Source: Vasconcelosia minhoensis LEGE 07310
Lineage (GTDB): Bacteria; Cyanobacteriota; Cyanobacteriia; Phormidesmidales; Phormidesmidaceae
DNA: 48,342 nt
NCBI RefSeq assembly: GCF_015207255.1
Contig: NZ_JADEXG010000042.1
Location: 1 to 48,342 of the forward strand
Direction: 5' to 3'
Of this stretch, positions 1 to 48,342 are shown one piece after another. The notes beneath the pieces are model-generated. The model saw only the letters and a list, made by a program, of their open reading frames with translations, was not told the DNA's origin and did no database searches. The position numbers were made by a program, and so were the translations under genes. Numbering within the stretch: position 1 is the stretch's first letter; the number at the start of each line of letters is the position of its first letter.

Positions 1-25
1 GGGGGTGATCGAGTGGGGGAGCGGG

Positions 26-538
26 CTAGCGGTTGCTTGGGGACTGCTGCTGCTGGAGGTTGAGCATGTGGTAGAACAGCTGCCAATAGTAGGGTTCGGG
101 TAGGCCGCAGGTTTGGGCACCGCGCAGTACCACCTGAGAATAACCATCGCTGGGAGGAAGTTCGGTGCTTAGCTTGTCGGCAACGACGTAGGTGCGGGTC
201 TTTTCGTAGACGCGATCGCCACATTCAACCGTGACGATTTCTCGCAGATAACCTTCTTCTCGCTGGTCGAGCTGCGGGCTGAGCCGGTTGGGCAGCCGGT
301 AGAGGACCCCCTGCACTGACGCGGTCGGATCGCGCACGAGATCCAGCGCGCCGCATTCCCGCCGCCGCGACTGGCGGTAGAACCCCAACCGATAGCCTTC
401 CAGGGTGGCCGGTCCAACGACGTAGTCATGGGTACTCTCGCCCAGGGAGCGCTTCAGATCCACCGGGCACATGCAGGAACCGTAGGCAAAGTAGTAAAAA
501 TGGTCGGGCTCAGGTGAGGGTGTCCGCGGTGCTGACAT
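26..538 (-). CDS. gamma-glutamylcyclotransferase-like protein
   Basis: 170 aa, ATG start. The N-terminus carries the family's nucleotide-sugar-like loop YFAYGS (residues 16-21), normally followed by N-M but here by C-M. A DQREEG segment at 91-96 supplies the acidic residue (Glu94 or Glu95) expected to be catalytic in the GGCT/AIG2 fold. Known members release 5-oxoproline from gamma-glutamyl compounds or act on gamma-glutamylamines; the substrate cannot be told from this sequence. The protein should be cytosolic, as no signal peptide or membrane segment is seen. It is the first gene in the window, and its 3' neighbour lies outside. Family assignment is good, specific reaction unknown. Confidence 0.8.
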   Translation of the reverse strand: MSAPRTPSPEPDHFYYFAYGSCMCPVDLKRSLGESTHDYVVGPATLEGYRLGFYRQSRRRECGALDLVRDPTASVQGVLYRLPNRLSPQLDQREEGYLREIVTVECGDRVYEKTRTYVVADKLSTELPPSDGYSQVVLRGAQTCGLPEPYYWQLFYHMLNLQQQQSPSNR

Positions 539-640
539 GGGTCAGAATAAAAAAATCTGCTAAACAGGTGCCCTATTCTACCCGTTATCGAAGTTAGCAC
601 CCGTATGCTGTGTAACCGACTTTCAGCGGAGTTTTGACCG

Positions 641-802
641 ATGAGCTATCTTATCTTAGTCGCTGTTCTCTTCCTAGGGCTGGGGCTTTCCAACTTTTTT
701 GACGCGCTGCCCGACCTCATTTTAGGCTGGCTCCAGCCGCCGCGATGGGTTTGGTGGGGGATGCTAGCCGCGATATTGGCCTGGCTTACCGGTGATGGGT
801 AA
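641..802 (+). CDS. small two-helix membrane protein, unknown function
   Basis: 53 codons from ATG 641 to TAA 800-802. GGAG at 628-631 lies 9 nt upstream of the ATG and could be the ribosome binding site. The product is very hydrophobic: residues 1-18 form one likely transmembrane helix, a proline-containing turn follows, and a Trp-rich second segment (W-V-W-W-G, then A-A-I-L-A-W-L) forms another. Such small Trp-rich membrane proteins are common in cyanobacteria, but I do not recognise the family. The gene stands alone, with over 100 nt on either side. The main doubt is whether an ORF this short is translated. Confidence 0.5.
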   Translation: MSYLILVAVLFLGLGLSNFFDALPDLILGWLQPPRWVWWGMLAAILAWLTGDG

Positions 803-937
803 CGCTAAAATAGCTGCCAGCTGACATCAACGGGGTAAGGCTGACTCAGCATGTCGTTTGGGTTAAGTATAGGCTTCCAAAAAGGCAAAATGCTATTCTA
901 TCGGTACCGTTAGCCGGGCTGTATTGACGAAAATTCT

Positions 938-1309
938 ATGCTGAATGCGACGAAGGCGATTCAACCTGACTTTGACTGGGAACGGCTGCATCAGCTTGCC
1001 GATGGCGATACGGCTTTTGAGGTAGAGCTGCTCCAGATTTTTTTAGACGATATGGACCAGGGTCTAGCGCAGCTAGTAAACGCGATCGCGCACCAGGAGA
1101 CTCACACCGTTGAGCAGGTCGCCCATTCAATTCGAGGCGCAGCGGCTAACCTTGGCGCGGTTTCCTTAGCTCAGACGGCGGCTCAGCTCGAACAGCTCGG
1201 CCAGCCAAATCAGCTCGCCTTAGCCGAGGGCCTGTTAGGCCAGCTCCGAAGCCAGGGGCAGGTCGCGAGGCATCATCTTGAGCGGATGAAGGAGATGTCT
1301 GCTGACTGA
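938..1309 (+). CDS. Hpt (histidine phosphotransfer) domain protein
   Basis: 123 aa, a stand-alone Hpt four-helix-bundle protein. The signature H-S-I-R-G-A-A-A-N-L-G-A at residues 63-74 matches the Hpt consensus HSxKGxxxNxGA, with His63 as the predicted phosphoacceptor and an Arg in place of the usual Lys. Such proteins relay phosphate between hybrid histidine kinases and response regulators. No kinase or regulator lies next to it, so its partners are not shown here. The P-II gene follows about 105 nt downstream on the same strand. The N-terminal D-F-D-W-E-R-L segment is typical of Hpt modules. Confidence 0.85.
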   Translation: MLNATKAIQPDFDWERLHQLADGDTAFEVELLQIFLDDMDQGLAQLVNAIAHQETHTVEQVAHSIRGAAANLGAVSLAQTAAQLEQLGQPNQLALAEGLLGQLRSQGQVARHHLERMKEMSAD

Positions 1310-1354
1310 GGAGGGGATGTGTCTACCTAAACCGCTAGATCATGAAAACGGTAA

Positions 1355-1753
<399 letters not shown>

Positions 1754-1771
1754 TCGGGTCGCGCAGCTCCC

Positions 1772-2443
1772 CTACAGCAGCTGATTCAGCCAGAAGGCCA
1801 GGGCGGCGGTGCCGAGCGGCACGGTGAGGTTATCGATGCCGAGTTTAGAAATCGCTTCTAGCAGGGTGGCCGCGATCGCAACTGCCACCGCCACGCCCCA
1901 GGTCTGCCAGCTTGCGCCTTGGGTATTGAACAACACCGCAGCGCCGACGGCAAAGCTGACCGCAGCCATCGTCAGGCTGCCTTCCCAGCTCTTTTTTTCG
2001 CCCCAGATTTGATAGAGATGCTGACCGTAGCGCTGCCCGACTAAGGCGGCCAGGCCGTCACCCCAGGTCATAATCAAAATGCCCAGCGCTGCATACTGCG
2101 GCTGCCCCAGCGGCCAGAACCAGGCCATCAGCAGGCCCATACTGGCCGCGTAGAAAAACGTTCCCAGGCTCTTACGGCCGACGCTATTGACGCCGGGAAG
2201 GATTGGCAGCCGGTAGGACAGCAGCGCTATCCCACTGAATAGCACCGAAGCCACAATCCCAATCGCCGCCGGGATCGCTAGCCACCAGGCGATTAAAATC
2301 ACGTGACCCGCGCCGATATGGACAATTTTGCGGGTCAGTTCCGTATCGGTACCGAGCCGCCGGGCCACCTCTGAAGCGATCCCCACTAGCCCTAGCCAAG
2401 CTAAGACCGCTGCACAGCTGAGGAATAGCAACGATGGGGTCAT
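1772..2443 (-). CDS. phytol/dolichol kinase family membrane protein
   Basis: 223 aa with about six hydrophobic helices. The family features are an N-terminal L-T-R-K-I-V-H-I-G segment and, in the middle, [14 protein letters not shown] followed by K-K-S-W-E-G-S, the CTP-binding signature of the SEC59/DGK1/VTE5 polyprenol kinase family. In cyanobacteria this protein phosphorylates phytol released from chlorophyll, feeding tocopherol and chlorophyll salvage. It converges with the P-II gene (18 nt gap) and diverges from pyrH. The phytol substrate is inferred from the family in phototrophs, not read from residues. Confidence 0.85.
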   Translation of the reverse strand: MTPSLLFLSCAAVLAWLGLVGIASEVARRLGTDTELTRKIVHIGAGHVILIAWWLAIPAAIGIVASVLFSGIALLSYRLPILPGVNSVGRKSLGTFFYAASMGLLMAWFWPLGQPQYAALGILIMTWGDGLAALVGQRYGQHLYQIWGEKKSWEGSLTMAAVSFAVGAAVLFNTQGASWQTWGVAVAVAIAATLLEAISKLGIDNLTVPLGTAALAFWLNQLL

Positions 2444-2575
2444 AGGAGCGCTACTTTCAGATTGCTAATGCAGACCGGGCCGACCTCTGCCATAATGCTG
2501 CTGGACATTTCTCTATTATGACTGGGTGGGAAACCCAGATACACTGATACTTAAATTACTCAATATGGATATTGC

Positions 2576-3304
2576 ATGGGTAACACCTATAAGCGGGTAC
2601 TGTTAAAGCTGAGTGGGGAAGCGCTCATGGGCGACCTGGCCTACGGTATTGATCCGGCTATGGTAGACGGCATTGCCCAGGAAATATCAGACGTGATGCA
2701 GCAGGGCATTGAGATGGCGATTGTTGTCGGTGGGGGCAACTTGTTTCGCGGCATCCGTGGCGCAGCGGCAGGCATGGATCGGGCGACTGCCGACTATATT
2801 GGCATGCTGGCTACAATTATGAACGCGATGACGCTTCAGGAAGCGCTGGAGCGGATTGGGGTACCGACCCGGATGCAGACCGCCATTTCAATGCAGGAAA
2901 TTGCCGAGCCCTACATTCGCCGCCGGGCGATTCGCCATTTGGAAAAAAACCGGGTGGTCATTTTCGGTGGCGGTTCGGGCAATCCCTTTTTTACCACCGA
3001 CACGACCGCTGCCCTCAGAGCCGCTGAAATCAATGCTGAGGTCTTGTTTAAGGCAACTAAGGTAGACGGCGTCTACGACAGCGACCCGGTCACGAATCCC
3101 AATGCAAAGCTCTATCGCAGCCTCACCTATAGTCATGTTCTAGCGGAAGACCTTAAAGTGATGGATGGAACCGCGATCGCGCTGTGCAAAGATAATAATA
3201 TTCCGATTATGGTCTTTAATCTATCCGTCAGCGGAAACATTCGCCGCGCCGTGATGGGAGAATCGATAGGTACGATTGTGGGAGAATCCTGTGAAATTAG
3301 ATGA
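2576..3304 (+). CDS. pyrH: UMP kinase
   Basis: 242 aa hexameric bacterial UMP kinase of the amino-acid-kinase fold, phosphorylating UMP to UDP in pyrimidine biosynthesis. Seen: [12 protein letters not shown] at the start, V-G-G-G-N-L-F-R-G around residues 51-59 and [12 protein letters not shown] in the UMP-binding region. Length and start match the family. The 3' end overlaps the frr start by 14 nt, the usual pyrH-frr arrangement, implying translational coupling. A short hairpin (CTGGGT/ACCCAG, 2522-2537) lies in the leader; no regulatory role can be claimed. Confidence 0.97.
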
Positions 3305-3848
3305 TATCAGCGAAGTCGAAGCGGCGATGCAGAAGGCCGTTGAGGCCACTGTTCGCTCTTTCAACACCATCCGCACGGGTCGCGCCAGCGCATCGCTGCT
3401 CGATCGGATTACGGTGGAATATTACGGCACCCCCACGCCGCTCAAGTCGCTCGCCAACGTCAGCACGCCCGACGCCAGCACCCTGATGATTCAGCCCTAC
3501 GACCCCAGCAGCCTGGCCAACATTGAAAAGGCCATTTCCCTCTCCGATGTGGGTCTCACCCCAAATAACGACGGCTCTGTTATCCGGCTAAACATTCCGC
3601 CGCTGACCAACGAGCGCCGCCAGGAGTTTGTCAAGCTTGCGGCCAAGTACGCCGAAGAAGGTCGCGTCTCGGTGCGCAACGTGCGCCGTGACGGCATTGA
3701 CTTTGTCCGTAAGCAGGAAAAGGACGGCGATATTTCCGAAGACGAATCTCGGGATCTGCAAGACCAGATTCAAAAGCTGACCGATAAGTACACCGACAAA
3801 GTGGACAAGGCGCTGGCCGAGAAAGAGAAGGATATTACGACTGTCTAA
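3291..3848 (+). CDS. frr: ribosome recycling factor
   Basis: 185 aa from GTG 3291, preferred over an in-frame TTG at 3276 because GGAG (3281-3284) sits 6 nt upstream and the product then starts V-K-L-D-D-I-S-E like other RRFs. The protein splits post-termination ribosomes together with EF-G. Visible signatures: [10 protein letters not shown] near residue 25, P-L-T-N-E-R-R around 110 and V-S-V-R-N-V-R-R-D near 130, plus a C-terminal acidic/basic helix. It overlaps pyrH by 14 nt and should be co-transcribed with it. Confidence 0.97.
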
Positions 3849-3871
3849 CGTTTATAAAGCGGGTACGATTG

Positions 3872-4171
3872 TTAGCTCTTACGCCTCTGCTCTGGCGTTT
3901 CTGCTGTACCTACGCCATCGGCTGCCGTCTCAGCAGTCTCTAAAATCTGAAGAATATCCCCTTTTAGGCAATAGAAAGGAAATGCACTAAGCCGTTGCTT
4001 GAGTAGGTGGGCGTGCCTTTCGCGCCTCTCGAGATACTTTTGCCGATGGCCAACGCTTTCCGATTGCGCTACTGCGTCTTCAAAGACCTGCTGAATCTCT
4101 GCAAAATCTTCGGGCTCTATTCGAAACAGGCACCAAACGGCTTCTACACTCATATCTTCTTCTATGTACAT
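3872..4171 (-). CDS. hypothetical protein, 99 aa
   Basis: I do not recognise this ORF. It begins M-Y-I-E-E-D-M-S-V-E-A-V-W and contains a charged, probably helical middle (H-R-Q-K-Y-L-E-R-R-E-R-H) with two cysteines and no membrane segment. It converges with frr (23 nt gap), and its start abuts the broken substrate-binding-protein fragment at 4163, so it may lie at the edge of a rearrangement. An overlapping plus-strand ORF shares the region. Codon use in the minus frame seems more gene-like, but this is a weak call. Confidence 0.4.
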   Translation of the reverse strand: MYIEEDMSVEAVWCLFRIEPEDFAEIQQVFEDAVAQSESVGHRQKYLERRERHAHLLKQRLSAFPFYCLKGDILQILETAETAADGVGTAETPEQRRKS

Positions 4172-4285
4172 ACTGCCCCTACCCGCTCCAACTCGGGGCT
4201 ACAGACTCTAGTCGCGCAGTTTGCCTCAGTCTCAGGAAAGCGCCCCGAAACGCTGAGCCTACAGGATGTTGGGACCAAAGTTTAG
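4163..4285 (+). pseudogene. remnant of the substrate-binding domain of an SBP-VWA protein
   Basis: In frame 2, codons from 4163 read Y-V-H-T-A-P-T-R-S-N-S-G-L-Q-T-L-V and continue to S-L-Q-D-V, with a TAG at 4283-4285. P-T-R-S-N-S-G is the ligand-loop signature of the extracellular solute-binding domain that precedes VWA in cyanobacterial substrate-binding/VWA fusions, and the intact binding protein at 6315-7415 carries T-D-P-T-R-S-N-S-G. Only about 36 codons remain. The rest of the domain, both before this piece and between it and the VWA ORF, is missing, and the VWA ORF is in a different frame. Best read as the scar of internal deletions. Confidence 0.65.
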
Positions 4286-4943
4286 CCCCGAGTTTGGGGT
4301 AGACCCCAACGCCAGCTATGACTCCTACCGGCCACCGCAGCCCGAGGTGGTGGAGGCGATGCTGGGCGCCTGGGAGGACGTGGTCAAGAAACCTTCCCTG
4401 GTGGTGATCGTGGTGGATTCTTCGGGATCGATGGAGGGCAACAAGCTGCCTGCGGTGCAGAGCACGCTGCAAAACTACATCAGCACGCTGGGGCCAAAGG
4501 ATCAGATCGCGCTAATCGATTTTGACGAGCAGATTCGCCCCCCGGTACAGGTAGACGGGACACCAGCGGGCCAGGAGCGGGGAATTCAGTTTATCAATTC
4601 GCTCCGGGCCGAAGGCGGCACCCGGCTCTATGACTCGGCCCTCTATGCCCGTGACTGGCTGCGGCAGAATCGGCGGCCAGACACCATCAATGCGGTGCTG
4701 GTATTGACGGATGGGGACGATTCGGGCTCGCAAATCAGCCTTGACCGGCTCGGGCAAGAGCTTCAGCAGAGCGGTTTTTCTACCGATGAGCGGATTGCCT
4801 TTTTCACGGTGGGCTACGGTCGAGAAGGAGAATTTAACCCATCGGTACTGGAACAGATCGCCCAGCTTAACGGCGGCTACTATGCCAAGGGTGACCCGGC
4901 GACGATCGCGCGGCTGATGGCAGATTTGCAGTTAGAGTTCTAG
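4266..4943 (+). CDS. VWA domain protein (truncated SBP-VWA fusion)
   Basis: 225 aa from ATG 4266. The VWA domain has a complete MIDAS: D-S-S-G-S (51-55), Thr119 in E-G-G-T and Asp149 in L-T-D-G, so metal-dependent ligand binding is possible. The first 45 residues (G-P-K-F-S-P-E-F-G-V-D-P, then R-P-P-Q-P-E-V-V-E-A-M-L) match the linker that joins a periplasmic solute-binding domain to VWA in related proteins, but here that domain survives only as an out-of-frame scrap upstream. The ATG itself falls at the apparent deletion junction. No signal peptide remains, so the product, if made, would be cytosolic. It heads a four-gene plus-strand cluster. Confidence 0.75.
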   Translation: MLGPKFSPEFGVDPNASYDSYRPPQPEVVEAMLGAWEDVVKKPSLVVIVVDSSGSMEGNKLPAVQSTLQNYISTLGPKDQIALIDFDEQIRPPVQVDGTPAGQERGIQFINSLRAEGGTRLYDSALYARDWLRQNRRPDTINAVLVLTDGDDSGSQISLDRLGQELQQSGFSTDERIAFFTVGYGREGEFNPSVLEQIAQLNGGYYAKGDPATIARLMADLQLEF

Positions 4944-5699
4944 GTGGGCAATGCCCGCATTCTTCCTGAGCTTATGAAGATAGCGAATCCCCTTCAGTAT
5001 CCCCTGGCCGTACTCGCAGGCGGCATTGTCCTATTTGCGGGCGTGCGGCTGGTACGGCTGCCCAGCCTGGTGATGGTGCCCGCAGCGGCTGTCGTTACGG
5101 TAGGAGTCGCCAGCGTGCTCAAAACCCGCCAGCCGGGAAAATTTGAGCTGGACAATCCCCAGCTGGAGCGCGAGCTGCGGCGCACTCAGCAGCAGGCTGA
5201 AGGTCTTTCCCAGCAGGCGGCAGCGCTTCAAAGCGAGGCCCAGAAGCTGCTCACCGAGGTACATGAGCTAGAGCTGTTGGGCGTGGTGCAGTATGCCTGC
5301 GATCGCAGCCGCCAGCTGCCCGCCAAAATTGACCAGCTGGCCCGTCGCCTCTCGGGTCGAGATTCGCTGCTGTCGGTGGAAGACCTGCAAAAGCAGCTGA
5401 TCGAAGCCCAGCAAAAGCAGCGCCATAGCACCGGCGTCGCCCAGGAGCAGTGGGGTAAGCTCGTCGCCAGCCTGCAGCGCAACATCCAGCTCGCCAAGCA
5501 GGGAGAAGACGCCCGCGCCGCCCAAGTGATCAGCCTGTCCACGCTGATTTTGGATGCGGCGGGAGTGCTCCAGCAGCTACAAAACCGGCTGCGCACCGCC
5601 GACCTCACCACGACGACTGCGGCCGAAGAGGTGCGCAGCCTCAGCGATGAATTCAATAATATGCAGGAAAACATGGATGTCCTAATTGCCGAGAGCTAG
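4944..5699 (+). CDS. membrane-anchored coiled-coil protein
   Basis: 251 aa if GTG 4944 (immediately after the VWA stop) is used, or 241 aa from ATG 4974; neither has a strong ribosome binding site. Two hydrophobic helices come first (about residues 17-34 and 40-60), followed by about 180 residues of Gln/Leu/Glu-rich heptad sequence typical of a long coiled coil, ending with A-E-E-V-R-S-L-S-D-E-F. No enzymatic motif is seen. It abuts the VWA gene and is followed 2 nt later by another membrane protein, so all are probably one transcription unit. A scaffold or stress-complex role is only a guess from the arrangement. Confidence 0.75.
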   Translation: MGNARILPELMKIANPLQYPLAVLAGGIVLFAGVRLVRLPSLVMVPAAAVVTVGVASVLKTRQPGKFELDNPQLERELRRTQQQAEGLSQQAAALQSEAQKLLTEVHELELLGVVQYACDRSRQLPAKIDQLARRLSGRDSLLSVEDLQKQLIEAQQKQRHSTGVAQEQWGKLVASLQRNIQLAKQGEDARAAQVISLSTLILDAAGVLQQLQNRLRTADLTTTTAAEEVRSLSDEFNNMQENMDVLIAES

Positions 5700-5701
5700 C
5701 C

Positions 5702-6241
5702 ATGAGCCCTTCAGAATCGCGCTTTCACCTGCCCATTATCGCCATTGCCTGCGTCGCCCTGTTCCTGGGCTACGTGCTGTTTACCACTGGTTACAAATCT
5801 CTGACCTGCGAGCGGCTCATCCCCGGCAGCGTCCAGTGCGAATCGACCGATAGCTACCTGTTTGGTCTGGTTACCCGGGGGCGCCAATCCTTTGACCTTA
5901 AAGATGTGCAGGTGGAGTCGGAACTGCGCGATCGCACCCCCCGGGGCGGCGTTCGCTTCAGCCACACGATTACCCTCTGGGGTGAAGGCCGCAGCTTTTC
6001 CAGCGACCCCTTCCGCAGCCCCCTGTCCCGCGCCGCCATCCGCGAACAGCTCCAATCCTTCATCGAAGGGAAGGGACCGCTCATCCTAAATTTTCAGCAC
6101 TCTCCCCAGGTCTTCGCCCTGATCCGCAGCGGCCTGCTCGCCATCCTCCTCGGCATCGTCGCCTGGAGCTTCTGGGACATCCGCTGGCCACCTAACCCAC
6201 CTCCGGTTTCTAAACTGCCGGACGATGATGGATTGATCTAA
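5702..6241 (+). CDS. membrane protein with large loop, unknown function
   Basis: 179 aa. A transmembrane helix at about residues 10-29 and another at about 138-158 flank a loop of about 110 residues holding two cysteines (C36, C46) and a serine/arginine-rich beta-like segment. The topology suggests a domain facing the periplasm or lumen held by two anchors. The start is 2 nt after the preceding stop, indicating an operon. I do not recognise the family. The C-terminus is proline-rich and probably cytosolic. Confidence 0.75.
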   Translation: MSPSESRFHLPIIAIACVALFLGYVLFTTGYKSLTCERLIPGSVQCESTDSYLFGLVTRGRQSFDLKDVQVESELRDRTPRGGVRFSHTITLWGEGRSFSSDPFRSPLSRAAIREQLQSFIEGKGPLILNFQHSPQVFALIRSGLLAILLGIVAWSFWDIRWPPNPPPVSKLPDDDGLI

Positions 6242-6255
6242 ATTGACCGTCTGCG

Positions 6256-6290
6256 TGGGTAGGGGCAGGTTTCAAACCTGCCCCTACCCA
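6256..6290. repeat. perfect palindromic repeat, 17-bp arms
   Basis: TGGGTAGGGGCAGGTTT at 6256-6272 is followed, after a single C, by its exact reverse complement at 6274-6290. This G/C-rich hairpin is a known type of dispersed repeat between cyanobacterial genes. No T-run follows, so it is not a typical terminator. It sits between the membrane protein stop (6241) and the binding-protein start (6315) and may stabilise or partition the operon mRNA. Confidence 0.85.
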
Positions 6291-6314
6291 TCACCCATCA
6301 CCCTATCTACCCCC

Positions 6315-7415
6315 ATGTCCCTCCCCAAAACCGCCACCTCCCTCGCCATCATCACCGCCGCCCTCGGTCTCACCTACGCTCCGCTGCCCGGCAGCCAGCA
6401 GAGCATCACCGTCGTCAGCGGCTCAGAACTCCAGGAGCCCCTAGCCCTGCTAGAAGAGCGCTTTGAGCAGGCCTATCCCGACATTGCCTTACAGATTGAA
6501 ATTCAGGGCTCCCAGGACATTGTTAACAACTTTATTGACGGGCGAAATGACTTTCAGCCGACGGTGCTGATCCCGGCCAACGGCCAGCTTTTAGATGAGC
6601 TCCAGAACCGCTGGGATACCCAGCACAGCGATGCGCCCTTTTACGCTGACCCGCAGCCGATTGCCAGGACGATGCTGGTTGCGATCGCGTGGCCAGAGCG
6701 GGGGCAAGCCCTGTTTCCCAACGGCCAGTTTGAATGGAGCCGTCTGGAGGAAGCCGTGACCAAAGGCAGCTGGGCCGACTTGGGCGGCAAAGCCGAATGG
6801 GGCAGCTTTGATTTTGTCACCACCGACCCGACCCGGTCGAACAGCGGTCAGCTGGCGCTGGGGCTCTGGGCACAGTCGGAGCTGGCTGGACAGCCGCTGA
6901 GTCCGTCAGCGCTTAACAGTCCCGCTGTTGAATCTCTGTTCAGCACCGTCAAAAAATCGGTCTATCAGCCGCCCCGCTCCACTGACATTTTGCTACAGGA
7001 ATTTATCACTCGCGGCCCGAACGATGCTGACATTGCCATCGTCTACGAAAGCATCGCTCTGCACCGCTGGGAGCAGGCAACGACCACCCAGGGCACACCC
7101 TACCGGATCTATTACCTCGATCCCACCGTTGAGACCGTCTCTACCGCTGCGGTCGTCCAGCACAATATCTCAAAGGCCGAAGCCCGAGCCGGACAAGCCT
7201 TCGTCGATTTTCTAATTGAACCCGAGCAACAGGCCGTGTTTGTCCAATTTGGCTTCCGTCCGACTGGTCCCGATACTGACCTCGCCGCTGTTACCGACAG
7301 CCCTTGGAACCAAGATATTCCTGGCGCTGAAGCAAGTCCGTCCGGCCAGGTCGCCGAACCGCCCAATCGTCAGTTACTCACCGAGGTGATCCGACTCTGG
7401 CAGCGAGCCAATTAA
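6315..7415 (+). CDS. extracellular solute-binding protein
   Basis: 366 aa from ATG 6315; a longer TTG-started frame would run through the palindrome and is unlikely. The N-terminus is a plausible secretion signal (basic K-T, then A-T-S-L-A-I-I-T-A-A-L-G-L-T-Y-A). The body is a type 2 periplasmic binding fold: I-T-V-V-S-G-S-E-L at the start, the ligand loop T-T-D-P-T-R-S-N-S-G-Q-L near the middle, I-V-Y-E-S, and a late G-Q-A-F-V-D-F-L-I-E-P-E-Q-Q segment typical of SBP_bac_11. It resembles the domain lost from the VWA gene 2 kb upstream and may work with the VWA/coiled-coil proteins rather than a transporter, as no permease is nearby. Confidence 0.85.
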   Translation: MSLPKTATSLAIITAALGLTYAPLPGSQQSITVVSGSELQEPLALLEERFEQAYPDIALQIEIQGSQDIVNNFIDGRNDFQPTVLIPANGQLLDELQNRWDTQHSDAPFYADPQPIARTMLVAIAWPERGQALFPNGQFEWSRLEEAVTKGSWADLGGKAEWGSFDFVTTDPTRSNSGQLALGLWAQSELAGQPLSPSALNSPAVESLFSTVKKSVYQPPRSTDILLQEFITRGPNDADIAIVYESIALHRWEQATTTQGTPYRIYYLDPTVETVSTAAVVQHNISKAEARAGQAFVDFLIEPEQQAVFVQFGFRPTGPDTDLAAVTDSPWNQDIPGAEASPSGQVAEPPNRQLLTEVIRLWQRAN

Positions 7416-7597
7416 GCCGGGGCAGGATATAAAGCCAAGAGCGGCAGACAACGTGAAGGTTTGATGAAAGCTTTAGGACAGGCTTTCCCTTATCCGGTGC
7501 GGAGTTTTAGATGATTAATTGCTAAAGTGTTCATGACTTAGCGATTCGCTCTGAACTGCTTAAGGTGATTTAGAATCAATCCTCAAATTAATTGTTT

Positions 7598-8740
7598 ATG
7601 TTCGACTGTATTATTGTGGGCGCTGGCCCGGCCGGCAGTAGTGCTGCCTATCATCTGGCCAAGGCAGGGCGCTCGGTACTGCTGCTAGAAAAGGCCGATC
7701 TGCCGCGCTACAAGCCCTGCAGCGGAGCAGTTTCACCCAGCATTGCCGACTGGTTTGACTTTGATTTTACGCCCGCCATCGATCGCAAAATGCGCCGCAT
7801 CCGCTACACCTGGAAGCTGGGTGACCCGGTCGAGGCCAAACTCAAGACGGCTGAGCCGATCTGGATGGTGCAGCGCGACGTGTTTGACCAGTTTCTAGTC
7901 GAGCAGGCTCAGCAGCAGGGGGCTACGCTCAAAGCCGGGACACCTGTGAACAGTATTGGTTTCCAAGGGGATGCTTGGCAGGTCAATACTGCCACGGATA
8001 GCTACCAGGCCCGCTACCTGATTGCTGCCGATGGGGCAACCGGACCGATGTCGGAATGGCTCGGATTTAAGCCCGGCAAGCTGCGGACAGCCAGCCTGCT
8101 AGAAGCGAAGACGGAGCAGCCGCTCAGCGAAGCAGACTGCGCCATCAATTTTGAGTTTGGGCTGGTTAAAAATGGCTGTCTATGGAACTTTCCCAAGCAG
8201 CAGGGCTACTCCATTGGCGTATGCAGCTTTCTTGGCGGCGACCTAAAGTCCAAAGACGTTCAGTCGCATTTGGATAAATATGCCGCCGACTTCAACGTCA
8301 GCCTGTCCCAAGGTACCGTTTATAACGCCGCGCTAAAGCTCTGGGACGGCAATCGCCCGCTCCATACCCAGCAGGCTGTGGTCGCGGGTGAAGCAGCAGC
8401 CGTAGTTGACCCGCTCACCGCCGAGGGGATTCGACCGTCGATGTTCAGCGGCATGAAAGCGGCCCAGGCGGTAGATCAGGCCCTGGCAGGCGACGCCGAA
8501 GCGCTGGCGGGCTACACCCAAATCATGCAGGAGAGCTGGGGGGCGGATATGCAGTGGGCTCAGCGAATAGCGGGCGTGTTCTACCGAGTACCCAAAATGG
8601 GCTATCGGGTGGGGATCAAGAAACCTACGGCGACCGAGCGGCTAGGGCAGCTTTTGGCCGGTGAGATTCACTATGCCGACATCGCAAACAAAGTGATTAA
8701 ACGGCTCAGCAGCAGCCTGATCCCAGGCATGGGCGGCTAG
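7598..8740 (+). CDS. geranylgeranyl reductase family FAD oxidoreductase
   Basis: 380 aa from ATG 7598 (a TTG 6 nt earlier is also in frame). The N-terminal Rossmann motif G-A-G-P-A-G-S-S-A-A-Y-H-L binds FAD, and P-R-Y-K-P-C-S-G-A-V-S is the family signature containing the conserved cysteine. The second FAD contact is V-A-G-E-A-A-A-V-V-D-P-L-T-A-E-G-I-R near residue 265. Relatives reduce geranylgeranyl groups of chlorophyll, tocopherol or lipid precursors. It is shorter than typical ChlP and probably a paralogue with an unknown isoprenoid substrate. It converges with the caspase-like gene. Confidence 0.88.
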   Translation: MFDCIIVGAGPAGSSAAYHLAKAGRSVLLLEKADLPRYKPCSGAVSPSIADWFDFDFTPAIDRKMRRIRYTWKLGDPVEAKLKTAEPIWMVQRDVFDQFLVEQAQQQGATLKAGTPVNSIGFQGDAWQVNTATDSYQARYLIAADGATGPMSEWLGFKPGKLRTASLLEAKTEQPLSEADCAINFEFGLVKNGCLWNFPKQQGYSIGVCSFLGGDLKSKDVQSHLDKYAADFNVSLSQGTVYNAALKLWDGNRPLHTQQAVVAGEAAAVVDPLTAEGIRPSMFSGMKAAQAVDQALAGDAEALAGYTQIMQESWGADMQWAQRIAGVFYRVPKMGYRVGIKKPTATERLGQLLAGEIHYADIANKVIKRLSSSLIPGMGG

Positions 8741-8779
8741 GGTTCTAGTGATAAATCACCGGTTCTAAACAACCCGGGC

Positions 8780-11062
8780 TTAAACTGCCTGATAGGTAAA
8801 GCTGAGCGTGGCCCAGGTGCGGACGTCCAGAGCGTACGCATCGGTTACCGACGCAGCATCCCCAGCAGCCTGGTGAATATCGGCCAGGATCGCCTGCACC
8901 ACGTCTAGGGGATTGCTGAGCGGGCTGATCCGCTGGCTGCTGCTGCTAGCGGCTGTCTTTAACAGCGCCTTGAGACTCTGCTGCAGTGGTACCGTACTGC
9001 AAATAACATAGGTTTCCACCGGCCCCCGGGGAGCCTCTACGCCCCAGTCAATATTGAGCTGGGGGACCAGCATGGATTCACCAGGCGGGATGCCAGCATC
9101 GCTCAGGGCATCTGGCAGGCCCGTGTCAGGGTTCTCAATCGGGCGACTGCTGGGGGGCGGACAGAAGGCCGAGAGTCTTTCCTGGGGATCGAGCGTGATT
9201 AACGCATAGTAAAGCGGCACCTCTCCAAAGTTGAACAGCCGATAGCGAACCCGGCTGCCAACGGGGATATCAACGGTCGTTTCATCGCCCTTCATCAGGC
9301 TAGCCAACCGGCTCTTGGGCAGCGGCTGGGGCGATCTCGTGGTTTCGCGCCGCAGCAGCAGCTTCTCTTGGGGCGAAATCATTTCCAGATTGACTCGCAC
9401 GGCCAGCCGCGAGGAAGACTGATTCTGGGTGAGGCGCAGCATTTTGATCGCCAGCAGCGCTTGCAGCTTAGGCGTCAGCCGGTTGACGGCGGACTTGATC
9501 GCCTCATCCTGCGAGGCAAGCGTGCCCGGGATCAGCGATCGCGTCGGTGAAAATAGCCCATAGCCCTGCTTGCCTTCCGCAGCCGGGGGTGAGGACTGCT
9601 GAGCTGTGCGGGTACTCTTTCGAGAGCTGGCGGAGGATTGAGCAGAGGGTTTGGCCGGGGTGAGGCTAGCGGTCAGCGTCGATTCAGCCGGAGGAGCTAG
9701 CTTACCTAGTAGGCAGTCGGCAGGCAGCTCCGTCGCTGAGGTAGAGCTGACAAACGAAAGTGCAGCTAAGGCGCTGGTAGCATCGACGCGCTCAATCCGC
9801 TCGAGCTGGTTGTCTAGAGCCACAACCAAGTCAATATCTCGCGGCAGGACTCGGACCGCTTCATAGACCCGCTGACCAGGCGAGGGGGTGACTGAGGCCC
9901 CTTCGAGCAGCTGTGCCCGGCCAACCAAGCCACTGCGCGATCGCAGCTTCAGCCGCACCTCGACAGACGGTTCCCCCTCCGTCGCTGCGGTCACCAGCGA
10001 CATGACCGACTGGGGGCCATAGTATTTCAGGACAGGCGCAGGCAGACCGCCCAGCCACAGCTTGACCTCGCGACCGTCACCGTTGACCTGGGTGACAACG
10101 CCATCGGCTTGGGAGGCCGGGACAAACTCGGCCTGATAAATCGGCAGGTCAGGGCCGCGATCGCGGCTACCGCTAATGTCGGGCACCTGATCGCCGCCGC
10201 CCCAACGATTGAGGGTTTCGCTTGCCCGCTCTACGGTCCAGCGCACCGTTACCGGCGGTACGGCCGACCAGAGATACTGGCTGAGCACATAGGTAAAAGC
10301 ACCGGCGTCGAAACCATCCCACTGCCGCTCAATCACCGTCGCCTGAGGGACGGCTGCCCGTAGTAGAATGCCTGGGAAACGAGATGGTACATCCGGGACA
10401 GCGACGCCTGGGGGGAGCGATAGCGCTGGCGCTGGCTCCCCCGTAGGCATAGTTGGCCGCGCCCGCACTCGCAGACTCCCGACTAAAGAAACCTCAGCAT
10501 CGACGAAGCCAGCATCGAGTACAGTGGTCACCTGCTGGGTGTTGAGCAGCTTTAACAGCTGCTTCAGCGTTGCTTCAGAAATATCGTTTAGATGAGGCTG
10601 AGCTTCAGTCGGTAGGCGGCCATCGACCGGCACCAGGCTGCGGCTAAGCTTTTGCTGATTGGCCAGTCGCACCTGGCTGCCGTAGCCGCTGAAGTGGAAT
10701 ATGACGACATCTCCAGGCTGCGCCTGCTGGCACAGATGTTCGACAAAAGCTTCACAGATCGCCTGCCGCGTTGCTTGAGCATCGGTGAGGGTAACGATAT
10801 CGGCTGGCTGAAAGCCAAACCGATGGATCAGCAGCTCTTGCTGTAGCCTAACGTCGGTGACGCAGCCTCTGAGCGGGGCGGCCCGGCCCATATCAATGAC
10901 CGTGTCGGGATACTGATTGATGCCCACCAGCAGCGCTAGCTTACGCCGCGTCGGCTGAGCCAGCGCCTGCTGGTATCGGTCGGGCCAGCCGCCCCACTGA
11001 CTCAGACCGAGGGCGGCAAGCACGGTACTGGACTTTAAAAAATCTCGTCGGGTTAAGGCCAC
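8780..11062 (-). CDS. caspase-fold (C14) protein, catalytically degenerate
   Basis: 760 aa. A twin-arginine-type N-terminus (T-R-R-D-F-L-K, then a hydrophobic stretch) predicts export. Residues about 40-300 form a metacaspase p20-like domain starting K-L-A-L-L-V-G-I-N-Q-Y. The histidine motif, normally H-F-S-G-H-G, reads H-F-S-G-Y-G (Tyr127), and the cysteine motif, normally D-x-C-H-S-G, reads D-A-G-F-V-D (Gly185), so both dyad residues are missing. The C-terminal half has a Ser/Thr-rich linker (about 470-510) and a beta-rich region resembling DUF4384. Likely a pseudoprotease acting as a binding or regulatory module. It lies 28 nt beyond the sat 3' end (sat is upstream, same strand). Confidence 0.88.
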   Translation of the reverse strand: MALTRRDFLKSSTVLAALGLSQWGGWPDRYQQALAQPTRRKLALLVGINQYPDTVIDMGRAAPLRGCVTDVRLQQELLIHRFGFQPADIVTLTDAQATRQAICEAFVEHLCQQAQPGDVVIFHFSGYGSQVRLANQQKLSRSLVPVDGRLPTEAQPHLNDISEATLKQLLKLLNTQQVTTVLDAGFVDAEVSLVGSLRVRARPTMPTGEPAPALSLPPGVAVPDVPSRFPGILLRAAVPQATVIERQWDGFDAGAFTYVLSQYLWSAVPPVTVRWTVERASETLNRWGGGDQVPDISGSRDRGPDLPIYQAEFVPASQADGVVTQVNGDGREVKLWLGGLPAPVLKYYGPQSVMSLVTAATEGEPSVEVRLKLRSRSGLVGRAQLLEGASVTPSPGQRVYEAVRVLPRDIDLVVALDNQLERIERVDATSALAALSFVSSTSATELPADCLLGKLAPPAESTLTASLTPAKPSAQSSASSRKSTRTAQQSSPPAAEGKQGYGLFSPTRSLIPGTLASQDEAIKSAVNRLTPKLQALLAIKMLRLTQNQSSSRLAVRVNLEMISPQEKLLLRRETTRSPQPLPKSRLASLMKGDETTVDIPVGSRVRYRLFNFGEVPLYYALITLDPQERLSAFCPPPSSRPIENPDTGLPDALSDAGIPPGESMLVPQLNIDWGVEAPRGPVETYVICSTVPLQQSLKALLKTAASSSSQRISPLSNPLDVVQAILADIHQAAGDAASVTDAYALDVRTWATLSFTYQAV

Positions 11063-11090
11063 TGGATCTCGGGTTGCTGTCGGTTGGATG

Positions 11091-12290
11091 CTATTGAGCC
11101 GCCTGCATGGCCCGGGCTAGCTCAGCCGCCACCTCAGGGCGGGAAAATTCCGGTGGCGGCAGCTCACCCCGCCGCAGCATAGCTCGGACCTTAGTGCCAG
11201 AAAGATGCAGCCGCTCTTCAGGGCTGCTGGGGCTGGTTTTGGTCGTCGCCATCGTACCGGTGCGCGTGCAGTAAAAGGCATGCTCAAACTTCATCGGCGC
11301 GATCCCTAGCTCGCCCGGCTCAAACTCGTCAAAGATGTGCTGGGCGTCGTAGGTACCGTAGTAGTCCCCTACTCCAGCGTGGTCACGGCCGACAATGAAA
11401 TGGGTGCAGCCGTAGTTCTTGCGGATCAGGGCGTGGAAGATAGCCTCGCGGGGACCCGCGTAGCGCATAGCCGAAGGATTGATCGCCAGGATCACGCGAT
11501 CGCGCGGAAAGTAATGTTCCATCATGATCTCATAGCAGCGCATCCGGACGTCGGCGGGAATGTCATCACTTTTAGTCGCGCCCACGAGCGGATGCAGAAA
11601 TAGACCATCGACGGTTTCTAGCGCACATTTCTGGATATATTCGTGAGCCCGGTGGATCGGATTGCGGGTTTGGAATCCCACAACTGTCTTCCACCCGCGC
11701 TCGCGAAACATCGCCCGCGAATCCTTCGGATCGACCTGATAGCTGGGAAACAGCGGATGGGGGTCGCGCTCTAGCAGCCATATCGGTCCCGCCAGATTAA
11801 TCTCACCTTGCTCATAGACCACCCTGACGCCGGGGTGCTTGTCTTCGCTAGTGCGATAGACGTTAACGGCCTCTTTGACCTTGTCATAGGTATATTTCTC
11901 AGTTAGCTCTAGCACCCCGATGAAGCGACCGGAATCGTCGTCTAGCCGCACCAGCGAACCCAGCTCTAGCGGCTCGGCGATCGCGGCCGTCACCGACAGC
12001 GTCACCGGCACGGCCCAGGGCAGACCGCTCGCCAGGCGCATATCAGTCACTACCGGCTCGTAGTCGGCCTGCGACATAAAGCCTGAAATTGGGCTGAAGC
12101 CGCCGATGGCAATCATCACCAGGTCTGAAGCCGCGCGCGCGTCAAGGCTGACCCGGGGTAGGTGGTCGGCCTTATCGAGAAAATCCTGCTTCTGTTCAGG
12201 ACTGGCAATGCGATTGATTAACGTCCCGCCGTGGGCCTGAATACTATCCTGAGCTGCGTTCAAAATACCGTCCTCACTGATGTCTAACAC
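11091..12290 (-). CDS. sat: sulfate adenylyltransferase (ATP sulfurylase)
   Basis: 399 aa, GTG start with AGGA about 6 nt upstream on the minus strand. It makes adenosine 5'-phosphosulfate from ATP and sulfate, the first step of sulfate assimilation. The active-site H-x-x-H is in [10 protein letters not shown] (207-216), and G-R-D-H-A-G is at 301-306. The length is that of the monofunctional bacterial/cyanobacterial type, with no APS kinase domain. A sulfotransferase 16 kb away would use PAPS made downstream of this enzyme, but the genes are not linked. mnmA lies upstream on the same strand. Confidence 0.97.
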
Positions 12291-12329
12291 TGCATCCTAT
12301 CGGCAAAAGCCTAGATGACGTCGTCTAAT

Positions 12330-13481
12330 TTAAGGTTCTGGGGCTTTAGGATTCTGGGGCACCGTTTGGGGCGCTGGGACCAAACTCGCCTCAGCTAGCC
12401 CAGCCGCTGCCGTCTGAAAAGGCTCAATCAGTCCGCCCCCTAGCAGCCGATCGGTCTCGTCGTACCAAACCGCAGCCTGTCCGGGCGTCAACCCAAACTG
12501 GGGCTCGTCGAAGATCAGCCTAGCGCTAGGCGCTAGCGCATCGGCGACAGACAGGGGAATGACGGTAGCCGCGATCGCGGCAGAGCGATAGCGAATCTGT
12601 ACCTGCACTCGAACTGGGCTTTGAGGCGGCGCGATGGATACCCAATTCACCCGCTGGACTCCGCATTCCGACTGCTGCCCGCTGGTCCGCTCGCCAACCA
12701 CGACCCGATTTCGAGCCGCGTCTAGGGCTACTACATAGAGCGGCTGCGGGGCGGCGATTCCCAACCCTTTGCGCTGCCCGATAGTGTAGTGGTGAATCCC
12801 CCTATGCTGTCCCAAAACGACCCCAGACGTATCTACAATATCACCCGGCTTAGGCGCGAGATAGCGGTCTAAAAATTTCTGCATTGAACCGTGCTGCTCT
12901 ACCAGGCAAAGATCCTGACTCTCAGGTTTCTCAGCCGTATGCAGCCCGAGCTCAGCCGCCACCCGGCGGGTTTCGGCTTTGGTTTGCTCCCCCAGCGGAA
13001 AGCGGCTGGCGGCTAGCTGCTCCTGCGTCAGGTCGTAGAGAAAATAGGACTGATCTTTCTGCCGGTCTACGGCGCGCCGTAGCTCGTAGCGACCCGTATC
13101 AGCGCGGGTGATGCGAGCATAGTGACCAGTGGCAATCTGATCGGTGTCGAGGTGAGTCCGGGCATAGTCGAGCATCGGACCGAACTTAACCGTCCGATTA
13201 CACTGGGAGCAGGGCAGCGGCGTCACCCCCTGGCTATAGCCAGCGACTAGATAGTCCACGATGTTTTGCTCAAACAGCTCGCGGCTATCGACAACTTCGT
13301 AGCGCAGCCCCAGATCGGCGCAGAGCTGGGCCGCATCAACCATCCCTTCAGAGCAGCACTGTCCCTTGCCCTTCATCAGCCAGAGCGTCAGGCCAATCAC
13401 GTCATGGCCCTGGTTGTGCAGCACCGCTGCTGCGACAGAACTGTCTACGCCGCCTGACAGGCCGACGACTATCTTACTCAT
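12330..13481 (-). CDS. mnmA: tRNA-specific 2-thiouridylase MnmA
   Basis: 383 aa from ATG 13481, chosen because the product then begins [15 protein letters not shown]. An in-frame upstream extension to 13523 adds residues foreign to the family. MnmA thiolates U34 of Lys, Glu and Gln tRNAs. Seen: the PP-loop S-G-G-V-D-S-S (9-15), the first catalytic cysteine Cys94 in C-S-Q-C-N, the second Cys192 in Q-D-L-C-L-V, and G-Q-R-K-G-L-G in the central domain. The C-terminal 20 residues are a Pro/Ala-rich tail. Mutual context with sat is probably incidental. Confidence 0.96.
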
Positions 13482-13650
13482 GAGTCTCAATAGGTTCGCT
13501 GCATCGCACCGCAGTGCATTCACTCTAGGCTAGCACCCGCGACCGATTCTTTAGGTCGGTTAGGCACTGTTTTAAGACGTTACTGCCTAATCTTTGCAGC
13601 AAAATCTCTGGTTTTGCGCTAAGAAAGGATTAAACCGCAGGGCTTCAGGG

Positions 13651-16056
13651 CTAAATGTAGGCAACAGTGACCCCAGATCCGCCGTCGCTGGCCGCCGCGG
13701 CCTCGAACCGCTGCACCAGGGGATGGCGTTCCAGAAAATCCTGCACGCCGCGCCGTAGCTTACCGGTGCCGTGGCCGTGGATAATCCAGATCGGGCCGCT
13801 GGCCCGGCCGATAAAATCTTCCAGCGCACCTTCGGCTTCGACCACCCGCTGACCGCGCAGGTCCAAGGTATTTTGAGCGGTGCGGATAGCTGGAGCAGCT
13901 GGGACGGAGACGGGCGGTGGGGCAGGCTCAGGTTTGGGTGGCGGCTCAGCCTTTTGACCGCTGAGCGATTCGACATCGGCCAAGTCTACGGTCATTTTCA
14001 TCAGGCCAAAGCGTACGCTCAGCCGACCATCCTCGTCAGGCGGGCTCAGGACTTCTGCAATCTGGCTGCCCAAGCTCAGCAATCGTACCCGTTCACCGGG
14101 TTCAGGTCGGTAGCTGCGGCGACCGGTTTTAGCTGGATGGGTGCCGGTGGGTAGGTGTTTCTGGGCCAGCTGATTGACTGATTCAGTGGCATTCTGGGCG
14201 GCCTGGGCCGTAGTCTTGCCCTGTTGAAGCTGGCGGATCACCTGGGCAATTTCAGCCTTGGCTTCGGCGATCGCGGCCTGCACCGTCTGCTGCTGCTGTT
14301 GCTTCAGGCTCTGCTCGCGATCTCGCAGCAGCTGAGCCCGCTGCTCCACTTCGGTATAGAATTCTTCGGCCTGGGCCACCAGCTGCTCCGCTTCTTCAGC
14401 CCGGGCTTCCTGCCGCCGCCGCTGGGCTTCTAACCCGGCAATCACCTGATTGACGTCTTCGGTCCTACCAGCCCCCAGCTGCGCTTTGGCCTGGTCCAGG
14501 ATCTGTGGATTTAGCCCCAGCCGCCGGGCAATCGCCAGCGCGTTAGAGCGACCCGGAATGCCCCAGAGCAGGCGATAGGTGGGCGATAGGCTGACATCAT
14601 CAAATTCTACCGACGCATTCTCGAATCGATCATCCTGGTATTTGAGCGCCTTCAGCTCGCCAAAGTGGGTAGTCGCAACGGTGAGGCGGCTGTGGTCGGC
14701 TAGGTGCTGAAGCAGCGCGATCGCCAGCGCACTGCCCTCGGAGGGATCGGTCCCCGCGCCGACTTCATCTAGCAGCACCAGGGTATTGGCCGGCCCCTTT
14801 GTTGGCTCTATGGCCAGGCCTTCAAGCTGCTCAATTGCGTCCAGGATGCGCTCAATCCGCCGGATATGGCCCGAGAAGGTAGACAGGCTTTGCTCAATCG
14901 ACTGCTCATCCCCAATGTCGGCCAGCACCTGCGCGAACCAGGGTAGCTCCACCGGCTCGCGAGCTGGAATGAATAGGCCGACCTTGGCCATCAGTACGGC
15001 CAGCCCCAGGGTCTTTAGGGTGACGGTTTTACCGCCGGTGTTGGGACCTGTAATTGCGACTACGCGCAGGTCGGGGCGAATCTTCAGGTCGATCGGCACA
15101 ACGGCCTCGCCCTGCTCGTGGCGCTGCTGCCAAACTAGCAGCGGGTGGCGCAGCTGGCGCAGGGTAGTAGACTCATCGGTGTGAATAAATCGCGGCGGGT
15201 TGGCCTCTAGCCAGGCTGAGTAGCGTGCCCGGGCGGTAGCCAGGTCCAGGGTGGTCACAATCACCAGCAGCTGCTCTAGGTCAGGCTGCACCTCGGCCAC
15301 CTGGGCGCTGAGCTGACGACGGATGGCCTCGGCTTCGACCTCTTCCTGCCGCTGCTGCTGGCGCAGCTGATTGCCCAGATCAACAACGCTGCGCGGTTCC
15401 ACGTAGAGGGTAGCGCCACTGGTCGAGGTATCGTGAACGATGCCGGGAATCGCATCTTTCTGCGGTGCTTTCACTGGGATCACGAAACGATCCCCCCGCT
15501 GAGTAATCAGCGATTCCTGCACCGCATTGGCCTGGCGCTGGAGAATCCGCTGGAGCCGTTCCTGAATCCGCTGGCGCAGGGTTCTCGTTTGCTGACGAAT
15601 GCTGGCGAGCTGAGGGCTGGCCCGGTCGGCGACCTGGCCGCGTTCGTCAATGCAGCGGTTGATTTCCTGCTCTAGCTCGGGATAGGTCCTCAGGTTGGCA
15701 ACCAGGGCTTGGAGGACAGGCAGATCTTCTTGTTCGTCGATGGACCGACGGAGCTGACGGGCCCCCGCTAGGGTGGTCGCGATCGCGGCTAACTCTGCAC
15801 CCGGCAGCACGCCGTAATGCCCGGCCTGCTCCAGGGCAGCGCCAATATCGCGGACGCCGCCAAACTTCAGCCCACCTGACTGCTCCAGCCGATAGGTCTC
15901 TTGGGTTTGAGCCAACAGCGCCTCGCTCTCCGCTTGGGTTTCCGGCAGTCGGATCTGCCGGGCGGCTGCCATCCCCAACTTAGTTGCCGCAAAGCTAGCC
16001 AGGTGCTGACACAGACGGGGCCATTCTAAAAGCTCAAGGGTTTCGGATTGAATCAA
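13651..16056 (-). CDS. mutS2: endonuclease MutS2 with Smr domain
   Basis: 801 aa; the start is TTG. Domains: core/lever region 1-320, ATPase with Walker A G-P-N-T-G-G-K-T at 337-344, Walker B L-V-L-L-D-E-V-G-A-G-T-D-P-S-E-G and an S-T-F-S-G-H-I switch, a long coiled-coil insert (Q/E-rich, about 530-620), a KOW-like segment (R-S-Y-R-P-E-P-G-E-R-V), then a Smr nuclease domain with L-D-L-R-G near 720 and I-I-H-G-H-G-T-G-K-L-R near 765. MutS2 suppresses recombination and splits collided ribosomes in studied bacteria. It diverges from the DUF790 gene. Confidence 0.96.
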   Translation of the reverse strand: MIQSETLELLEWPRLCQHLASFAATKLGMAAARQIRLPETQAESEALLAQTQETYRLEQSGGLKFGGVRDIGAALEQAGHYGVLPGAELAAIATTLAGARQLRRSIDEQEDLPVLQALVANLRTYPELEQEINRCIDERGQVADRASPQLASIRQQTRTLRQRIQERLQRILQRQANAVQESLITQRGDRFVIPVKAPQKDAIPGIVHDTSTSGATLYVEPRSVVDLGNQLRQQQRQEEVEAEAIRRQLSAQVAEVQPDLEQLLVIVTTLDLATARARYSAWLEANPPRFIHTDESTTLRQLRHPLLVWQQRHEQGEAVVPIDLKIRPDLRVVAITGPNTGGKTVTLKTLGLAVLMAKVGLFIPAREPVELPWFAQVLADIGDEQSIEQSLSTFSGHIRRIERILDAIEQLEGLAIEPTKGPANTLVLLDEVGAGTDPSEGSALAIALLQHLADHSRLTVATTHFGELKALKYQDDRFENASVEFDDVSLSPTYRLLWGIPGRSNALAIARRLGLNPQILDQAKAQLGAGRTEDVNQVIAGLEAQRRRQEARAEEAEQLVAQAEEFYTEVEQRAQLLRDREQSLKQQQQQTVQAAIAEAKAEIAQVIRQLQQGKTTAQAAQNATESVNQLAQKHLPTGTHPAKTGRRSYRPEPGERVRLLSLGSQIAEVLSPPDEDGRLSVRFGLMKMTVDLADVESLSGQKAEPPPKPEPAPPPVSVPAAPAIRTAQNTLDLRGQRVVEAEGALEDFIGRASGPIWIIHGHGTGKLRRGVQDFLERHPLVQRFEAAAASDGGSGVTVAYI

Positions 16057-16144
16057 AGTCGCGATCGCGGGGCTGTATCTCTTAATTATATTATTCTGCC
16101 AGTAGGGACGTGACCATCCCGCTGCTCCTTACGGTTAACCCCCT

Positions 16145-17368
16145 ACGCTCCCCTCCGACCTACTGATCCAACGCTACAGCGGCGACTCGCTGATCCCTAA
16201 ACGGCTGGTACTGAATGAGGCCAATCGGGCGATCGCGGCAGCGCTGATTTCCCTATTCCAAACTTCGGTTGGGGACACCCAGGGCAGTCTCGATCGGCAG
16301 CTTCAGGCGCTGGAGGGAGAAGGGACCGACTACCGGCTGAAACGAGGTCTGGCCCACCTGCTGCGGAACAGCTTTAGCACGTTTGAGGTAGTCAGCCCCC
16401 TAGAACCCCAGGCGCTGCGATCGCGCCTGTTTGACCTGGCCGCCCTAAGGGCTCCCAGCCCCAAAGCCGCAGCGGTTCACGTGACCCAGATAGCAGCCCA
16501 GCTCAGCCAGGAGCTGGAAACCGTCGTAGAGCCCAGCCATATTCGTCAAGGTCTCTATGCCGATCTAAAAGAAAACCGCCTGCTAACGGCGTTTGAGGCC
16601 CCAGAGCCCGACGCCCTGCTGCATCGCTATAACCTTTCCCAGGTGCAGGGGCTGTTTTACAAAGCCAGCCATGTCGTGCTGAACGTTCATCGCAACGACC
16701 CGGGCGAATACAAGCTGATGTTTCGCTACCTCAAGCTATTTCGCCTGATGACCTACATCGAAGGTGAGGCCGACCAGGGATTTACCGTGACGATCGACGG
16801 CCCAGCTAGCCTGTTTAAGCCCAGCACTCGGTATGGCATTGACATTGCCAAGCTGATCCCAGCAATTCTGCACGTCACCCGCTGGAATTTGACCGCCACC
16901 CTCCAATGGCGCGACAGCTATACCCAGCAGACCCGGCCCAAGACCTTTACCCTCACTGATTGCTGCGGTTTGGTCAGCCACTATCCGCCTGGCAAACCCT
17001 ACGACAGCATGATCGAAGCGGCCTTTGTGGAACGCTGGAGTAAGCTCAAGACCGACTGGCGGCTAGAGCGAGAAGTCGATCTAATTCCAATTCCGGGCAG
17101 TGTCATGATTCCCGACTTTCGCCTGGTGCATCCAGACGGGCGCACCTACCTGCTGGAGATTGTCGGCTATTGGCGGCCCGAATACCTGCGCAAGAAGTTT
17201 TCCCAGGTACGCCAGTCTAACTGCGACAACCTAATCCTGGCGATTTCAGAACGACTCAATCTAGAAAAAGCTGGGGTAAAGCTGGCCAACACACCGGCTC
17301 GGATCGTCTGGTTTAAGCATCAGCTCCAGCCCAAAGCCATCCTGAACCAGCTCGAAGCCACTGACTGA
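16145..17368 (+). CDS. DUF790 (Bax1-like) nuclease-family protein, non-AUG start
   Basis: The recognisable coding frame opens at ACG 16145 (T-L-P-S-D-L-L) just after an in-frame TAA at 16136-16138, giving 407 aa. Relatives start M-L-P-T-D-L-L, so the ACG stands where ATG belongs. The first ordinary start, GTG 16481, would remove 112 conserved residues including S-F-S-T-F-E-V-V-S-P-L-E-P-Q-A-L. Later features: L-S-Q-V-Q-G-L-F-Y-K-A-S-H, F-K-P-S-T-R-Y-G, and V-M-I-P-D-F-R-L then L-L-E-I-V-G-Y-W, a PD-(D/E)xK-like core. Archaeal Bax1 in this family partners XPB helicase in repair. No helicase is adjacent here. Translation from ACG, or functional loss of the full-length protein, are the alternatives. 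Confidence 0.85.
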   Translation, partial: TLPSDLLIQRYSGDSLIPKRLVLNEANRAIAAALISLFQTSVGDTQGSLDRQLQALEGEGTDYRLKRGLAHLLRNSFSTFEVVSPLEPQALRSRLFDLAALRAPSPKAAAVHVTQIAAQLSQELETVVEPSHIRQGLYADLKENRLLTAFEAPEPDALLHRYNLSQVQGLFYKASHVVLNVHRNDPGEYKLMFRYLKLFRLMTYIEGEADQGFTVTIDGPASLFKPSTRYGIDIAKLIPAILHVTRWNLTATLQWRDSYTQQTRPKTFTLTDCCGLVSHYPPGKPYDSMIEAAFVERWSKLKTDWRLEREVDLIPIPGSVMIPDFRLVHPDGRTYLLEIVGYWRPEYLRKKFSQVRQSNCDNLILAISERLNLEKAGVKLANTPARIVWFKHQLQPKAILNQLEATD

Positions 17369-17392
17369 AGCCGCTGACTGAGGCCGCTGTCT
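17354..17392. repeat. three imperfect 13-bp tandem repeats
   Basis: GAAGCCACTGACT, GAAGCCGCTGACT and GAGGCCGCTGTCT follow one another without gaps across the 3' end of the DUF790 gene. The first copy contains the stop codon TGA (17366-17368). The copies differ by one to three bases, which suggests local slippage duplication near the stop. Confidence 0.75.
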
Positions 17393-17556
17393 AAGAAAAC
17401 CTATTTCGAGCCATGAGCGCTAACCAATATTACTTATAATAGCTATGTCGATTTTTCCTGCCGTTTAGGCACAATATAAAAAGAGTCTTTTACGAACCCG
17501 GAGCGATCCTGACGCAGCGGCTTCTGGATCCTACTGCGAGTGCGATCAAATCCCTT

Positions 17557-17925
17557 ATGAGCACAGTCTTAGTTGTCGATGACAGCTCAACCTTTCGCGA
17601 AATGATCTCAGACTTGCTGAGTCAGGTTGGCATCGCTGTCCTAATTGCCAAAGATGGCGCTGAAGCCAAGGACAAAATTTCGGCCAGTCCGCCGGACCTG
17701 GTCGTGGTGGATATTGTCATGCCCAACATGAACGGCTATGAGCTCTGCCGCTGGGTCAAAGGCAACGCCCCCACCAAAGACGTGCCAGTGGTCATTTGCT
17801 CGTCTAAAAATGAGGAATTCGACCTCTATTGGGCGATGAAGCAGGGGGCCGATGCCTATGTGCCCAAGCCTTTCCAGCCGGAAGACATGATTCAGGCCGT
17901 GCAGAAGCTGCTGGCTGGCGGCTAG
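17557..17925 (+). CDS. CheY-like single-domain response regulator
   Basis: 122 aa, receiver domain only. The acidic pocket is Asp8-Asp9, the phosphoacceptor Asp52 (V-V-V-D-I-V-M-P-N-M-N-G), the switch Ser82/83 and the invariant Lys104 in V-P-K-P-F. L-Y-W-A-M-K-Q-G-A-D-A-Y is the motif shared by PilH/PilG-type regulators of type IV pilus chemotaxis clusters in cyanobacteria. No CheA, methyl-accepting protein or PatA-type gene is adjacent, so its pathway is unclear. It converges with the LpxB-related gene (9 nt gap). Confidence 0.92.
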   Translation: MSTVLVVDDSSTFREMISDLLSQVGIAVLIAKDGAEAKDKISASPPDLVVVDIVMPNMNGYELCRWVKGNAPTKDVPVVICSSKNEEFDLYWAMKQGADAYVPKPFQPEDMIQAVQKLLAGG

Positions 17926-17934
17926 ATTGAGCGG

Positions 17935-19197
17935 CTAAACCAGTTTTGAAAACTGCTCGGCCAGCTGCTGGGCAATTCGCTGGCTACCCCCAGCAGTCCC
18001 CATCCGCTGCCTTCCGCTTTCATCCGCCAGCCGCAGCCGGTCGGGGTCATCTAAGAGCGCTCTAAGCTCGGCTCCAACTTTGCTGGGATGCTCCACCAGG
18101 GTGACAGCTGGCCCCAGCATCCGGGCCTGAACTTGGGCAAATCGGTGGGTAAACTGCGGACCGAGACCGGGCAGCGTCAGCGCCGGCTTGCCTAACCCTA
18201 CAAATTGCTCCGTCGCCGTACCGGCCATCGCGATCGCGGCTACCGCCTGCTCGAGACAGGTCGCGTAGGCATCGGGAATCAGCGCCAGGGTGACGTTGCG
18301 ATCGCGAAATATCGCATAGGGCTCCGTCGCCAGCGGCTGCCAGCCCGATAGCGGGTTTTGAAATTTCGTTAAGGCTAGACTTGGCGCGATCGCGGCCAGC
18401 AGCGTCAGCGGTCGCCGATGGAATGCCTGCACCAGCCCCGGCACCGTCGCCAAAATTTGTTCCCAGTTTTGATAGGCTTCCGGCGCGCGGGAACCGGGCA
18501 GTAGCAGCAAGGTCAGCGGTTCAGTGCCGATTGGCCGATCAGCAAAGGGATTGTCCCACTCGGGTATCAGCGGTTCAGCAGCGGTCGGGCCTAGCCCGTC
18601 CATCATCGGATTGCCCACATAGATAGCTGGAATCGACCGCTGCTGTAGCCAATCCGCCGTCAGCGCATCGCGGACAAAAACGGCCTGGCAAAGGGGACGG
18701 CGCATCAGCCAGCGCTCCCAAGGCAGATAGACCGACCCCGACCAGCCCGAAAATCGTGACCAGACACCTTCTGCAGGTAGCTTACCGGCCCCATCGCGCA
18801 GCCAGTATTCCGACTTGGCCGTCCCTACAAAGGCGTAGGGCAGACCGCTCAGCCAGGCCAGCAGCAGCGGCACTACGTCACCGACGGCAATCACCGCACC
18901 GCCAGTCTTGGCCCAGTTGCGCAGCGCAACAAACTGCTGCCACGCCAGGACGATCAGTCCACCGCGCAGGTCGCGCAGCAGCTGTCGGCCGTCCTGATAG
19001 AGGAAGCCACCGGAGGGCAGGGCCTGGGCCGGGCCGATGAGTTCAATCTCGGCTTGCTGATAGGCCGTCCCTTCACCGGATAGCGGTAGAGCGGAAATCG
19101 ACAGCGGCTCGTTTTGCTTAGCCCAGGGCAGCTGTTTTAGAATGCGCACCGCGATCGCGTCTTCACCATGGCCGTTGCTGAGAAAGAGCAAATTCAT
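17935..19197 (-). CDS. lipid-A-disaccharide synthase-related glycosyltransferase
   Basis: 420 aa. The N-terminus M-N-L-L-F-L-S-N-G-H-G-E-D-A-I-A is the signature of a cyanobacteria/plastid family related to LpxB (TIGR03492 type). Further family-like segments are a middle P-G-S-R-A-P-E-A-Y and the late V-A-A-I-A-M-A-G-T-A-T-E-Q-F-V-G-L-G-K-P-A-L donor-site region. The glycosyltransferase-B fold implies a UDP-sugar donor; the acceptor in this family is not known to me. It is probably distinct from true LpxB, and no lpx genes are near. Confidence 0.85.
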   Translation of the reverse strand: MNLLFLSNGHGEDAIAVRILKQLPWAKQNEPLSISALPLSGEGTAYQQAEIELIGPAQALPSGGFLYQDGRQLLRDLRGGLIVLAWQQFVALRNWAKTGGAVIAVGDVVPLLLAWLSGLPYAFVGTAKSEYWLRDGAGKLPAEGVWSRFSGWSGSVYLPWERWLMRRPLCQAVFVRDALTADWLQQRSIPAIYVGNPMMDGLGPTAAEPLIPEWDNPFADRPIGTEPLTLLLLPGSRAPEAYQNWEQILATVPGLVQAFHRRPLTLLAAIAPSLALTKFQNPLSGWQPLATEPYAIFRDRNVTLALIPDAYATCLEQAVAAIAMAGTATEQFVGLGKPALTLPGLGPQFTHRFAQVQARMLGPAVTLVEHPSKVGAELRALLDDPDRLRLADESGRQRMGTAGGSQRIAQQLAEQFSKLV

Positions 19198-19231
19198 CTA
19201 AGTTAAGGCTACTCTCTCCGACAGTTTACCT

Positions 19232-19615
19232 ATGGTACGGCAGCGTTCTGACACCTGTGCGCCTGGCCCGTCAATTGCAGCCCAGTTTCCAGCTTTAGCG
19301 AATTACCTGGAGTACCAGGTCGGCCCTCAGGCAAACGCCCTGGATGCCGATACCCATCTGCTAGCTGAAGCCTTTCATGGTCTGGGTCAGCTGGGACTGC
19401 TGGCGGTAAAAGCCCCCTTGGACTTGGGCGGTTTTGACTGTGACAGCCTGGACTATAGCCGCTTTCAAGCCCTGATTGGCCGCTACTCTGGAGCGCTGGC
19501 ATTCCTGCAAACTCAGCATCAGAGCGCTGCGGGTTTCTTACGGTCGGGAACGAACGCAGCGCTGCCATGGAGTCAACTATCAATCCAAGCATCGCTTCAA
19601 CCCAAGCATCAATAA
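19232..19615 (+). pseudogene. acyl-CoA dehydrogenase, N-terminal fragment
   Basis: The 127-codon ORF encodes only the N-terminal helical domain of an acyl-CoA dehydrogenase: L-G-Q-L-G-L-L-A-V-K-A-P-L-D-L-G-G-F, then F-Q-A-L-I-G-R-Y-S-G-A-L-A-F-L-Q-T-Q-H-Q-S. Full enzymes have about 380 aa with FAD-binding beta and C-terminal helical domains and the catalytic Glu; none of these follow. Similarity stops near residue 110 (about 19560) and the ORF ends 16 codons later. The next 110 nt show no continuation in any frame that I can see. Non-functional as an enzyme. Confidence 0.75.
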
Positions 19616-19726
19616 ATAAGAAAGGCAATAAGATACGTAAATCTCGTCCTCCTGTAGCAAACACCTGCGCTAAGTTGAATCTAAAGAAAATCTAAAGCAA
19701 TTCTGAAGGAAATCTGAGGTTGTCCT

Positions 19727-19936
19727 ATGAATGCAAGTCTGATGCGCAAGCTCTGGTCAGTGATTGAAGCTTCTCAGAACCAGATCATACTCGGGTTAGA
19801 CGATAGCCGCCTGTGTCAGTGGCTGCTCGATCAGCTAGCTGGAGACCCGCTATTTGACCGGAATCAATCCGCCGCCGTCAGCCGCTACATTCACGCTAAG
19901 CTGCCGCTGATTCGCGATTTTGCTCAATTTTCATAG
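19727..19936 (+). CDS. small conserved-looking hypothetical protein
   Basis: 69 aa, ATG start with AGG about 7 nt upstream. The sequence is amphipathic and helical: L-W-S-V-I-E-A-S-Q, L-C-Q-W-L-L-D-Q-L, V-S-R-Y-I-H-A-K-L-P-L-I-R-D. No membrane segment or metal motif is seen. Similar 60-70 aa proteins occur in cyanobacteria, but I cannot name the family. It lies about 235 nt upstream of the amino-acid binding protein; co-transcription is not evident. Confidence 0.6.
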   Translation: MNASLMRKLWSVIEASQNQIILGLDDSRLCQWLLDQLAGDPLFDRNQSAAVSRYIHAKLPLIRDFAQFS

Positions 19937-20170
19937 CTGTTCTTAGCAAAGCTACAGGGACATTTTTCAGCGCCTACGCCTGCTGCGACCGTCGCAAAAC
20001 CGAAATATTATTCTAATCTGGTCTAAGAAAGACCTCAAAATGTTACGGTTGAACGAAATTAAACCTCAGTGCATCAGAAAGTGAAAACTCCTAGCGGTTT
20101 GAGCAAGCTCAGGCTGATTTTAGGAGACGTTGAGCTGAATAGTTTTACGAGAAAGCGCGTAAGGTGTGAT

Positions 20171-21244
20171 ATGAAAAGATGGAGTTTTTTGGCCCTGGCG
20201 GCTGCGATCGCAGCCCTCCCTTTGGCCAGCTGCGGTGCCCCCGGCAGTGGTGACACAGCCGAAGGCGGCGGTGAAGAAGTAGCCGGCGGTGCTGGCCGCT
20301 TGCAGACGGTGCTCGACCGGGGTGAGCTGGTCTGCGGCGTAGACGGCGGCATTCCAGGCTTTAGCTTTGTAGACGACAGCGGGGCATACTCCGGGCTCGA
20401 CGTCGATACCTGTAGAGCTGTGGCTGCCGCTTTGTTTGACGACCCAGATGCATTAGAGTTCCGCCGCTTAGACTCGACCGAACGCTTTGAAGCCCTCAAG
20501 GGGGGCGAGGTCGATATGCTAGCCCGCAACACCACCTGGACCATTAGCCGCGATACGTCAGTCGGGATGGAATTTGCGCCGACGACCTTTTACGACGGTC
20601 AGGGGATGATGGTGAAAGAGGGCAGCGGCATTACTTCTCTGGAAGACTTTGAAGGAAAGTCGGCCTGCGTCGAGACCGGCACCACCACCGAGCTCAACCT
20701 GACCGATCAGATGCGGCAGCGGGGAGTCAACTTTGAGCCTGTGGTATTCCAGGATGCGGACGCGGCCTATGCCGCCTATGACGAAGGCCGCTGCGACGGG
20801 ATGACCTCTGATAAATCGCAGCTGATTGCTCGCCGCACCACGCTGACCAACCCAGACGAGAATGTTCTGCTGGATGTCACCATGTCCAAAGAACCGCTAG
20901 GCCCGGTCACCACCAACAACGACTCTGCCTGGTTTGACACCGTTAAATGGGTTACCTTCGCGCTCTTTCAAGCCGAAGAACTTGGTCTCACCTCTGAAAA
21001 TATCGAGCAAGAAGCAGAATCGACCGAAGACCCGAATATTCTCCGGTTTGTCGGCGCTGAGGGAACGCTGGGTTCTGACATGGGGTTACCCAATGACTTT
21101 GCGGAGCGGGCGATCAGGCATGTCGGCAACTACGGCGAAATCTACGAGCGCAACCTCGGCCCAGAAACCGAGTTCGACCTGCCCAGAGGTCAAAACACGC
21201 TTTGGACTGAGGGCGGCTTACAGTATTCCCCGCCGTTCCGTTAG
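20171..21244 (+). CDS. polar amino-acid ABC transporter, binding lipoprotein
   Basis: 357 aa from ATG 20171; an upstream in-frame GTG would add 34 residues before the signal peptide and is rejected. The lipobox L-A-S-C (18-21) predicts anchoring at the membrane. A Gly/Glu linker follows, then a type 3 amino-acid-binding fold: V-L-D-R-G-E-L-V-C-G-V, G-F-S-F-V-D-D-S-G-A-Y-S-G-L-D-V-D and R-N-T-T-W-T-I-S-R-D, as in NatF/AapJ. First gene of a four-gene importer. A 202-nt gap separates it from the permease gene, common where the binding protein is expressed at a higher level. Confidence 0.92.
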   Translation: MKRWSFLALAAAIAALPLASCGAPGSGDTAEGGGEEVAGGAGRLQTVLDRGELVCGVDGGIPGFSFVDDSGAYSGLDVDTCRAVAAALFDDPDALEFRRLDSTERFEALKGGEVDMLARNTTWTISRDTSVGMEFAPTTFYDGQGMMVKEGSGITSLEDFEGKSACVETGTTTELNLTDQMRQRGVNFEPVVFQDADAAYAAYDEGRCDGMTSDKSQLIARRTTLTNPDENVLLDVTMSKEPLGPVTTNNDSAWFDTVKWVTFALFQAEELGLTSENIEQEAESTEDPNILRFVGAEGTLGSDMGLPNDFAERAIRHVGNYGEIYERNLGPETEFDLPRGQNTLWTEGGLQYSPPFR

Positions 21245-21446
21245 TCAGGGGTCAGGCTGACTGATCCAGGTTCTGAATAAGGGGGGTTGGGATAGCCCGA
21301 TCTCCCTTTTGGCACTGCCCGATTTGTTGAGTCATGGTGAAATAGTGAGCCTGGTAGGGCTCCGACTGGCTGAGGCTGTAGCCAATCGCACGATATTATC
21401 CAATCCTTTCGATTAAAGTAAGCCTCAATCTTTTTACGGAGACTTC

Positions 21447-22877
21447 ATGACCCGTACGTCCAGTAAACGCATCACCGGCTGGCGGGCGCTGCTGCGGGAT
21501 GCCCGTTTTTGGCAAATCGCCTTTCAGGTCATTGTCGTGATTGGGGTGGTGATCGCCTTTAGCTATTTGGCGAGCAACCTCCAGCGCAACATGGCCCGCA
21601 GCGGCATTGACTTTGGCTTTAGCTTTCTGCAAAACCCCGCCGGCTTTGCGATTGGCGAAACCATGCTCAGCTATCGGGCTCAAGATGCCTATAGCAAAGC
21701 GATTCAGGCGGGCATCGTGAACTCGCTACGAGTCATGATTGTCGGCATTGTATTGGCAACCGTCGTGGGCGTCACCGCCGGGGTCGCTAGCTTTTCCGAT
21801 AACTGGCTGCTCTACAAAATCAGCCGAATCTATGTCGGGTTGGTGCGCAATATTCCCCTGCTGCTTCAGCTTTTATTTTGGTATCTGGCGGTTTTCTTTG
21901 GCCTGCCGCAGCCGGCCAATCAGATTGTGCTGCCGACGCAGGGCCTGAGCTGGGTGACGTTGAGCAATCGCGGCGTCTATCTGCCGAGTCCTGCCTTTAC
22001 TGCTGAGACCTGGACCGGCGCCATTTTACTGATCCTGGCCCTGTTAGTGGGGGGGCTGATGCTCCGCTCATTCAACGCGCTGCGCAGCGGCAGCCTGCCG
22101 CCGGACCTGGGCGGCTGGGCAGCCAGGATTGGCCATGTGGCAGTCATTCTACTGATCTTGGTAATTGAGTATTTTCTCTTATTTAGCAACTCAGCCGAGG
22201 ATCAGCTTTTTTTTAAAGGGGCGGTGCTGGCGCTGTTCTCCAGCGCCCGGGGTATCTGGATTGTCGTTCTGATGCTGTCTGCTATCCCGATTGCGCTGCT
22301 GTTCAAATGGCGAAATTACGCTTTGGTGGAACAGGGCGAGACGGGGCGAAAGCAAACCATCGGGCTGGTTATCTTGGCCGTAGTCGATCTGGCCATATTA
22401 CTCTTTGCGCTGGGCTGGAAGACGCCCGAGGTATTGGAGAGCGGCGGCGTGACCGGCGGGCTGCGGCTGACGCTGGAGTATTCGGCGCTGGTTACAGGGC
22501 TGGTGTTTTATACCGGTGCCTTTATTGCTGAGATTGTCCGAGCTGGGATCCAGTCGGTTTCAAAGGGTCAATGGGAGGCCGCTCGGGCGCTGGGATTAAA
22601 CTCTGGCAAAGCGATGCGGCTAGTCGTCTTTCCGCAGGCGCTACGGGTGATTATCCCGCCGTTGAATAGCGAATTTATGAACCTGGCTAAGAACTCTAGC
22701 CTGGCTCTGGCGGTGGGCTACCCCGACCTGTACTCCGTCGCTACGACCACCTTCAACCAAACCGGACGACCGATTGAGGTGTTTGTAGTAATGATGGGTA
22801 CCTTCCTAGTCATCAACCTGCTGATTTCGCTGAATATGAACCAGCTTAATAACTTAGTCCAGTTCAAGGAGCGCTAG
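21447..22877 (+). CDS. amino-acid ABC transporter permease (NatG/AapQ type)
   Basis: 476 aa with an ACGGAG ribosome binding site 5 nt before the ATG. The transport domain begins near residue 90 (G-I-V-N-S-L-R-V-M-I-V-G-I) and includes V-R-N-I-P-L-L-L-Q-L-L-F-W-Y. The EAA loop toward the ATPase is W-E-A-A-R-A-L-G-L-N-S-G, close to the C-terminus. Between these two parts lie about 150 residues with several extra hydrophobic helices (about 190-330), larger than in typical homologues of about 400 aa. The adjacent second permease should be its heterodimer partner. The next gene starts 6 nt downstream. Confidence 0.92.
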   Translation: MTRTSSKRITGWRALLRDARFWQIAFQVIVVIGVVIAFSYLASNLQRNMARSGIDFGFSFLQNPAGFAIGETMLSYRAQDAYSKAIQAGIVNSLRVMIVGIVLATVVGVTAGVASFSDNWLLYKISRIYVGLVRNIPLLLQLLFWYLAVFFGLPQPANQIVLPTQGLSWVTLSNRGVYLPSPAFTAETWTGAILLILALLVGGLMLRSFNALRSGSLPPDLGGWAARIGHVAVILLILVIEYFLLFSNSAEDQLFFKGAVLALFSSARGIWIVVLMLSAIPIALLFKWRNYALVEQGETGRKQTIGLVILAVVDLAILLFALGWKTPEVLESGGVTGGLRLTLEYSALVTGLVFYTGAFIAEIVRAGIQSVSKGQWEAARALGLNSGKAMRLVVFPQALRVIIPPLNSEFMNLAKNSSLALAVGYPDLYSVATTTFNQTGRPIEVFVVMMGTFLVINLLISLNMNQLNNLVQFKER

Positions 22878-22883
22878 ACCGCC

Positions 22884-24290
22884 ATGACGACGATTAGCTC
22901 TCGCCCAGCTGACACTAAACCCCCACAAAATCAGACCAGCCCGCTCACCTGGGTGCGAAAAAATCTGTTCAACAACATTTTTAACAGCATCCTCACGATT
23001 GTGCTGGTAATTATCATTGGGCTAGCGCTGCGGGGTTTGGTGCTGTGGATTTTTCAGGGGGCAGAATGGGCCGTCGTGACCAATAACGTCAGCCTGTTTA
23101 TGACCGGGCTTTACCCTAGAGATCTATACTGGCGAGCCTGGCTGATGCTGGGTATCGTCGTGGCCCTGGCCGGGTTTACCTGGGGCGTCGTGGGTCGGAA
23201 TCTGGGCTCTCTGTTTAGCCGCAATGTCCTGATGGGGCTGGCTCTGGCGGCGCTGCTAATTATGCTACTGCCGATTACTCGCCCCAATGCGCCCCGGCTG
23301 ATTGCCTACGAAGCCCTGACGGTGGCCATGGCCTGGCTGGGACAGCAGGCCGGTCGCAAGTTTTCAGGCTTGGGGATGAAGCTTTCGATCGGCTGGTTTG
23401 CCTCTTACTTTGTGCTGCTGTATCTGCTAGCGGGCGGCGATGTGCGGGCCAGCGTGCTCTATTTTGTGGGGATGATCGCGGTGAGCGCGATCGCGGGCTG
23501 GCAGCTGGCTGCACGGGTTAGCCTGCTGCCAAAGCTGGGCCTGTTCGAAAAAATTCTGCTGTTCTTAGTTGGGTTTATCGCCACCTACCTGGTGCTCTGG
23601 TACGGTTCCTGGCTGCTTGGGGTAGAAGTCGGCTTAGACAGGGCTTCAACCAGTAAATGGGGCGGCTTAATGCTAACGCTGCTGCTAGCCATTACGGGCA
23701 TTGCCCTGTGCTTTCCAGTAGGATTGCTGATGGCGCTGGGGCGACGCAGCCAGCTGCCCATTGTCAGAGGCCTATCGATTGCCTACATCGAGCTGATTCG
23801 CGGCGTGCCGCTCATTTCGATTTTGTTTATGGGCCAGGTGATGATTCCGCTGTTTTTGCCTGAAGGGACCCGACCCGACCGGATTGTCCGGGCGATCGTC
23901 GGCCTGACGATTTTTAGCTCTGCCTATCTGGCTGAAAACGTGCGGGCGGGCCTCCAGTCCATTCCTCGCGGACAGACCGAGGCGGCCCAGTCGCTGGGGC
24001 TAAATACGCCGCTGACCATGAGCCTAATCGTCCTGCCGCAGGCGCTAAAGGTAGCCATCCCAGCCATCGTCGGGCAGTTTATCAGCCTGTTTCAGGACAC
24101 GACGCTGCTGGGAATTGTTGGGCTGGTGGAGCTTTTGGGTATTACTCAGTCAATTCTGGCAAACCCCTCTTACTTAGGCGACTATGCCGAAGGATACGCC
24201 TTTATTGCGGCGATTTACTGGGTCTTTTGCTATGCCATGACCTACGGCAGTCGTCGCCTCGAAACCAGCCTCAACAATGAGCTGCGCTAG
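22884..24290 (+). CDS. amino-acid ABC transporter permease (NatH/AapM type)
   Basis: 468 aa, about ten hydrophobic helices. The C-terminal half holds the conserved permease domain: L-I-R-G-V-P-L-I-S-I-L-F-M-G-Q, then the EAA loop G-Q-T-E-A-A-Q-S-L-G-L-N-T and F-Q-D-T-T-L-L-G-I-V-G. The N-terminal 200 residues are a membrane extension characteristic of this permease type. It is separated by 6 nt from the first permease and by 112 nt, including a hairpin, from the ATPase gene. Confidence 0.92.
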   Translation: MTTISSRPADTKPPQNQTSPLTWVRKNLFNNIFNSILTIVLVIIIGLALRGLVLWIFQGAEWAVVTNNVSLFMTGLYPRDLYWRAWLMLGIVVALAGFTWGVVGRNLGSLFSRNVLMGLALAALLIMLLPITRPNAPRLIAYEALTVAMAWLGQQAGRKFSGLGMKLSIGWFASYFVLLYLLAGGDVRASVLYFVGMIAVSAIAGWQLAARVSLLPKLGLFEKILLFLVGFIATYLVLWYGSWLLGVEVGLDRASTSKWGGLMLTLLLAITGIALCFPVGLLMALGRRSQLPIVRGLSIAYIELIRGVPLISILFMGQVMIPLFLPEGTRPDRIVRAIVGLTIFSSAYLAENVRAGLQSIPRGQTEAAQSLGLNTPLTMSLIVLPQALKVAIPAIVGQFISLFQDTTLLGIVGLVELLGITQSILANPSYLGDYAEGYAFIAAIYWVFCYAMTYGSRRLETSLNNELR

Positions 24291-24302
24291 CGGCGGCATT
24301 AA

Positions 24303-24326
24303 GGACTGTGTAAAGGGTCACAGTCC
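24303..24326 (+). other. hairpin between permease and ATPase genes
   Basis: GGACTGTG (24303-24310) pairs perfectly with CACAGTCC (24319-24326) over an 8-nt loop. No T-run follows, so it is not a standard terminator. Its position inside the importer operon suggests an mRNA processing or stabilising element that sets ATPase expression relative to the permeases. Confidence 0.6.
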
Positions 24327-24402
24327 CTGACGATTTCAATGTCAGAATAAAGGGAAACCTTTGGTTAGCACAGGAGATGCGTTTTCACCCGTGGAGAATC
24401 CG

Positions 24403-25188
24403 ATGACACAGTCTGAAACCGAAGCTCAAGAGACGCTGACCAACGCCCAAGGCGTCGAGGCCGTGATTGTCTCGCAGGATGTCGAAAAGTGGTACGACAA
24501 TGGCTTTCACGTTTTGAAGGGCGTTTCCCTCAATATCTATAAAGGAGAAGTGGTCGTCATTATGGGACCGTCGGGTTCGGGTAAGTCAACCTTCATCCGC
24601 ACCTTCAACGCCCTGGAGCCCTACCAAAAGGGCAAAATTGAGATTGACGGCATCGAGATTGCCCACGACCTAAAAAATATTGAAGCCATCCGCCGCGAGG
24701 TGGGAATGGTATTCCAGCAGTTCAACCTGTTTCCGCATCTGACGGTATTGCAAAACGTCACCCTAGCCCCGATTTGGGTACGCCGCTGGAAAAAGTCTAA
24801 GGCCGAAGAAATTGCCATGCGGCTGCTGGATCGGGTCGGCATTCGGGAACAGGCCTACAAGTATCCGGGGCAGCTCTCGGGGGGGCAACAGCAGCGGGTC
24901 GCGATCGCGCGTTCCCTGGCCATGCAGCCCAAGGTGATGCTATTTGACGAACCGACCTCTGCCCTCGACCCGGAAATGGTGCGCGAGGTGCTAGACGTGA
25001 TGCGCAACCTGGCCAAAGACGGCATGACCATGGTCTGCGTCACCCACGAAGTCGGCTTCGCCCGCGAGGTCGCCGACCGGGTGGTACTGATGGATGAGGG
25101 CATGCTGGTGGAAGAAAACACCCCCGAAGCCTTCTTCAATAATCCGAAGGAAGAGCGCAGCCAAAAGTTCCTATCGCAGATTCTCTAG
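24403..25188 (+). CDS. amino-acid ABC transporter ATP-binding protein
   Basis: 261 aa from ATG 24403, with GGAGA 5 nt upstream; the longer TTG frame (24361) lacks such a site. GlnQ/BgtA/AapP-type ATPase: Walker [10 protein letters not shown] near 55-63, Q-loop V-F-Q-Q-F-N-L-F-P, signature L-S-G-G-Q-Q-Q-R, Walker B V-M-L-F-D-E-P, D-loop S-A-L-D-P and H-loop V-T-H-E. It powers the two preceding permeases. The 20-residue N-terminal extension is Glu/Thr-rich and probably disordered. Confidence 0.94.
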
Positions 25189-25211
25189 TCCTGCCTGCAG
25201 GGTCAGCAACA

Positions 25212-25727
25212 TTAGCGAAATCTTCCAGCCATACTGAGCATGTCTCCCATATCCACGTCGCCATCGTTGTCGGCGTCGAGGAAGGTGCTGAGAATATTAT
25301 TGCTATTGCCAGCCGTCACACCGGTGCGGTTAGAGCCTGAGCTGAGCAACTTCATCACCAGCGGCACCAGTACCGGCAGCATCGACTGCACCTGGCTCAT
25401 ACTCAGTCCGGTGCGCTGGGAAACGGCTTCGGTCATCTGCTGCTGCCGACCGGCGCTAAACAGCTGCTGAATCGCGGCGGTCCCATTGTCCGAGCTGCGG
25501 TTGACGATCGCCTGCGCCGCGGCGTCGCCCTCGGCCTGGCGCTTTTCCCGCAGGGATGAGCGAACAAAGCTGCCTACCACAGACATGGCCTGTTGCATCG
25601 TTGAGGGATCAGCGTTATTTTGCTGGCCAATCTGCTGCGCCGCAGACATAATCTGGCTAATCTGGCCGTTGCTGGCCTGACGGTTAGGATCTTGAATCGC
25701 GCTGGCAACCTGGTCGAAAAGTCCCAT
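25212..25727 (-). CDS. DUF937 protein with EF-hand-like C-terminus
   Basis: 171 aa from ATG 25727, where the family start M-G-L-F-D-Q-V begins; the longer frame to 25793 has an atypical N-terminus. The body matches DUF937: Gln-rich helices, L-P-V-L-V-P-L-V-M-K-L-L, then a Ser/Asn linker. The C-terminal loop D-A-D-N-D-G-D-V-D-M-G-D has the spacing of a calcium-binding EF-hand/dockerin half. Function is unknown; cytosolic by lack of a signal. It converges with the ATPase gene and diverges from the GTPase gene. Confidence 0.82.
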   Translation of the reverse strand: MGLFDQVASAIQDPNRQASNGQISQIMSAAQQIGQQNNADPSTMQQAMSVVGSFVRSSLREKRQAEGDAAAQAIVNRSSDNGTAAIQQLFSAGRQQQMTEAVSQRTGLSMSQVQSMLPVLVPLVMKLLSSGSNRTGVTAGNSNNILSTFLDADNDGDVDMGDMLSMAGRFR

Positions 25728-25869
25728 CGGTTTGTTGGTTCTCCCGTTAACGTTTGTCCCTGTCAGCATACGCCCCTCGGTTGGATTGCTCACCTATCTT
25801 TCGTTGGATTAATTAGAATCGGCTAAGCTGCAAGGGATTGGATCGAGCAGTCCCCGATGCGATGGCCCT

Positions 25870-27366
25870 ATGCGATGGTTACGTGTTCTCTCTTTAGCGG
25901 TTGGCGCCCTGCTGTTAGTCGGGCTGCTGCTGTGGCTGGTCGATTCCCTATCCCGGCTCTATGCCGGTGTCGCGGCGGTGTCGCCGCTGCTGGCCCAGAT
26001 GCTGGTGCTGCTAGTCGGCCTGATTGTGCTGGCGGCGCTGGGCGTGATTGCCTACTATGCCTGGCTGTTTCTGCGTCCCCGCCGCCGTTCGCAGCCCCAG
26101 CCCCCCGCCACGCGGGTAGAAGCAGCCGAGGCCAATCTCCAGGCGGTGCGCCAGCAGGTTGCCCAGATTCAGGATACGGTTGCCCAGCAGGCGCTTCAGC
26201 AGCAGTCGCAGGGGCTGGCCGACCGGTTTATCCGTCAGTCCTTTCACCTCGTTGTCTTTGGTACAGGCTCGGCAGGCAAAACGTCGCTGGTAAATGCGCT
26301 GATGGGCGAAATTGCTGGGCCGGTCGCGCCTACATTAGGAACCACGACGGTGGGGCAGACCTACCGGCTGGCGGTGCCTGGGCTGAGTCAGGAAGTTTGG
26401 CTAACCGATACGCCAGGACTGCTGGAAGCAGGCGTTGCGGGGACTGAGCGATCGCGCCAGGCCAAACAGCTGGCCACCAGCGCCGACCTGCTGCTGTTTG
26501 TGATTGACGATGACATTCACCGGGCCGAGTATGAGCCGCTCCAGGCACTGGCTCAGATTGGCAAACGCGCCATTCTAGTTCTGAATAAAATTGATCGCTA
26601 TCCCGACGCTGACCGGCAGATATTGCTCCAGCGGCTGCGCGATCGCGCTTCTGGACTGTTGGCACCAGAGGATGTGGTTGCGATCGCGGCCCAGCCTCAA
26701 GCCGTTCCCCTGTCAGAGGGCGGCTGGTTTCAGCCCGAGCCCGACATCGCCCGCCTAATCGACCGGATTATTGCGATTTTGCGCAGTGAAGGCGCTGATC
26801 TGATGGCTGACAGCCTGCTGCTTCAGTCGCAGCAGCTCAGCGAAAATGCCCGCACTCTGCTCACCGCCCAGCGCCAGCAGCAGGCCGATGCCATTGTCGA
26901 TCGCTATCAGTGGATCGGCGCGGGCGTCCTGGCGGCGACGCCGCTGCCGGTGGTAGATATGCTGGCCACGGCGGCGGTGAATACGCAAATGGTGGTCGAG
27001 CTAGGCAAAGTCTACGGCGTAGAAGTCAGCATCGAAGATGCAAAAACCCTGGCCCTGTCGCTGGCCAAGACGCTGACCGGCCTGGGCATCGTCAAGGGTG
27101 CCATGCAGCTACTCGCCGTCGGCCTCCAGACCAATCTCGCCACCGCCGTCGCCGGCAAGCTGGTGCAGGGCGTCAGCGCCGCCTACCTGACTCGGATTGC
27201 CGGCAAAAGCTTTATCGAGTATTTTCAGCAGCATCAGGACTGGGGCGACGGCGGCATGCAGGCCGTAATCGAGCGGCAGTATCAGCTCAACCGCCGCGAC
27301 GACTTCCTCCGCCAGTTTTTACAAACCGCGATCGAGCGAGTCATTCAGCCCCCGCTAGCTCAGTAG
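25870..27366 (+). CDS. membrane GTPase with DUF697 domain
   Basis: 498 aa. Two N-terminal transmembrane helices (about 7-25 and 42-68), a basic stretch (R-P-R-R-R), a helical linker, then an Era-like G domain: G1 G-T-G-S-A-G-K-T-S (131-139), G3 D-T-P-G (180-183), G4 N-K-I-D (239-242). The C-terminal half (about 325-480) is the DUF697 hydrophobic module beginning D-R-Y-Q-W-I-G-A-G-V-L-A-A-T-P-L-P. Homologues are widespread in cyanobacteria and plastids, with suspected roles in membrane stress or envelope maintenance, but no established reaction beyond GTP hydrolysis. Confidence 0.9.
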   Translation: MRWLRVLSLAVGALLLVGLLLWLVDSLSRLYAGVAAVSPLLAQMLVLLVGLIVLAALGVIAYYAWLFLRPRRRSQPQPPATRVEAAEANLQAVRQQVAQIQDTVAQQALQQQSQGLADRFIRQSFHLVVFGTGSAGKTSLVNALMGEIAGPVAPTLGTTTVGQTYRLAVPGLSQEVWLTDTPGLLEAGVAGTERSRQAKQLATSADLLLFVIDDDIHRAEYEPLQALAQIGKRAILVLNKIDRYPDADRQILLQRLRDRASGLLAPEDVVAIAAQPQAVPLSEGGWFQPEPDIARLIDRIIAILRSEGADLMADSLLLQSQQLSENARTLLTAQRQQQADAIVDRYQWIGAGVLAATPLPVVDMLATAAVNTQMVVELGKVYGVEVSIEDAKTLALSLAKTLTGLGIVKGAMQLLAVGLQTNLATAVAGKLVQGVSAAYLTRIAGKSFIEYFQQHQDWGDGGMQAVIERQYQLNRRDDFLRQFLQTAIERVIQPPLAQ

Positions 27367-27501
27367 GGATTCGCCAAGATTAAGACAAAAAATATGATTT
27401 GCACAGCTCTACACGAGTAAGACTGTTTACATCGAGACCAGTATTAACTGAAACGAAGCAACAAATTTTCATTCGCTGACCCAACGACTTGTTAGCTGGT
27501 G

Positions 27502-27762
27502 TTAACCACCCCGCAATAATCGGTCATACTTTGCATGGGTTCCAATCCAAAACCAGGCAATATCATCATTTTCTTCTACCGCTAAGGCACGATAGCGAAT
27601 TCCAATCCGTACTGACCAAAATGAACCAACCTTTTTCAAGTGTAGCGATGGATACCGAGAATCTTGCTTAAGTAATTCATAGCACCGATTGGCTAGCTCT
27701 TGAATCTCGCTTGGTAACTGCCGATAGTAATACCAAAAATCAGGGGTTGCACGATGCCTCAC
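27502..27762 (-). CDS. RelE/ParE-type toxin
   Basis: 86 aa from GTG 27762, overlapping the antitoxin stop by 4 nt (GTGA). The C-terminal V-R-I-G-I-R-Y-R-A-L-A-V followed by W-F-W-I-G-T-H-A-K-Y-D-R-L-L is the typical RelE-superfamily mRNA interferase core, with Arg/His/Tyr residues placed as in active toxins. Expected to cleave mRNA on ribosomes when its antitoxin is degraded. It lies in an AT-richer stretch that looks acquired. Confidence 0.88.
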   Translation of the reverse strand: MRHRATPDFWYYYRQLPSEIQELANRCYELLKQDSRYPSLHLKKVGSFWSVRIGIRYRALAVEENDDIAWFWIGTHAKYDRLLRGG

Positions 27763-27959
27763 AAATCGGTACAGCGCCCTTCACGCAAATGTTGAAATGC
27801 TCGTTTAGCCAAATCATCAAGCCGACCTGCTGCGACATCTTCCTCAAACTGTCGATCCCATGTTTCTGCATCGAATTCTGCAAACCAGGATCGAAAATCG
27901 GCAAGCTCTTCTGCTGATAGTTGACTGACAGCACGTTCAATTTCTTGCAAATTACTCAT
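27759..27959 (-). CDS. antitoxin of RelE-type module
   Basis: 66 aa acidic helical protein: L-S-A-E-E-L-A-D-F-R-S-W-F-A-E-F-D, W-D-R-Q-F-E-E-D-V-A-A-G-R-L-D-D-L and A-K-R-A-F-Q-H-L-R-E-G-R. This motif series is typical of cyanobacterial antitoxins paired with RelE-like toxins. It starts upstream of the toxin and overlaps it by 4 nt, the standard order. No clear DNA-binding domain is visible, so autoregulation may need the toxin or be absent. Confidence 0.85.
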   Translation of the reverse strand: MSNLQEIERAVSQLSAEELADFRSWFAEFDAETWDRQFEEDVAAGRLDDLAKRAFQHLREGRCTDL

Positions 27960-28251
27960 AAGCTTAAAGGAAGTTTACAGTTGGCTTACTCTATCTCATG
28001 ATAATACTCAAGAGGTAAATCCACTATAACCACTCGGTAGCATTTGACCGACCTCATGTTTATGAAATTGGCTATATTGCAGTAGCTACTGTTTACGGTT
28101 TGGACTACCTGCTCACGTAGAACTGTAGACATATTGCTAATGCGATTGGATTGCCTCCACTGCTCTTACAGTTTCTGAATATCTGACCTGGAAATCAGGG
28201 TTGACATTTCCTGATGCGCGGCGAGATCTATCCGCTCCTGACGGCTTACTG

Positions 28252-28578
28252 ATGCTCCAGATTATCCGTCGCCGTGCGACATCCGAGCAAATGCAGCAGA
28301 TGCTGGAAGCCCTAGGGATTTATATTAAACTGGCGGTAGATATCGAACGTGAAATTCCAGCTGGCGGGGGCGAGCTTCATGCCGATTATGAACAGATGGT
28401 CATGAACTGGGAGCTTCTAAAAACTCGCTATCAACAGGCTAGCCGGGCAGCTCAAATAGAGGGTCAGTCGCTATGTCTTACGCAGGAGCCCATGTCAAAC
28501 AGCAAAATTGCTCTTGTTGAAAGCCTGAAGCAGCTTCGGATTGTCGGTGCTTTAGGGAAAGGCGGGAATCGCGATTAG
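28252..28578 (+). CDS. DUF5674-like N-terminus with unrelated C-terminus
   Basis: 108 aa from ATG 28252 (M-L-Q-I-I-R-R-R-A-T-S-E-Q). Residues 1-47 follow DUF5674: Q-M-L-E-A-L-G-I-Y-I-K-L-A-V-D-I and A-G-G-G-E-L-H-A-D. The usual continuation with D-G-S-Q-Q, a W-G-A-D-W segment and N-I-R-P is absent. Instead N-W-E-L-L-K-T-R-Y and C-L-T-Q-E-P-M-S-N-S-K-I-A-L-V-E-S-L-K-Q-L-R-I follow, which I do not recognise. It may be a broken gene joined to another fragment. The 292 nt before it show no gene I can support. Translation is uncertain. Confidence 0.5.
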   Translation: MLQIIRRRATSEQMQQMLEALGIYIKLAVDIEREIPAGGGELHADYEQMVMNWELLKTRYQQASRAAQIEGQSLCLTQEPMSNSKIALVESLKQLRIVGALGKGGNRD

Positions 28579-28643
28579 AGTAATCCTGACAGCCTCAGGA
28601 TTCCCATGATTTTTCCTATCTATTTCTCTTACAGTTTCTAGCT

Positions 28644-29552
28644 ATGCCGCTTCCTAACTTTTTAATTATTGGCGTCCAAAAGGCCGGGTCTACCTCGGTT
28701 TATGAGTACCTGAAGCAGCACCCACAGGTCTACGTCAGTCCTCGTAAGGAGACGGAGTTTTTTAGCCGCGACCTGTCTCAAATTCCTGAAAAGAAGACGA
28801 CTCCCGGCGGGCGGCGGCGGATTCTGACCCTGGAAGACTATCAGAGCCTGTTTGCCAACGTCACCGACGAGCTGGCGATTGGGGAAGCTTCGCCCAACTA
28901 CATGATGGCCTATCGCAAGGCAATCCCGAATATTCAAAAATACGTCCCCGACGCCAGGCTAATTGCGATTTTGCGCAATCCGGTTGAGCGGGCCTACTCT
29001 GACTATCTGATGCATGTCCGCGATGCCATCGGCTCGCCGAAGTCCCTAGGGGAGCAGGTGAAAACCAAAGCAGAGAGTTCTCATATGCTGCTGAAGGGCC
29101 GCTATTACGAGCAGCTCAGCCACTACGTCGATGCCTTTGGCTGGCCGCAGATCAAGGTCTTTCTCTACGACGACCTGCGCCGCGACAGCACCCAGATGAT
29201 GCGCGAAATCTATCAGTTCATCGGCGTCGAGCGCGACTTCACCGCCGACACCCAAAAGCGATTTCAGACAGCAGAAGTTCCCAAAAATCAGGCGGTCAAC
29301 CGGCTATTGAGGACTAAAAATCCGATTCGCTCTGCCGTCGCCGGGGCGCTGCGCCAGGTACTGCCCGAGTCGGTCCGCCAGCAGCTGCGATTGCGCCTAA
29401 TCGCCGCCAATTCCCAAGACAAATCCAGCCAATCCCTGCCCGAAGAAGACCGCCAGCTGCTCTTCGACTACTACCGCGAAGACATGCTCAAGCTGCAAGA
29501 CCTGATTGGCCGAGACCTGTCGAACTGGCTGTCAGACCCGGCAAAGCGCTAA
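28644..29552 (+). CDS. PAPS-dependent sulfotransferase family protein
   Basis: 302 aa. The 5'-phosphosulfate loop G-V-Q-K-A-G-S-T-S (10-18) and the 3'-phosphate region L-I-A-I-L-R-N-P-V-E-R-A-Y-S-D-Y are typical of the heparan-sulfate-type Sulfotransfer_1 family, with K-V-F-L-Y-D-D-L in between. It would transfer sulfate from PAPS to a carbohydrate or other small acceptor; in cyanobacteria such genes often serve sulfated exopolysaccharide, but no glycan genes adjoin it here. The 3' end overlaps a convergent small ORF by 65 nt. Confidence 0.88.
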   Translation: MPLPNFLIIGVQKAGSTSVYEYLKQHPQVYVSPRKETEFFSRDLSQIPEKKTTPGGRRRILTLEDYQSLFANVTDELAIGEASPNYMMAYRKAIPNIQKYVPDARLIAILRNPVERAYSDYLMHVRDAIGSPKSLGEQVKTKAESSHMLLKGRYYEQLSHYVDAFGWPQIKVFLYDDLRRDSTQMMREIYQFIGVERDFTADTQKRFQTAEVPKNQAVNRLLRTKNPIRSAVAGALRQVLPESVRQQLRLRLIAANSQDKSSQSLPEEDRQLLFDYYREDMLKLQDLIGRDLSNWLSDPAKR

Positions 29553-29670
29553 TCGGGGCGGGTTGCATTTCACCGCGAAAGTCCAATACCTGCACCAGCA
29601 CCAGATAGGCCACCGCGATCAGAATGGAGATCACGCCGGTGACGATGGCCACAATTTTTGAGCGATCCAC
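29488..29670 (-). CDS. small single-helix membrane protein
   Basis: 60 aa from GTG 29670. M-D-R-S-K-I-V-A-I-V-T-G-V-I-S-I is followed by a long hydrophobic helix, then V-L-D-F-R-G-E-M and a Pro/Ala tail. The K-I-x-A-I-x-T-G / D-F-R-G-E-M pattern is one I associate with a small conserved cyanobacterial protein of unknown role. It diverges from the ABC ATPase gene (74 nt) and overlaps the sulfotransferase 3' end. A GGGAG lies 12 nt upstream, farther than ideal. Confidence 0.65.
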   Translation of the reverse strand: MDRSKIVAIVTGVISILIAVAYLVLVQVLDFRGEMQPAPISALPGLTASSTGLGQSGLAA

Positions 29671-29744
29671 TGTTAGTTTTAACTCCCGGTTGGTGAAATA
29701 TATGAAATAACTGATTTAGACTGTGACGTAAACACGGACAGATC

Positions 29745-30725
29745 ATGACTGCGACCCCGCTTGAGCAAGATTCTACCGCGATCATCTATCGGCCAGCCAT
29801 CATCACCACCCGCGACCTGCGCAAGGTCTACCGCACGGGCTTCTGGATGAATAAACATATCGCTTCGCTAAAGGGCTGCACCCTCTCGATTCAAAAGGGC
29901 GAAACCTTTGGCCTACTGGGTCCCAACGGGGCCGGTAAAACCACACTGCTGAAGCTGCTGCTGGGCATCATTCGGCCCAGCCAGGGCGAGGCCAAGCTGA
30001 TGGGTAAACCGGCGGGCGATCGCGCCGTCAAAGCCAAAATCGGCTATCTGCCGGAAAATCCCTACTTCTATGACTACCTGACCGGCTGGGAATTTCTCAG
30101 CTACACGGCCGGGCTATTTGGCCTATCCCGCTCGGTGCAGCGACAGCGGTTGCCGGAACTGCTTGACCTGGTGGGGCTGGCCCGCAGCGTGGCGATCAAA
30201 AAGCAGCTGCGCCAGTACTCGAAGGGAATGCTCCAGCGGATTGGCATGGCCCAGGCGCTGATCAACGACCCCGAGATTGTCTTTTTGGATGAGCCGATGT
30301 CCGGCCTGGACCCCACCGGTCGCTACCAGGTGCGAGAAATAATCATGTCCCTGAAGCAGCAGGGTAAAACGATCTTTTTTAACAGCCATGTGCTGTCGGA
30401 TGTGGAGCTGATCTGCGATCGCATTGCCATCCTCGACCAGGGCGAACTGGTCTGCGTCGGCACCCTGGATGAGCTAATTAATGTCCCCCAGCAGTATTTT
30501 GTCAAAGGCCGACTGGGCAGCCTCGACGTGCTGCAAAAGTGGATCGCCGACCTCTCATTCCAGGACGGCTACTGGCAGGGCCATCTCAAGGGCGACCTGT
30601 TCGACTTCACCGCCAGCGTCCGCCTGATGAACGCCCAAATCGTCAGCTTCCATCTCGCCCGCCCCACGCTGGAAGAGTTCTTCATGCAGCAAATCCGCCA
30701 GCGGCGAGAGATTAGTCCGAAGTAA
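29745..30725 (+). CDS. ABC transporter ATP-binding protein (ABC-2 exporter type)
   Basis: 326 aa. Walker A G-P-N-G-A-G-K-T-T, a Q-loop in G-Y-L-P-E-N-P-Y, signature Y-S-K-G-M-L-Q-R, Walker B I-V-F-L-D-E-P-M-S-G-L-D-P and H-loop N-S-H-V are all intact. The C-terminal 80 residues are the extension seen in NatA/CcmA-like exporters, ending with T-L-E-E-F-F-M-Q. Such ATPases need an ABC-2 permease, which is absent downstream, where a repeat and a convergent DUF547 gene follow. The partner must be encoded elsewhere or be lost. Confidence 0.92.
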   Translation: MTATPLEQDSTAIIYRPAIITTRDLRKVYRTGFWMNKHIASLKGCTLSIQKGETFGLLGPNGAGKTTLLKLLLGIIRPSQGEAKLMGKPAGDRAVKAKIGYLPENPYFYDYLTGWEFLSYTAGLFGLSRSVQRQRLPELLDLVGLARSVAIKKQLRQYSKGMLQRIGMAQALINDPEIVFLDEPMSGLDPTGRYQVREIIMSLKQQGKTIFFNSHVLSDVELICDRIAILDQGELVCVGTLDELINVPQQYFVKGRLGSLDVLQKWIADLSFQDGYWQGHLKGDLFDFTASVRLMNAQIVSFHLARPTLEEFFMQQIRQRREISPK

Positions 30726-30755
30726 TCAGATTTTCGGCTGAGTAACTACCCGTAC

Positions 30756-30797
30756 GCCCTCATCCTAAATCCTTCTCTCCTGGGGAGAAGGACTTTG
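30756..30797. repeat. dispersed-type hairpin repeat, possible terminator
   Basis: GCCCTCATCCTAAATCC, then TCCTTCTC (30770-30777) pairing with GAGAAGGA (30785-30792), matches the widespread cyanobacterial intergenic repeat of the CCCTCATCC...CTTCTCC...GGAGAAGG form. It lies between the convergent ABC ATPase and DUF547 genes, where it could stop transcription from the left, though the following T-run is only three bases. Confidence 0.6.
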
Positions 30798-30839
30798 AGT
30801 TTGGCAGCTGTTCTTGACCAAATGGACTCCGTAATGTTT

Positions 30840-31532
30840 TCAGGGTGTACTACTTTGGTCATTCAGGCTCCAGTCGTAGGGCAAGTATTCTACAGCGGCG
30901 GTGTCTAATTTAGGAATGGACCGATAGCGCTGAATATAGGCTGGGATCGACGGAGCAGCCTGGAGGAAGTCTGAGCGATACCATTTGAAGATTTTGCTGC
31001 AATAGAGCTGGTGCTGCGCTGGCCGGTAGTCCACCTTGGCAGGATTGCCGATAAATCGCTGGGCGTCTTCCGCTAGCTGAGCCTGCACCTGTTCTGGACA
31101 GTAAGCCTGATTGCGTAACAGCGGGCAGCCGACCGCTGCGCAGACTAAGGCAAAATGAATTCGGGGTTCCCCTAGCTTGCGCAGAATGCTGTGTTCGATA
31201 TGGTTGAGGCTGACGCGCTTGCTTTCTAGCCGATGCACGGGCTTAGTAAAAAACCACAAAAATGCTATCCAATTCGGAATTCCTAACCAGCTAGGTCGAA
31301 TTGAGTCAATCGGATATTTTTGCATGACCTGCTCAATCACCCGGGCGTTGTAGAGATTGATTAGCAGTGCTAGCTTGTGATTAGCTTCCAGGGAGGCCAG
31401 ATTGATTTGCTCCAGTGTGCTCAGCCAGTGGCTCAGTTCCCCGGCTAACTGCTGCCAGCGGCGGTAGTCTACTCGCCCAGCTGAGTCTACATGCTGCCGT
31501 AGCATCTGATCCCAGGGGGCAAAGTCAATCAT
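30840..31532 (-). CDS. DUF547 domain protein
   Basis: 230 aa. Family signatures: L-A-L-L-I-N-L-Y-N-A-R-V-I near 50-62, L-N-H-I-E-H-S-I-L-R, E-P-R-I-H-F-A-L-V-C-A-A-V-G-C-P-L-L and I-F-K-W-Y-R-S-D-F near the end. The Asn, His, Cys and Glu residues conserved in these motifs suggest a papain-like or transferase active site, but no reaction is established. No secretion signal; the W-I-A-F-L-W-F-F segment is hydrophobic yet lies inside the domain. It diverges from the rhodanese gene with only 28 nt between starts. Confidence 0.85.
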   Translation of the reverse strand: MIDFAPWDQMLRQHVDSAGRVDYRRWQQLAGELSHWLSTLEQINLASLEANHKLALLINLYNARVIEQVMQKYPIDSIRPSWLGIPNWIAFLWFFTKPVHRLESKRVSLNHIEHSILRKLGEPRIHFALVCAAVGCPLLRNQAYCPEQVQAQLAEDAQRFIGNPAKVDYRPAQHQLYCSKIFKWYRSDFLQAAPSIPAYIQRYRSIPKLDTAAVEYLPYDWSLNDQSSTP

Positions 31533-31560
31533 CGTCAGCGCTTGGGCTCCGTCCTAAAAT

Positions 31561-32019
31561 ATGCTCTCTTTAGACAGTTTACAAACCCTGCCGCGAGAGC
31601 TCGCTTGGAAAGAGATCAACGGGCTCATTCGGCTGCGGTTCCCCGCGATCGCGCATCTCACCACCCAGGCCCTAGCCCAGCGACTATGCCAGCCCAACCC
31701 GCCCATTCTACTCGACGCCCGTACAGCGGAAGAATTTGCGGTTAGCCATATTCCCCAGGCCAGGCATATTCCCGACCTACCAACCGTGCAGGCAGAACTC
31801 TCCCGCCAGGATGATCTAGTGGTCTATTGCTCCGTCGGCTACCGTTCGGCCCGGCTGGCGAATGAGCTTCAGCAGGCTGGGTTCGAGTCGGTTGCCAATC
31901 TGGAAGGCTCGATTTTTCAATGGTTCAATGAAGGCAGGTTACTGGTGCGAGCCGGGCAGCCGACCCGAGATGTTCACCCCTACAATGCGCTGTGGGGAAA
32001 GCTGCTGAAATCGCCTTGA
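31561..32019 (+). CDS. rhodanese-domain protein
   Basis: 152 aa. The single rhodanese domain carries L-L-D-A-R-T-A-E-E-F (50-59), H-I-P-Q-A-R and the active-site loop V-Y-C-S-V-G-Y-R-S-A with Cys90 intact, so sulfur transfer is plausible. A 25-residue N-terminal helix precedes it. The C-terminus W-F-N-E-G-R-L-L-V, then V-H-P-Y-N-A-L-W-G is typical of cyanobacterial members. It shares a very short divergent intergenic region with DUF547, hinting at co-regulation. Confidence 0.9.
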   Translation: MLSLDSLQTLPRELAWKEINGLIRLRFPAIAHLTTQALAQRLCQPNPPILLDARTAEEFAVSHIPQARHIPDLPTVQAELSRQDDLVVYCSVGYRSARLANELQQAGFESVANLEGSIFQWFNEGRLLVRAGQPTRDVHPYNALWGKLLKSP

Positions 32020-32215
32020 TGCCGACCCCTACCAGGTCAATTTACGTCGGGCCGCCCGCGGTTAAAGTCCCTCTCCTCCGCGCTAGGTGAGCCATGTTAA
32101 GCGCGATTACGTTTATTTGCGGACCATTAATTAAAACTTTCTTTCTAAACACTAAATATATGATTTAGATCGTATAGACAAATGTTTATGGGACGATAAG
32201 TCTCTACCTTTAAAA

Positions 32216-32320
32216 ATGAAAATTTCTTCTGGATCTGAACTTGGACTGTCGGTTGGTTTTGGGCTACTGCTTGTGCTGGGCTGCACGGGCATAGTCATGC
32301 TGATGTTTCTAGTTTCCTAG
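32216..32320 (+). CDS. possible 34-aa membrane peptide
   Basis: ATG 32216 opens 34 codons to TAG 32318: K-I-S-S-G-S-E, then one glycine-rich hydrophobic helix with a single Cys. It resembles in size the tiny one-helix subunits of photosynthetic complexes but matches none I know. No ribosome binding site is visible. The rest of the 360-nt gap (32020-32379) shows an AT-rich stretch with a short inverted repeat (CTAAAT/ATTTAG near 32154-32170) and a threefold TTTCCTAGAT-like repeat just after the stop. Weak call. Confidence 0.3.
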   Translation: MKISSGSELGLSVGFGLLLVLGCTGIVMLMFLVS

Positions 32321-32379
32321 ATTTTTCCTAGATTTTCCTAGATGCCTGTCAAAAAGCTGCTGCTAAAAAGATAGCGGCT

Positions 32380-33108
32380 TTAGATACGCCGGGTTAGCAC
32401 CATGCCATGGGTGTCAGTCCCACAGCTGCTTAACAGCTGCCGCTGGCTAGCTAGGGCCATTACCCGCTGGGTTTTGCCGGGGCTAGGCCGCCACACAGGG
32501 GGGTTGTCGTAGGCATAGTAGGTCTCTACGCCATCGATGTTGAGGTCGGCGGCAGCGTGAATCAAAATATCTTCGGCGGTGCGGTAGCGGACGGGATGGG
32601 CCAGTACGGCTAGGCCGCCTGCGGCTTGAATGGCAGCAATCACGCGAGCCGCCTGCTTTTCTTCTCCTCGGGGAGCCGTGTGCTGAAGGTAGGGCAGGAT
32701 GATGGGATGTTTTGAGTCGAAGGCATACCCAAGAATATGGACTTCCGTCCCTGCGAGCAGAGAGGTGATTTCTACGCCTGTCCAAAGGCGAGGCAGCACC
32801 TTCTTCGCCTTCCGACCCCAGTGAGACGGGTTGCGCCACTGCCAGTCTTCCATCCATTGCCGGGCGCGATCGTACGCCTTGAGGGTGTGATGGTCGGTAA
32901 TGGCTAGACCCTTGAGACCAATCTCAAGCGCCTGAGTCATTAGCTCCTCAGGGCTAAGACGCCCGTCAGAGCAGTGGGTATGCATGTGGAAGTTGTAGGT
33001 TTTGGGGCAGCTTTGCGCGTCAATAGACTGAAAAATATCTTTGAGTAACAAAGAATCCTGCGTTGCTGTCCGAGGAGGAGCAGACCTGGGTGCAGGATTG
33101 GCAGACAT
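32380..33108 (-). CDS. PHP-domain phosphoesterase
   Basis: 242 aa. Metal-binding motifs of the PHP fold appear in order: H-M-H-T-H-C-S-D-G, I-T-D-H-H-T, T-G-V-E-I, L-A-H-P and G-T-D-T-H-G. Relatives of this size are nucleoside 3',5'-bisphosphate or oligoribonucleotide phosphatases (YciV/RNase AM type). The N-terminal 35 residues are Pro/Thr-rich and possibly disordered. Single gene, flanked by noncoding DNA on both sides. Confidence 0.9.
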   Translation of the reverse strand: MSANPAPRSAPPRTATQDSLLLKDIFQSIDAQSCPKTYNFHMHTHCSDGRLSPEELMTQALEIGLKGLAITDHHTLKAYDRARQWMEDWQWRNPSHWGRKAKKVLPRLWTGVEITSLLAGTEVHILGYAFDSKHPIILPYLQHTAPRGEEKQAARVIAAIQAAGGLAVLAHPVRYRTAEDILIHAAADLNIDGVETYYAYDNPPVWRPSPGKTQRVMALASQRQLLSSCGTDTHGMVLTRRI

Positions 33109-33232
33109 GGCTAAGGTGTGCTAACGACTTTGTATCCTATCTACTATACCCATTTCTTCGATAGATCAGGTGCTTGAGCGAACCAAATTTGAAAAATTTG
33201 AGTGCTTATTTCGCTATTAAGTCCTTTTTGTG

Positions 33233-33433
33233 CTAAGTCGCGTAGTTAAATAGGGTGTCCAGATAGATTCTTGAGGTGCGGCGATCGCTATCGCCGTTTT
33301 GCAGTAGAAAAAGCGACAGCGCGGCCGAAAACGCCCGGTCCTGATCCCAGGCGGGATGGCTTTCCAAAAAGCTTTTGAGTGACTCGTGAAGGTCTTCGGG
33401 AATCTCGGCCAGGATGCTGATATTGACTTGCAT
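33233..33433 (-). CDS. DUF2811 protein, copy 1
   Basis: 66 aa from ATG 33433, with GAGGA 6 nt upstream; a TTG 12 nt earlier is in frame but less likely. Sequence: V-N-I-S-I-L-A-E-I-P-E-D-L-H-E-S-L, W-D-Q-D-R-A-F-S-A-A-L-S-L-F-L-L-Q-N-G and S-R-I-Y-L-D-T-L-F. These are the marks of a small cyanobacterial family of unknown function, possibly a compact helical DNA- or protein-binding unit. A paralogue sits at 40674-40880 in the same orientation. Upstream are DnaA-box-like repeats. Confidence 0.8.
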   Translation of the reverse strand: MQVNISILAEIPEDLHESLKSFLESHPAWDQDRAFSAALSLFLLQNGDSDRRTSRIYLDTLFNYAT

Positions 33434-33710
33434 GGGAATCCTCAATCGTTGATCTCAAGGCGATCCGGCTTCAGCCCGCAGGTCCAAAACCGGACAGGCA
33501 AAACTAGCGCTGTCTCGCTGTGGGGCTTGCCGCCTGCGGCTATAGCAAGTTGCAGATTCCCTGAGCGGAGCGCTTTTTGACTATCGGTCGCATCATTGTG
33601 CGCTATGGGGGGGACTGTTTGTCAATGTGGCAATTCCTTGGAATCCGACAGCCCAAAAAAGGGGTTTTGACGAAGGAATAGGGGTTTCAATCCATTTTTA
33701 TTTACATAAA

Positions 33711-33739
33711 TTGACATGAACCCGTGGTTTTCTCATAAA
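33711..33739 (+). promoter_or_regulatory. sigma-70-like promoter in DUF2811/sfsA gap
   Basis: A perfect TTGACA (33711-33716) is followed after 17 nt by CATAAA (33734-33739), or after 18 nt by ATAAAT. It would transcribe rightward, away from DUF2811 and antisense to nothing annotated until the sfsA 3' end. No plus-strand protein gene lies downstream before 34888, and a terminator-like hairpin stands at 33971-33998. Confidence 0.5.
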
Positions 33740-33801
33740 TCAGGCGATCGCTGAGCCTATTCCCAAGAAACCGGTGAGAGTCCCTTGCTAGCGTATGAAC
33801 C

Positions 33802-33864
33802 TGTGGAAAACTCGGCATAACCTGTGGAAAACCTTTGAGGATACTGTGGAAATGCTGTGGATAG
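33802..33864. other. DnaA-box-like cluster A (possible oriC)
   Basis: Four motifs in 63 bp, same orientation: TGTGGAAAA at 33802-33810 and 33823-33831 (exact complement of TTTTCCACA, the box described for Synechococcus), TGTGGAAAT at 33845-33853 and TGTGGATAG at 33856-33864. An AT-rich patch follows at about 33867-33910, as expected of a DNA unwinding element. The 560-nt gap 33434-33996 holds no supported protein gene. Origin or DnaA-regulated region are both possible. Confidence 0.55.
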
Positions 33865-33970
33865 TTTGAAAAAAATGCCGCTGGAAAATAAAAAATAATT
33901 TTCCCAAAATGAGCCAATTTGAAGGGATGAAACTCCCCATAGCTCGTCGGCATCGCTAGCAGAGGACTGT

Positions 33971-33998
33971 CCTCAGGTCATTGACCTGAGGGGTTTTT
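33971..33998 (+). terminator. intrinsic-terminator-like hairpin, plus strand
   Basis: CCTCAGGTC (33971-33979) and GACCTGAGG (33983-33991) form a perfect 9-bp stem with a 3-nt loop, followed by GG and TTTTT. The T-run is on the plus strand, so it would stop rightward transcription, although the adjacent protein gene sfsA is on the minus strand and ends at 33997. Confidence 0.65.
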
Positions 33999-34749
33999 AC
34001 TCAGAGGCTGAGTCGATGATCAAATTGGCTTGTCCTAGATAGCGAATTTCAGTCGGGGTGATTTCGAACCGACAAGGGAGCACTTTTACGCCCTGGGCGA
34101 TCGCCTGACGCAGCAAAAAACCGTAGCGCGGGTCGGCGGTGTCGCCTGGGGAAAACCTTGTGCAGTCAGAACGGTTGATGAAGTACAGCATGACTGCGCT
34201 GGCGGTCGGCAATAGTGCCGTCAGCTCGCTGAGATGCTTTTGGCCGCGGGTAGTGACCGTATCGGGGAAAAGGGCACAGGTGCCCTGCGCCCAGGTCGTA
34301 TTTTTGACCTCGATATAAACCGGCGGGTCGTCAGCCGCGCCGGTAAGCAGAAAGTCAATCCGGCTTTTGCGATCGCTTCCGTAGGGCACTTCCGGACGAA
34401 TCTCCTGATACGGCCCCAGTTCTGGAAAGAGCCGAGCCGCCAGAGCCGAGCGAATTACCCGGTTGGGTAGCGCCGTGTTCACACCGGCCCAGGTGGGGAC
34501 CGTGTCGGTCACTTCAGCCAGCTCCCAGGTATAGGCCAGCTTGCGTTTGGGATTGTCGCTGCGGGAGACCATCACCCGCCCGCCAATATGGCAGACGCCG
34601 GTCATCGGGCCAGTATTCGGACAGTGGGCGGTGATCGTCTCGCCTGAGTCCAGCGCGATGTCGGCAAAAAAACGCTTATAGCGCTTGAGCAGTCTGCCGG
34701 GGAGCAGGGGCGGGTAAGGGTAGGACCAGGTTGCAGCGGGGCTGGGCAT
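33997..34749 (-). CDS. sfsA: SfsA family protein (sugar fermentation stimulation)
   Basis: 250 aa from ATG 34749; the longer frame to 34863 adds 38 atypical residues. Typical features: L-L-P-G-R-L-L-K-R-Y-K-R-F-F-A-D-I, A-H-C-P-N-T-G-P-M, N-P-K-R-K-L-A-Y-T-W-E-L, S-R-I-D-F-L-L-T, Y-I-E-V-K-N-T-T-W (PD-(D/E)xK-like E-V-K), F-P-D-T-V-T-T-R-G-Q-K-H-L. SfsA has an OB fold plus nuclease-like fold and binds DNA in E. coli; its role in cyanobacteria is unknown. Confidence 0.93.
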   Translation of the reverse strand: MPSPAATWSYPYPPLLPGRLLKRYKRFFADIALDSGETITAHCPNTGPMTGVCHIGGRVMVSRSDNPKRKLAYTWELAEVTDTVPTWAGVNTALPNRVIRSALAARLFPELGPYQEIRPEVPYGSDRKSRIDFLLTGAADDPPVYIEVKNTTWAQGTCALFPDTVTTRGQKHLSELTALLPTASAVMLYFINRSDCTRFSPGDTADPRYGFLLRQAIAQGVKVLPCRFEITPTEIRYLGQANLIIDSASE

Positions 34750-34887
34750 AAATGTTCTCCAAATCGTTTTTGAATGGCCGTTGGGTGCTAGCTGAATTAT
34801 CTGGCCGAATGGCCTATTGCCCTCAGCTGAAAATCTTGATAGCCTCAGATTTCGTCTCAACATTTACAAGCAGGATGATTTGTCGGC

Positions 34888-35832
34888 ATGGTCAAGGTTC
34901 ATCATTCGCTGCTAGCAGGACTTTGTGAGCTGGCGCTGCTGCTCGGGGCCTGTTCACCAGAGCCAGCGGCGGATTTAGCCCCATCGGCTGATGGAGCTGC
35001 GGCCTCGGGCGATGAGGTGGAGCCGCTCTCGGTCGGCGCGATTCCCGACCAGGATCCGGAAGAACTCCAGCGGCTCTATGGCAAGTTATCCGACTATCTC
35101 AGCCAGCAGCTCGGGGTGCCAGTGGCGTATCAGCCGGTAACGGACTACGCCGCAGCAGTGACGGCGTTTAAGGTGGGCGACCTAGACCTGGTTTGGTTTG
35201 GCGGCCTGACTGGGGTTCAGGCCCGGCTTCAAGTGGAGGGGGCAACCGCGATCGCGCAGCGCGACATCGACGAGCAGTTCCATAGCGTTTTTATCGCCAA
35301 CACCGCTAGCGGCATTGATGAAATCAACGACATCAGCGGCCTAACGGCGCTGAAGGGCCATACCTTCACTTTCGGCAGCGAATCCTCGACCTCCGGCAGA
35401 CTGATGCCGCAGTACTTTCTCCAGCAGGCGGGCCTGGCCCTGTCGGACTTCAAGGGCGAGCCCGGCTTCTCCGGCTCCCATGATGCCACCTTGAAGCTAG
35501 TCGAGGCGGGCACCTACGATGCTGGGGCGCTAAACGAGCAGGTTTGGCTCAGCCGCTTAGAAGCGGGCGAAGTCGATCAGAGCCGAGTCAAGGAAATCTG
35601 GCGGACGCCTGCCTACTACGACTATCACTGGGTCGTGAATCCGGCGGTCGAAGCTGAGTACGGCGAGGGCTTTACCGAAAAGATTCAGGCGGCGCTGCTC
35701 CAGCTCGACCCCAGCGATCCTGAACAGGCAGAGATTTTATCCCTATTCGGGGCAGAAAAATTCATCGAGACTGAAAACCAAAACTACGAGCAGATAGAGG
35801 CAATCGGTCGAGAGATTGGCAAAATTAAGTGA
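34888..35832 (+). CDS. PhnD-like binding lipoprotein, putative selenate/phosphonate
   Basis: 314 aa. Lipobox L-L-G-A-C with Cys22. The mature part starts L-S-V-G-A-I-P-D-Q-D-P-E and has Y-Q-P-V-T-D-Y-A-A-A-V-T-A-F, D-L-D-L-V-W-F-G-G-L-T-G-V-Q-A-R, F-G-S-E-S-S-T-S-G-R-L-M-P and F-S-G-S-H-D-A-T, features of the PhnD superfamily and especially of the branch annotated as putative selenate ABC transporter binding protein. Such genes normally precede an ATPase and permease. Here an integrase fragment follows, so the rest of the operon is absent from this locus. Confidence 0.85.
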   Translation: MVKVHHSLLAGLCELALLLGACSPEPAADLAPSADGAAASGDEVEPLSVGAIPDQDPEELQRLYGKLSDYLSQQLGVPVAYQPVTDYAAAVTAFKVGDLDLVWFGGLTGVQARLQVEGATAIAQRDIDEQFHSVFIANTASGIDEINDISGLTALKGHTFTFGSESSTSGRLMPQYFLQQAGLALSDFKGEPGFSGSHDATLKLVEAGTYDAGALNEQVWLSRLEAGEVDQSRVKEIWRTPAYYDYHWVVNPAVEAEYGEGFTEKIQAALLQLDPSDPEQAEILSLFGAEKFIETENQNYEQIEAIGREIGKIK

Positions 35833-35931
35833 TGGAGCAATGGGATTGGGCAGTGTTTTTTTGGAAGCTGCGATCGCGATCTCTGCCGACTAAAGCCCTG
35901 AACAAGGCACTGCGACCTCAGCCCTGTAAAC

Positions 35932-36101
35932 TCATTCGATCTCAGCTCCACCCATTTCGGCTGGATGGCGCTTGCCGTGAAACAGGATGTAACGACGAAT
36001 CCAGTAGAAGTAGGTTTGCTCAGTACGGTAGGAGTAGTGCTTAATCCGAGTTTAGTTTGGTCACGAACTTGTTTAAGAAGCTTTCTAGGCCGAGTTTCCA
36101 T
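35932..36101 (-). pseudogene. integron-type tyrosine integrase, 5' fragment, frameshifted
   Basis: From ATG 36101 the minus strand reads M-E-T-R-P-R-K-L-L-K-Q-V-R-D-Q-T-K-L, the N-terminus of integron-type integrases. A shift of one base then continues as R-I-K-H-Y-S-Y-R-T-E-Q-T-Y, W-I-R-R-Y-I-L-F-H-G-K-R-H-P-A-E-M-G, ending at a TGA (35932-35934). These are the SAM-like N-terminal domain residues of IntI/XerC relatives. The catalytic domain with R-H-R-Y is absent; only about 100 nt separate it from the upstream binding-protein gene. Non-functional. Its orientation, away from the plus-strand genes to the right, is that of an integron integrase. Confidence 0.8.
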
Positions 36102-36227
36102 ACGCTAGGCCAACAGAACGTATGTATTAATCTGCCACAGAGTCTATGAACTGACTGCTTGCAACTGGAAGATATCCTGAAACTATCCATATATCCACCT
36201 AATATGAGCGTACTGTATGGATAGCTC

Positions 36228-36262
36228 GCAGTCTATCTAGCTGATTGGGATAGATAGGCTGC
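36228..36262. other. stable hairpin in integrase-DUF3800 gap
   Basis: GCAGTCTATCTA (36228-36239) pairs with TAGATAGGCTGC (36251-36262), 12 pairs with one T-G mismatch. Just before it CTATCCAT (36183-36190) pairs with ATGGATAG (36217-36224). Where an integron would carry attI and the cassette promoter, this structured stretch replaces coding sequence. GTTAT motifs follow at 36284 and 36297. Confidence 0.55.
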
Positions 36263-36381
36263 AAGAGTAGGTCTAATAACCTAGTTATGCCGCTGAGTTA
36301 TCTGTGAGACTGTCACCTAAACAGTATCTTGGGAGGCGTCTTAGATGAAGTAAGTAGATTATCCTAATCATTTGTAGGACT

Positions 36382-36511
36382 ATGTCATGCTGAGCATTGC
36401 GCTAGCGCAGCCATGCCCCTTGGGCTATAGCATCTCACGGGAGCCTTTACATATCAAGAGATTCCTCGGCTTCGTTGCTCCTCTGGAGCCGCTTCGCGAA
36501 CGGAATGACAT
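36382..36511. mobile_element. MITE-like element with ATGTCAT ends
   Basis: A 130-bp segment begins ATGTCATGCTGAGC and ends with ATGACAT, the reverse complement of its first seven bases. Inside are CATCTCACGGGAGCC and GAGATTCCTCGGCTTCG, familiar pieces of a widespread bacterial intergenic repeat. Short ORFs crossing it are not convincing. It occupies part of the 557-nt space between the integrase start and the DUF3800 gene. Confidence 0.5.
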
Positions 36512-36658
36512 CCTTGGGCTTAATTGTGCCGACCTACTTAGGCAATGGGTGGAGCAAGTGATACAATTAGAGGCACAGTCAAGAGATCTGACCTTTTCGG
36601 ATCGTGGAAGCATGGTCTTCCCTTGACTGATTTTGCCTTTAAAGGGATATGAAGCAGC

Positions 36659-37351
36659 ATGTATCTACTGTACGTAGATGAGTCTGGTACAACCCACGAC
36701 CCAAATCAACAGTATTTCGTGCTAGCTGGGTTTTGTGTGTTTGAGCGACAAGGATATTGGATTGCTAACCAGCTTGACCAAATTGCAGCTAGGTTTGATC
36801 CTGCTGATCCAGCAGTAGTTGAGTGACATGGCAGCCCCATGTTCGGAGGAAGAGGGCAATGGAGGAGTCATCCTAAAGAAAATCGGCATCAAGCGATTGA
36901 AGATGCCCTAAAATTTTTTCTGCAATCTCATCCTAGCAATCGATTATTTGCAAGCGTGATCAAAAAATCTGCGGTATCTCCAAAAGACCCTGTTGAGGCT
37001 GCATTTGAGCAATTAGCCAGTAGATTTGATAAGTACTTGATGAGATTGCATAGGAACGGCGACACGCACAGAGGAATCATCATCTTTGATAAATCTACTT
37101 ATGAGACAACAATTCAATCTCTGGCAACTGACTTTAGGGCGATTGGATACACCTGGGGTGTGATAAGGAACTTTTCGGAAGTACCTCTCTTTTTAGATTC
37201 AAAAGCATCAAGACTGATTCAACTTGCTGACTTGATTGCTTACGCTGTTTTTAGGCATTTTGAAAAGGGGGATAATAGATTTTTATCTATCATTGAACCT
37301 AGATTTGATTCAGAAAGTGGTGTAGTTCACGGGCTACACATCTTGCAATGA
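36659..37351 (+). pseudogene. DUF3800 protein with in-frame TGA
   Basis: The frame starts ATG 36659 with M-Y-L-L-Y-V-D-E-S-G, the DUF3800 N-terminus containing the acidic D-E-S-G motif, and runs to TGA 37349-37351 (230 codons). Codon 56 is TGA (36824-36826) in V-E-stop-H-G-S-P-M-F, where relatives have Leu (E-L-H-G-S), so TTA to TGA is a one-base change. The rest is intact: I-I-I-F-D-K-S, L-F-L-D-S-K-A-S-R-L-I-Q-L-A-D-L-I-A-Y-A-V-F-R. DUF3800 proteins resemble RNase H-fold enzymes and are common in mobile DNA. The AT-rich composition suggests transfer. Restart at ATG 36839 would yield 170 aa lacking the first acidic motif. Confidence 0.85.
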
Positions 37352-37357
37352 GTCGCG

Positions 37358-37444
37358 GTATAACAACCCGGTTGGAGCGGACTGCCGAGAGGTCTTGGTG
37401 TTGTTGCAAAGTTTCCTAACAGCCGCTTAACCTGAACGTTAGCC
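37358..37444 (+). other. attC-like integron recombination site
   Basis: Outer box GTATAAC (37358-37364, consensus RYYYAAC) and GTTAGCC (37438-37444, consensus GTTRRRY) flank an imperfect inverted repeat. The left arm C-C-C-G-G-T-T-G-G-A-G-C-G-G (37367-37380) pairs with CCGCTTAACCTG (37423-37434), leaving one unpaired G, the asymmetry typical of attC sites. Total length is 87 bp, within the known range. It lies 7 nt after the DUF3800 stop, as a cassette's attC should. Confidence 0.7.
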
Positions 37445-37451
37445 CGCCTCT

Positions 37452-37523
37452 ATGTATGAACTGCAAGTCGAAACCCTGATGCTCGCGCCGGTAGCGCGGT
37501 GCTTCGATCTATTGATTTATTAG
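37452..37523 (+). pseudogene. fragment of SRPBCC-type gene
   Basis: ATG 37452 opens M-Y-E-L-Q-V-E-T-L-M-L-A-P-V-A-R-C-F-D-L, then a stop at 37521-37523. The pattern E-T-x-x-x-A-P-x-x-R-C-F-D-L is the start of SRPBCC (Bet v1-like) proteins, which usually continue S-R-S-I-D-L-H. The start lies 8 nt beyond the attC-like core, as for the first gene of a cassette. Only about 20 codons survive before the BrnA-like frame takes over. Confidence 0.45.
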
Positions 37524-37714
37524 ATTGCCCAGAGATTACGCCAGAAATGTTTGCTAAGGCGGTAGTGCGGCGGGGTTTACCTGCTACAAAAACTAAGGCT
37601 CAAGTTACACTCCGCATTGATAGCGATGTATTGGAGCGGTTTAAGTCTCAAGGTCGGGGCTATCAAACACAGATTAATCAATTGCTACGAGCGTATATGG
37701 AGGCACATCAATAA
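37499..37714 (+). CDS. BrnA-like antitoxin (orphan)
   Basis: 71 aa from GTG 37499. The C-terminal ribbon-helix-helix matches BrnA: K-A-Q-V-T-L-R-I-D-S-D-V-L-E-R-F-K-S-Q-G-R-G-Y-Q-T-Q-I-N-Q-L-L-R-A-Y-M-E, preceded by E-I-T-P-E-M-F. BrnA represses its operon and neutralises the BrnT toxin. No BrnT gene lies upstream, where an SRPBCC remnant and the attC-like site are found instead. The first ten residues overlap that remnant and may not be native, so the N-terminus may be truncated. Confidence 0.75.
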   Translation: MLRSIDLLDCPEITPEMFAKAVVRRGLPATKTKAQVTLRIDSDVLERFKSQGRGYQTQINQLLRAYMEAHQ

Positions 37715-37885
37715 GAGACAGCTTGGGATTGCACATGAGAACCAGGATTGGGTAGTGCTCCACAGATAATGATTTCGAATACTCAAATGCTTGCATTCAG
37801 GGGGGCAGCCTAGCATCATTACTGAAATGGGGTACTATCAAAACTTTTATCCTGAAGAAAGCTTGCCAGCAGATTGGAGTGCCCT

Positions 37886-38740
37886 ATGAGTGACGAGACC
37901 CATCCGCTGCCGAGAAAGACGGAATGGGTTCAGCATATCCCCGTCACCTGGATTGAACCTACGTCGGACAAGTCTCGGAATAAGCTGGTAATTTTGCTGC
38001 CTCCCTTCAGCGGCTCCAAGGAGCAAGTACTCGAATTTCTCAACGACGTCGCTGGGTTGGGATTTATGGCGCTCAGTTTTGACCCCTGGCAGCATGGCGA
38101 TCGCAAACAGATACTGCCGGCAACAGCGAATGAGAAACGTCGGTTCGGTTTCTGGTGGCGAGATCGCGCCGAGTCCCGTGAGCAGATTAGGACAAGGGTA
38201 TTTGGCCAATTTCGCCAGCATATGTGGCCGATTCTAGGTCAGACGACGCTGGATACGCTGCGGGTAATCGACTGGGCTATGGCCACCCTGGGAGTTGGGC
38301 CGGACGTGCGGATGGGCGGCCTCTCCATGGGCGGCGATATCGCCGTTGCCGCTGCTGGAATTGATTCCCGCATTCAGCGAGTGGCCGCCGTGATCGCAAC
38401 GCCGGACTGGTGCCGCCCGGGAATGCATCAGATCGGCAATCCCGAACAGCTTTTAGAGCAGGGCAAGGCTGATGCCTACGGCCAGTATTTCTATGACGAG
38501 CTGAATCCGCTCACCCACCCCGAGCGATATGCCCGGGGGGCAAAGCTCTATTTTCTCTGCGGTGGGGCTGATAACCACGTGCCTGCCGACGGCGCGCTGA
38601 GGTTCAAAGCCGCTATCGAGCAGGCGTTTCCGACTGCGAGAGATATTAAGGTTGAGCAGATGCCGGGGCGCAACCATATGGACTTTGTCAACGACTCAAG
38701 CCGGTGGTGGCCCCAGTGCTGCCGTTGGCTTACAGCTTAA
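37886..38740 (+). CDS. alpha/beta hydrolase
   Basis: 284 aa from ATG 37886, with GGAG (37876-37879) 6 nt upstream. The nucleophile elbow G-L-S-M-G-G gives Ser147; Asp229 (G-A-D-N-H-V-P) and His264 (G-R-N-H-M-D-F) complete the triad. L-L-P-P-F-S-G-S-K near 38-45 probably forms the oxyanion hole, and F-D-P-W-Q-H-G-D-R follows strand 4. Related to dienelactone hydrolase/prolyl oligopeptidase-type esterases; substrate unknown. GC-rich like the chromosome and downstream of the AT-rich integron-like island, so it may mark the return to core DNA. Confidence 0.87.
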   Translation: MSDETHPLPRKTEWVQHIPVTWIEPTSDKSRNKLVILLPPFSGSKEQVLEFLNDVAGLGFMALSFDPWQHGDRKQILPATANEKRRFGFWWRDRAESREQIRTRVFGQFRQHMWPILGQTTLDTLRVIDWAMATLGVGPDVRMGGLSMGGDIAVAAAGIDSRIQRVAAVIATPDWCRPGMHQIGNPEQLLEQGKADAYGQYFYDELNPLTHPERYARGAKLYFLCGGADNHVPADGALRFKAAIEQAFPTARDIKVEQMPGRNHMDFVNDSSRWWPQCCRWLTA

Positions 38741-38866
38741 AGGGGCGACAATCCAACGCATAGCGCCGCTGAGCTCGCTGCACGAGCCGCACCGCCTCAG
38801 CGTGGCACCTGGATCGTCGGCTCGCCCGCAGCGACTGTCAGGGCTGACTGAAACCAGGTTGTCGGG

Positions 38867-38896
38867 AATGGCTGCTTAACCAATGGCTGCTTAACC
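38867..38896. repeat. 15-bp perfect tandem duplication
   Basis: AATGGCTGCTTAACC occurs twice head to tail in the gap between the hydrolase and the ribbon-helix-helix gene. No coding meaning is seen. It is just upstream of the AT-rich presumed promoter of the next pair of genes. Confidence 0.8.
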
Positions 38897-38974
38897 ATAG
38901 GAGCACCTGCCAATGCAACTCCCCTATACTACACTTGTAATATTAGAAAGTCCATCTTTTTTCGAAAAATACCC

Positions 38975-39310
38975 ATGCCTTACAAGTCCCAAACCGCGAC
39001 GACCGAAATGCAGGTGACGAGTATCCGCTTTGAGCGATCGCTGATCGACAAGCTCAAGGCGATCGCGGGGCGGCAGGGCTATCAGGCGCTCATCCGCGAG
39101 GTGCTGTGGGACTATGTCGAGCGGCAGACCGAGTCCCAGCTGCTGCAGATTCGCGCCACGCTGCCCTCAACGGCCCAGCAGCAGGAGCGCTGCGCCCTGA
39201 CCGATCGGATTATTCAACCCCAGGAGGAAATGCTGCTGGGGCTGACGACGGACGATCGGCTGGTGCCGCTGAGCCTCAGTACGGGTGAATTTGTCGCTCC
39301 GGTCGGATAG
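38975..39310 (+). CDS. ribbon-helix-helix-like protein paired with AbiEii-like gene
   Basis: 111 aa. Residues 12-50 resemble a CopG/ribbon-helix-helix unit: M-Q-V-T-S-I-R-F-E-R-S-L-I-D-K-L-K, G-Y-Q-A-L-I-R-E-V-L-W-D-Y-V. The C-terminal half, rich in Gln and Leu with L-V-P-L-S-L-S-T-G-E-F-V-A-P, has no known motif. It ends 11 nt before the nucleotidyltransferase gene, so the two are co-transcribed and could be an antitoxin/toxin pair. An alternative start at ATG 39008 would begin exactly at the ribbon strand. Confidence 0.75.
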   Translation: MPYKSQTATTEMQVTSIRFERSLIDKLKAIAGRQGYQALIREVLWDYVERQTESQLLQIRATLPSTAQQQERCALTDRIIQPQEEMLLGLTTDDRLVPLSLSTGEFVAPVG

Positions 39311-39321
39311 CAGGCGGGGAG

Positions 39322-40254
39322 ATGACTGAGCCTGGGGCAATTCCAAACCAACTACCGTTTTTAGCAGCGGTCTGCTGGCAGGTCAGCGACGTGCATCAGC
39401 TGACGCCCCGGCAGATGCTCCAGCGCTACGAGCGGGGCTGGCACTATCGGGGCGTGCTGGCCGACCTGGAGCCGCCAGAAGCGGCCTTTGTCGATCGGCT
39501 GGTGGCGGCCTACGGTTCCTGGCTGGGAGACATGTTCACTTTAGATCAGCATCAGAAAATTTTAACTATCCTCAGCCAGCTCAAGGCTGACCTGCTGGCC
39601 GACTGCCAGGCTTACTTCGGCGGCGGCACCTGGCTAGCGCTGAAATACGGCGAGTATCGCCTGAGTCGGGACATTGACCTGCTCTGTTCGGACCAGGCGG
39701 GCTATTTGCGGCTGCGACGGGCCGTGTTTGACCAGCGCCATCGGGCTTTATTTGAGCGCACGGACGGCCTGGATTTTCCCCGCGAGGTGCAGGCCAATCA
39801 TTATGGCATTCGATTTCCAGTGGTCGTAGACGGCCTGTCGATTCGGTTGGAGATCGTTTCTGAAGGACGGATTGCCCTAGATTTACCCGAAAAACCTAAC
39901 TGGTGTCCAATTGCTGGGCTCTGTGAGGTCGATGCGGCAGCGGAGAAACTGCTAGCCAACAGCGATCGCTGGCTCGACGCGGGCGTCCTGTCACGGGACC
40001 TGATCGACCTGGCTATTTTGCGGCGGCAGGATGCCCTGCCAGCAGCGGCATTCACTAAGGCAGAAGCGGCCTACCCGGTGGTAGAACCCCTGCGGCGCGC
40101 GATCGCGGCCTTTCAGCAAGACCCAGAGCATCGCCGCCGCTGCTATCAGGGGTTACAGGTGAAAGCACCGGGCCAGGTGGCAGAGGGGCTAGACCAGCTG
40201 GCGGCAGACTTTGACCTGGGGCAGACCGAGCGAATCCGGCTTGAGCGAGCCTGA
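39322..40254 (+). CDS. AbiEii-like nucleotidyltransferase (putative toxin)
   Basis: 310 aa, ATG with GGGGAG 4 nt upstream. The nucleotidyltransferase core is F-G-G-G-T-W-L-A-L-K-Y-G-E-Y-R-L-S-R-D-I-D-L-L (99-121), with the GG motif and the D-I-D metal pair of the AbiEii/AbiGii family. Then R-L-E-I-V-S-E-G and A-A-A-E-K-L-L-A-N-S-D-R-W, typical of this group. The first 90 residues (V-H-Q-L-T-P-R-Q-M-L-Q-R-Y-E-R-G-W) are an extra helical domain. Known relatives nucleotidylate tRNA or other targets in toxin-antitoxin or phage-defence systems; that role here is inferred. Confidence 0.8.
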   Translation: MTEPGAIPNQLPFLAAVCWQVSDVHQLTPRQMLQRYERGWHYRGVLADLEPPEAAFVDRLVAAYGSWLGDMFTLDQHQKILTILSQLKADLLADCQAYFGGGTWLALKYGEYRLSRDIDLLCSDQAGYLRLRRAVFDQRHRALFERTDGLDFPREVQANHYGIRFPVVVDGLSIRLEIVSEGRIALDLPEKPNWCPIAGLCEVDAAAEKLLANSDRWLDAGVLSRDLIDLAILRRQDALPAAAFTKAEAAYPVVEPLRRAIAAFQQDPEHRRRCYQGLQVKAPGQVAEGLDQLAADFDLGQTERIRLERA

Positions 40255-40263
40255 GGCTTCGGC

Positions 40264-40605
40264 TCAGCGAGATTCCAGCTCAGCGACCTTGCTTTCTAAG
40301 GCTCTAACCTGGTCCCTCATCTCGATTACCAATATCGCCAGATTGTCGAACTGTTCGTCCAGCGAGGGCCCATTCAGAGTCGGGGCGGGTGCCGAGTCCG
40401 TAGGCGGCGCGGGGCGACCGGGAGGGCCGCGCCGGCTGAGCTGGGACTGGAGCTGGCTGACCTGGGATTGCACCGACCGCAGGTCGAACTCTAGGCGGAC
40501 GACCCGAGACTGTAGATTTGACGAGGCGCTGGCCGGGCGCAGCAGCAGTCCGACCAGGAGCAGCGATAGCGCTACTAGAGCAGTGCGTTTGAATCGGATA
40601 GTCAT
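40264..40605 (-). CDS. secreted or anchored coiled-coil protein
   Basis: 113 aa. An N-terminal signal or anchor (R-F-K-R-T-A-L-V-A-L-S-L-L-L-V-G-L-L-L-R-P-A-S-A) is followed by a heptad-patterned coiled coil (V-R-L-E-F-D-L-R-S-V-Q-S-Q-V-S-Q-L), a Pro-rich hinge and a second coiled coil ending V-R-A-L-E-S-K-V-A-E-L-E-S-R. Similar short proteins are frequent in cyanobacteria; no function is known to me. It converges with the nucleotidyltransferase gene (9 nt gap) and is followed upstream by DUF2811 copy 2. Confidence 0.78.
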   Translation of the reverse strand: MTIRFKRTALVALSLLLVGLLLRPASASSNLQSRVVRLEFDLRSVQSQVSQLQSQLSRRGPPGRPAPPTDSAPAPTLNGPSLDEQFDNLAILVIEMRDQVRALESKVAELESR

Positions 40606-40673
40606 CGGGTTGGACTGTTCTATCAGGTGGGGGCGGCTGGCTCCATTCTATGTCAGGCCGCCAGAGAGCCGAA

Positions 40674-40880
40674 CTAGGCCGCATAGCCAAATAAGTTATC
40701 CAGGTAAATGCGGCTGACCTGACGCTGATTGACGCCGTTTTGCATTAGGAAAAGCGACAGCGCTACGCAAAACATGCGGTCCTGGTTCCACTCGGTATGG
40801 GTATCGAGATAGCTCTGAAGCGACAGGTGGAGGTCTTCGGGAATTTCGACCGATAGGCTGACCTTGGGGGGGGTGATCAT
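40674..40880 (-). CDS. DUF2811 protein, copy 2
   Basis: 68 aa from ATG 40880; an in-frame extension to 41042 is unlike the family. V-S-L-S-V-E-I-P-E-D-L-H-L-S-L-Q-S-Y, W-N-Q-D-R-M-F-C-V-A-L-S-L-F-L-M-Q-N-G and S-R-I-Y-L-D-N-L-F-G-Y-A align over the full length with copy 1 at 33233-33433. Both genes also share blocks of DNA such as AAAAGCGACAGCGC on the plus strand. Function unknown. Its upstream region holds the second DnaA-box-like cluster. Confidence 0.8.
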   Translation of the reverse strand: MITPPKVSLSVEIPEDLHLSLQSYLDTHTEWNQDRMFCVALSLFLMQNGVNQRQVSRIYLDNLFGYAA

Positions 40881-41163
40881 AGTAGATTCCTTAATGCTGA
40901 GCACGGCAAATTGACGCGGCCTGAGCTGGCGATGACAAAGCGCGATCGCAGCGCCTCTCCTGAGAGAATCGCAGTCAGCCAGGGCGGTTTCGGTTAGTAG
41001 GGGATATTGTGGGCCAAGCCCATGCAAAATGCAATATTGCAAAACGTTACAGAAACCTTTGCAGAAATTTTACGGTTACGAAAGAATCAGGCTTTCGCCC
41101 TATTTTTTGTTACATAACTTTGTAATCATTCGGCAAAAATGAGTCACTTACGAACATTCTGCA

Positions 41164-41258
41164 TAATCCACAGAAGTCCCTGGGATCACCTGCCTGCGTC
41201 TGAGGCTGTGGAAAGACGCCGTCTGCCTGTGGAAAAGCTGTGGAAAGGCTGTGGAAAG
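41164..41258. other. DnaA-box-like cluster B with 11-bp phased copies
   Basis: TAATCCACA at 41164-41172, TGTGGAAAG at 41207-41215, TGTGGAAAA at 41228-41236 and TGTGGAAAG at 41239-41247 and 41250-41258. The last three start exactly 11 bp apart, one helical turn, and form a tandem repeat. AT-rich sequence precedes the cluster (about 41040-41140). The 490-nt gap 40881-41370 between DUF2811 copy 2 and the thioesterase has no other feature I can support. Confidence 0.55.
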
Positions 41259-41370
41259 GTGACTTGCTTTGATAAGAAATGTAAGGGAAGTTATTTTAGT
41301 CCCTCAAGATTGGGTAGGATACTCGCTTGAATTCCTTTGCTGTCCTCACTTACAGCTCTTTCAGCCAGCC

Positions 41371-41832
41371 CTAACCTAAGCTGTCCCCAACCCTATCCGC
41401 TTCAGCCAAGTAAGCCAGCAGCCGATCGATCACCTGCTGAATTTCAGCAGGTAGCCGTCGGACGATTTTGCCGCTTTGCCGGTCGATTACCACCAGCGTG
41501 ACCTGCCCGGTCAAGCAGGTCTGCGGCCTAGGACCGACCGTCTCAATTTCGTAGAGCCACTGAATGCGGACTTTCTGCTGGGGGGCAAGGCGAGCTTTGA
41601 CGACCGCTGCCATTCCCAGCCGCAGGGGCTGGTGGTAGCGCAGGCTGAGGTCGATCACGGGCAGGTCAAAGCCAGCGGCAAAGATTTGGTCGAAGGGCAT
41701 CTCCATCTGGCTCAGGCAGTCTACCCGAGCTGCTTCTAGCCAGGTGATGTAGGTGCCGTGCCAGACCACACCGGAATAGTCCGTATGGTGGGGCTGCACG
41801 CGAAAGGGATATTCAAACCAGCGGGGGGGCAT
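41371..41832 (-). CDS. acyl-CoA thioesterase, hotdog fold (YbgC/4HBT type)
   Basis: 153 aa. The active-site stretch H-H-T-D-Y-S-G-V-V-W-H-G-T-Y (15-28) has the catalytic Asp18 of 4-hydroxybenzoyl-CoA thioesterase-like enzymes, and E-A-A-R-V-D follows as usual. The fold continues I-D-L-S-L-R-Y-H-Q-P-L. Cyanobacterial relatives include DHNA-CoA thioesterase of phylloquinone synthesis, but no men genes are near, so the substrate stays open. Confidence 0.88.
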   Translation of the reverse strand: MPPRWFEYPFRVQPHHTDYSGVVWHGTYITWLEAARVDCLSQMEMPFDQIFAAGFDLPVIDLSLRYHQPLRLGMAAVVKARLAPQQKVRIQWLYEIETVGPRPQTCLTGQVTLVVIDRQSGKIVRRLPAEIQQVIDRLLAYLAEADRVGDSLG

Positions 41833-41994
41833 CTGTGTCTCCTATGTCGGAATGTAACTCGCTATATTGCTCAATGTTTCTCTATTTGAAGAACCCCGAA
41901 GCGGGCTCATAGCTTAGCCGTAGAATAGGGCTCAGAGAGGTCTGCCGTCACGGTGAATGGCCGCAGAAACTGCTGCAAAAACTAAGGAGTGCCC

Positions 41995-42849
41995 ATGATT
42001 GAGAAAATTCTCCTGGCTGACTCGGGGATGGGGAATACCGAGAAAATGCTCAAGGTGCTGATGGAAATTCCCCTGATTCAGCGGGCTCAGGTGACGGTAC
42101 TGCACGTAGTGCCGCCCCAGATCGGGGCCGAGGCGATGACGAAAAAGTGGGAGGAGGGCGGCAAAACCCTAGCGAGCGCTATCCACACGCTCAACCTGGA
42201 CGCCGCTAAGGTGACGGCGATGCTGCGGGAGGGTGACCCCAAAGACGTGGTCTGCAAGGTCGCCGATGAAATCGACAGCGACCTGATTATTATGGGCTCG
42301 CGGGGGCTGAAGGGGCTGAAGGCAATTTTAGATAATAGCGTCAGCCAATATGTCTTTCAGCTGGCGTCTCAGCCCATGCTGCTGGTGAAGGATGACCTCT
42401 ACAGCATTCGCTCGATTCGGCGGGTGCTGGTGGCGATGGACCCGTCGGATTCGGCCCAGGCTGGGTTAAAGTACGCGATCGCGCTGCTGCGCGACGTCAA
42501 AGACAGCGAAATCATTCTGGTTCACACCATCTCCAACCTTAAAAATAAGGTCGATGACGCGATTACGGCCAACCCCGCCAGCGACCCGGTGCTCGCCCCC
42601 GCCGTCGCCGAGGTGAAAAAGTACGGCATCAAATATCGCTGTTTGGCCCCCGAAGGCAAACCCGGCGCGCGGATCTGCGATCTGGCCGACGACCTGAACG
42701 TGAATCTGCTGGTCCTGGGCTCTCCCGACCGCCGCCCTTCGATTGCCAAGGGCATGCCCGACCTGGACCGGCTGCTGGGCGAATCGCTGTCGGACTATGT
42801 GCGGGTCTATGCCAACTGCCCGGTGCTGCTGACGCGGTTGGCTGGGTAG
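41995..42849 (+). CDS. tandem-domain universal stress protein
   Basis: 284 aa from ATG 41995, with AAGGAG 5 nt upstream; a GTG 6 nt earlier overlaps that site. Two UspA folds: residues 1-140 and about 142-284. The first has I-M-G-S-R-G-L-K-G and S-V-S-Q-Y-V, the ATP-binding G-x2-G-x9-S/T-like motif; the second has V-L-G-S-P-D-R-R with a diverged loop, so ATP binding may be confined to one half. Cytosolic. Regulation is not evident. Confidence 0.9.
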   Translation: MIEKILLADSGMGNTEKMLKVLMEIPLIQRAQVTVLHVVPPQIGAEAMTKKWEEGGKTLASAIHTLNLDAAKVTAMLREGDPKDVVCKVADEIDSDLIIMGSRGLKGLKAILDNSVSQYVFQLASQPMLLVKDDLYSIRSIRRVLVAMDPSDSAQAGLKYAIALLRDVKDSEIILVHTISNLKNKVDDAITANPASDPVLAPAVAEVKKYGIKYRCLAPEGKPGARICDLADDLNVNLLVLGSPDRRPSIAKGMPDLDRLLGESLSDYVRVYANCPVLLTRLAG

Positions 42850-42858
42850 AAGCGGGCA

Positions 42859-44529
42859 TCAAACCGGCGGCATTTCCTCCAGGATCCGAAACCGGACGTG
42901 GTTTAGGGCCAGGTTGCCAATTTTGATCTCCTTCTCCACGTCGGCCGGGGCAAAGTGAACCCGCTCAAAGGGCACTTCTTTGGCCATTTCCATGTGGTAC
43001 CAGGGCAGGCCCATAAAAAAGCGAGTGGGGTAAGGGCCGCCGTCCTGAATGTCGTCCACGTTCGACTCCATTGGCAGCCAGCCCACATCGGGCACGTAAA
43101 ACTCGATCCAGACATGGTTGAACTCGGGTACCAGCGGCTGGTTAATTTGCTCGGCGTGGGGCGGGCATTTGTAGCGACCCACGGTGCGGCAGGCAATCCC
43201 ATTCAGCCGACAGAGGGCCAGCAGCAGTCCTACATATTCACCGCAGGAGCCAATGCCGCGCTCGATCACGATATCGGGCGTGTCGATTGCCGGGCGAATG
43301 CCGTAGGATAGCCGGTCGTAGACGTAGTTGCGAATGCTGAGCACCTTACGCAGCAGGTTGGTTTCCCGGCCCACGGCGGTTTCGGCGGCGGCCAGGATCA
43401 GGGGGTTGTCCATGGCCAGCTCATCATCATCTACCAGGTAGCGGGTCTGGAGGTCGTCCGGCAGGGCTGGGCCGCCTTCGACCAGGCGCGGCGTCACCTG
43501 GTACTTAATTCCCTGCACTTCCAGGACAGCCCGCCAGCCAAACAGGTGGCGGTCATGCCCCGAGAGGCTATCAAACTTGAATACGGCCACCCGCTGACCG
43601 TTGACCTCGACTTCCGTAAAGGGATGGCCGATCGGCTCGACCGATTTCACCCGCTGCCGTAGCGTGTCTGCTGGGAAGGCAATCCGCCATTCAAACGGGC
43701 CGAGCTGCACCTCGTCTAGTGGCTCAATTTCTTCGGCATAGATCATCTCGACCCGGAAGCGGTTGGAGACCGCATAGCGCTCGTCCGGGCGGTAGTGATA
43801 GTGGAGTGGATGGATGAAGGTGCGATCGCGAAAGGTCAGCTGGTAGGGAAAGTCTGGATTATTTGGATCGTCGCGGACGTAGGCTTCGTCGTCGGCATAG
43901 GTGACCCACACCGTGCCGCGATCGGGCGTCGTCTCGGGCAGCACGGCAACGCCCGTCGGCCCGGCAAAGGGCGTCAACACGCTAAAAATCTGCTCTCCAG
44001 TCGCCCGGTCCAGGCAAAATAGGGTCTGCTCTGTCTGGTCCACTGCCCAGAGGTAGTCGCCCCACACCGCAATGCTCGCCACCCCAATCCCCGGCAGCGG
44101 CAGCTTGGTAATTAGGTCGTGGCTATCGCGATCGTAGATAAAAATGTAGCCCGCTTTCTGGCTGGAGATATAGAGGGTCTGCTGCCATACGGCAATACTG
44201 TCAATTAGGTAGGGCAGCGACAGCAGCGGAGTCGGGGTCAGGTCCTCTAGGGTCGCCGTTAGTACCTGATGGTGCCGCGCGATGTAGAGCTTGCCTTCCC
44301 AGAGCGCTAGCCCAGTCGCCTCTTCAAACGCGGCGGCCTGCTGGGTATTCAAGAGGGTCGTGCCGTCTGTCTTCGGATTGACCTGGAGCAGGTATCCCCG
44401 TGTCCGATCCAGGGTCAGCAGCAGCTCTTGATGAATGGCCAGTCCCGAAAGGGTATAGGCCCCGATCGGCCGAATCAGCCGGTGCGGTAGTTTGGCAGTT
44501 TGGGTTTGGGCAGAATCTGGATTGGGCAT
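42859..44529 (-). CDS. beta-propeller/transglutaminase-like protein
   Basis: 556 aa. Residues about 20-215 have repeated strands with L-Y-I, L-W-A-V-D and V-W-V-T-Y endings, as in a beta-propeller; 250-355 is a beta-rich linker; 385-495 is a transglutaminase core: G-I-G-S-C-G-E-Y-V (Cys429) and F-N-H-V-W-I-E-F (His472). The third residue, normally Asp after G-W-x-P-x, is Glu488 (G-W-L-P-M-E-S-N). Likely a protease or amidase rather than a cross-linker. No signal peptide, so it is cytosolic. It converges with the stress protein gene (9 nt gap). Confidence 0.85.
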   Translation of the reverse strand: MPNPDSAQTQTAKLPHRLIRPIGAYTLSGLAIHQELLLTLDRTRGYLLQVNPKTDGTTLLNTQQAAAFEEATGLALWEGKLYIARHHQVLTATLEDLTPTPLLSLPYLIDSIAVWQQTLYISSQKAGYIFIYDRDSHDLITKLPLPGIGVASIAVWGDYLWAVDQTEQTLFCLDRATGEQIFSVLTPFAGPTGVAVLPETTPDRGTVWVTYADDEAYVRDDPNNPDFPYQLTFRDRTFIHPLHYHYRPDERYAVSNRFRVEMIYAEEIEPLDEVQLGPFEWRIAFPADTLRQRVKSVEPIGHPFTEVEVNGQRVAVFKFDSLSGHDRHLFGWRAVLEVQGIKYQVTPRLVEGGPALPDDLQTRYLVDDDELAMDNPLILAAAETAVGRETNLLRKVLSIRNYVYDRLSYGIRPAIDTPDIVIERGIGSCGEYVGLLLALCRLNGIACRTVGRYKCPPHAEQINQPLVPEFNHVWIEFYVPDVGWLPMESNVDDIQDGGPYPTRFFMGLPWYHMEMAKEVPFERVHFAPADVEKEIKIGNLALNHVRFRILEEMPPV

Positions 44530-44665
44530 GGGGCAAATGGCGAATGGTAAATAAAGGGAAAGGAAGGGCGCGTCGAGGCAGTCGGGCGGTAGAACGACTT
44601 TCCTTCAGCAAAGGAATTTGCTAAAACAAGAACAGACCCGACTGCTATAGTCCACAGCCTCGCCT

Positions 44666-45037
44666 ATGCTGCCTTCCATTCCAATCGACAAAGTCCTGAT
44701 TGCCGGCATCGCGCTGTGGTCTCTGGCTCTATACATGGGCTTTTCGCCCCTCAGCGACTGGGTTACCGAACAGTTTAATCGATGGTTTAACTTCGCAGAA
44801 CGCTCACTGTATACCTCTCAGTCAGAATTTGAGCGAACCCGCCAGGGCAGGGAGGCGCAAAATGCGTTTTGGGCCTCTATTTTTAGCATTATTCCATTTC
44901 TAATCGCCGGTACGCTGCTCAACTACGGCGTCGAGCTGGGCCTGGGGAAAAGCTGGACGATTAGCATGGGCATTATTGCCTGTATTGGCTGTGGCGTATA
45001 TGACCTGGGTCGGCGTGACGGCCAGCGACCCCGGTAA
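44666..45037 (+). CDS. small membrane protein, unknown function
   Basis: 123 aa. Hydrophobic segments at about 9-24, 70-86 and 97-112, with an amphipathic stretch (E-R-S-L-Y-T-S-Q-S-E-F-E-R-T-R-Q-G-R) between the first and second. The tail D-L-G-R-R-D-G-Q-R-P-R is basic. I do not recognise the family. It is divergent from the transglutaminase-like gene and convergent with tsaB (17 nt). Confidence 0.75.
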   Translation: MLPSIPIDKVLIAGIALWSLALYMGFSPLSDWVTEQFNRWFNFAERSLYTSQSEFERTRQGREAQNAFWASIFSIIPFLIAGTLLNYGVELGLGKSWTISMGIIACIGCGVYDLGRRDGQRPR

Positions 45038-45054
45038 CCGTCAGGCCCCAAATT

Positions 45055-45687
45055 TCAGTCCGTCACCGGATGCTGCCCATAAAAGGGTAAAACCGCTGAC
45101 CAGGCTGGCCGCTGACCCTGCTGCCACTGGCTGTAAGCCTGGTCTAAAAGCGCCATAGCGGTATCTCCCAAGCCCTCACCGGTGACGGTTTCGATCGTTT
45201 GCAGCGGTCTATCCCAGGCAGCCAGCTTGGCCAGCCAATCGGCGGCGGGGTATATCGTATCGGCTATCACGGTTTCCAGGTCACCCAGGGCCGTCCGTCG
45301 ATAGATCGCACCGAACAGGTCGCCGCGCCGAGCGGGCATCTGCACCGCAATGTCGCCCGGGCCAGCAGCTGAACGTGCCAGCGCCACCGCTGCCAGCGTC
45401 GATATGCCATACAGGGGAATCTGGAGCTGCTGCGCCAGGGTACGCGCCGTGACCACCCCCAGGCGGGTGCCGGTGAATCCGCCCGGTCCTTGGGCCACGG
45501 CTAAGAAGGCCAGATCGGTCCAGCGATAGGGCTGGATAAATTCCATCAGCTTCAGCTGCATCTGGGTGGAGAGGTCTCGCCCTAAGCCCCAAACCTGCTC
45601 GCGGCTGACGGCGCTGGTCTGATCTTCAAAGGATTTGAGCGCCAGCCCCAGGTCGGGACTGGCCGTATGCAGGGCAAGGCCAAGCAT
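45055..45687 (-). CDS. tsaB: tRNA threonylcarbamoyl transfer complex subunit TsaB
   Basis: 210 aa. ASKHA-fold start M-L-G-L-A-L-H-T-A-S-P-D-L-G-L-A and the family motif V-A-Q-G-P-G-G-F-T-G-T-R-L-G-V near residue 67, followed by A-R-T-L-A-Q-Q-L-Q-I-P-L-Y-G-I-S-T-L. TsaB partners TsaD and TsaE to make t6A37 in tRNAs reading ANN codons. It follows the RarA-type gene on the same strand, 41 nt downstream, and may share its transcript. Confidence 0.93.
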   Translation of the reverse strand: MLGLALHTASPDLGLALKSFEDQTSAVSREQVWGLGRDLSTQMQLKLMEFIQPYRWTDLAFLAVAQGPGGFTGTRLGVVTARTLAQQLQIPLYGISTLAAVALARSAAGPGDIAVQMPARRGDLFGAIYRRTALGDLETVIADTIYPAADWLAKLAAWDRPLQTIETVTGEGLGDTAMALLDQAYSQWQQGQRPAWSAVLPFYGQHPVTD

Positions 45688-45728
45688 GGCTGAGCGTTTT
45701 AATTAAGGGCCTTTCAATCGGAGAATGA

Positions 45729-47945
45729 TTATAGCGGTCGCCGGGCCTGAATGAATATTACCGTCCGCGTCCAGGGTACGGTCTGCTGGCGCAGCTGGCA
45801 GCTAAACCACTGGCGCACCGTGGCAACTTCTGCCGGGCTAAGCTGCTGGCCAATGCGGCTAGCATAGCCTCGGCCCGGCTGGCTGGGCTCAAACCAGTCA
45901 GCCAGCCGCTGCTCGGTTACGGTCATCGAGCTGGTATAGGTTTGGAGGGCAGTTTCTAGCTGGAAGCCCGCCGCTAAGAACAGCTGCCGCAGGTCGTCTG
46001 CGTCCCAGTTGACTCTGGCGTCTTTGGGGTCGGCATAGATGGCAGCTTCGGCAGCAGCCAGGCGAGCGTAGAGGTCCGGGTCAAGCTCCTCTGGGTTGAG
46101 GTACTGATAGAGCCGGGGGGCACGGCGGGGGATCGTTTCCGCGATCGCGATTTCACCCCCCATCGCTAAAACCTCACCCATGACCTGAATAATCGCCGCC
46201 TTATCCGGCTGTGTCATCAGCCCATTCCGGCCTACAATCCGCTCAAATTTCACCCCCGGAGCCTGGCGATCGAGGGCCGCCTTCAGGTCTGTCAGCGGCG
46301 TTTGGAGCAACACGGGCCGGGCCACCTCCGGCAGCCGGGCCGCCTGCTCTGCTAAGGCCGCATAGTCCTGGGCTCGCTCTACGCAGGCATAGACGCCGCC
46401 CTCGGGCACCTGCCGCAGACCCTCCCAGGTGAGCAGGCCGCTGCGGGCGCTAAGGTCGAGCAGGCGGTGATGGCGCTGAGGCGGCGGGGTAAAAACGCGA
46501 TCGCGGATTTCCCCCAGCTGCTCGCCGACTTCACCCTGGGCGCGCAGCAGCCAGCGATCCTGGGCCGAGTCGGTCGGGCCGTAGGTGAGCCCGGCGGGGT
46601 CGGGAGCGGTTTCTACTAGAGCAGCCAGCTGGGCCTCCCGCCGCCGCGCCACCTGCTGACGAATGCTCTCTTCGTAGCCCTGGTCTGACGGCTGGTAGAA
46701 GACCTGACCCTGGAGGCTGCTGGGCAGGTACTGCTGCGCCACCCAGTGGTCGCGGTAGGCGTGGGGATACAGATAGCCCGCCCCGTGGCCAAAGCCTTTT
46801 TTATCGCGGTTGGCGTCCTTGATCGGGTTGGGCACGTCGGTTTGCTGGGCCTGCTCGACCGCGGCCAGGGCGTCAAAAAAGCCCATAACGCTGTTCGACT
46901 TGGGCGCAGTGGCCAGATACAGCGCCGCCTGGGCCAGCGGATAGCGGCCTTCGGGCATCCCCACCCGGTCAAAGGCGGCAGCGCAGCCGCTGACGACGAC
47001 AGTAGCCTGGGGGTCGGCCAGCCCCACGTCTTCCCCGGCCAGGATCACCATTCGCCGAAAAATGTAGCGCGGGTCTTCGCCCGCATAGACCATGCGAGCC
47101 AGCCAGTACAGCGTGGCGTCGGGGTCGGAGCCGCGGACGCTTTTAATAAAGGCGCTGATTGTGTCGAAATGGGCGTCGCCTTCTTTGTCGTAGAGGACGG
47201 CCCGCTGCTGGATTGAGTCTTCGGCAACGGCCAGGGTAATATGAATGACCTCAGCCCCATCGGTGGGAGTGGTCTCGACGGCCAGCTCCAGCGCATTCAG
47301 CAGGGCGCGGGCATCGCCGTTGGCAACATTGACTAGATGATCCAGCGCTTCTGAGTCAAGCTTGACCGTCCGCTGGCCGTAGCCCCGCTGGGGGTCGGCC
47401 AGGGCCTGCTGGGCCACCCGCCGCAGATCGTCGGCGGTCAGCGGCTGGAGCTGAAAGATGCGCGACCGGCTGACCAAGGCTTTGTTGACTTCAAAGTAGG
47501 GATTCTCGGTGGTCGCCCCAATCAGAATCACCGTGCCGTTTTCCACCCAGGGCAGCAGCGCATCCTGCTGGGCCTTATTGAACCGATGCACCTCGTCAAT
47601 AAACAAAAGGGTGCGACGACCAAACTGGCCGCGATCGCGCTGGGCCGCCGCGATCGCGGCTCGAATATCCTTCACCCCCGACAGCACCGCGTTGAGTGAA
47701 ATGAAGTTGGCCTGGGTGGTGTTGGCAATCACCCGGGCCAGCGTCGTTTTCCCGGTCCCCGGCGGCCCGTGAAAGATCAGCGAAGCTAGCTGGTCGGCCT
47801 GAATCGCCCGGCGCAGCAGCCGACCCGGCCCGATAATGGCGTCCTGGCCGATGAATTCAGTTAGCGATCGCGGTCGCATCCGCGCCGCCAGCGGCGCTTC
47901 CGCCTGAATCTGCTGCTCACCGTGGTGCTCAAAGAGGTCTGTCAT
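45729..47945 (-). CDS. RarA-type AAA+ ATPase fused to methyltransferase-like domain
   Basis: 738 aa. Residues 1-430 are RarA/MgsA: Walker A H-G-P-P-G-T-G-K-T-T (59-68), Walker B L-L-F-I-D-E-V-H (113-120), sensor I-G-A-T-T-E-N-P-Y-F-E-V and the C-terminal clamp-loader-like oligomerisation part with H-A-Y-R-D-H-W-V-A-Q-Q-Y-L-P. From about 490 a second domain starts L-L-D-L-S-A-R-S-G-L-L-T-W and resembles a SAM-methyltransferase fold, but its glycine loop is weak. RarA works at stalled forks; the appended domain's role is unknown. The fusion seems to be a cyanobacterial trait. Confidence 0.9.
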   Translation of the reverse strand: MTDLFEHHGEQQIQAEAPLAARMRPRSLTEFIGQDAIIGPGRLLRRAIQADQLASLIFHGPPGTGKTTLARVIANTTQANFISLNAVLSGVKDIRAAIAAAQRDRGQFGRRTLLFIDEVHRFNKAQQDALLPWVENGTVILIGATTENPYFEVNKALVSRSRIFQLQPLTADDLRRVAQQALADPQRGYGQRTVKLDSEALDHLVNVANGDARALLNALELAVETTPTDGAEVIHITLAVAEDSIQQRAVLYDKEGDAHFDTISAFIKSVRGSDPDATLYWLARMVYAGEDPRYIFRRMVILAGEDVGLADPQATVVVSGCAAAFDRVGMPEGRYPLAQAALYLATAPKSNSVMGFFDALAAVEQAQQTDVPNPIKDANRDKKGFGHGAGYLYPHAYRDHWVAQQYLPSSLQGQVFYQPSDQGYEESIRQQVARRREAQLAALVETAPDPAGLTYGPTDSAQDRWLLRAQGEVGEQLGEIRDRVFTPPPQRHHRLLDLSARSGLLTWEGLRQVPEGGVYACVERAQDYAALAEQAARLPEVARPVLLQTPLTDLKAALDRQAPGVKFERIVGRNGLMTQPDKAAIIQVMGEVLAMGGEIAIAETIPRRAPRLYQYLNPEELDPDLYARLAAAEAAIYADPKDARVNWDADDLRQLFLAAGFQLETALQTYTSSMTVTEQRLADWFEPSQPGRGYASRIGQQLSPAEVATVRQWFSCQLRQQTVPWTRTVIFIQARRPL

Positions 47946-48079
47946 AATCCCTCATCAGGCCGACCAAATGGAAATAACTTCAATCCTCAGGCAGAAGATA
48001 TTAGTCCAGAAGCAGACTTTCTAGATTTTATCTGTTACGTCAGCGTACGGATCTAGATCGAGTGCGGATGGCAGCGCCT

Positions 48080-48247
48080 TTAATTTTGAGAATCGTTTAA
48101 CAGCATCAGTCGTTCTGGCCTCATCACCACCGACCAGGGCAGCGGCAGCGACTTAAGAACGGCCCATTTGTCTTTGAAGACTTCTGCCTGGAGGTGATAG
48201 TCCCGGGAATGGGCCGGGGGCTGATTGAGTTTGAGATAGAGGGTCAT
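48080..48247 (-). CDS. possible 55-aa protein near right edge
   Basis: ATG 48247 to TAA 48080: M-T-L-Y-L-K-L-N-Q-P-P-A-H-S-R-D-Y, then A-E-V-F-K-D-K-W-A-V-L-K-S-L-P-L-P-W-S-V-V. The mix of charged and aromatic residues looks like a real small soluble protein, but I cannot name it and no strong ribosome binding site is seen. The flanks 47946-48079 and 48248-48295 show nothing else. Confidence 0.5.
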   Translation of the reverse strand: MTLYLKLNQPPAHSRDYHLQAEVFKDKWAVLKSLPLPWSVVMRPERLMLLNDSQN

Positions 48248-48295
48248 ACGGTGGGGCGTTTCGCTAGTTGAGGTGAGCCAGCAGGGGAATGTGTT

Positions 48296-48342
48296 GGGGG
48301 GGAGAGGGTGAAGAGGGAAGAGGGAAGAGGGGAGCGGGGAGC
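48296..48342. repeat. purine-rich short repeats at window end
   Basis: The last 47 bases are almost pure G and A, with the unit AGAGGGA repeated (AGAGGGAAGAGGGAAGAGG). Such short tandemly repeated heptamer-like stretches are common between cyanobacterial genes. The array may continue beyond the window. Confidence 0.7.

What the first reader, a model, noticed from the sequence alone, without database searches (positions are those of the whole stretch)
35932..37714. Decayed chromosomal integron
Seen: a minus-strand IntI-type integrase N-terminus, then to its right plus-strand AT-rich small genes, with an attC-like site directly after the first. The geometry (integrase divergent from the array, attC 3' of the cassette gene, next ORF starting 8 nt after the core) is that of an integron. 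All parts are damaged: integrase truncated and frameshifted, DUF3800 with a stop, SRPBCC cut. Integrons are established in proteobacteria and reported sporadically elsewhere; a relic in a cyanobacterial chromosome is noteworthy.
Basis: partly seen in the sequence, partly recalled or inferred. Interest (0 to 1): 0.82.

Follow-up and report, generated by a model that had tools for sequence, protein, structure and literature searches.

The report
Decayed chromosomal integron, cyanobacterium
This is the wreck of a bacterial gene-capture platform (an integron) in a cyanobacterial chromosome; the reading is right, but such wrecks turn out to be ordinary in this group of cyanobacteria.

Summary
The finding is confirmed.

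An attC covariance model built only from other genomes scores the site 61.2 bits (E 3.7e-13). 80 control loci (895 kb) gave at best 14 bits. The 38-residue integrase piece matches only integron-integrase families in NCBIfam.

It is ordinary for the group: 26 of 59 genomes (own included) have an integron integrase over the family cut-off and 55 of 59 carry attC sites. This genome has 16 attC sites on 12 contigs and further broken integrases on C59, C69 and C3. Integrons in Cyanobacteria are in print. Verdict: a real, inactive chromosomal integron, a new member of a known kind. Less ordinary are multi-copy platforms, scattered attC sites, and attI regions with a ~41-bp period.

The parts
35932..36101 (-). 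integron integrase (intI) remnant: N-terminal part only, one frameshift, then a TGA; the rest is gone
   Evidence: TIGR02249 39.5 bits and PRK15417 42.0 bits on 35935-36048, the only NCBIfam matches at E <= 1; PF13495 47.3 bits, a domain not specific to integrons; frames; no further integrase piece by tblastn with 20 integrases
36183..36287 (+). attI-like site: two inverted repeats centred about 36204 and 36245 (41 bp apart) and motif CTAATAACCTAGTTA; predicted crossover between 36284 and 36285
   Evidence: DNA conserved in other genomes up to about 36265; crossover motif recognised by eye in 18 of 37 regions scanned; inverted repeats, without a shuffle control
36285..37438 (+). cassette 1 as it stands now, with a MITE-like element inside
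   Evidence: inferred from the attI crossover and the attC core
36350..36542 (+). MITE-like insertion with TAAGTAG...CTACTTA ends
   Evidence: copy on contig C46 99% identical over 192 bp, on C71 86% over 191; no transposition shown
36574..36632 (+). conserved non-coding hairpin-like stretch in front of the DUF3800 gene
   Evidence: also in front of the G030 homologue although synonymous sites are near saturation; fold z -2.7 and -2.4, but the inner parts of the two predicted folds differ
36659..37351 (+). DUF3800 gene, pseudogene by one TGA at codon 56 (36824-36826)
   Evidence: PF12686 74.7 bits read through; intact homologue in G030, 88% identity; dN 0.065 with pS 0.72
37358..37444 (+). attC site, 87 bp, R'' GTATAAC and R' GTTAGCC
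   Evidence: covariance model R1 61.2 bits, E 3.7e-13; 2 of 16 pairs not standard, both in the outer R''/R' helix
   Evidence: sequence; no Pfam match; start pattern in no other of 59 genomes
37499..37714 (+). brnA antitoxin lacking its 5' end (homology from about 37510), no brnT before it and no attC after it
   Evidence: PF14384 72.3 bits; 86-89% DNA identity to brnA in six other genomes (fetched from nine listed), 4 of 6 with an attC of 48-60 bits within about 0.5 kb on the same strand

Best explanation
The locus is the remnant of a chromosomal integron. An integrase (IntI) once inserted gene cassettes at attI by recombining the folded single strand of attC; the cassettes lie to the right of attI with their genes on the plus strand. 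Three cassette genes can be recognised or inferred: DUF3800, an unidentified gene, and brnA (with brnT in relatives). The platform then died. IntI was frameshifted and cut back to its first ~55 codons, a MITE-like element entered cassette 1, DUF3800 took a stop codon, and a deletion fused the start of cassette 2 to the middle of brnA. The searches of the whole genome show no intact integron integrase, so the attC sites should be immobile unless an integrase enters from outside. Shown by tool results: the integrase fragment, attC, DUF3800, brnA and its place beside attC elsewhere, the repeated element, and no intact integrase among the matches. Inferred: the exact crossover, the order of the decay steps, what the deletion removed, and the former activity.
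For: attC model from 15 sites of 8 other genomes: 61.2 bits; control best 14.0 bits on 894,976 bases. Integrase fragment matches integron-integrase families and no other NCBIfam family. attI motif shared with integrase loci of other genomes. brnA beside attC in 4 of 6 relatives fetched. Canonical geometry in 19 of the 20 attC-bearing loci among 38 fetched integrase remnants. Own genome: further integrases on C59 (frameshift, interrupted 3' end), C69 (open frame but 66 profile positions missing) and C3 (N-terminal remnant), and 16 attC sites at E <= 0.01; of the 15 other than this one, 11 have an ORF on the same strand ending within 100 nt before attC or running into it (no chance control made).
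Against: The bottom strand of this attC does not fold better than shuffles (z 0.08, against -2.8 for a relative's site), and 2 of 7 R''/R' pairs are broken. My first scanner did not separate it from chance. The DUF3800 homologue in G030 has no attC at E <= 0.5 in the 5 kb fetched, so DUF3800 is not generally a cassette gene. The ATG of DUF3800 lies 374 bp from the predicted crossover, long even after subtracting the 193-bp insertion. No sigma-70-like sites beyond chance (3 against 2.8 expected). The attI motif was found in only 18 of 37 regions. The damage rests on one assembly.
Confidence: 0.94

Rival explanations
1. A cassette-bearing fragment of an array without integrase (CALIN) was placed by rearrangement beside an integrase fragment from elsewhere.
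For: The locus sits at a broken operon: phnD lies left of the relic, while the genes that follow phnD in 4 of the 6 related loci printed (phnC and phnE by my reading; L077 and L091 seem to be one genome) are on other contigs here. Many attC sites in these genomes lie far from any integrase match.
Against: The fragment is integron-integrase by profile, the attI-like region between it and cassette 1 is continuous, and the geometry is canonical.
Confidence: 0.05
2. Unrelated phage-type recombinase remnant plus chance palindrome.
For: The main integrase piece is only 38 residues long, its Pfam domain PF13495 is not specific to integrons, and the naive pairing scan does not exceed chance.
Against: Only integron-integrase models match in NCBIfam; attC 61 bits against a 14-bit control maximum.
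Confidence: 0.01

Closest known systems
Inactivated chromosomal integrons of Xanthomonas (PMC12444791, passages read)
   Same: intI truncated, frameshifted or stopped; cassettes left in place
   Different: in Xanthomonas intI lies downstream of ilvD in nearly all genomes; here integrase copies and remnants lie at several loci of one genome
Integrons of Cyanobacteria (PMC2426708, PMC8618304, PMC8352920; passages read; one section of the last)
   Same: phylum, integrase family, attC sites (PMC8352920 built a Cyanobacteria attC model)
   Different: the passages I read name the phylum without describing decayed or multi-copy platforms or attI anatomy
CALIN and SALIN: attC sites without integrase (PMC9024848 and PMC12690207, passages)
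   Same: cassettes stranded without a working integrase; most other attC sites of this genome look like this
   Different: the window locus still has an integrase remnant and an attI-like site

Membership tests
chromosomal integron | gene of the integron-integrase family | tested here: met
   fragment only: TIGR02249 39.5 bits, PRK15417 42.0 bits, no other NCBIfam family at E <= 1; far below the whole-protein cut-offs (265 and 435) because most of the gene is gone
chromosomal integron | integron-specific insertion between conserved patches of the catalytic domain (recalled, not from a call) | not testable with these tools
   that part of the gene is deleted in the window
chromosomal integron | attI site next to intI | tested here: met
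   conserved block and crossover motif as at integrase loci of other genomes (motif in 18 of 37 regions); recombination itself not tested
chromosomal integron | cassette with attC 3' of its gene, oriented away from intI | tested here: met
   attC at 37358-37444 plus, 6 nt after the DUF3800 stop; 61.2 bits
chromosomal integron | working integrase | tested here: not met
   frameshift, TGA and loss of the rest; hence a remnant, not a functional integron
chromosomal integron | bottom strand of attC folds into the recombinogenic hairpin | tested here: inconclusive
   centroid shows the expected stem, z-score 0.08
CALIN | at least two attC sites and no integrase | tested here: not met
   one attC in the 48-kb window, integrase remnant present

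The most novel reading that the evidence does not exclude
In this cyanobacterial group integron platforms behave like mobile, multi-copy elements: intI-attI is duplicated to new loci, cassettes spread over the whole chromosome (by platform duplication or insertion at non-classical attG-like sites), integrases are lost again and again, and the short 5' intI plus attI piece, as in this window, is kept longer than the rest, perhaps because it holds the promoter of the cassettes. The attI of these integrons is a chain of alternately inverted half-sites about every 20 bp, unlike attI1 as described in print.
Probability: 0.2. Interest if true: 0.6.

Novelty: new member of a known kind. Interest (0 to 1): 0.36.

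Why it matters
By itself it is one more dead integron. It shows, with a tested attC model, that integron remains are common in these cyanobacterial genomes, and it points to multi-copy platforms and genome-wide scattered attC sites that can be used to ask how cassettes leave an integron and why integrases are lost so often.

Tried and rejected
A pairing scanner of my own for attC is too weak: shuffled windows reach its scores. I used it only to collect candidate sites for the covariance model, of which I kept 15 by eye (84-90 bp, attC-like ends) out of several dozen printed. One of the 15 lies on the strand opposite to the one expected from its integrase. Rfam gave no match in the window. Single-strand DNA folding of the attC is uninformative. 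The promoter scan gives no more than chance.

Empty-site test for attG-like insertion: two solitary attC loci of G030 were compared with four genomes of its genus. In neither is the difference a clean single cassette; in the best case (G011) about 1.8 kb including the cassette and other sequence is replaced by about 175 bp. So attG insertion is not shown.

Excess of N-terminal integrase remnants: among 38 loci fetched, 24 keep only the N-terminal part, 7 keep N- and C-terminal parts with an internal deletion, 6 only the C-terminal part and 1 the middle. I chose these loci mostly as terminal pieces from the list, which shows only its best rows, and some lie at contig ends, so the proportions are biased. 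A promoter within the 5' intI is an idea only.

attI palindromes by simple count: they exceed the shuffle mean in 15 of 17 regions, but the shuffle maximum in one only, and in the window type hardly at all (2 against 1.94). The regular spacing is the argument, not the count.

SRPBCC label: not verifiable.

Full report
What was claimed.

Integrase. On the minus strand an ATG at 36101 opens METRPRKLLKQVRDQ; the frame is then lost near a short tandem repeat and continues in another frame as 38 residues at 36048-35935, followed by TGA at 35934-35932. tblastn with 20 integron integrases of related genomes finds no further piece over 28 bits in the window. The 38 residues match two NCBIfam families at E <= 1, both integron integrase (PRK15417 42.0 bits, TIGR02249 39.5 bits), and Pfam PF13495 (47.3 bits), a domain that is not specific to integrons. 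No Xer or phage integrase family of NCBIfam appears for this fragment, while Xer families do appear, with lower scores, for the longer integrase on C69.

attC. Rfam gave no match in the window. I fetched integrase neighbourhoods of related genomes, collected candidate sites with a pairing scanner, aligned 15 from 8 genomes other than this one and built a covariance model (R1). In those 15 the L''/L' helix has changes on both sides at 8 of 10 pairs; the sites had been selected for pairing, so this is partly circular. R1 finds the window site at 37358-37444, plus, 61.2 bits, E 3.7e-13; the only other match at E <= 10 is the opposite strand of the same site. Over the whole genome it is third of 18 rows. 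Control: 80 loci around phnD homologues, 894,976 bases not chosen for integrons, gave a single match at E <= 10, of 14.0 bits, E 6.6. Against: my scanner alone could not separate the site from shuffles, two outer R''/R' pairs are broken, and the bottom strand does not fold better than shuffles.

attI. Between the integrase start and cassette 1 the DNA is 69-85% identical over stretches to several loci of other genomes, the longest ending at about 36265. In 18 of 37 regions beside integrases, remnants or attI-like stretches (the window among them) I recognise a motif CTA(A/C)-(spacer)-GTT before the array (picked by eye from pattern hits). The window has CTAATAACCTAGTTA at 36273-36287, which puts the crossover between 36284 and 36285. 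Of three integrase copies in G041, 94-96% identical to each other, copies a and b share the DNA up to this GTT and then differ, while a and c go on with the same first cassette. Two inverted repeats in the window lie with centres about 41 bp apart, at 36204 and 36245 (13 inverted repeats listed in 2 kb, no shuffle control). In the other attI type (contigs C59 and C69 of this genome, G041 and others) half-sites TAGGYGGAA and TTCCRCCTA alternate about every 20 bp by eye, with palindromes centred 40-42 bp apart in G041, C59 and C69. Counted simply, palindromes exceed the shuffle mean in 15 of 17 regions and the shuffle maximum in one. attI1 of class 1 integrons has two direct repeats beside the core (PMC4792948, passages).

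Cassettes. DUF3800 (PF12686, 74.7 bits read through) has a single TGA at codon 56 and no frameshift. Against its intact G030 homologue (88% identity) dN is 0.065 while synonymous sites are near saturation (pS 0.72), so the gene was under selection until recently, or the stop is an assembly error. 3 of 59 genomes have a match at E <= 1e-10: this one, G030, and a 36-residue fragment in G004. The G030 copy lies beside a gene I read as carB, without an attC at E <= 0.5 in the 5 kb fetched, and shares with the window a conserved stretch of about 55 nt upstream that can fold as a hairpin (the inner parts of the two predicted folds differ). A MITE-like element occupies 36350-36542 (copy on C46 99% identical). 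After the attC an ATG at 37452 opens 20 codons of an unidentified gene, fused to a brnA antitoxin (PF14384) that lacks its start. Of nine other genomes with brnA matches listed I fetched six (86-89% identity); in four of them an attC of 48-60 bits lies within about 0.5 kb on the same strand, directly after brnA in three (L208, L209, L211) and before brnTA in two (L207, L209); L210 has only a weak site farther away (21.5 bits) and L212 none. The window has thus probably lost an attC, brnT and the start of brnA.

Surroundings. Left of the relic lies phnD (PF12974). In 4 of the 6 related loci whose ORFs I printed, phnD is followed directly by an ABC ATPase and a permease, phnC and phnE by my reading; two of the four (L077, L091) seem to be the same genome, L092 has another gene there and L094 is unclear. 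Here the permease lies in two pieces at the ends of contigs C18 and C50, with the ATPase on C18. The relic therefore lies at a broken operon. G+C is 45.0% in 35932-37714 and 57.1% in the window.

The rest of the genome and its relatives. The searches show no intact integron integrase in this genome: C59 has a frameshift and an interrupted 3' end, C69 an open frame that lacks 66 of 315 profile positions, C3 an N-terminal remnant; other matches of the profile (C10 and weaker) are below the cut-off. 16 attC sites score E <= 0.01 on 12 contigs; of the 15 other than the window's, 11 have an ORF on the same strand that ends within 100 nt before the site or runs into it, 4 do not (C23, C59 and both on C69; no chance control). 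Of 59 genomes (own included) 26 have an integrase over the TIGR02249 cut-off (at the looser E-value the profile also rings in all 14 control genomes, so only the cut-off counts) and 55 have attC sites at E <= 0.001 (none in G020, G021, G036, G048). By comparing the two lists, 30 of the 55 have no integrase over the cut-off. In the one-contig genome G058, 9 attC sites lie at 7 places when sites within 4 kb are joined. Of 38 fetched integrase remnants, 20 have attC sites at E <= 0.01 within the flanks, 19 of them with at least one in the canonical orientation; L277 also has one in the other orientation and L269 has only that.

Literature. Integrons in Cyanobacteria are listed in PMC2426708 and PMC8618304, and PMC8352920 made a Cyanobacteria attC model (passages, and one section of the last). 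Widespread inactivation of chromosomal integrases is described for Xanthomonas (PMC12444791, passages). CALIN and SALIN are named in PMC9024848 and PMC12690207 (passages). The attG paper of Loot and colleagues (2024) I saw only as cited there. My searches for cyanobacterial integrons and for attI palindromes showed no paper devoted to either among the titles listed; two searches listed only 25 of 39 and 15 of 379 papers, and the library lacks most subscription journals.

Verdict. A real decayed integron, correctly read, in a group where such remains are common. New member of a known kind. The multi-copy platforms, scattered attC sites and phased attI are worth a separate look; the mechanism of scattering was tested at two loci without a clean answer.

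Noticed in passing
G041: L191, L192, L193: Three near-identical integron integrase copies (94-96%) at three loci of one genome, sharing 190-290 bp beyond the integrase 3' end up to the attI crossover; one copy has one fewer ~80-bp attI repeat unit.
   Followed up: partly
G000 contigs C3, C7, C23, C53, C59, C67, C69, C81, C94, C118, C125, C145: Fifteen further attC sites of this genome on 11 of these contigs and an integrase remnant on C3. In front of the sites on C145 and C81 lie gene pairs that look to me like toxin-antitoxin pairs (by eye, not searched).
   Followed up: partly
window 36574-36632: A ~55-nt stretch in front of the DUF3800 gene is conserved in G030 although synonymous sites are near saturation; possible RNA or regulatory element.
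   Followed up: partly
window 34888-35832; contigs C18 and C50: Phosphonate-type transporter operon is split: phnD beside the relic, the ATPase and permease genes elsewhere.
   Followed up: partly
window 37750-37839: A second MITE-like element of ~90 bp with a 95% copy on contig C18 just upstream of the phnC-like gene.
   Followed up: partly
window 38975-40254: RHH-like small protein (weak matches only, below Pfam cut-offs) followed by an AbiEii-like nucleotidyltransferase (PF08843 68.5 bits; PADLOC AbiEii 222 bits and AbiEi 84.6 bits).
   Followed up: no
L251, L256, L259, L262, L275, L277, L283: Seven integrase copies in other genomes keep N- and C-terminal parts with an internal deletion, at different end points, as on C69 of this genome.
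   Followed up: partly
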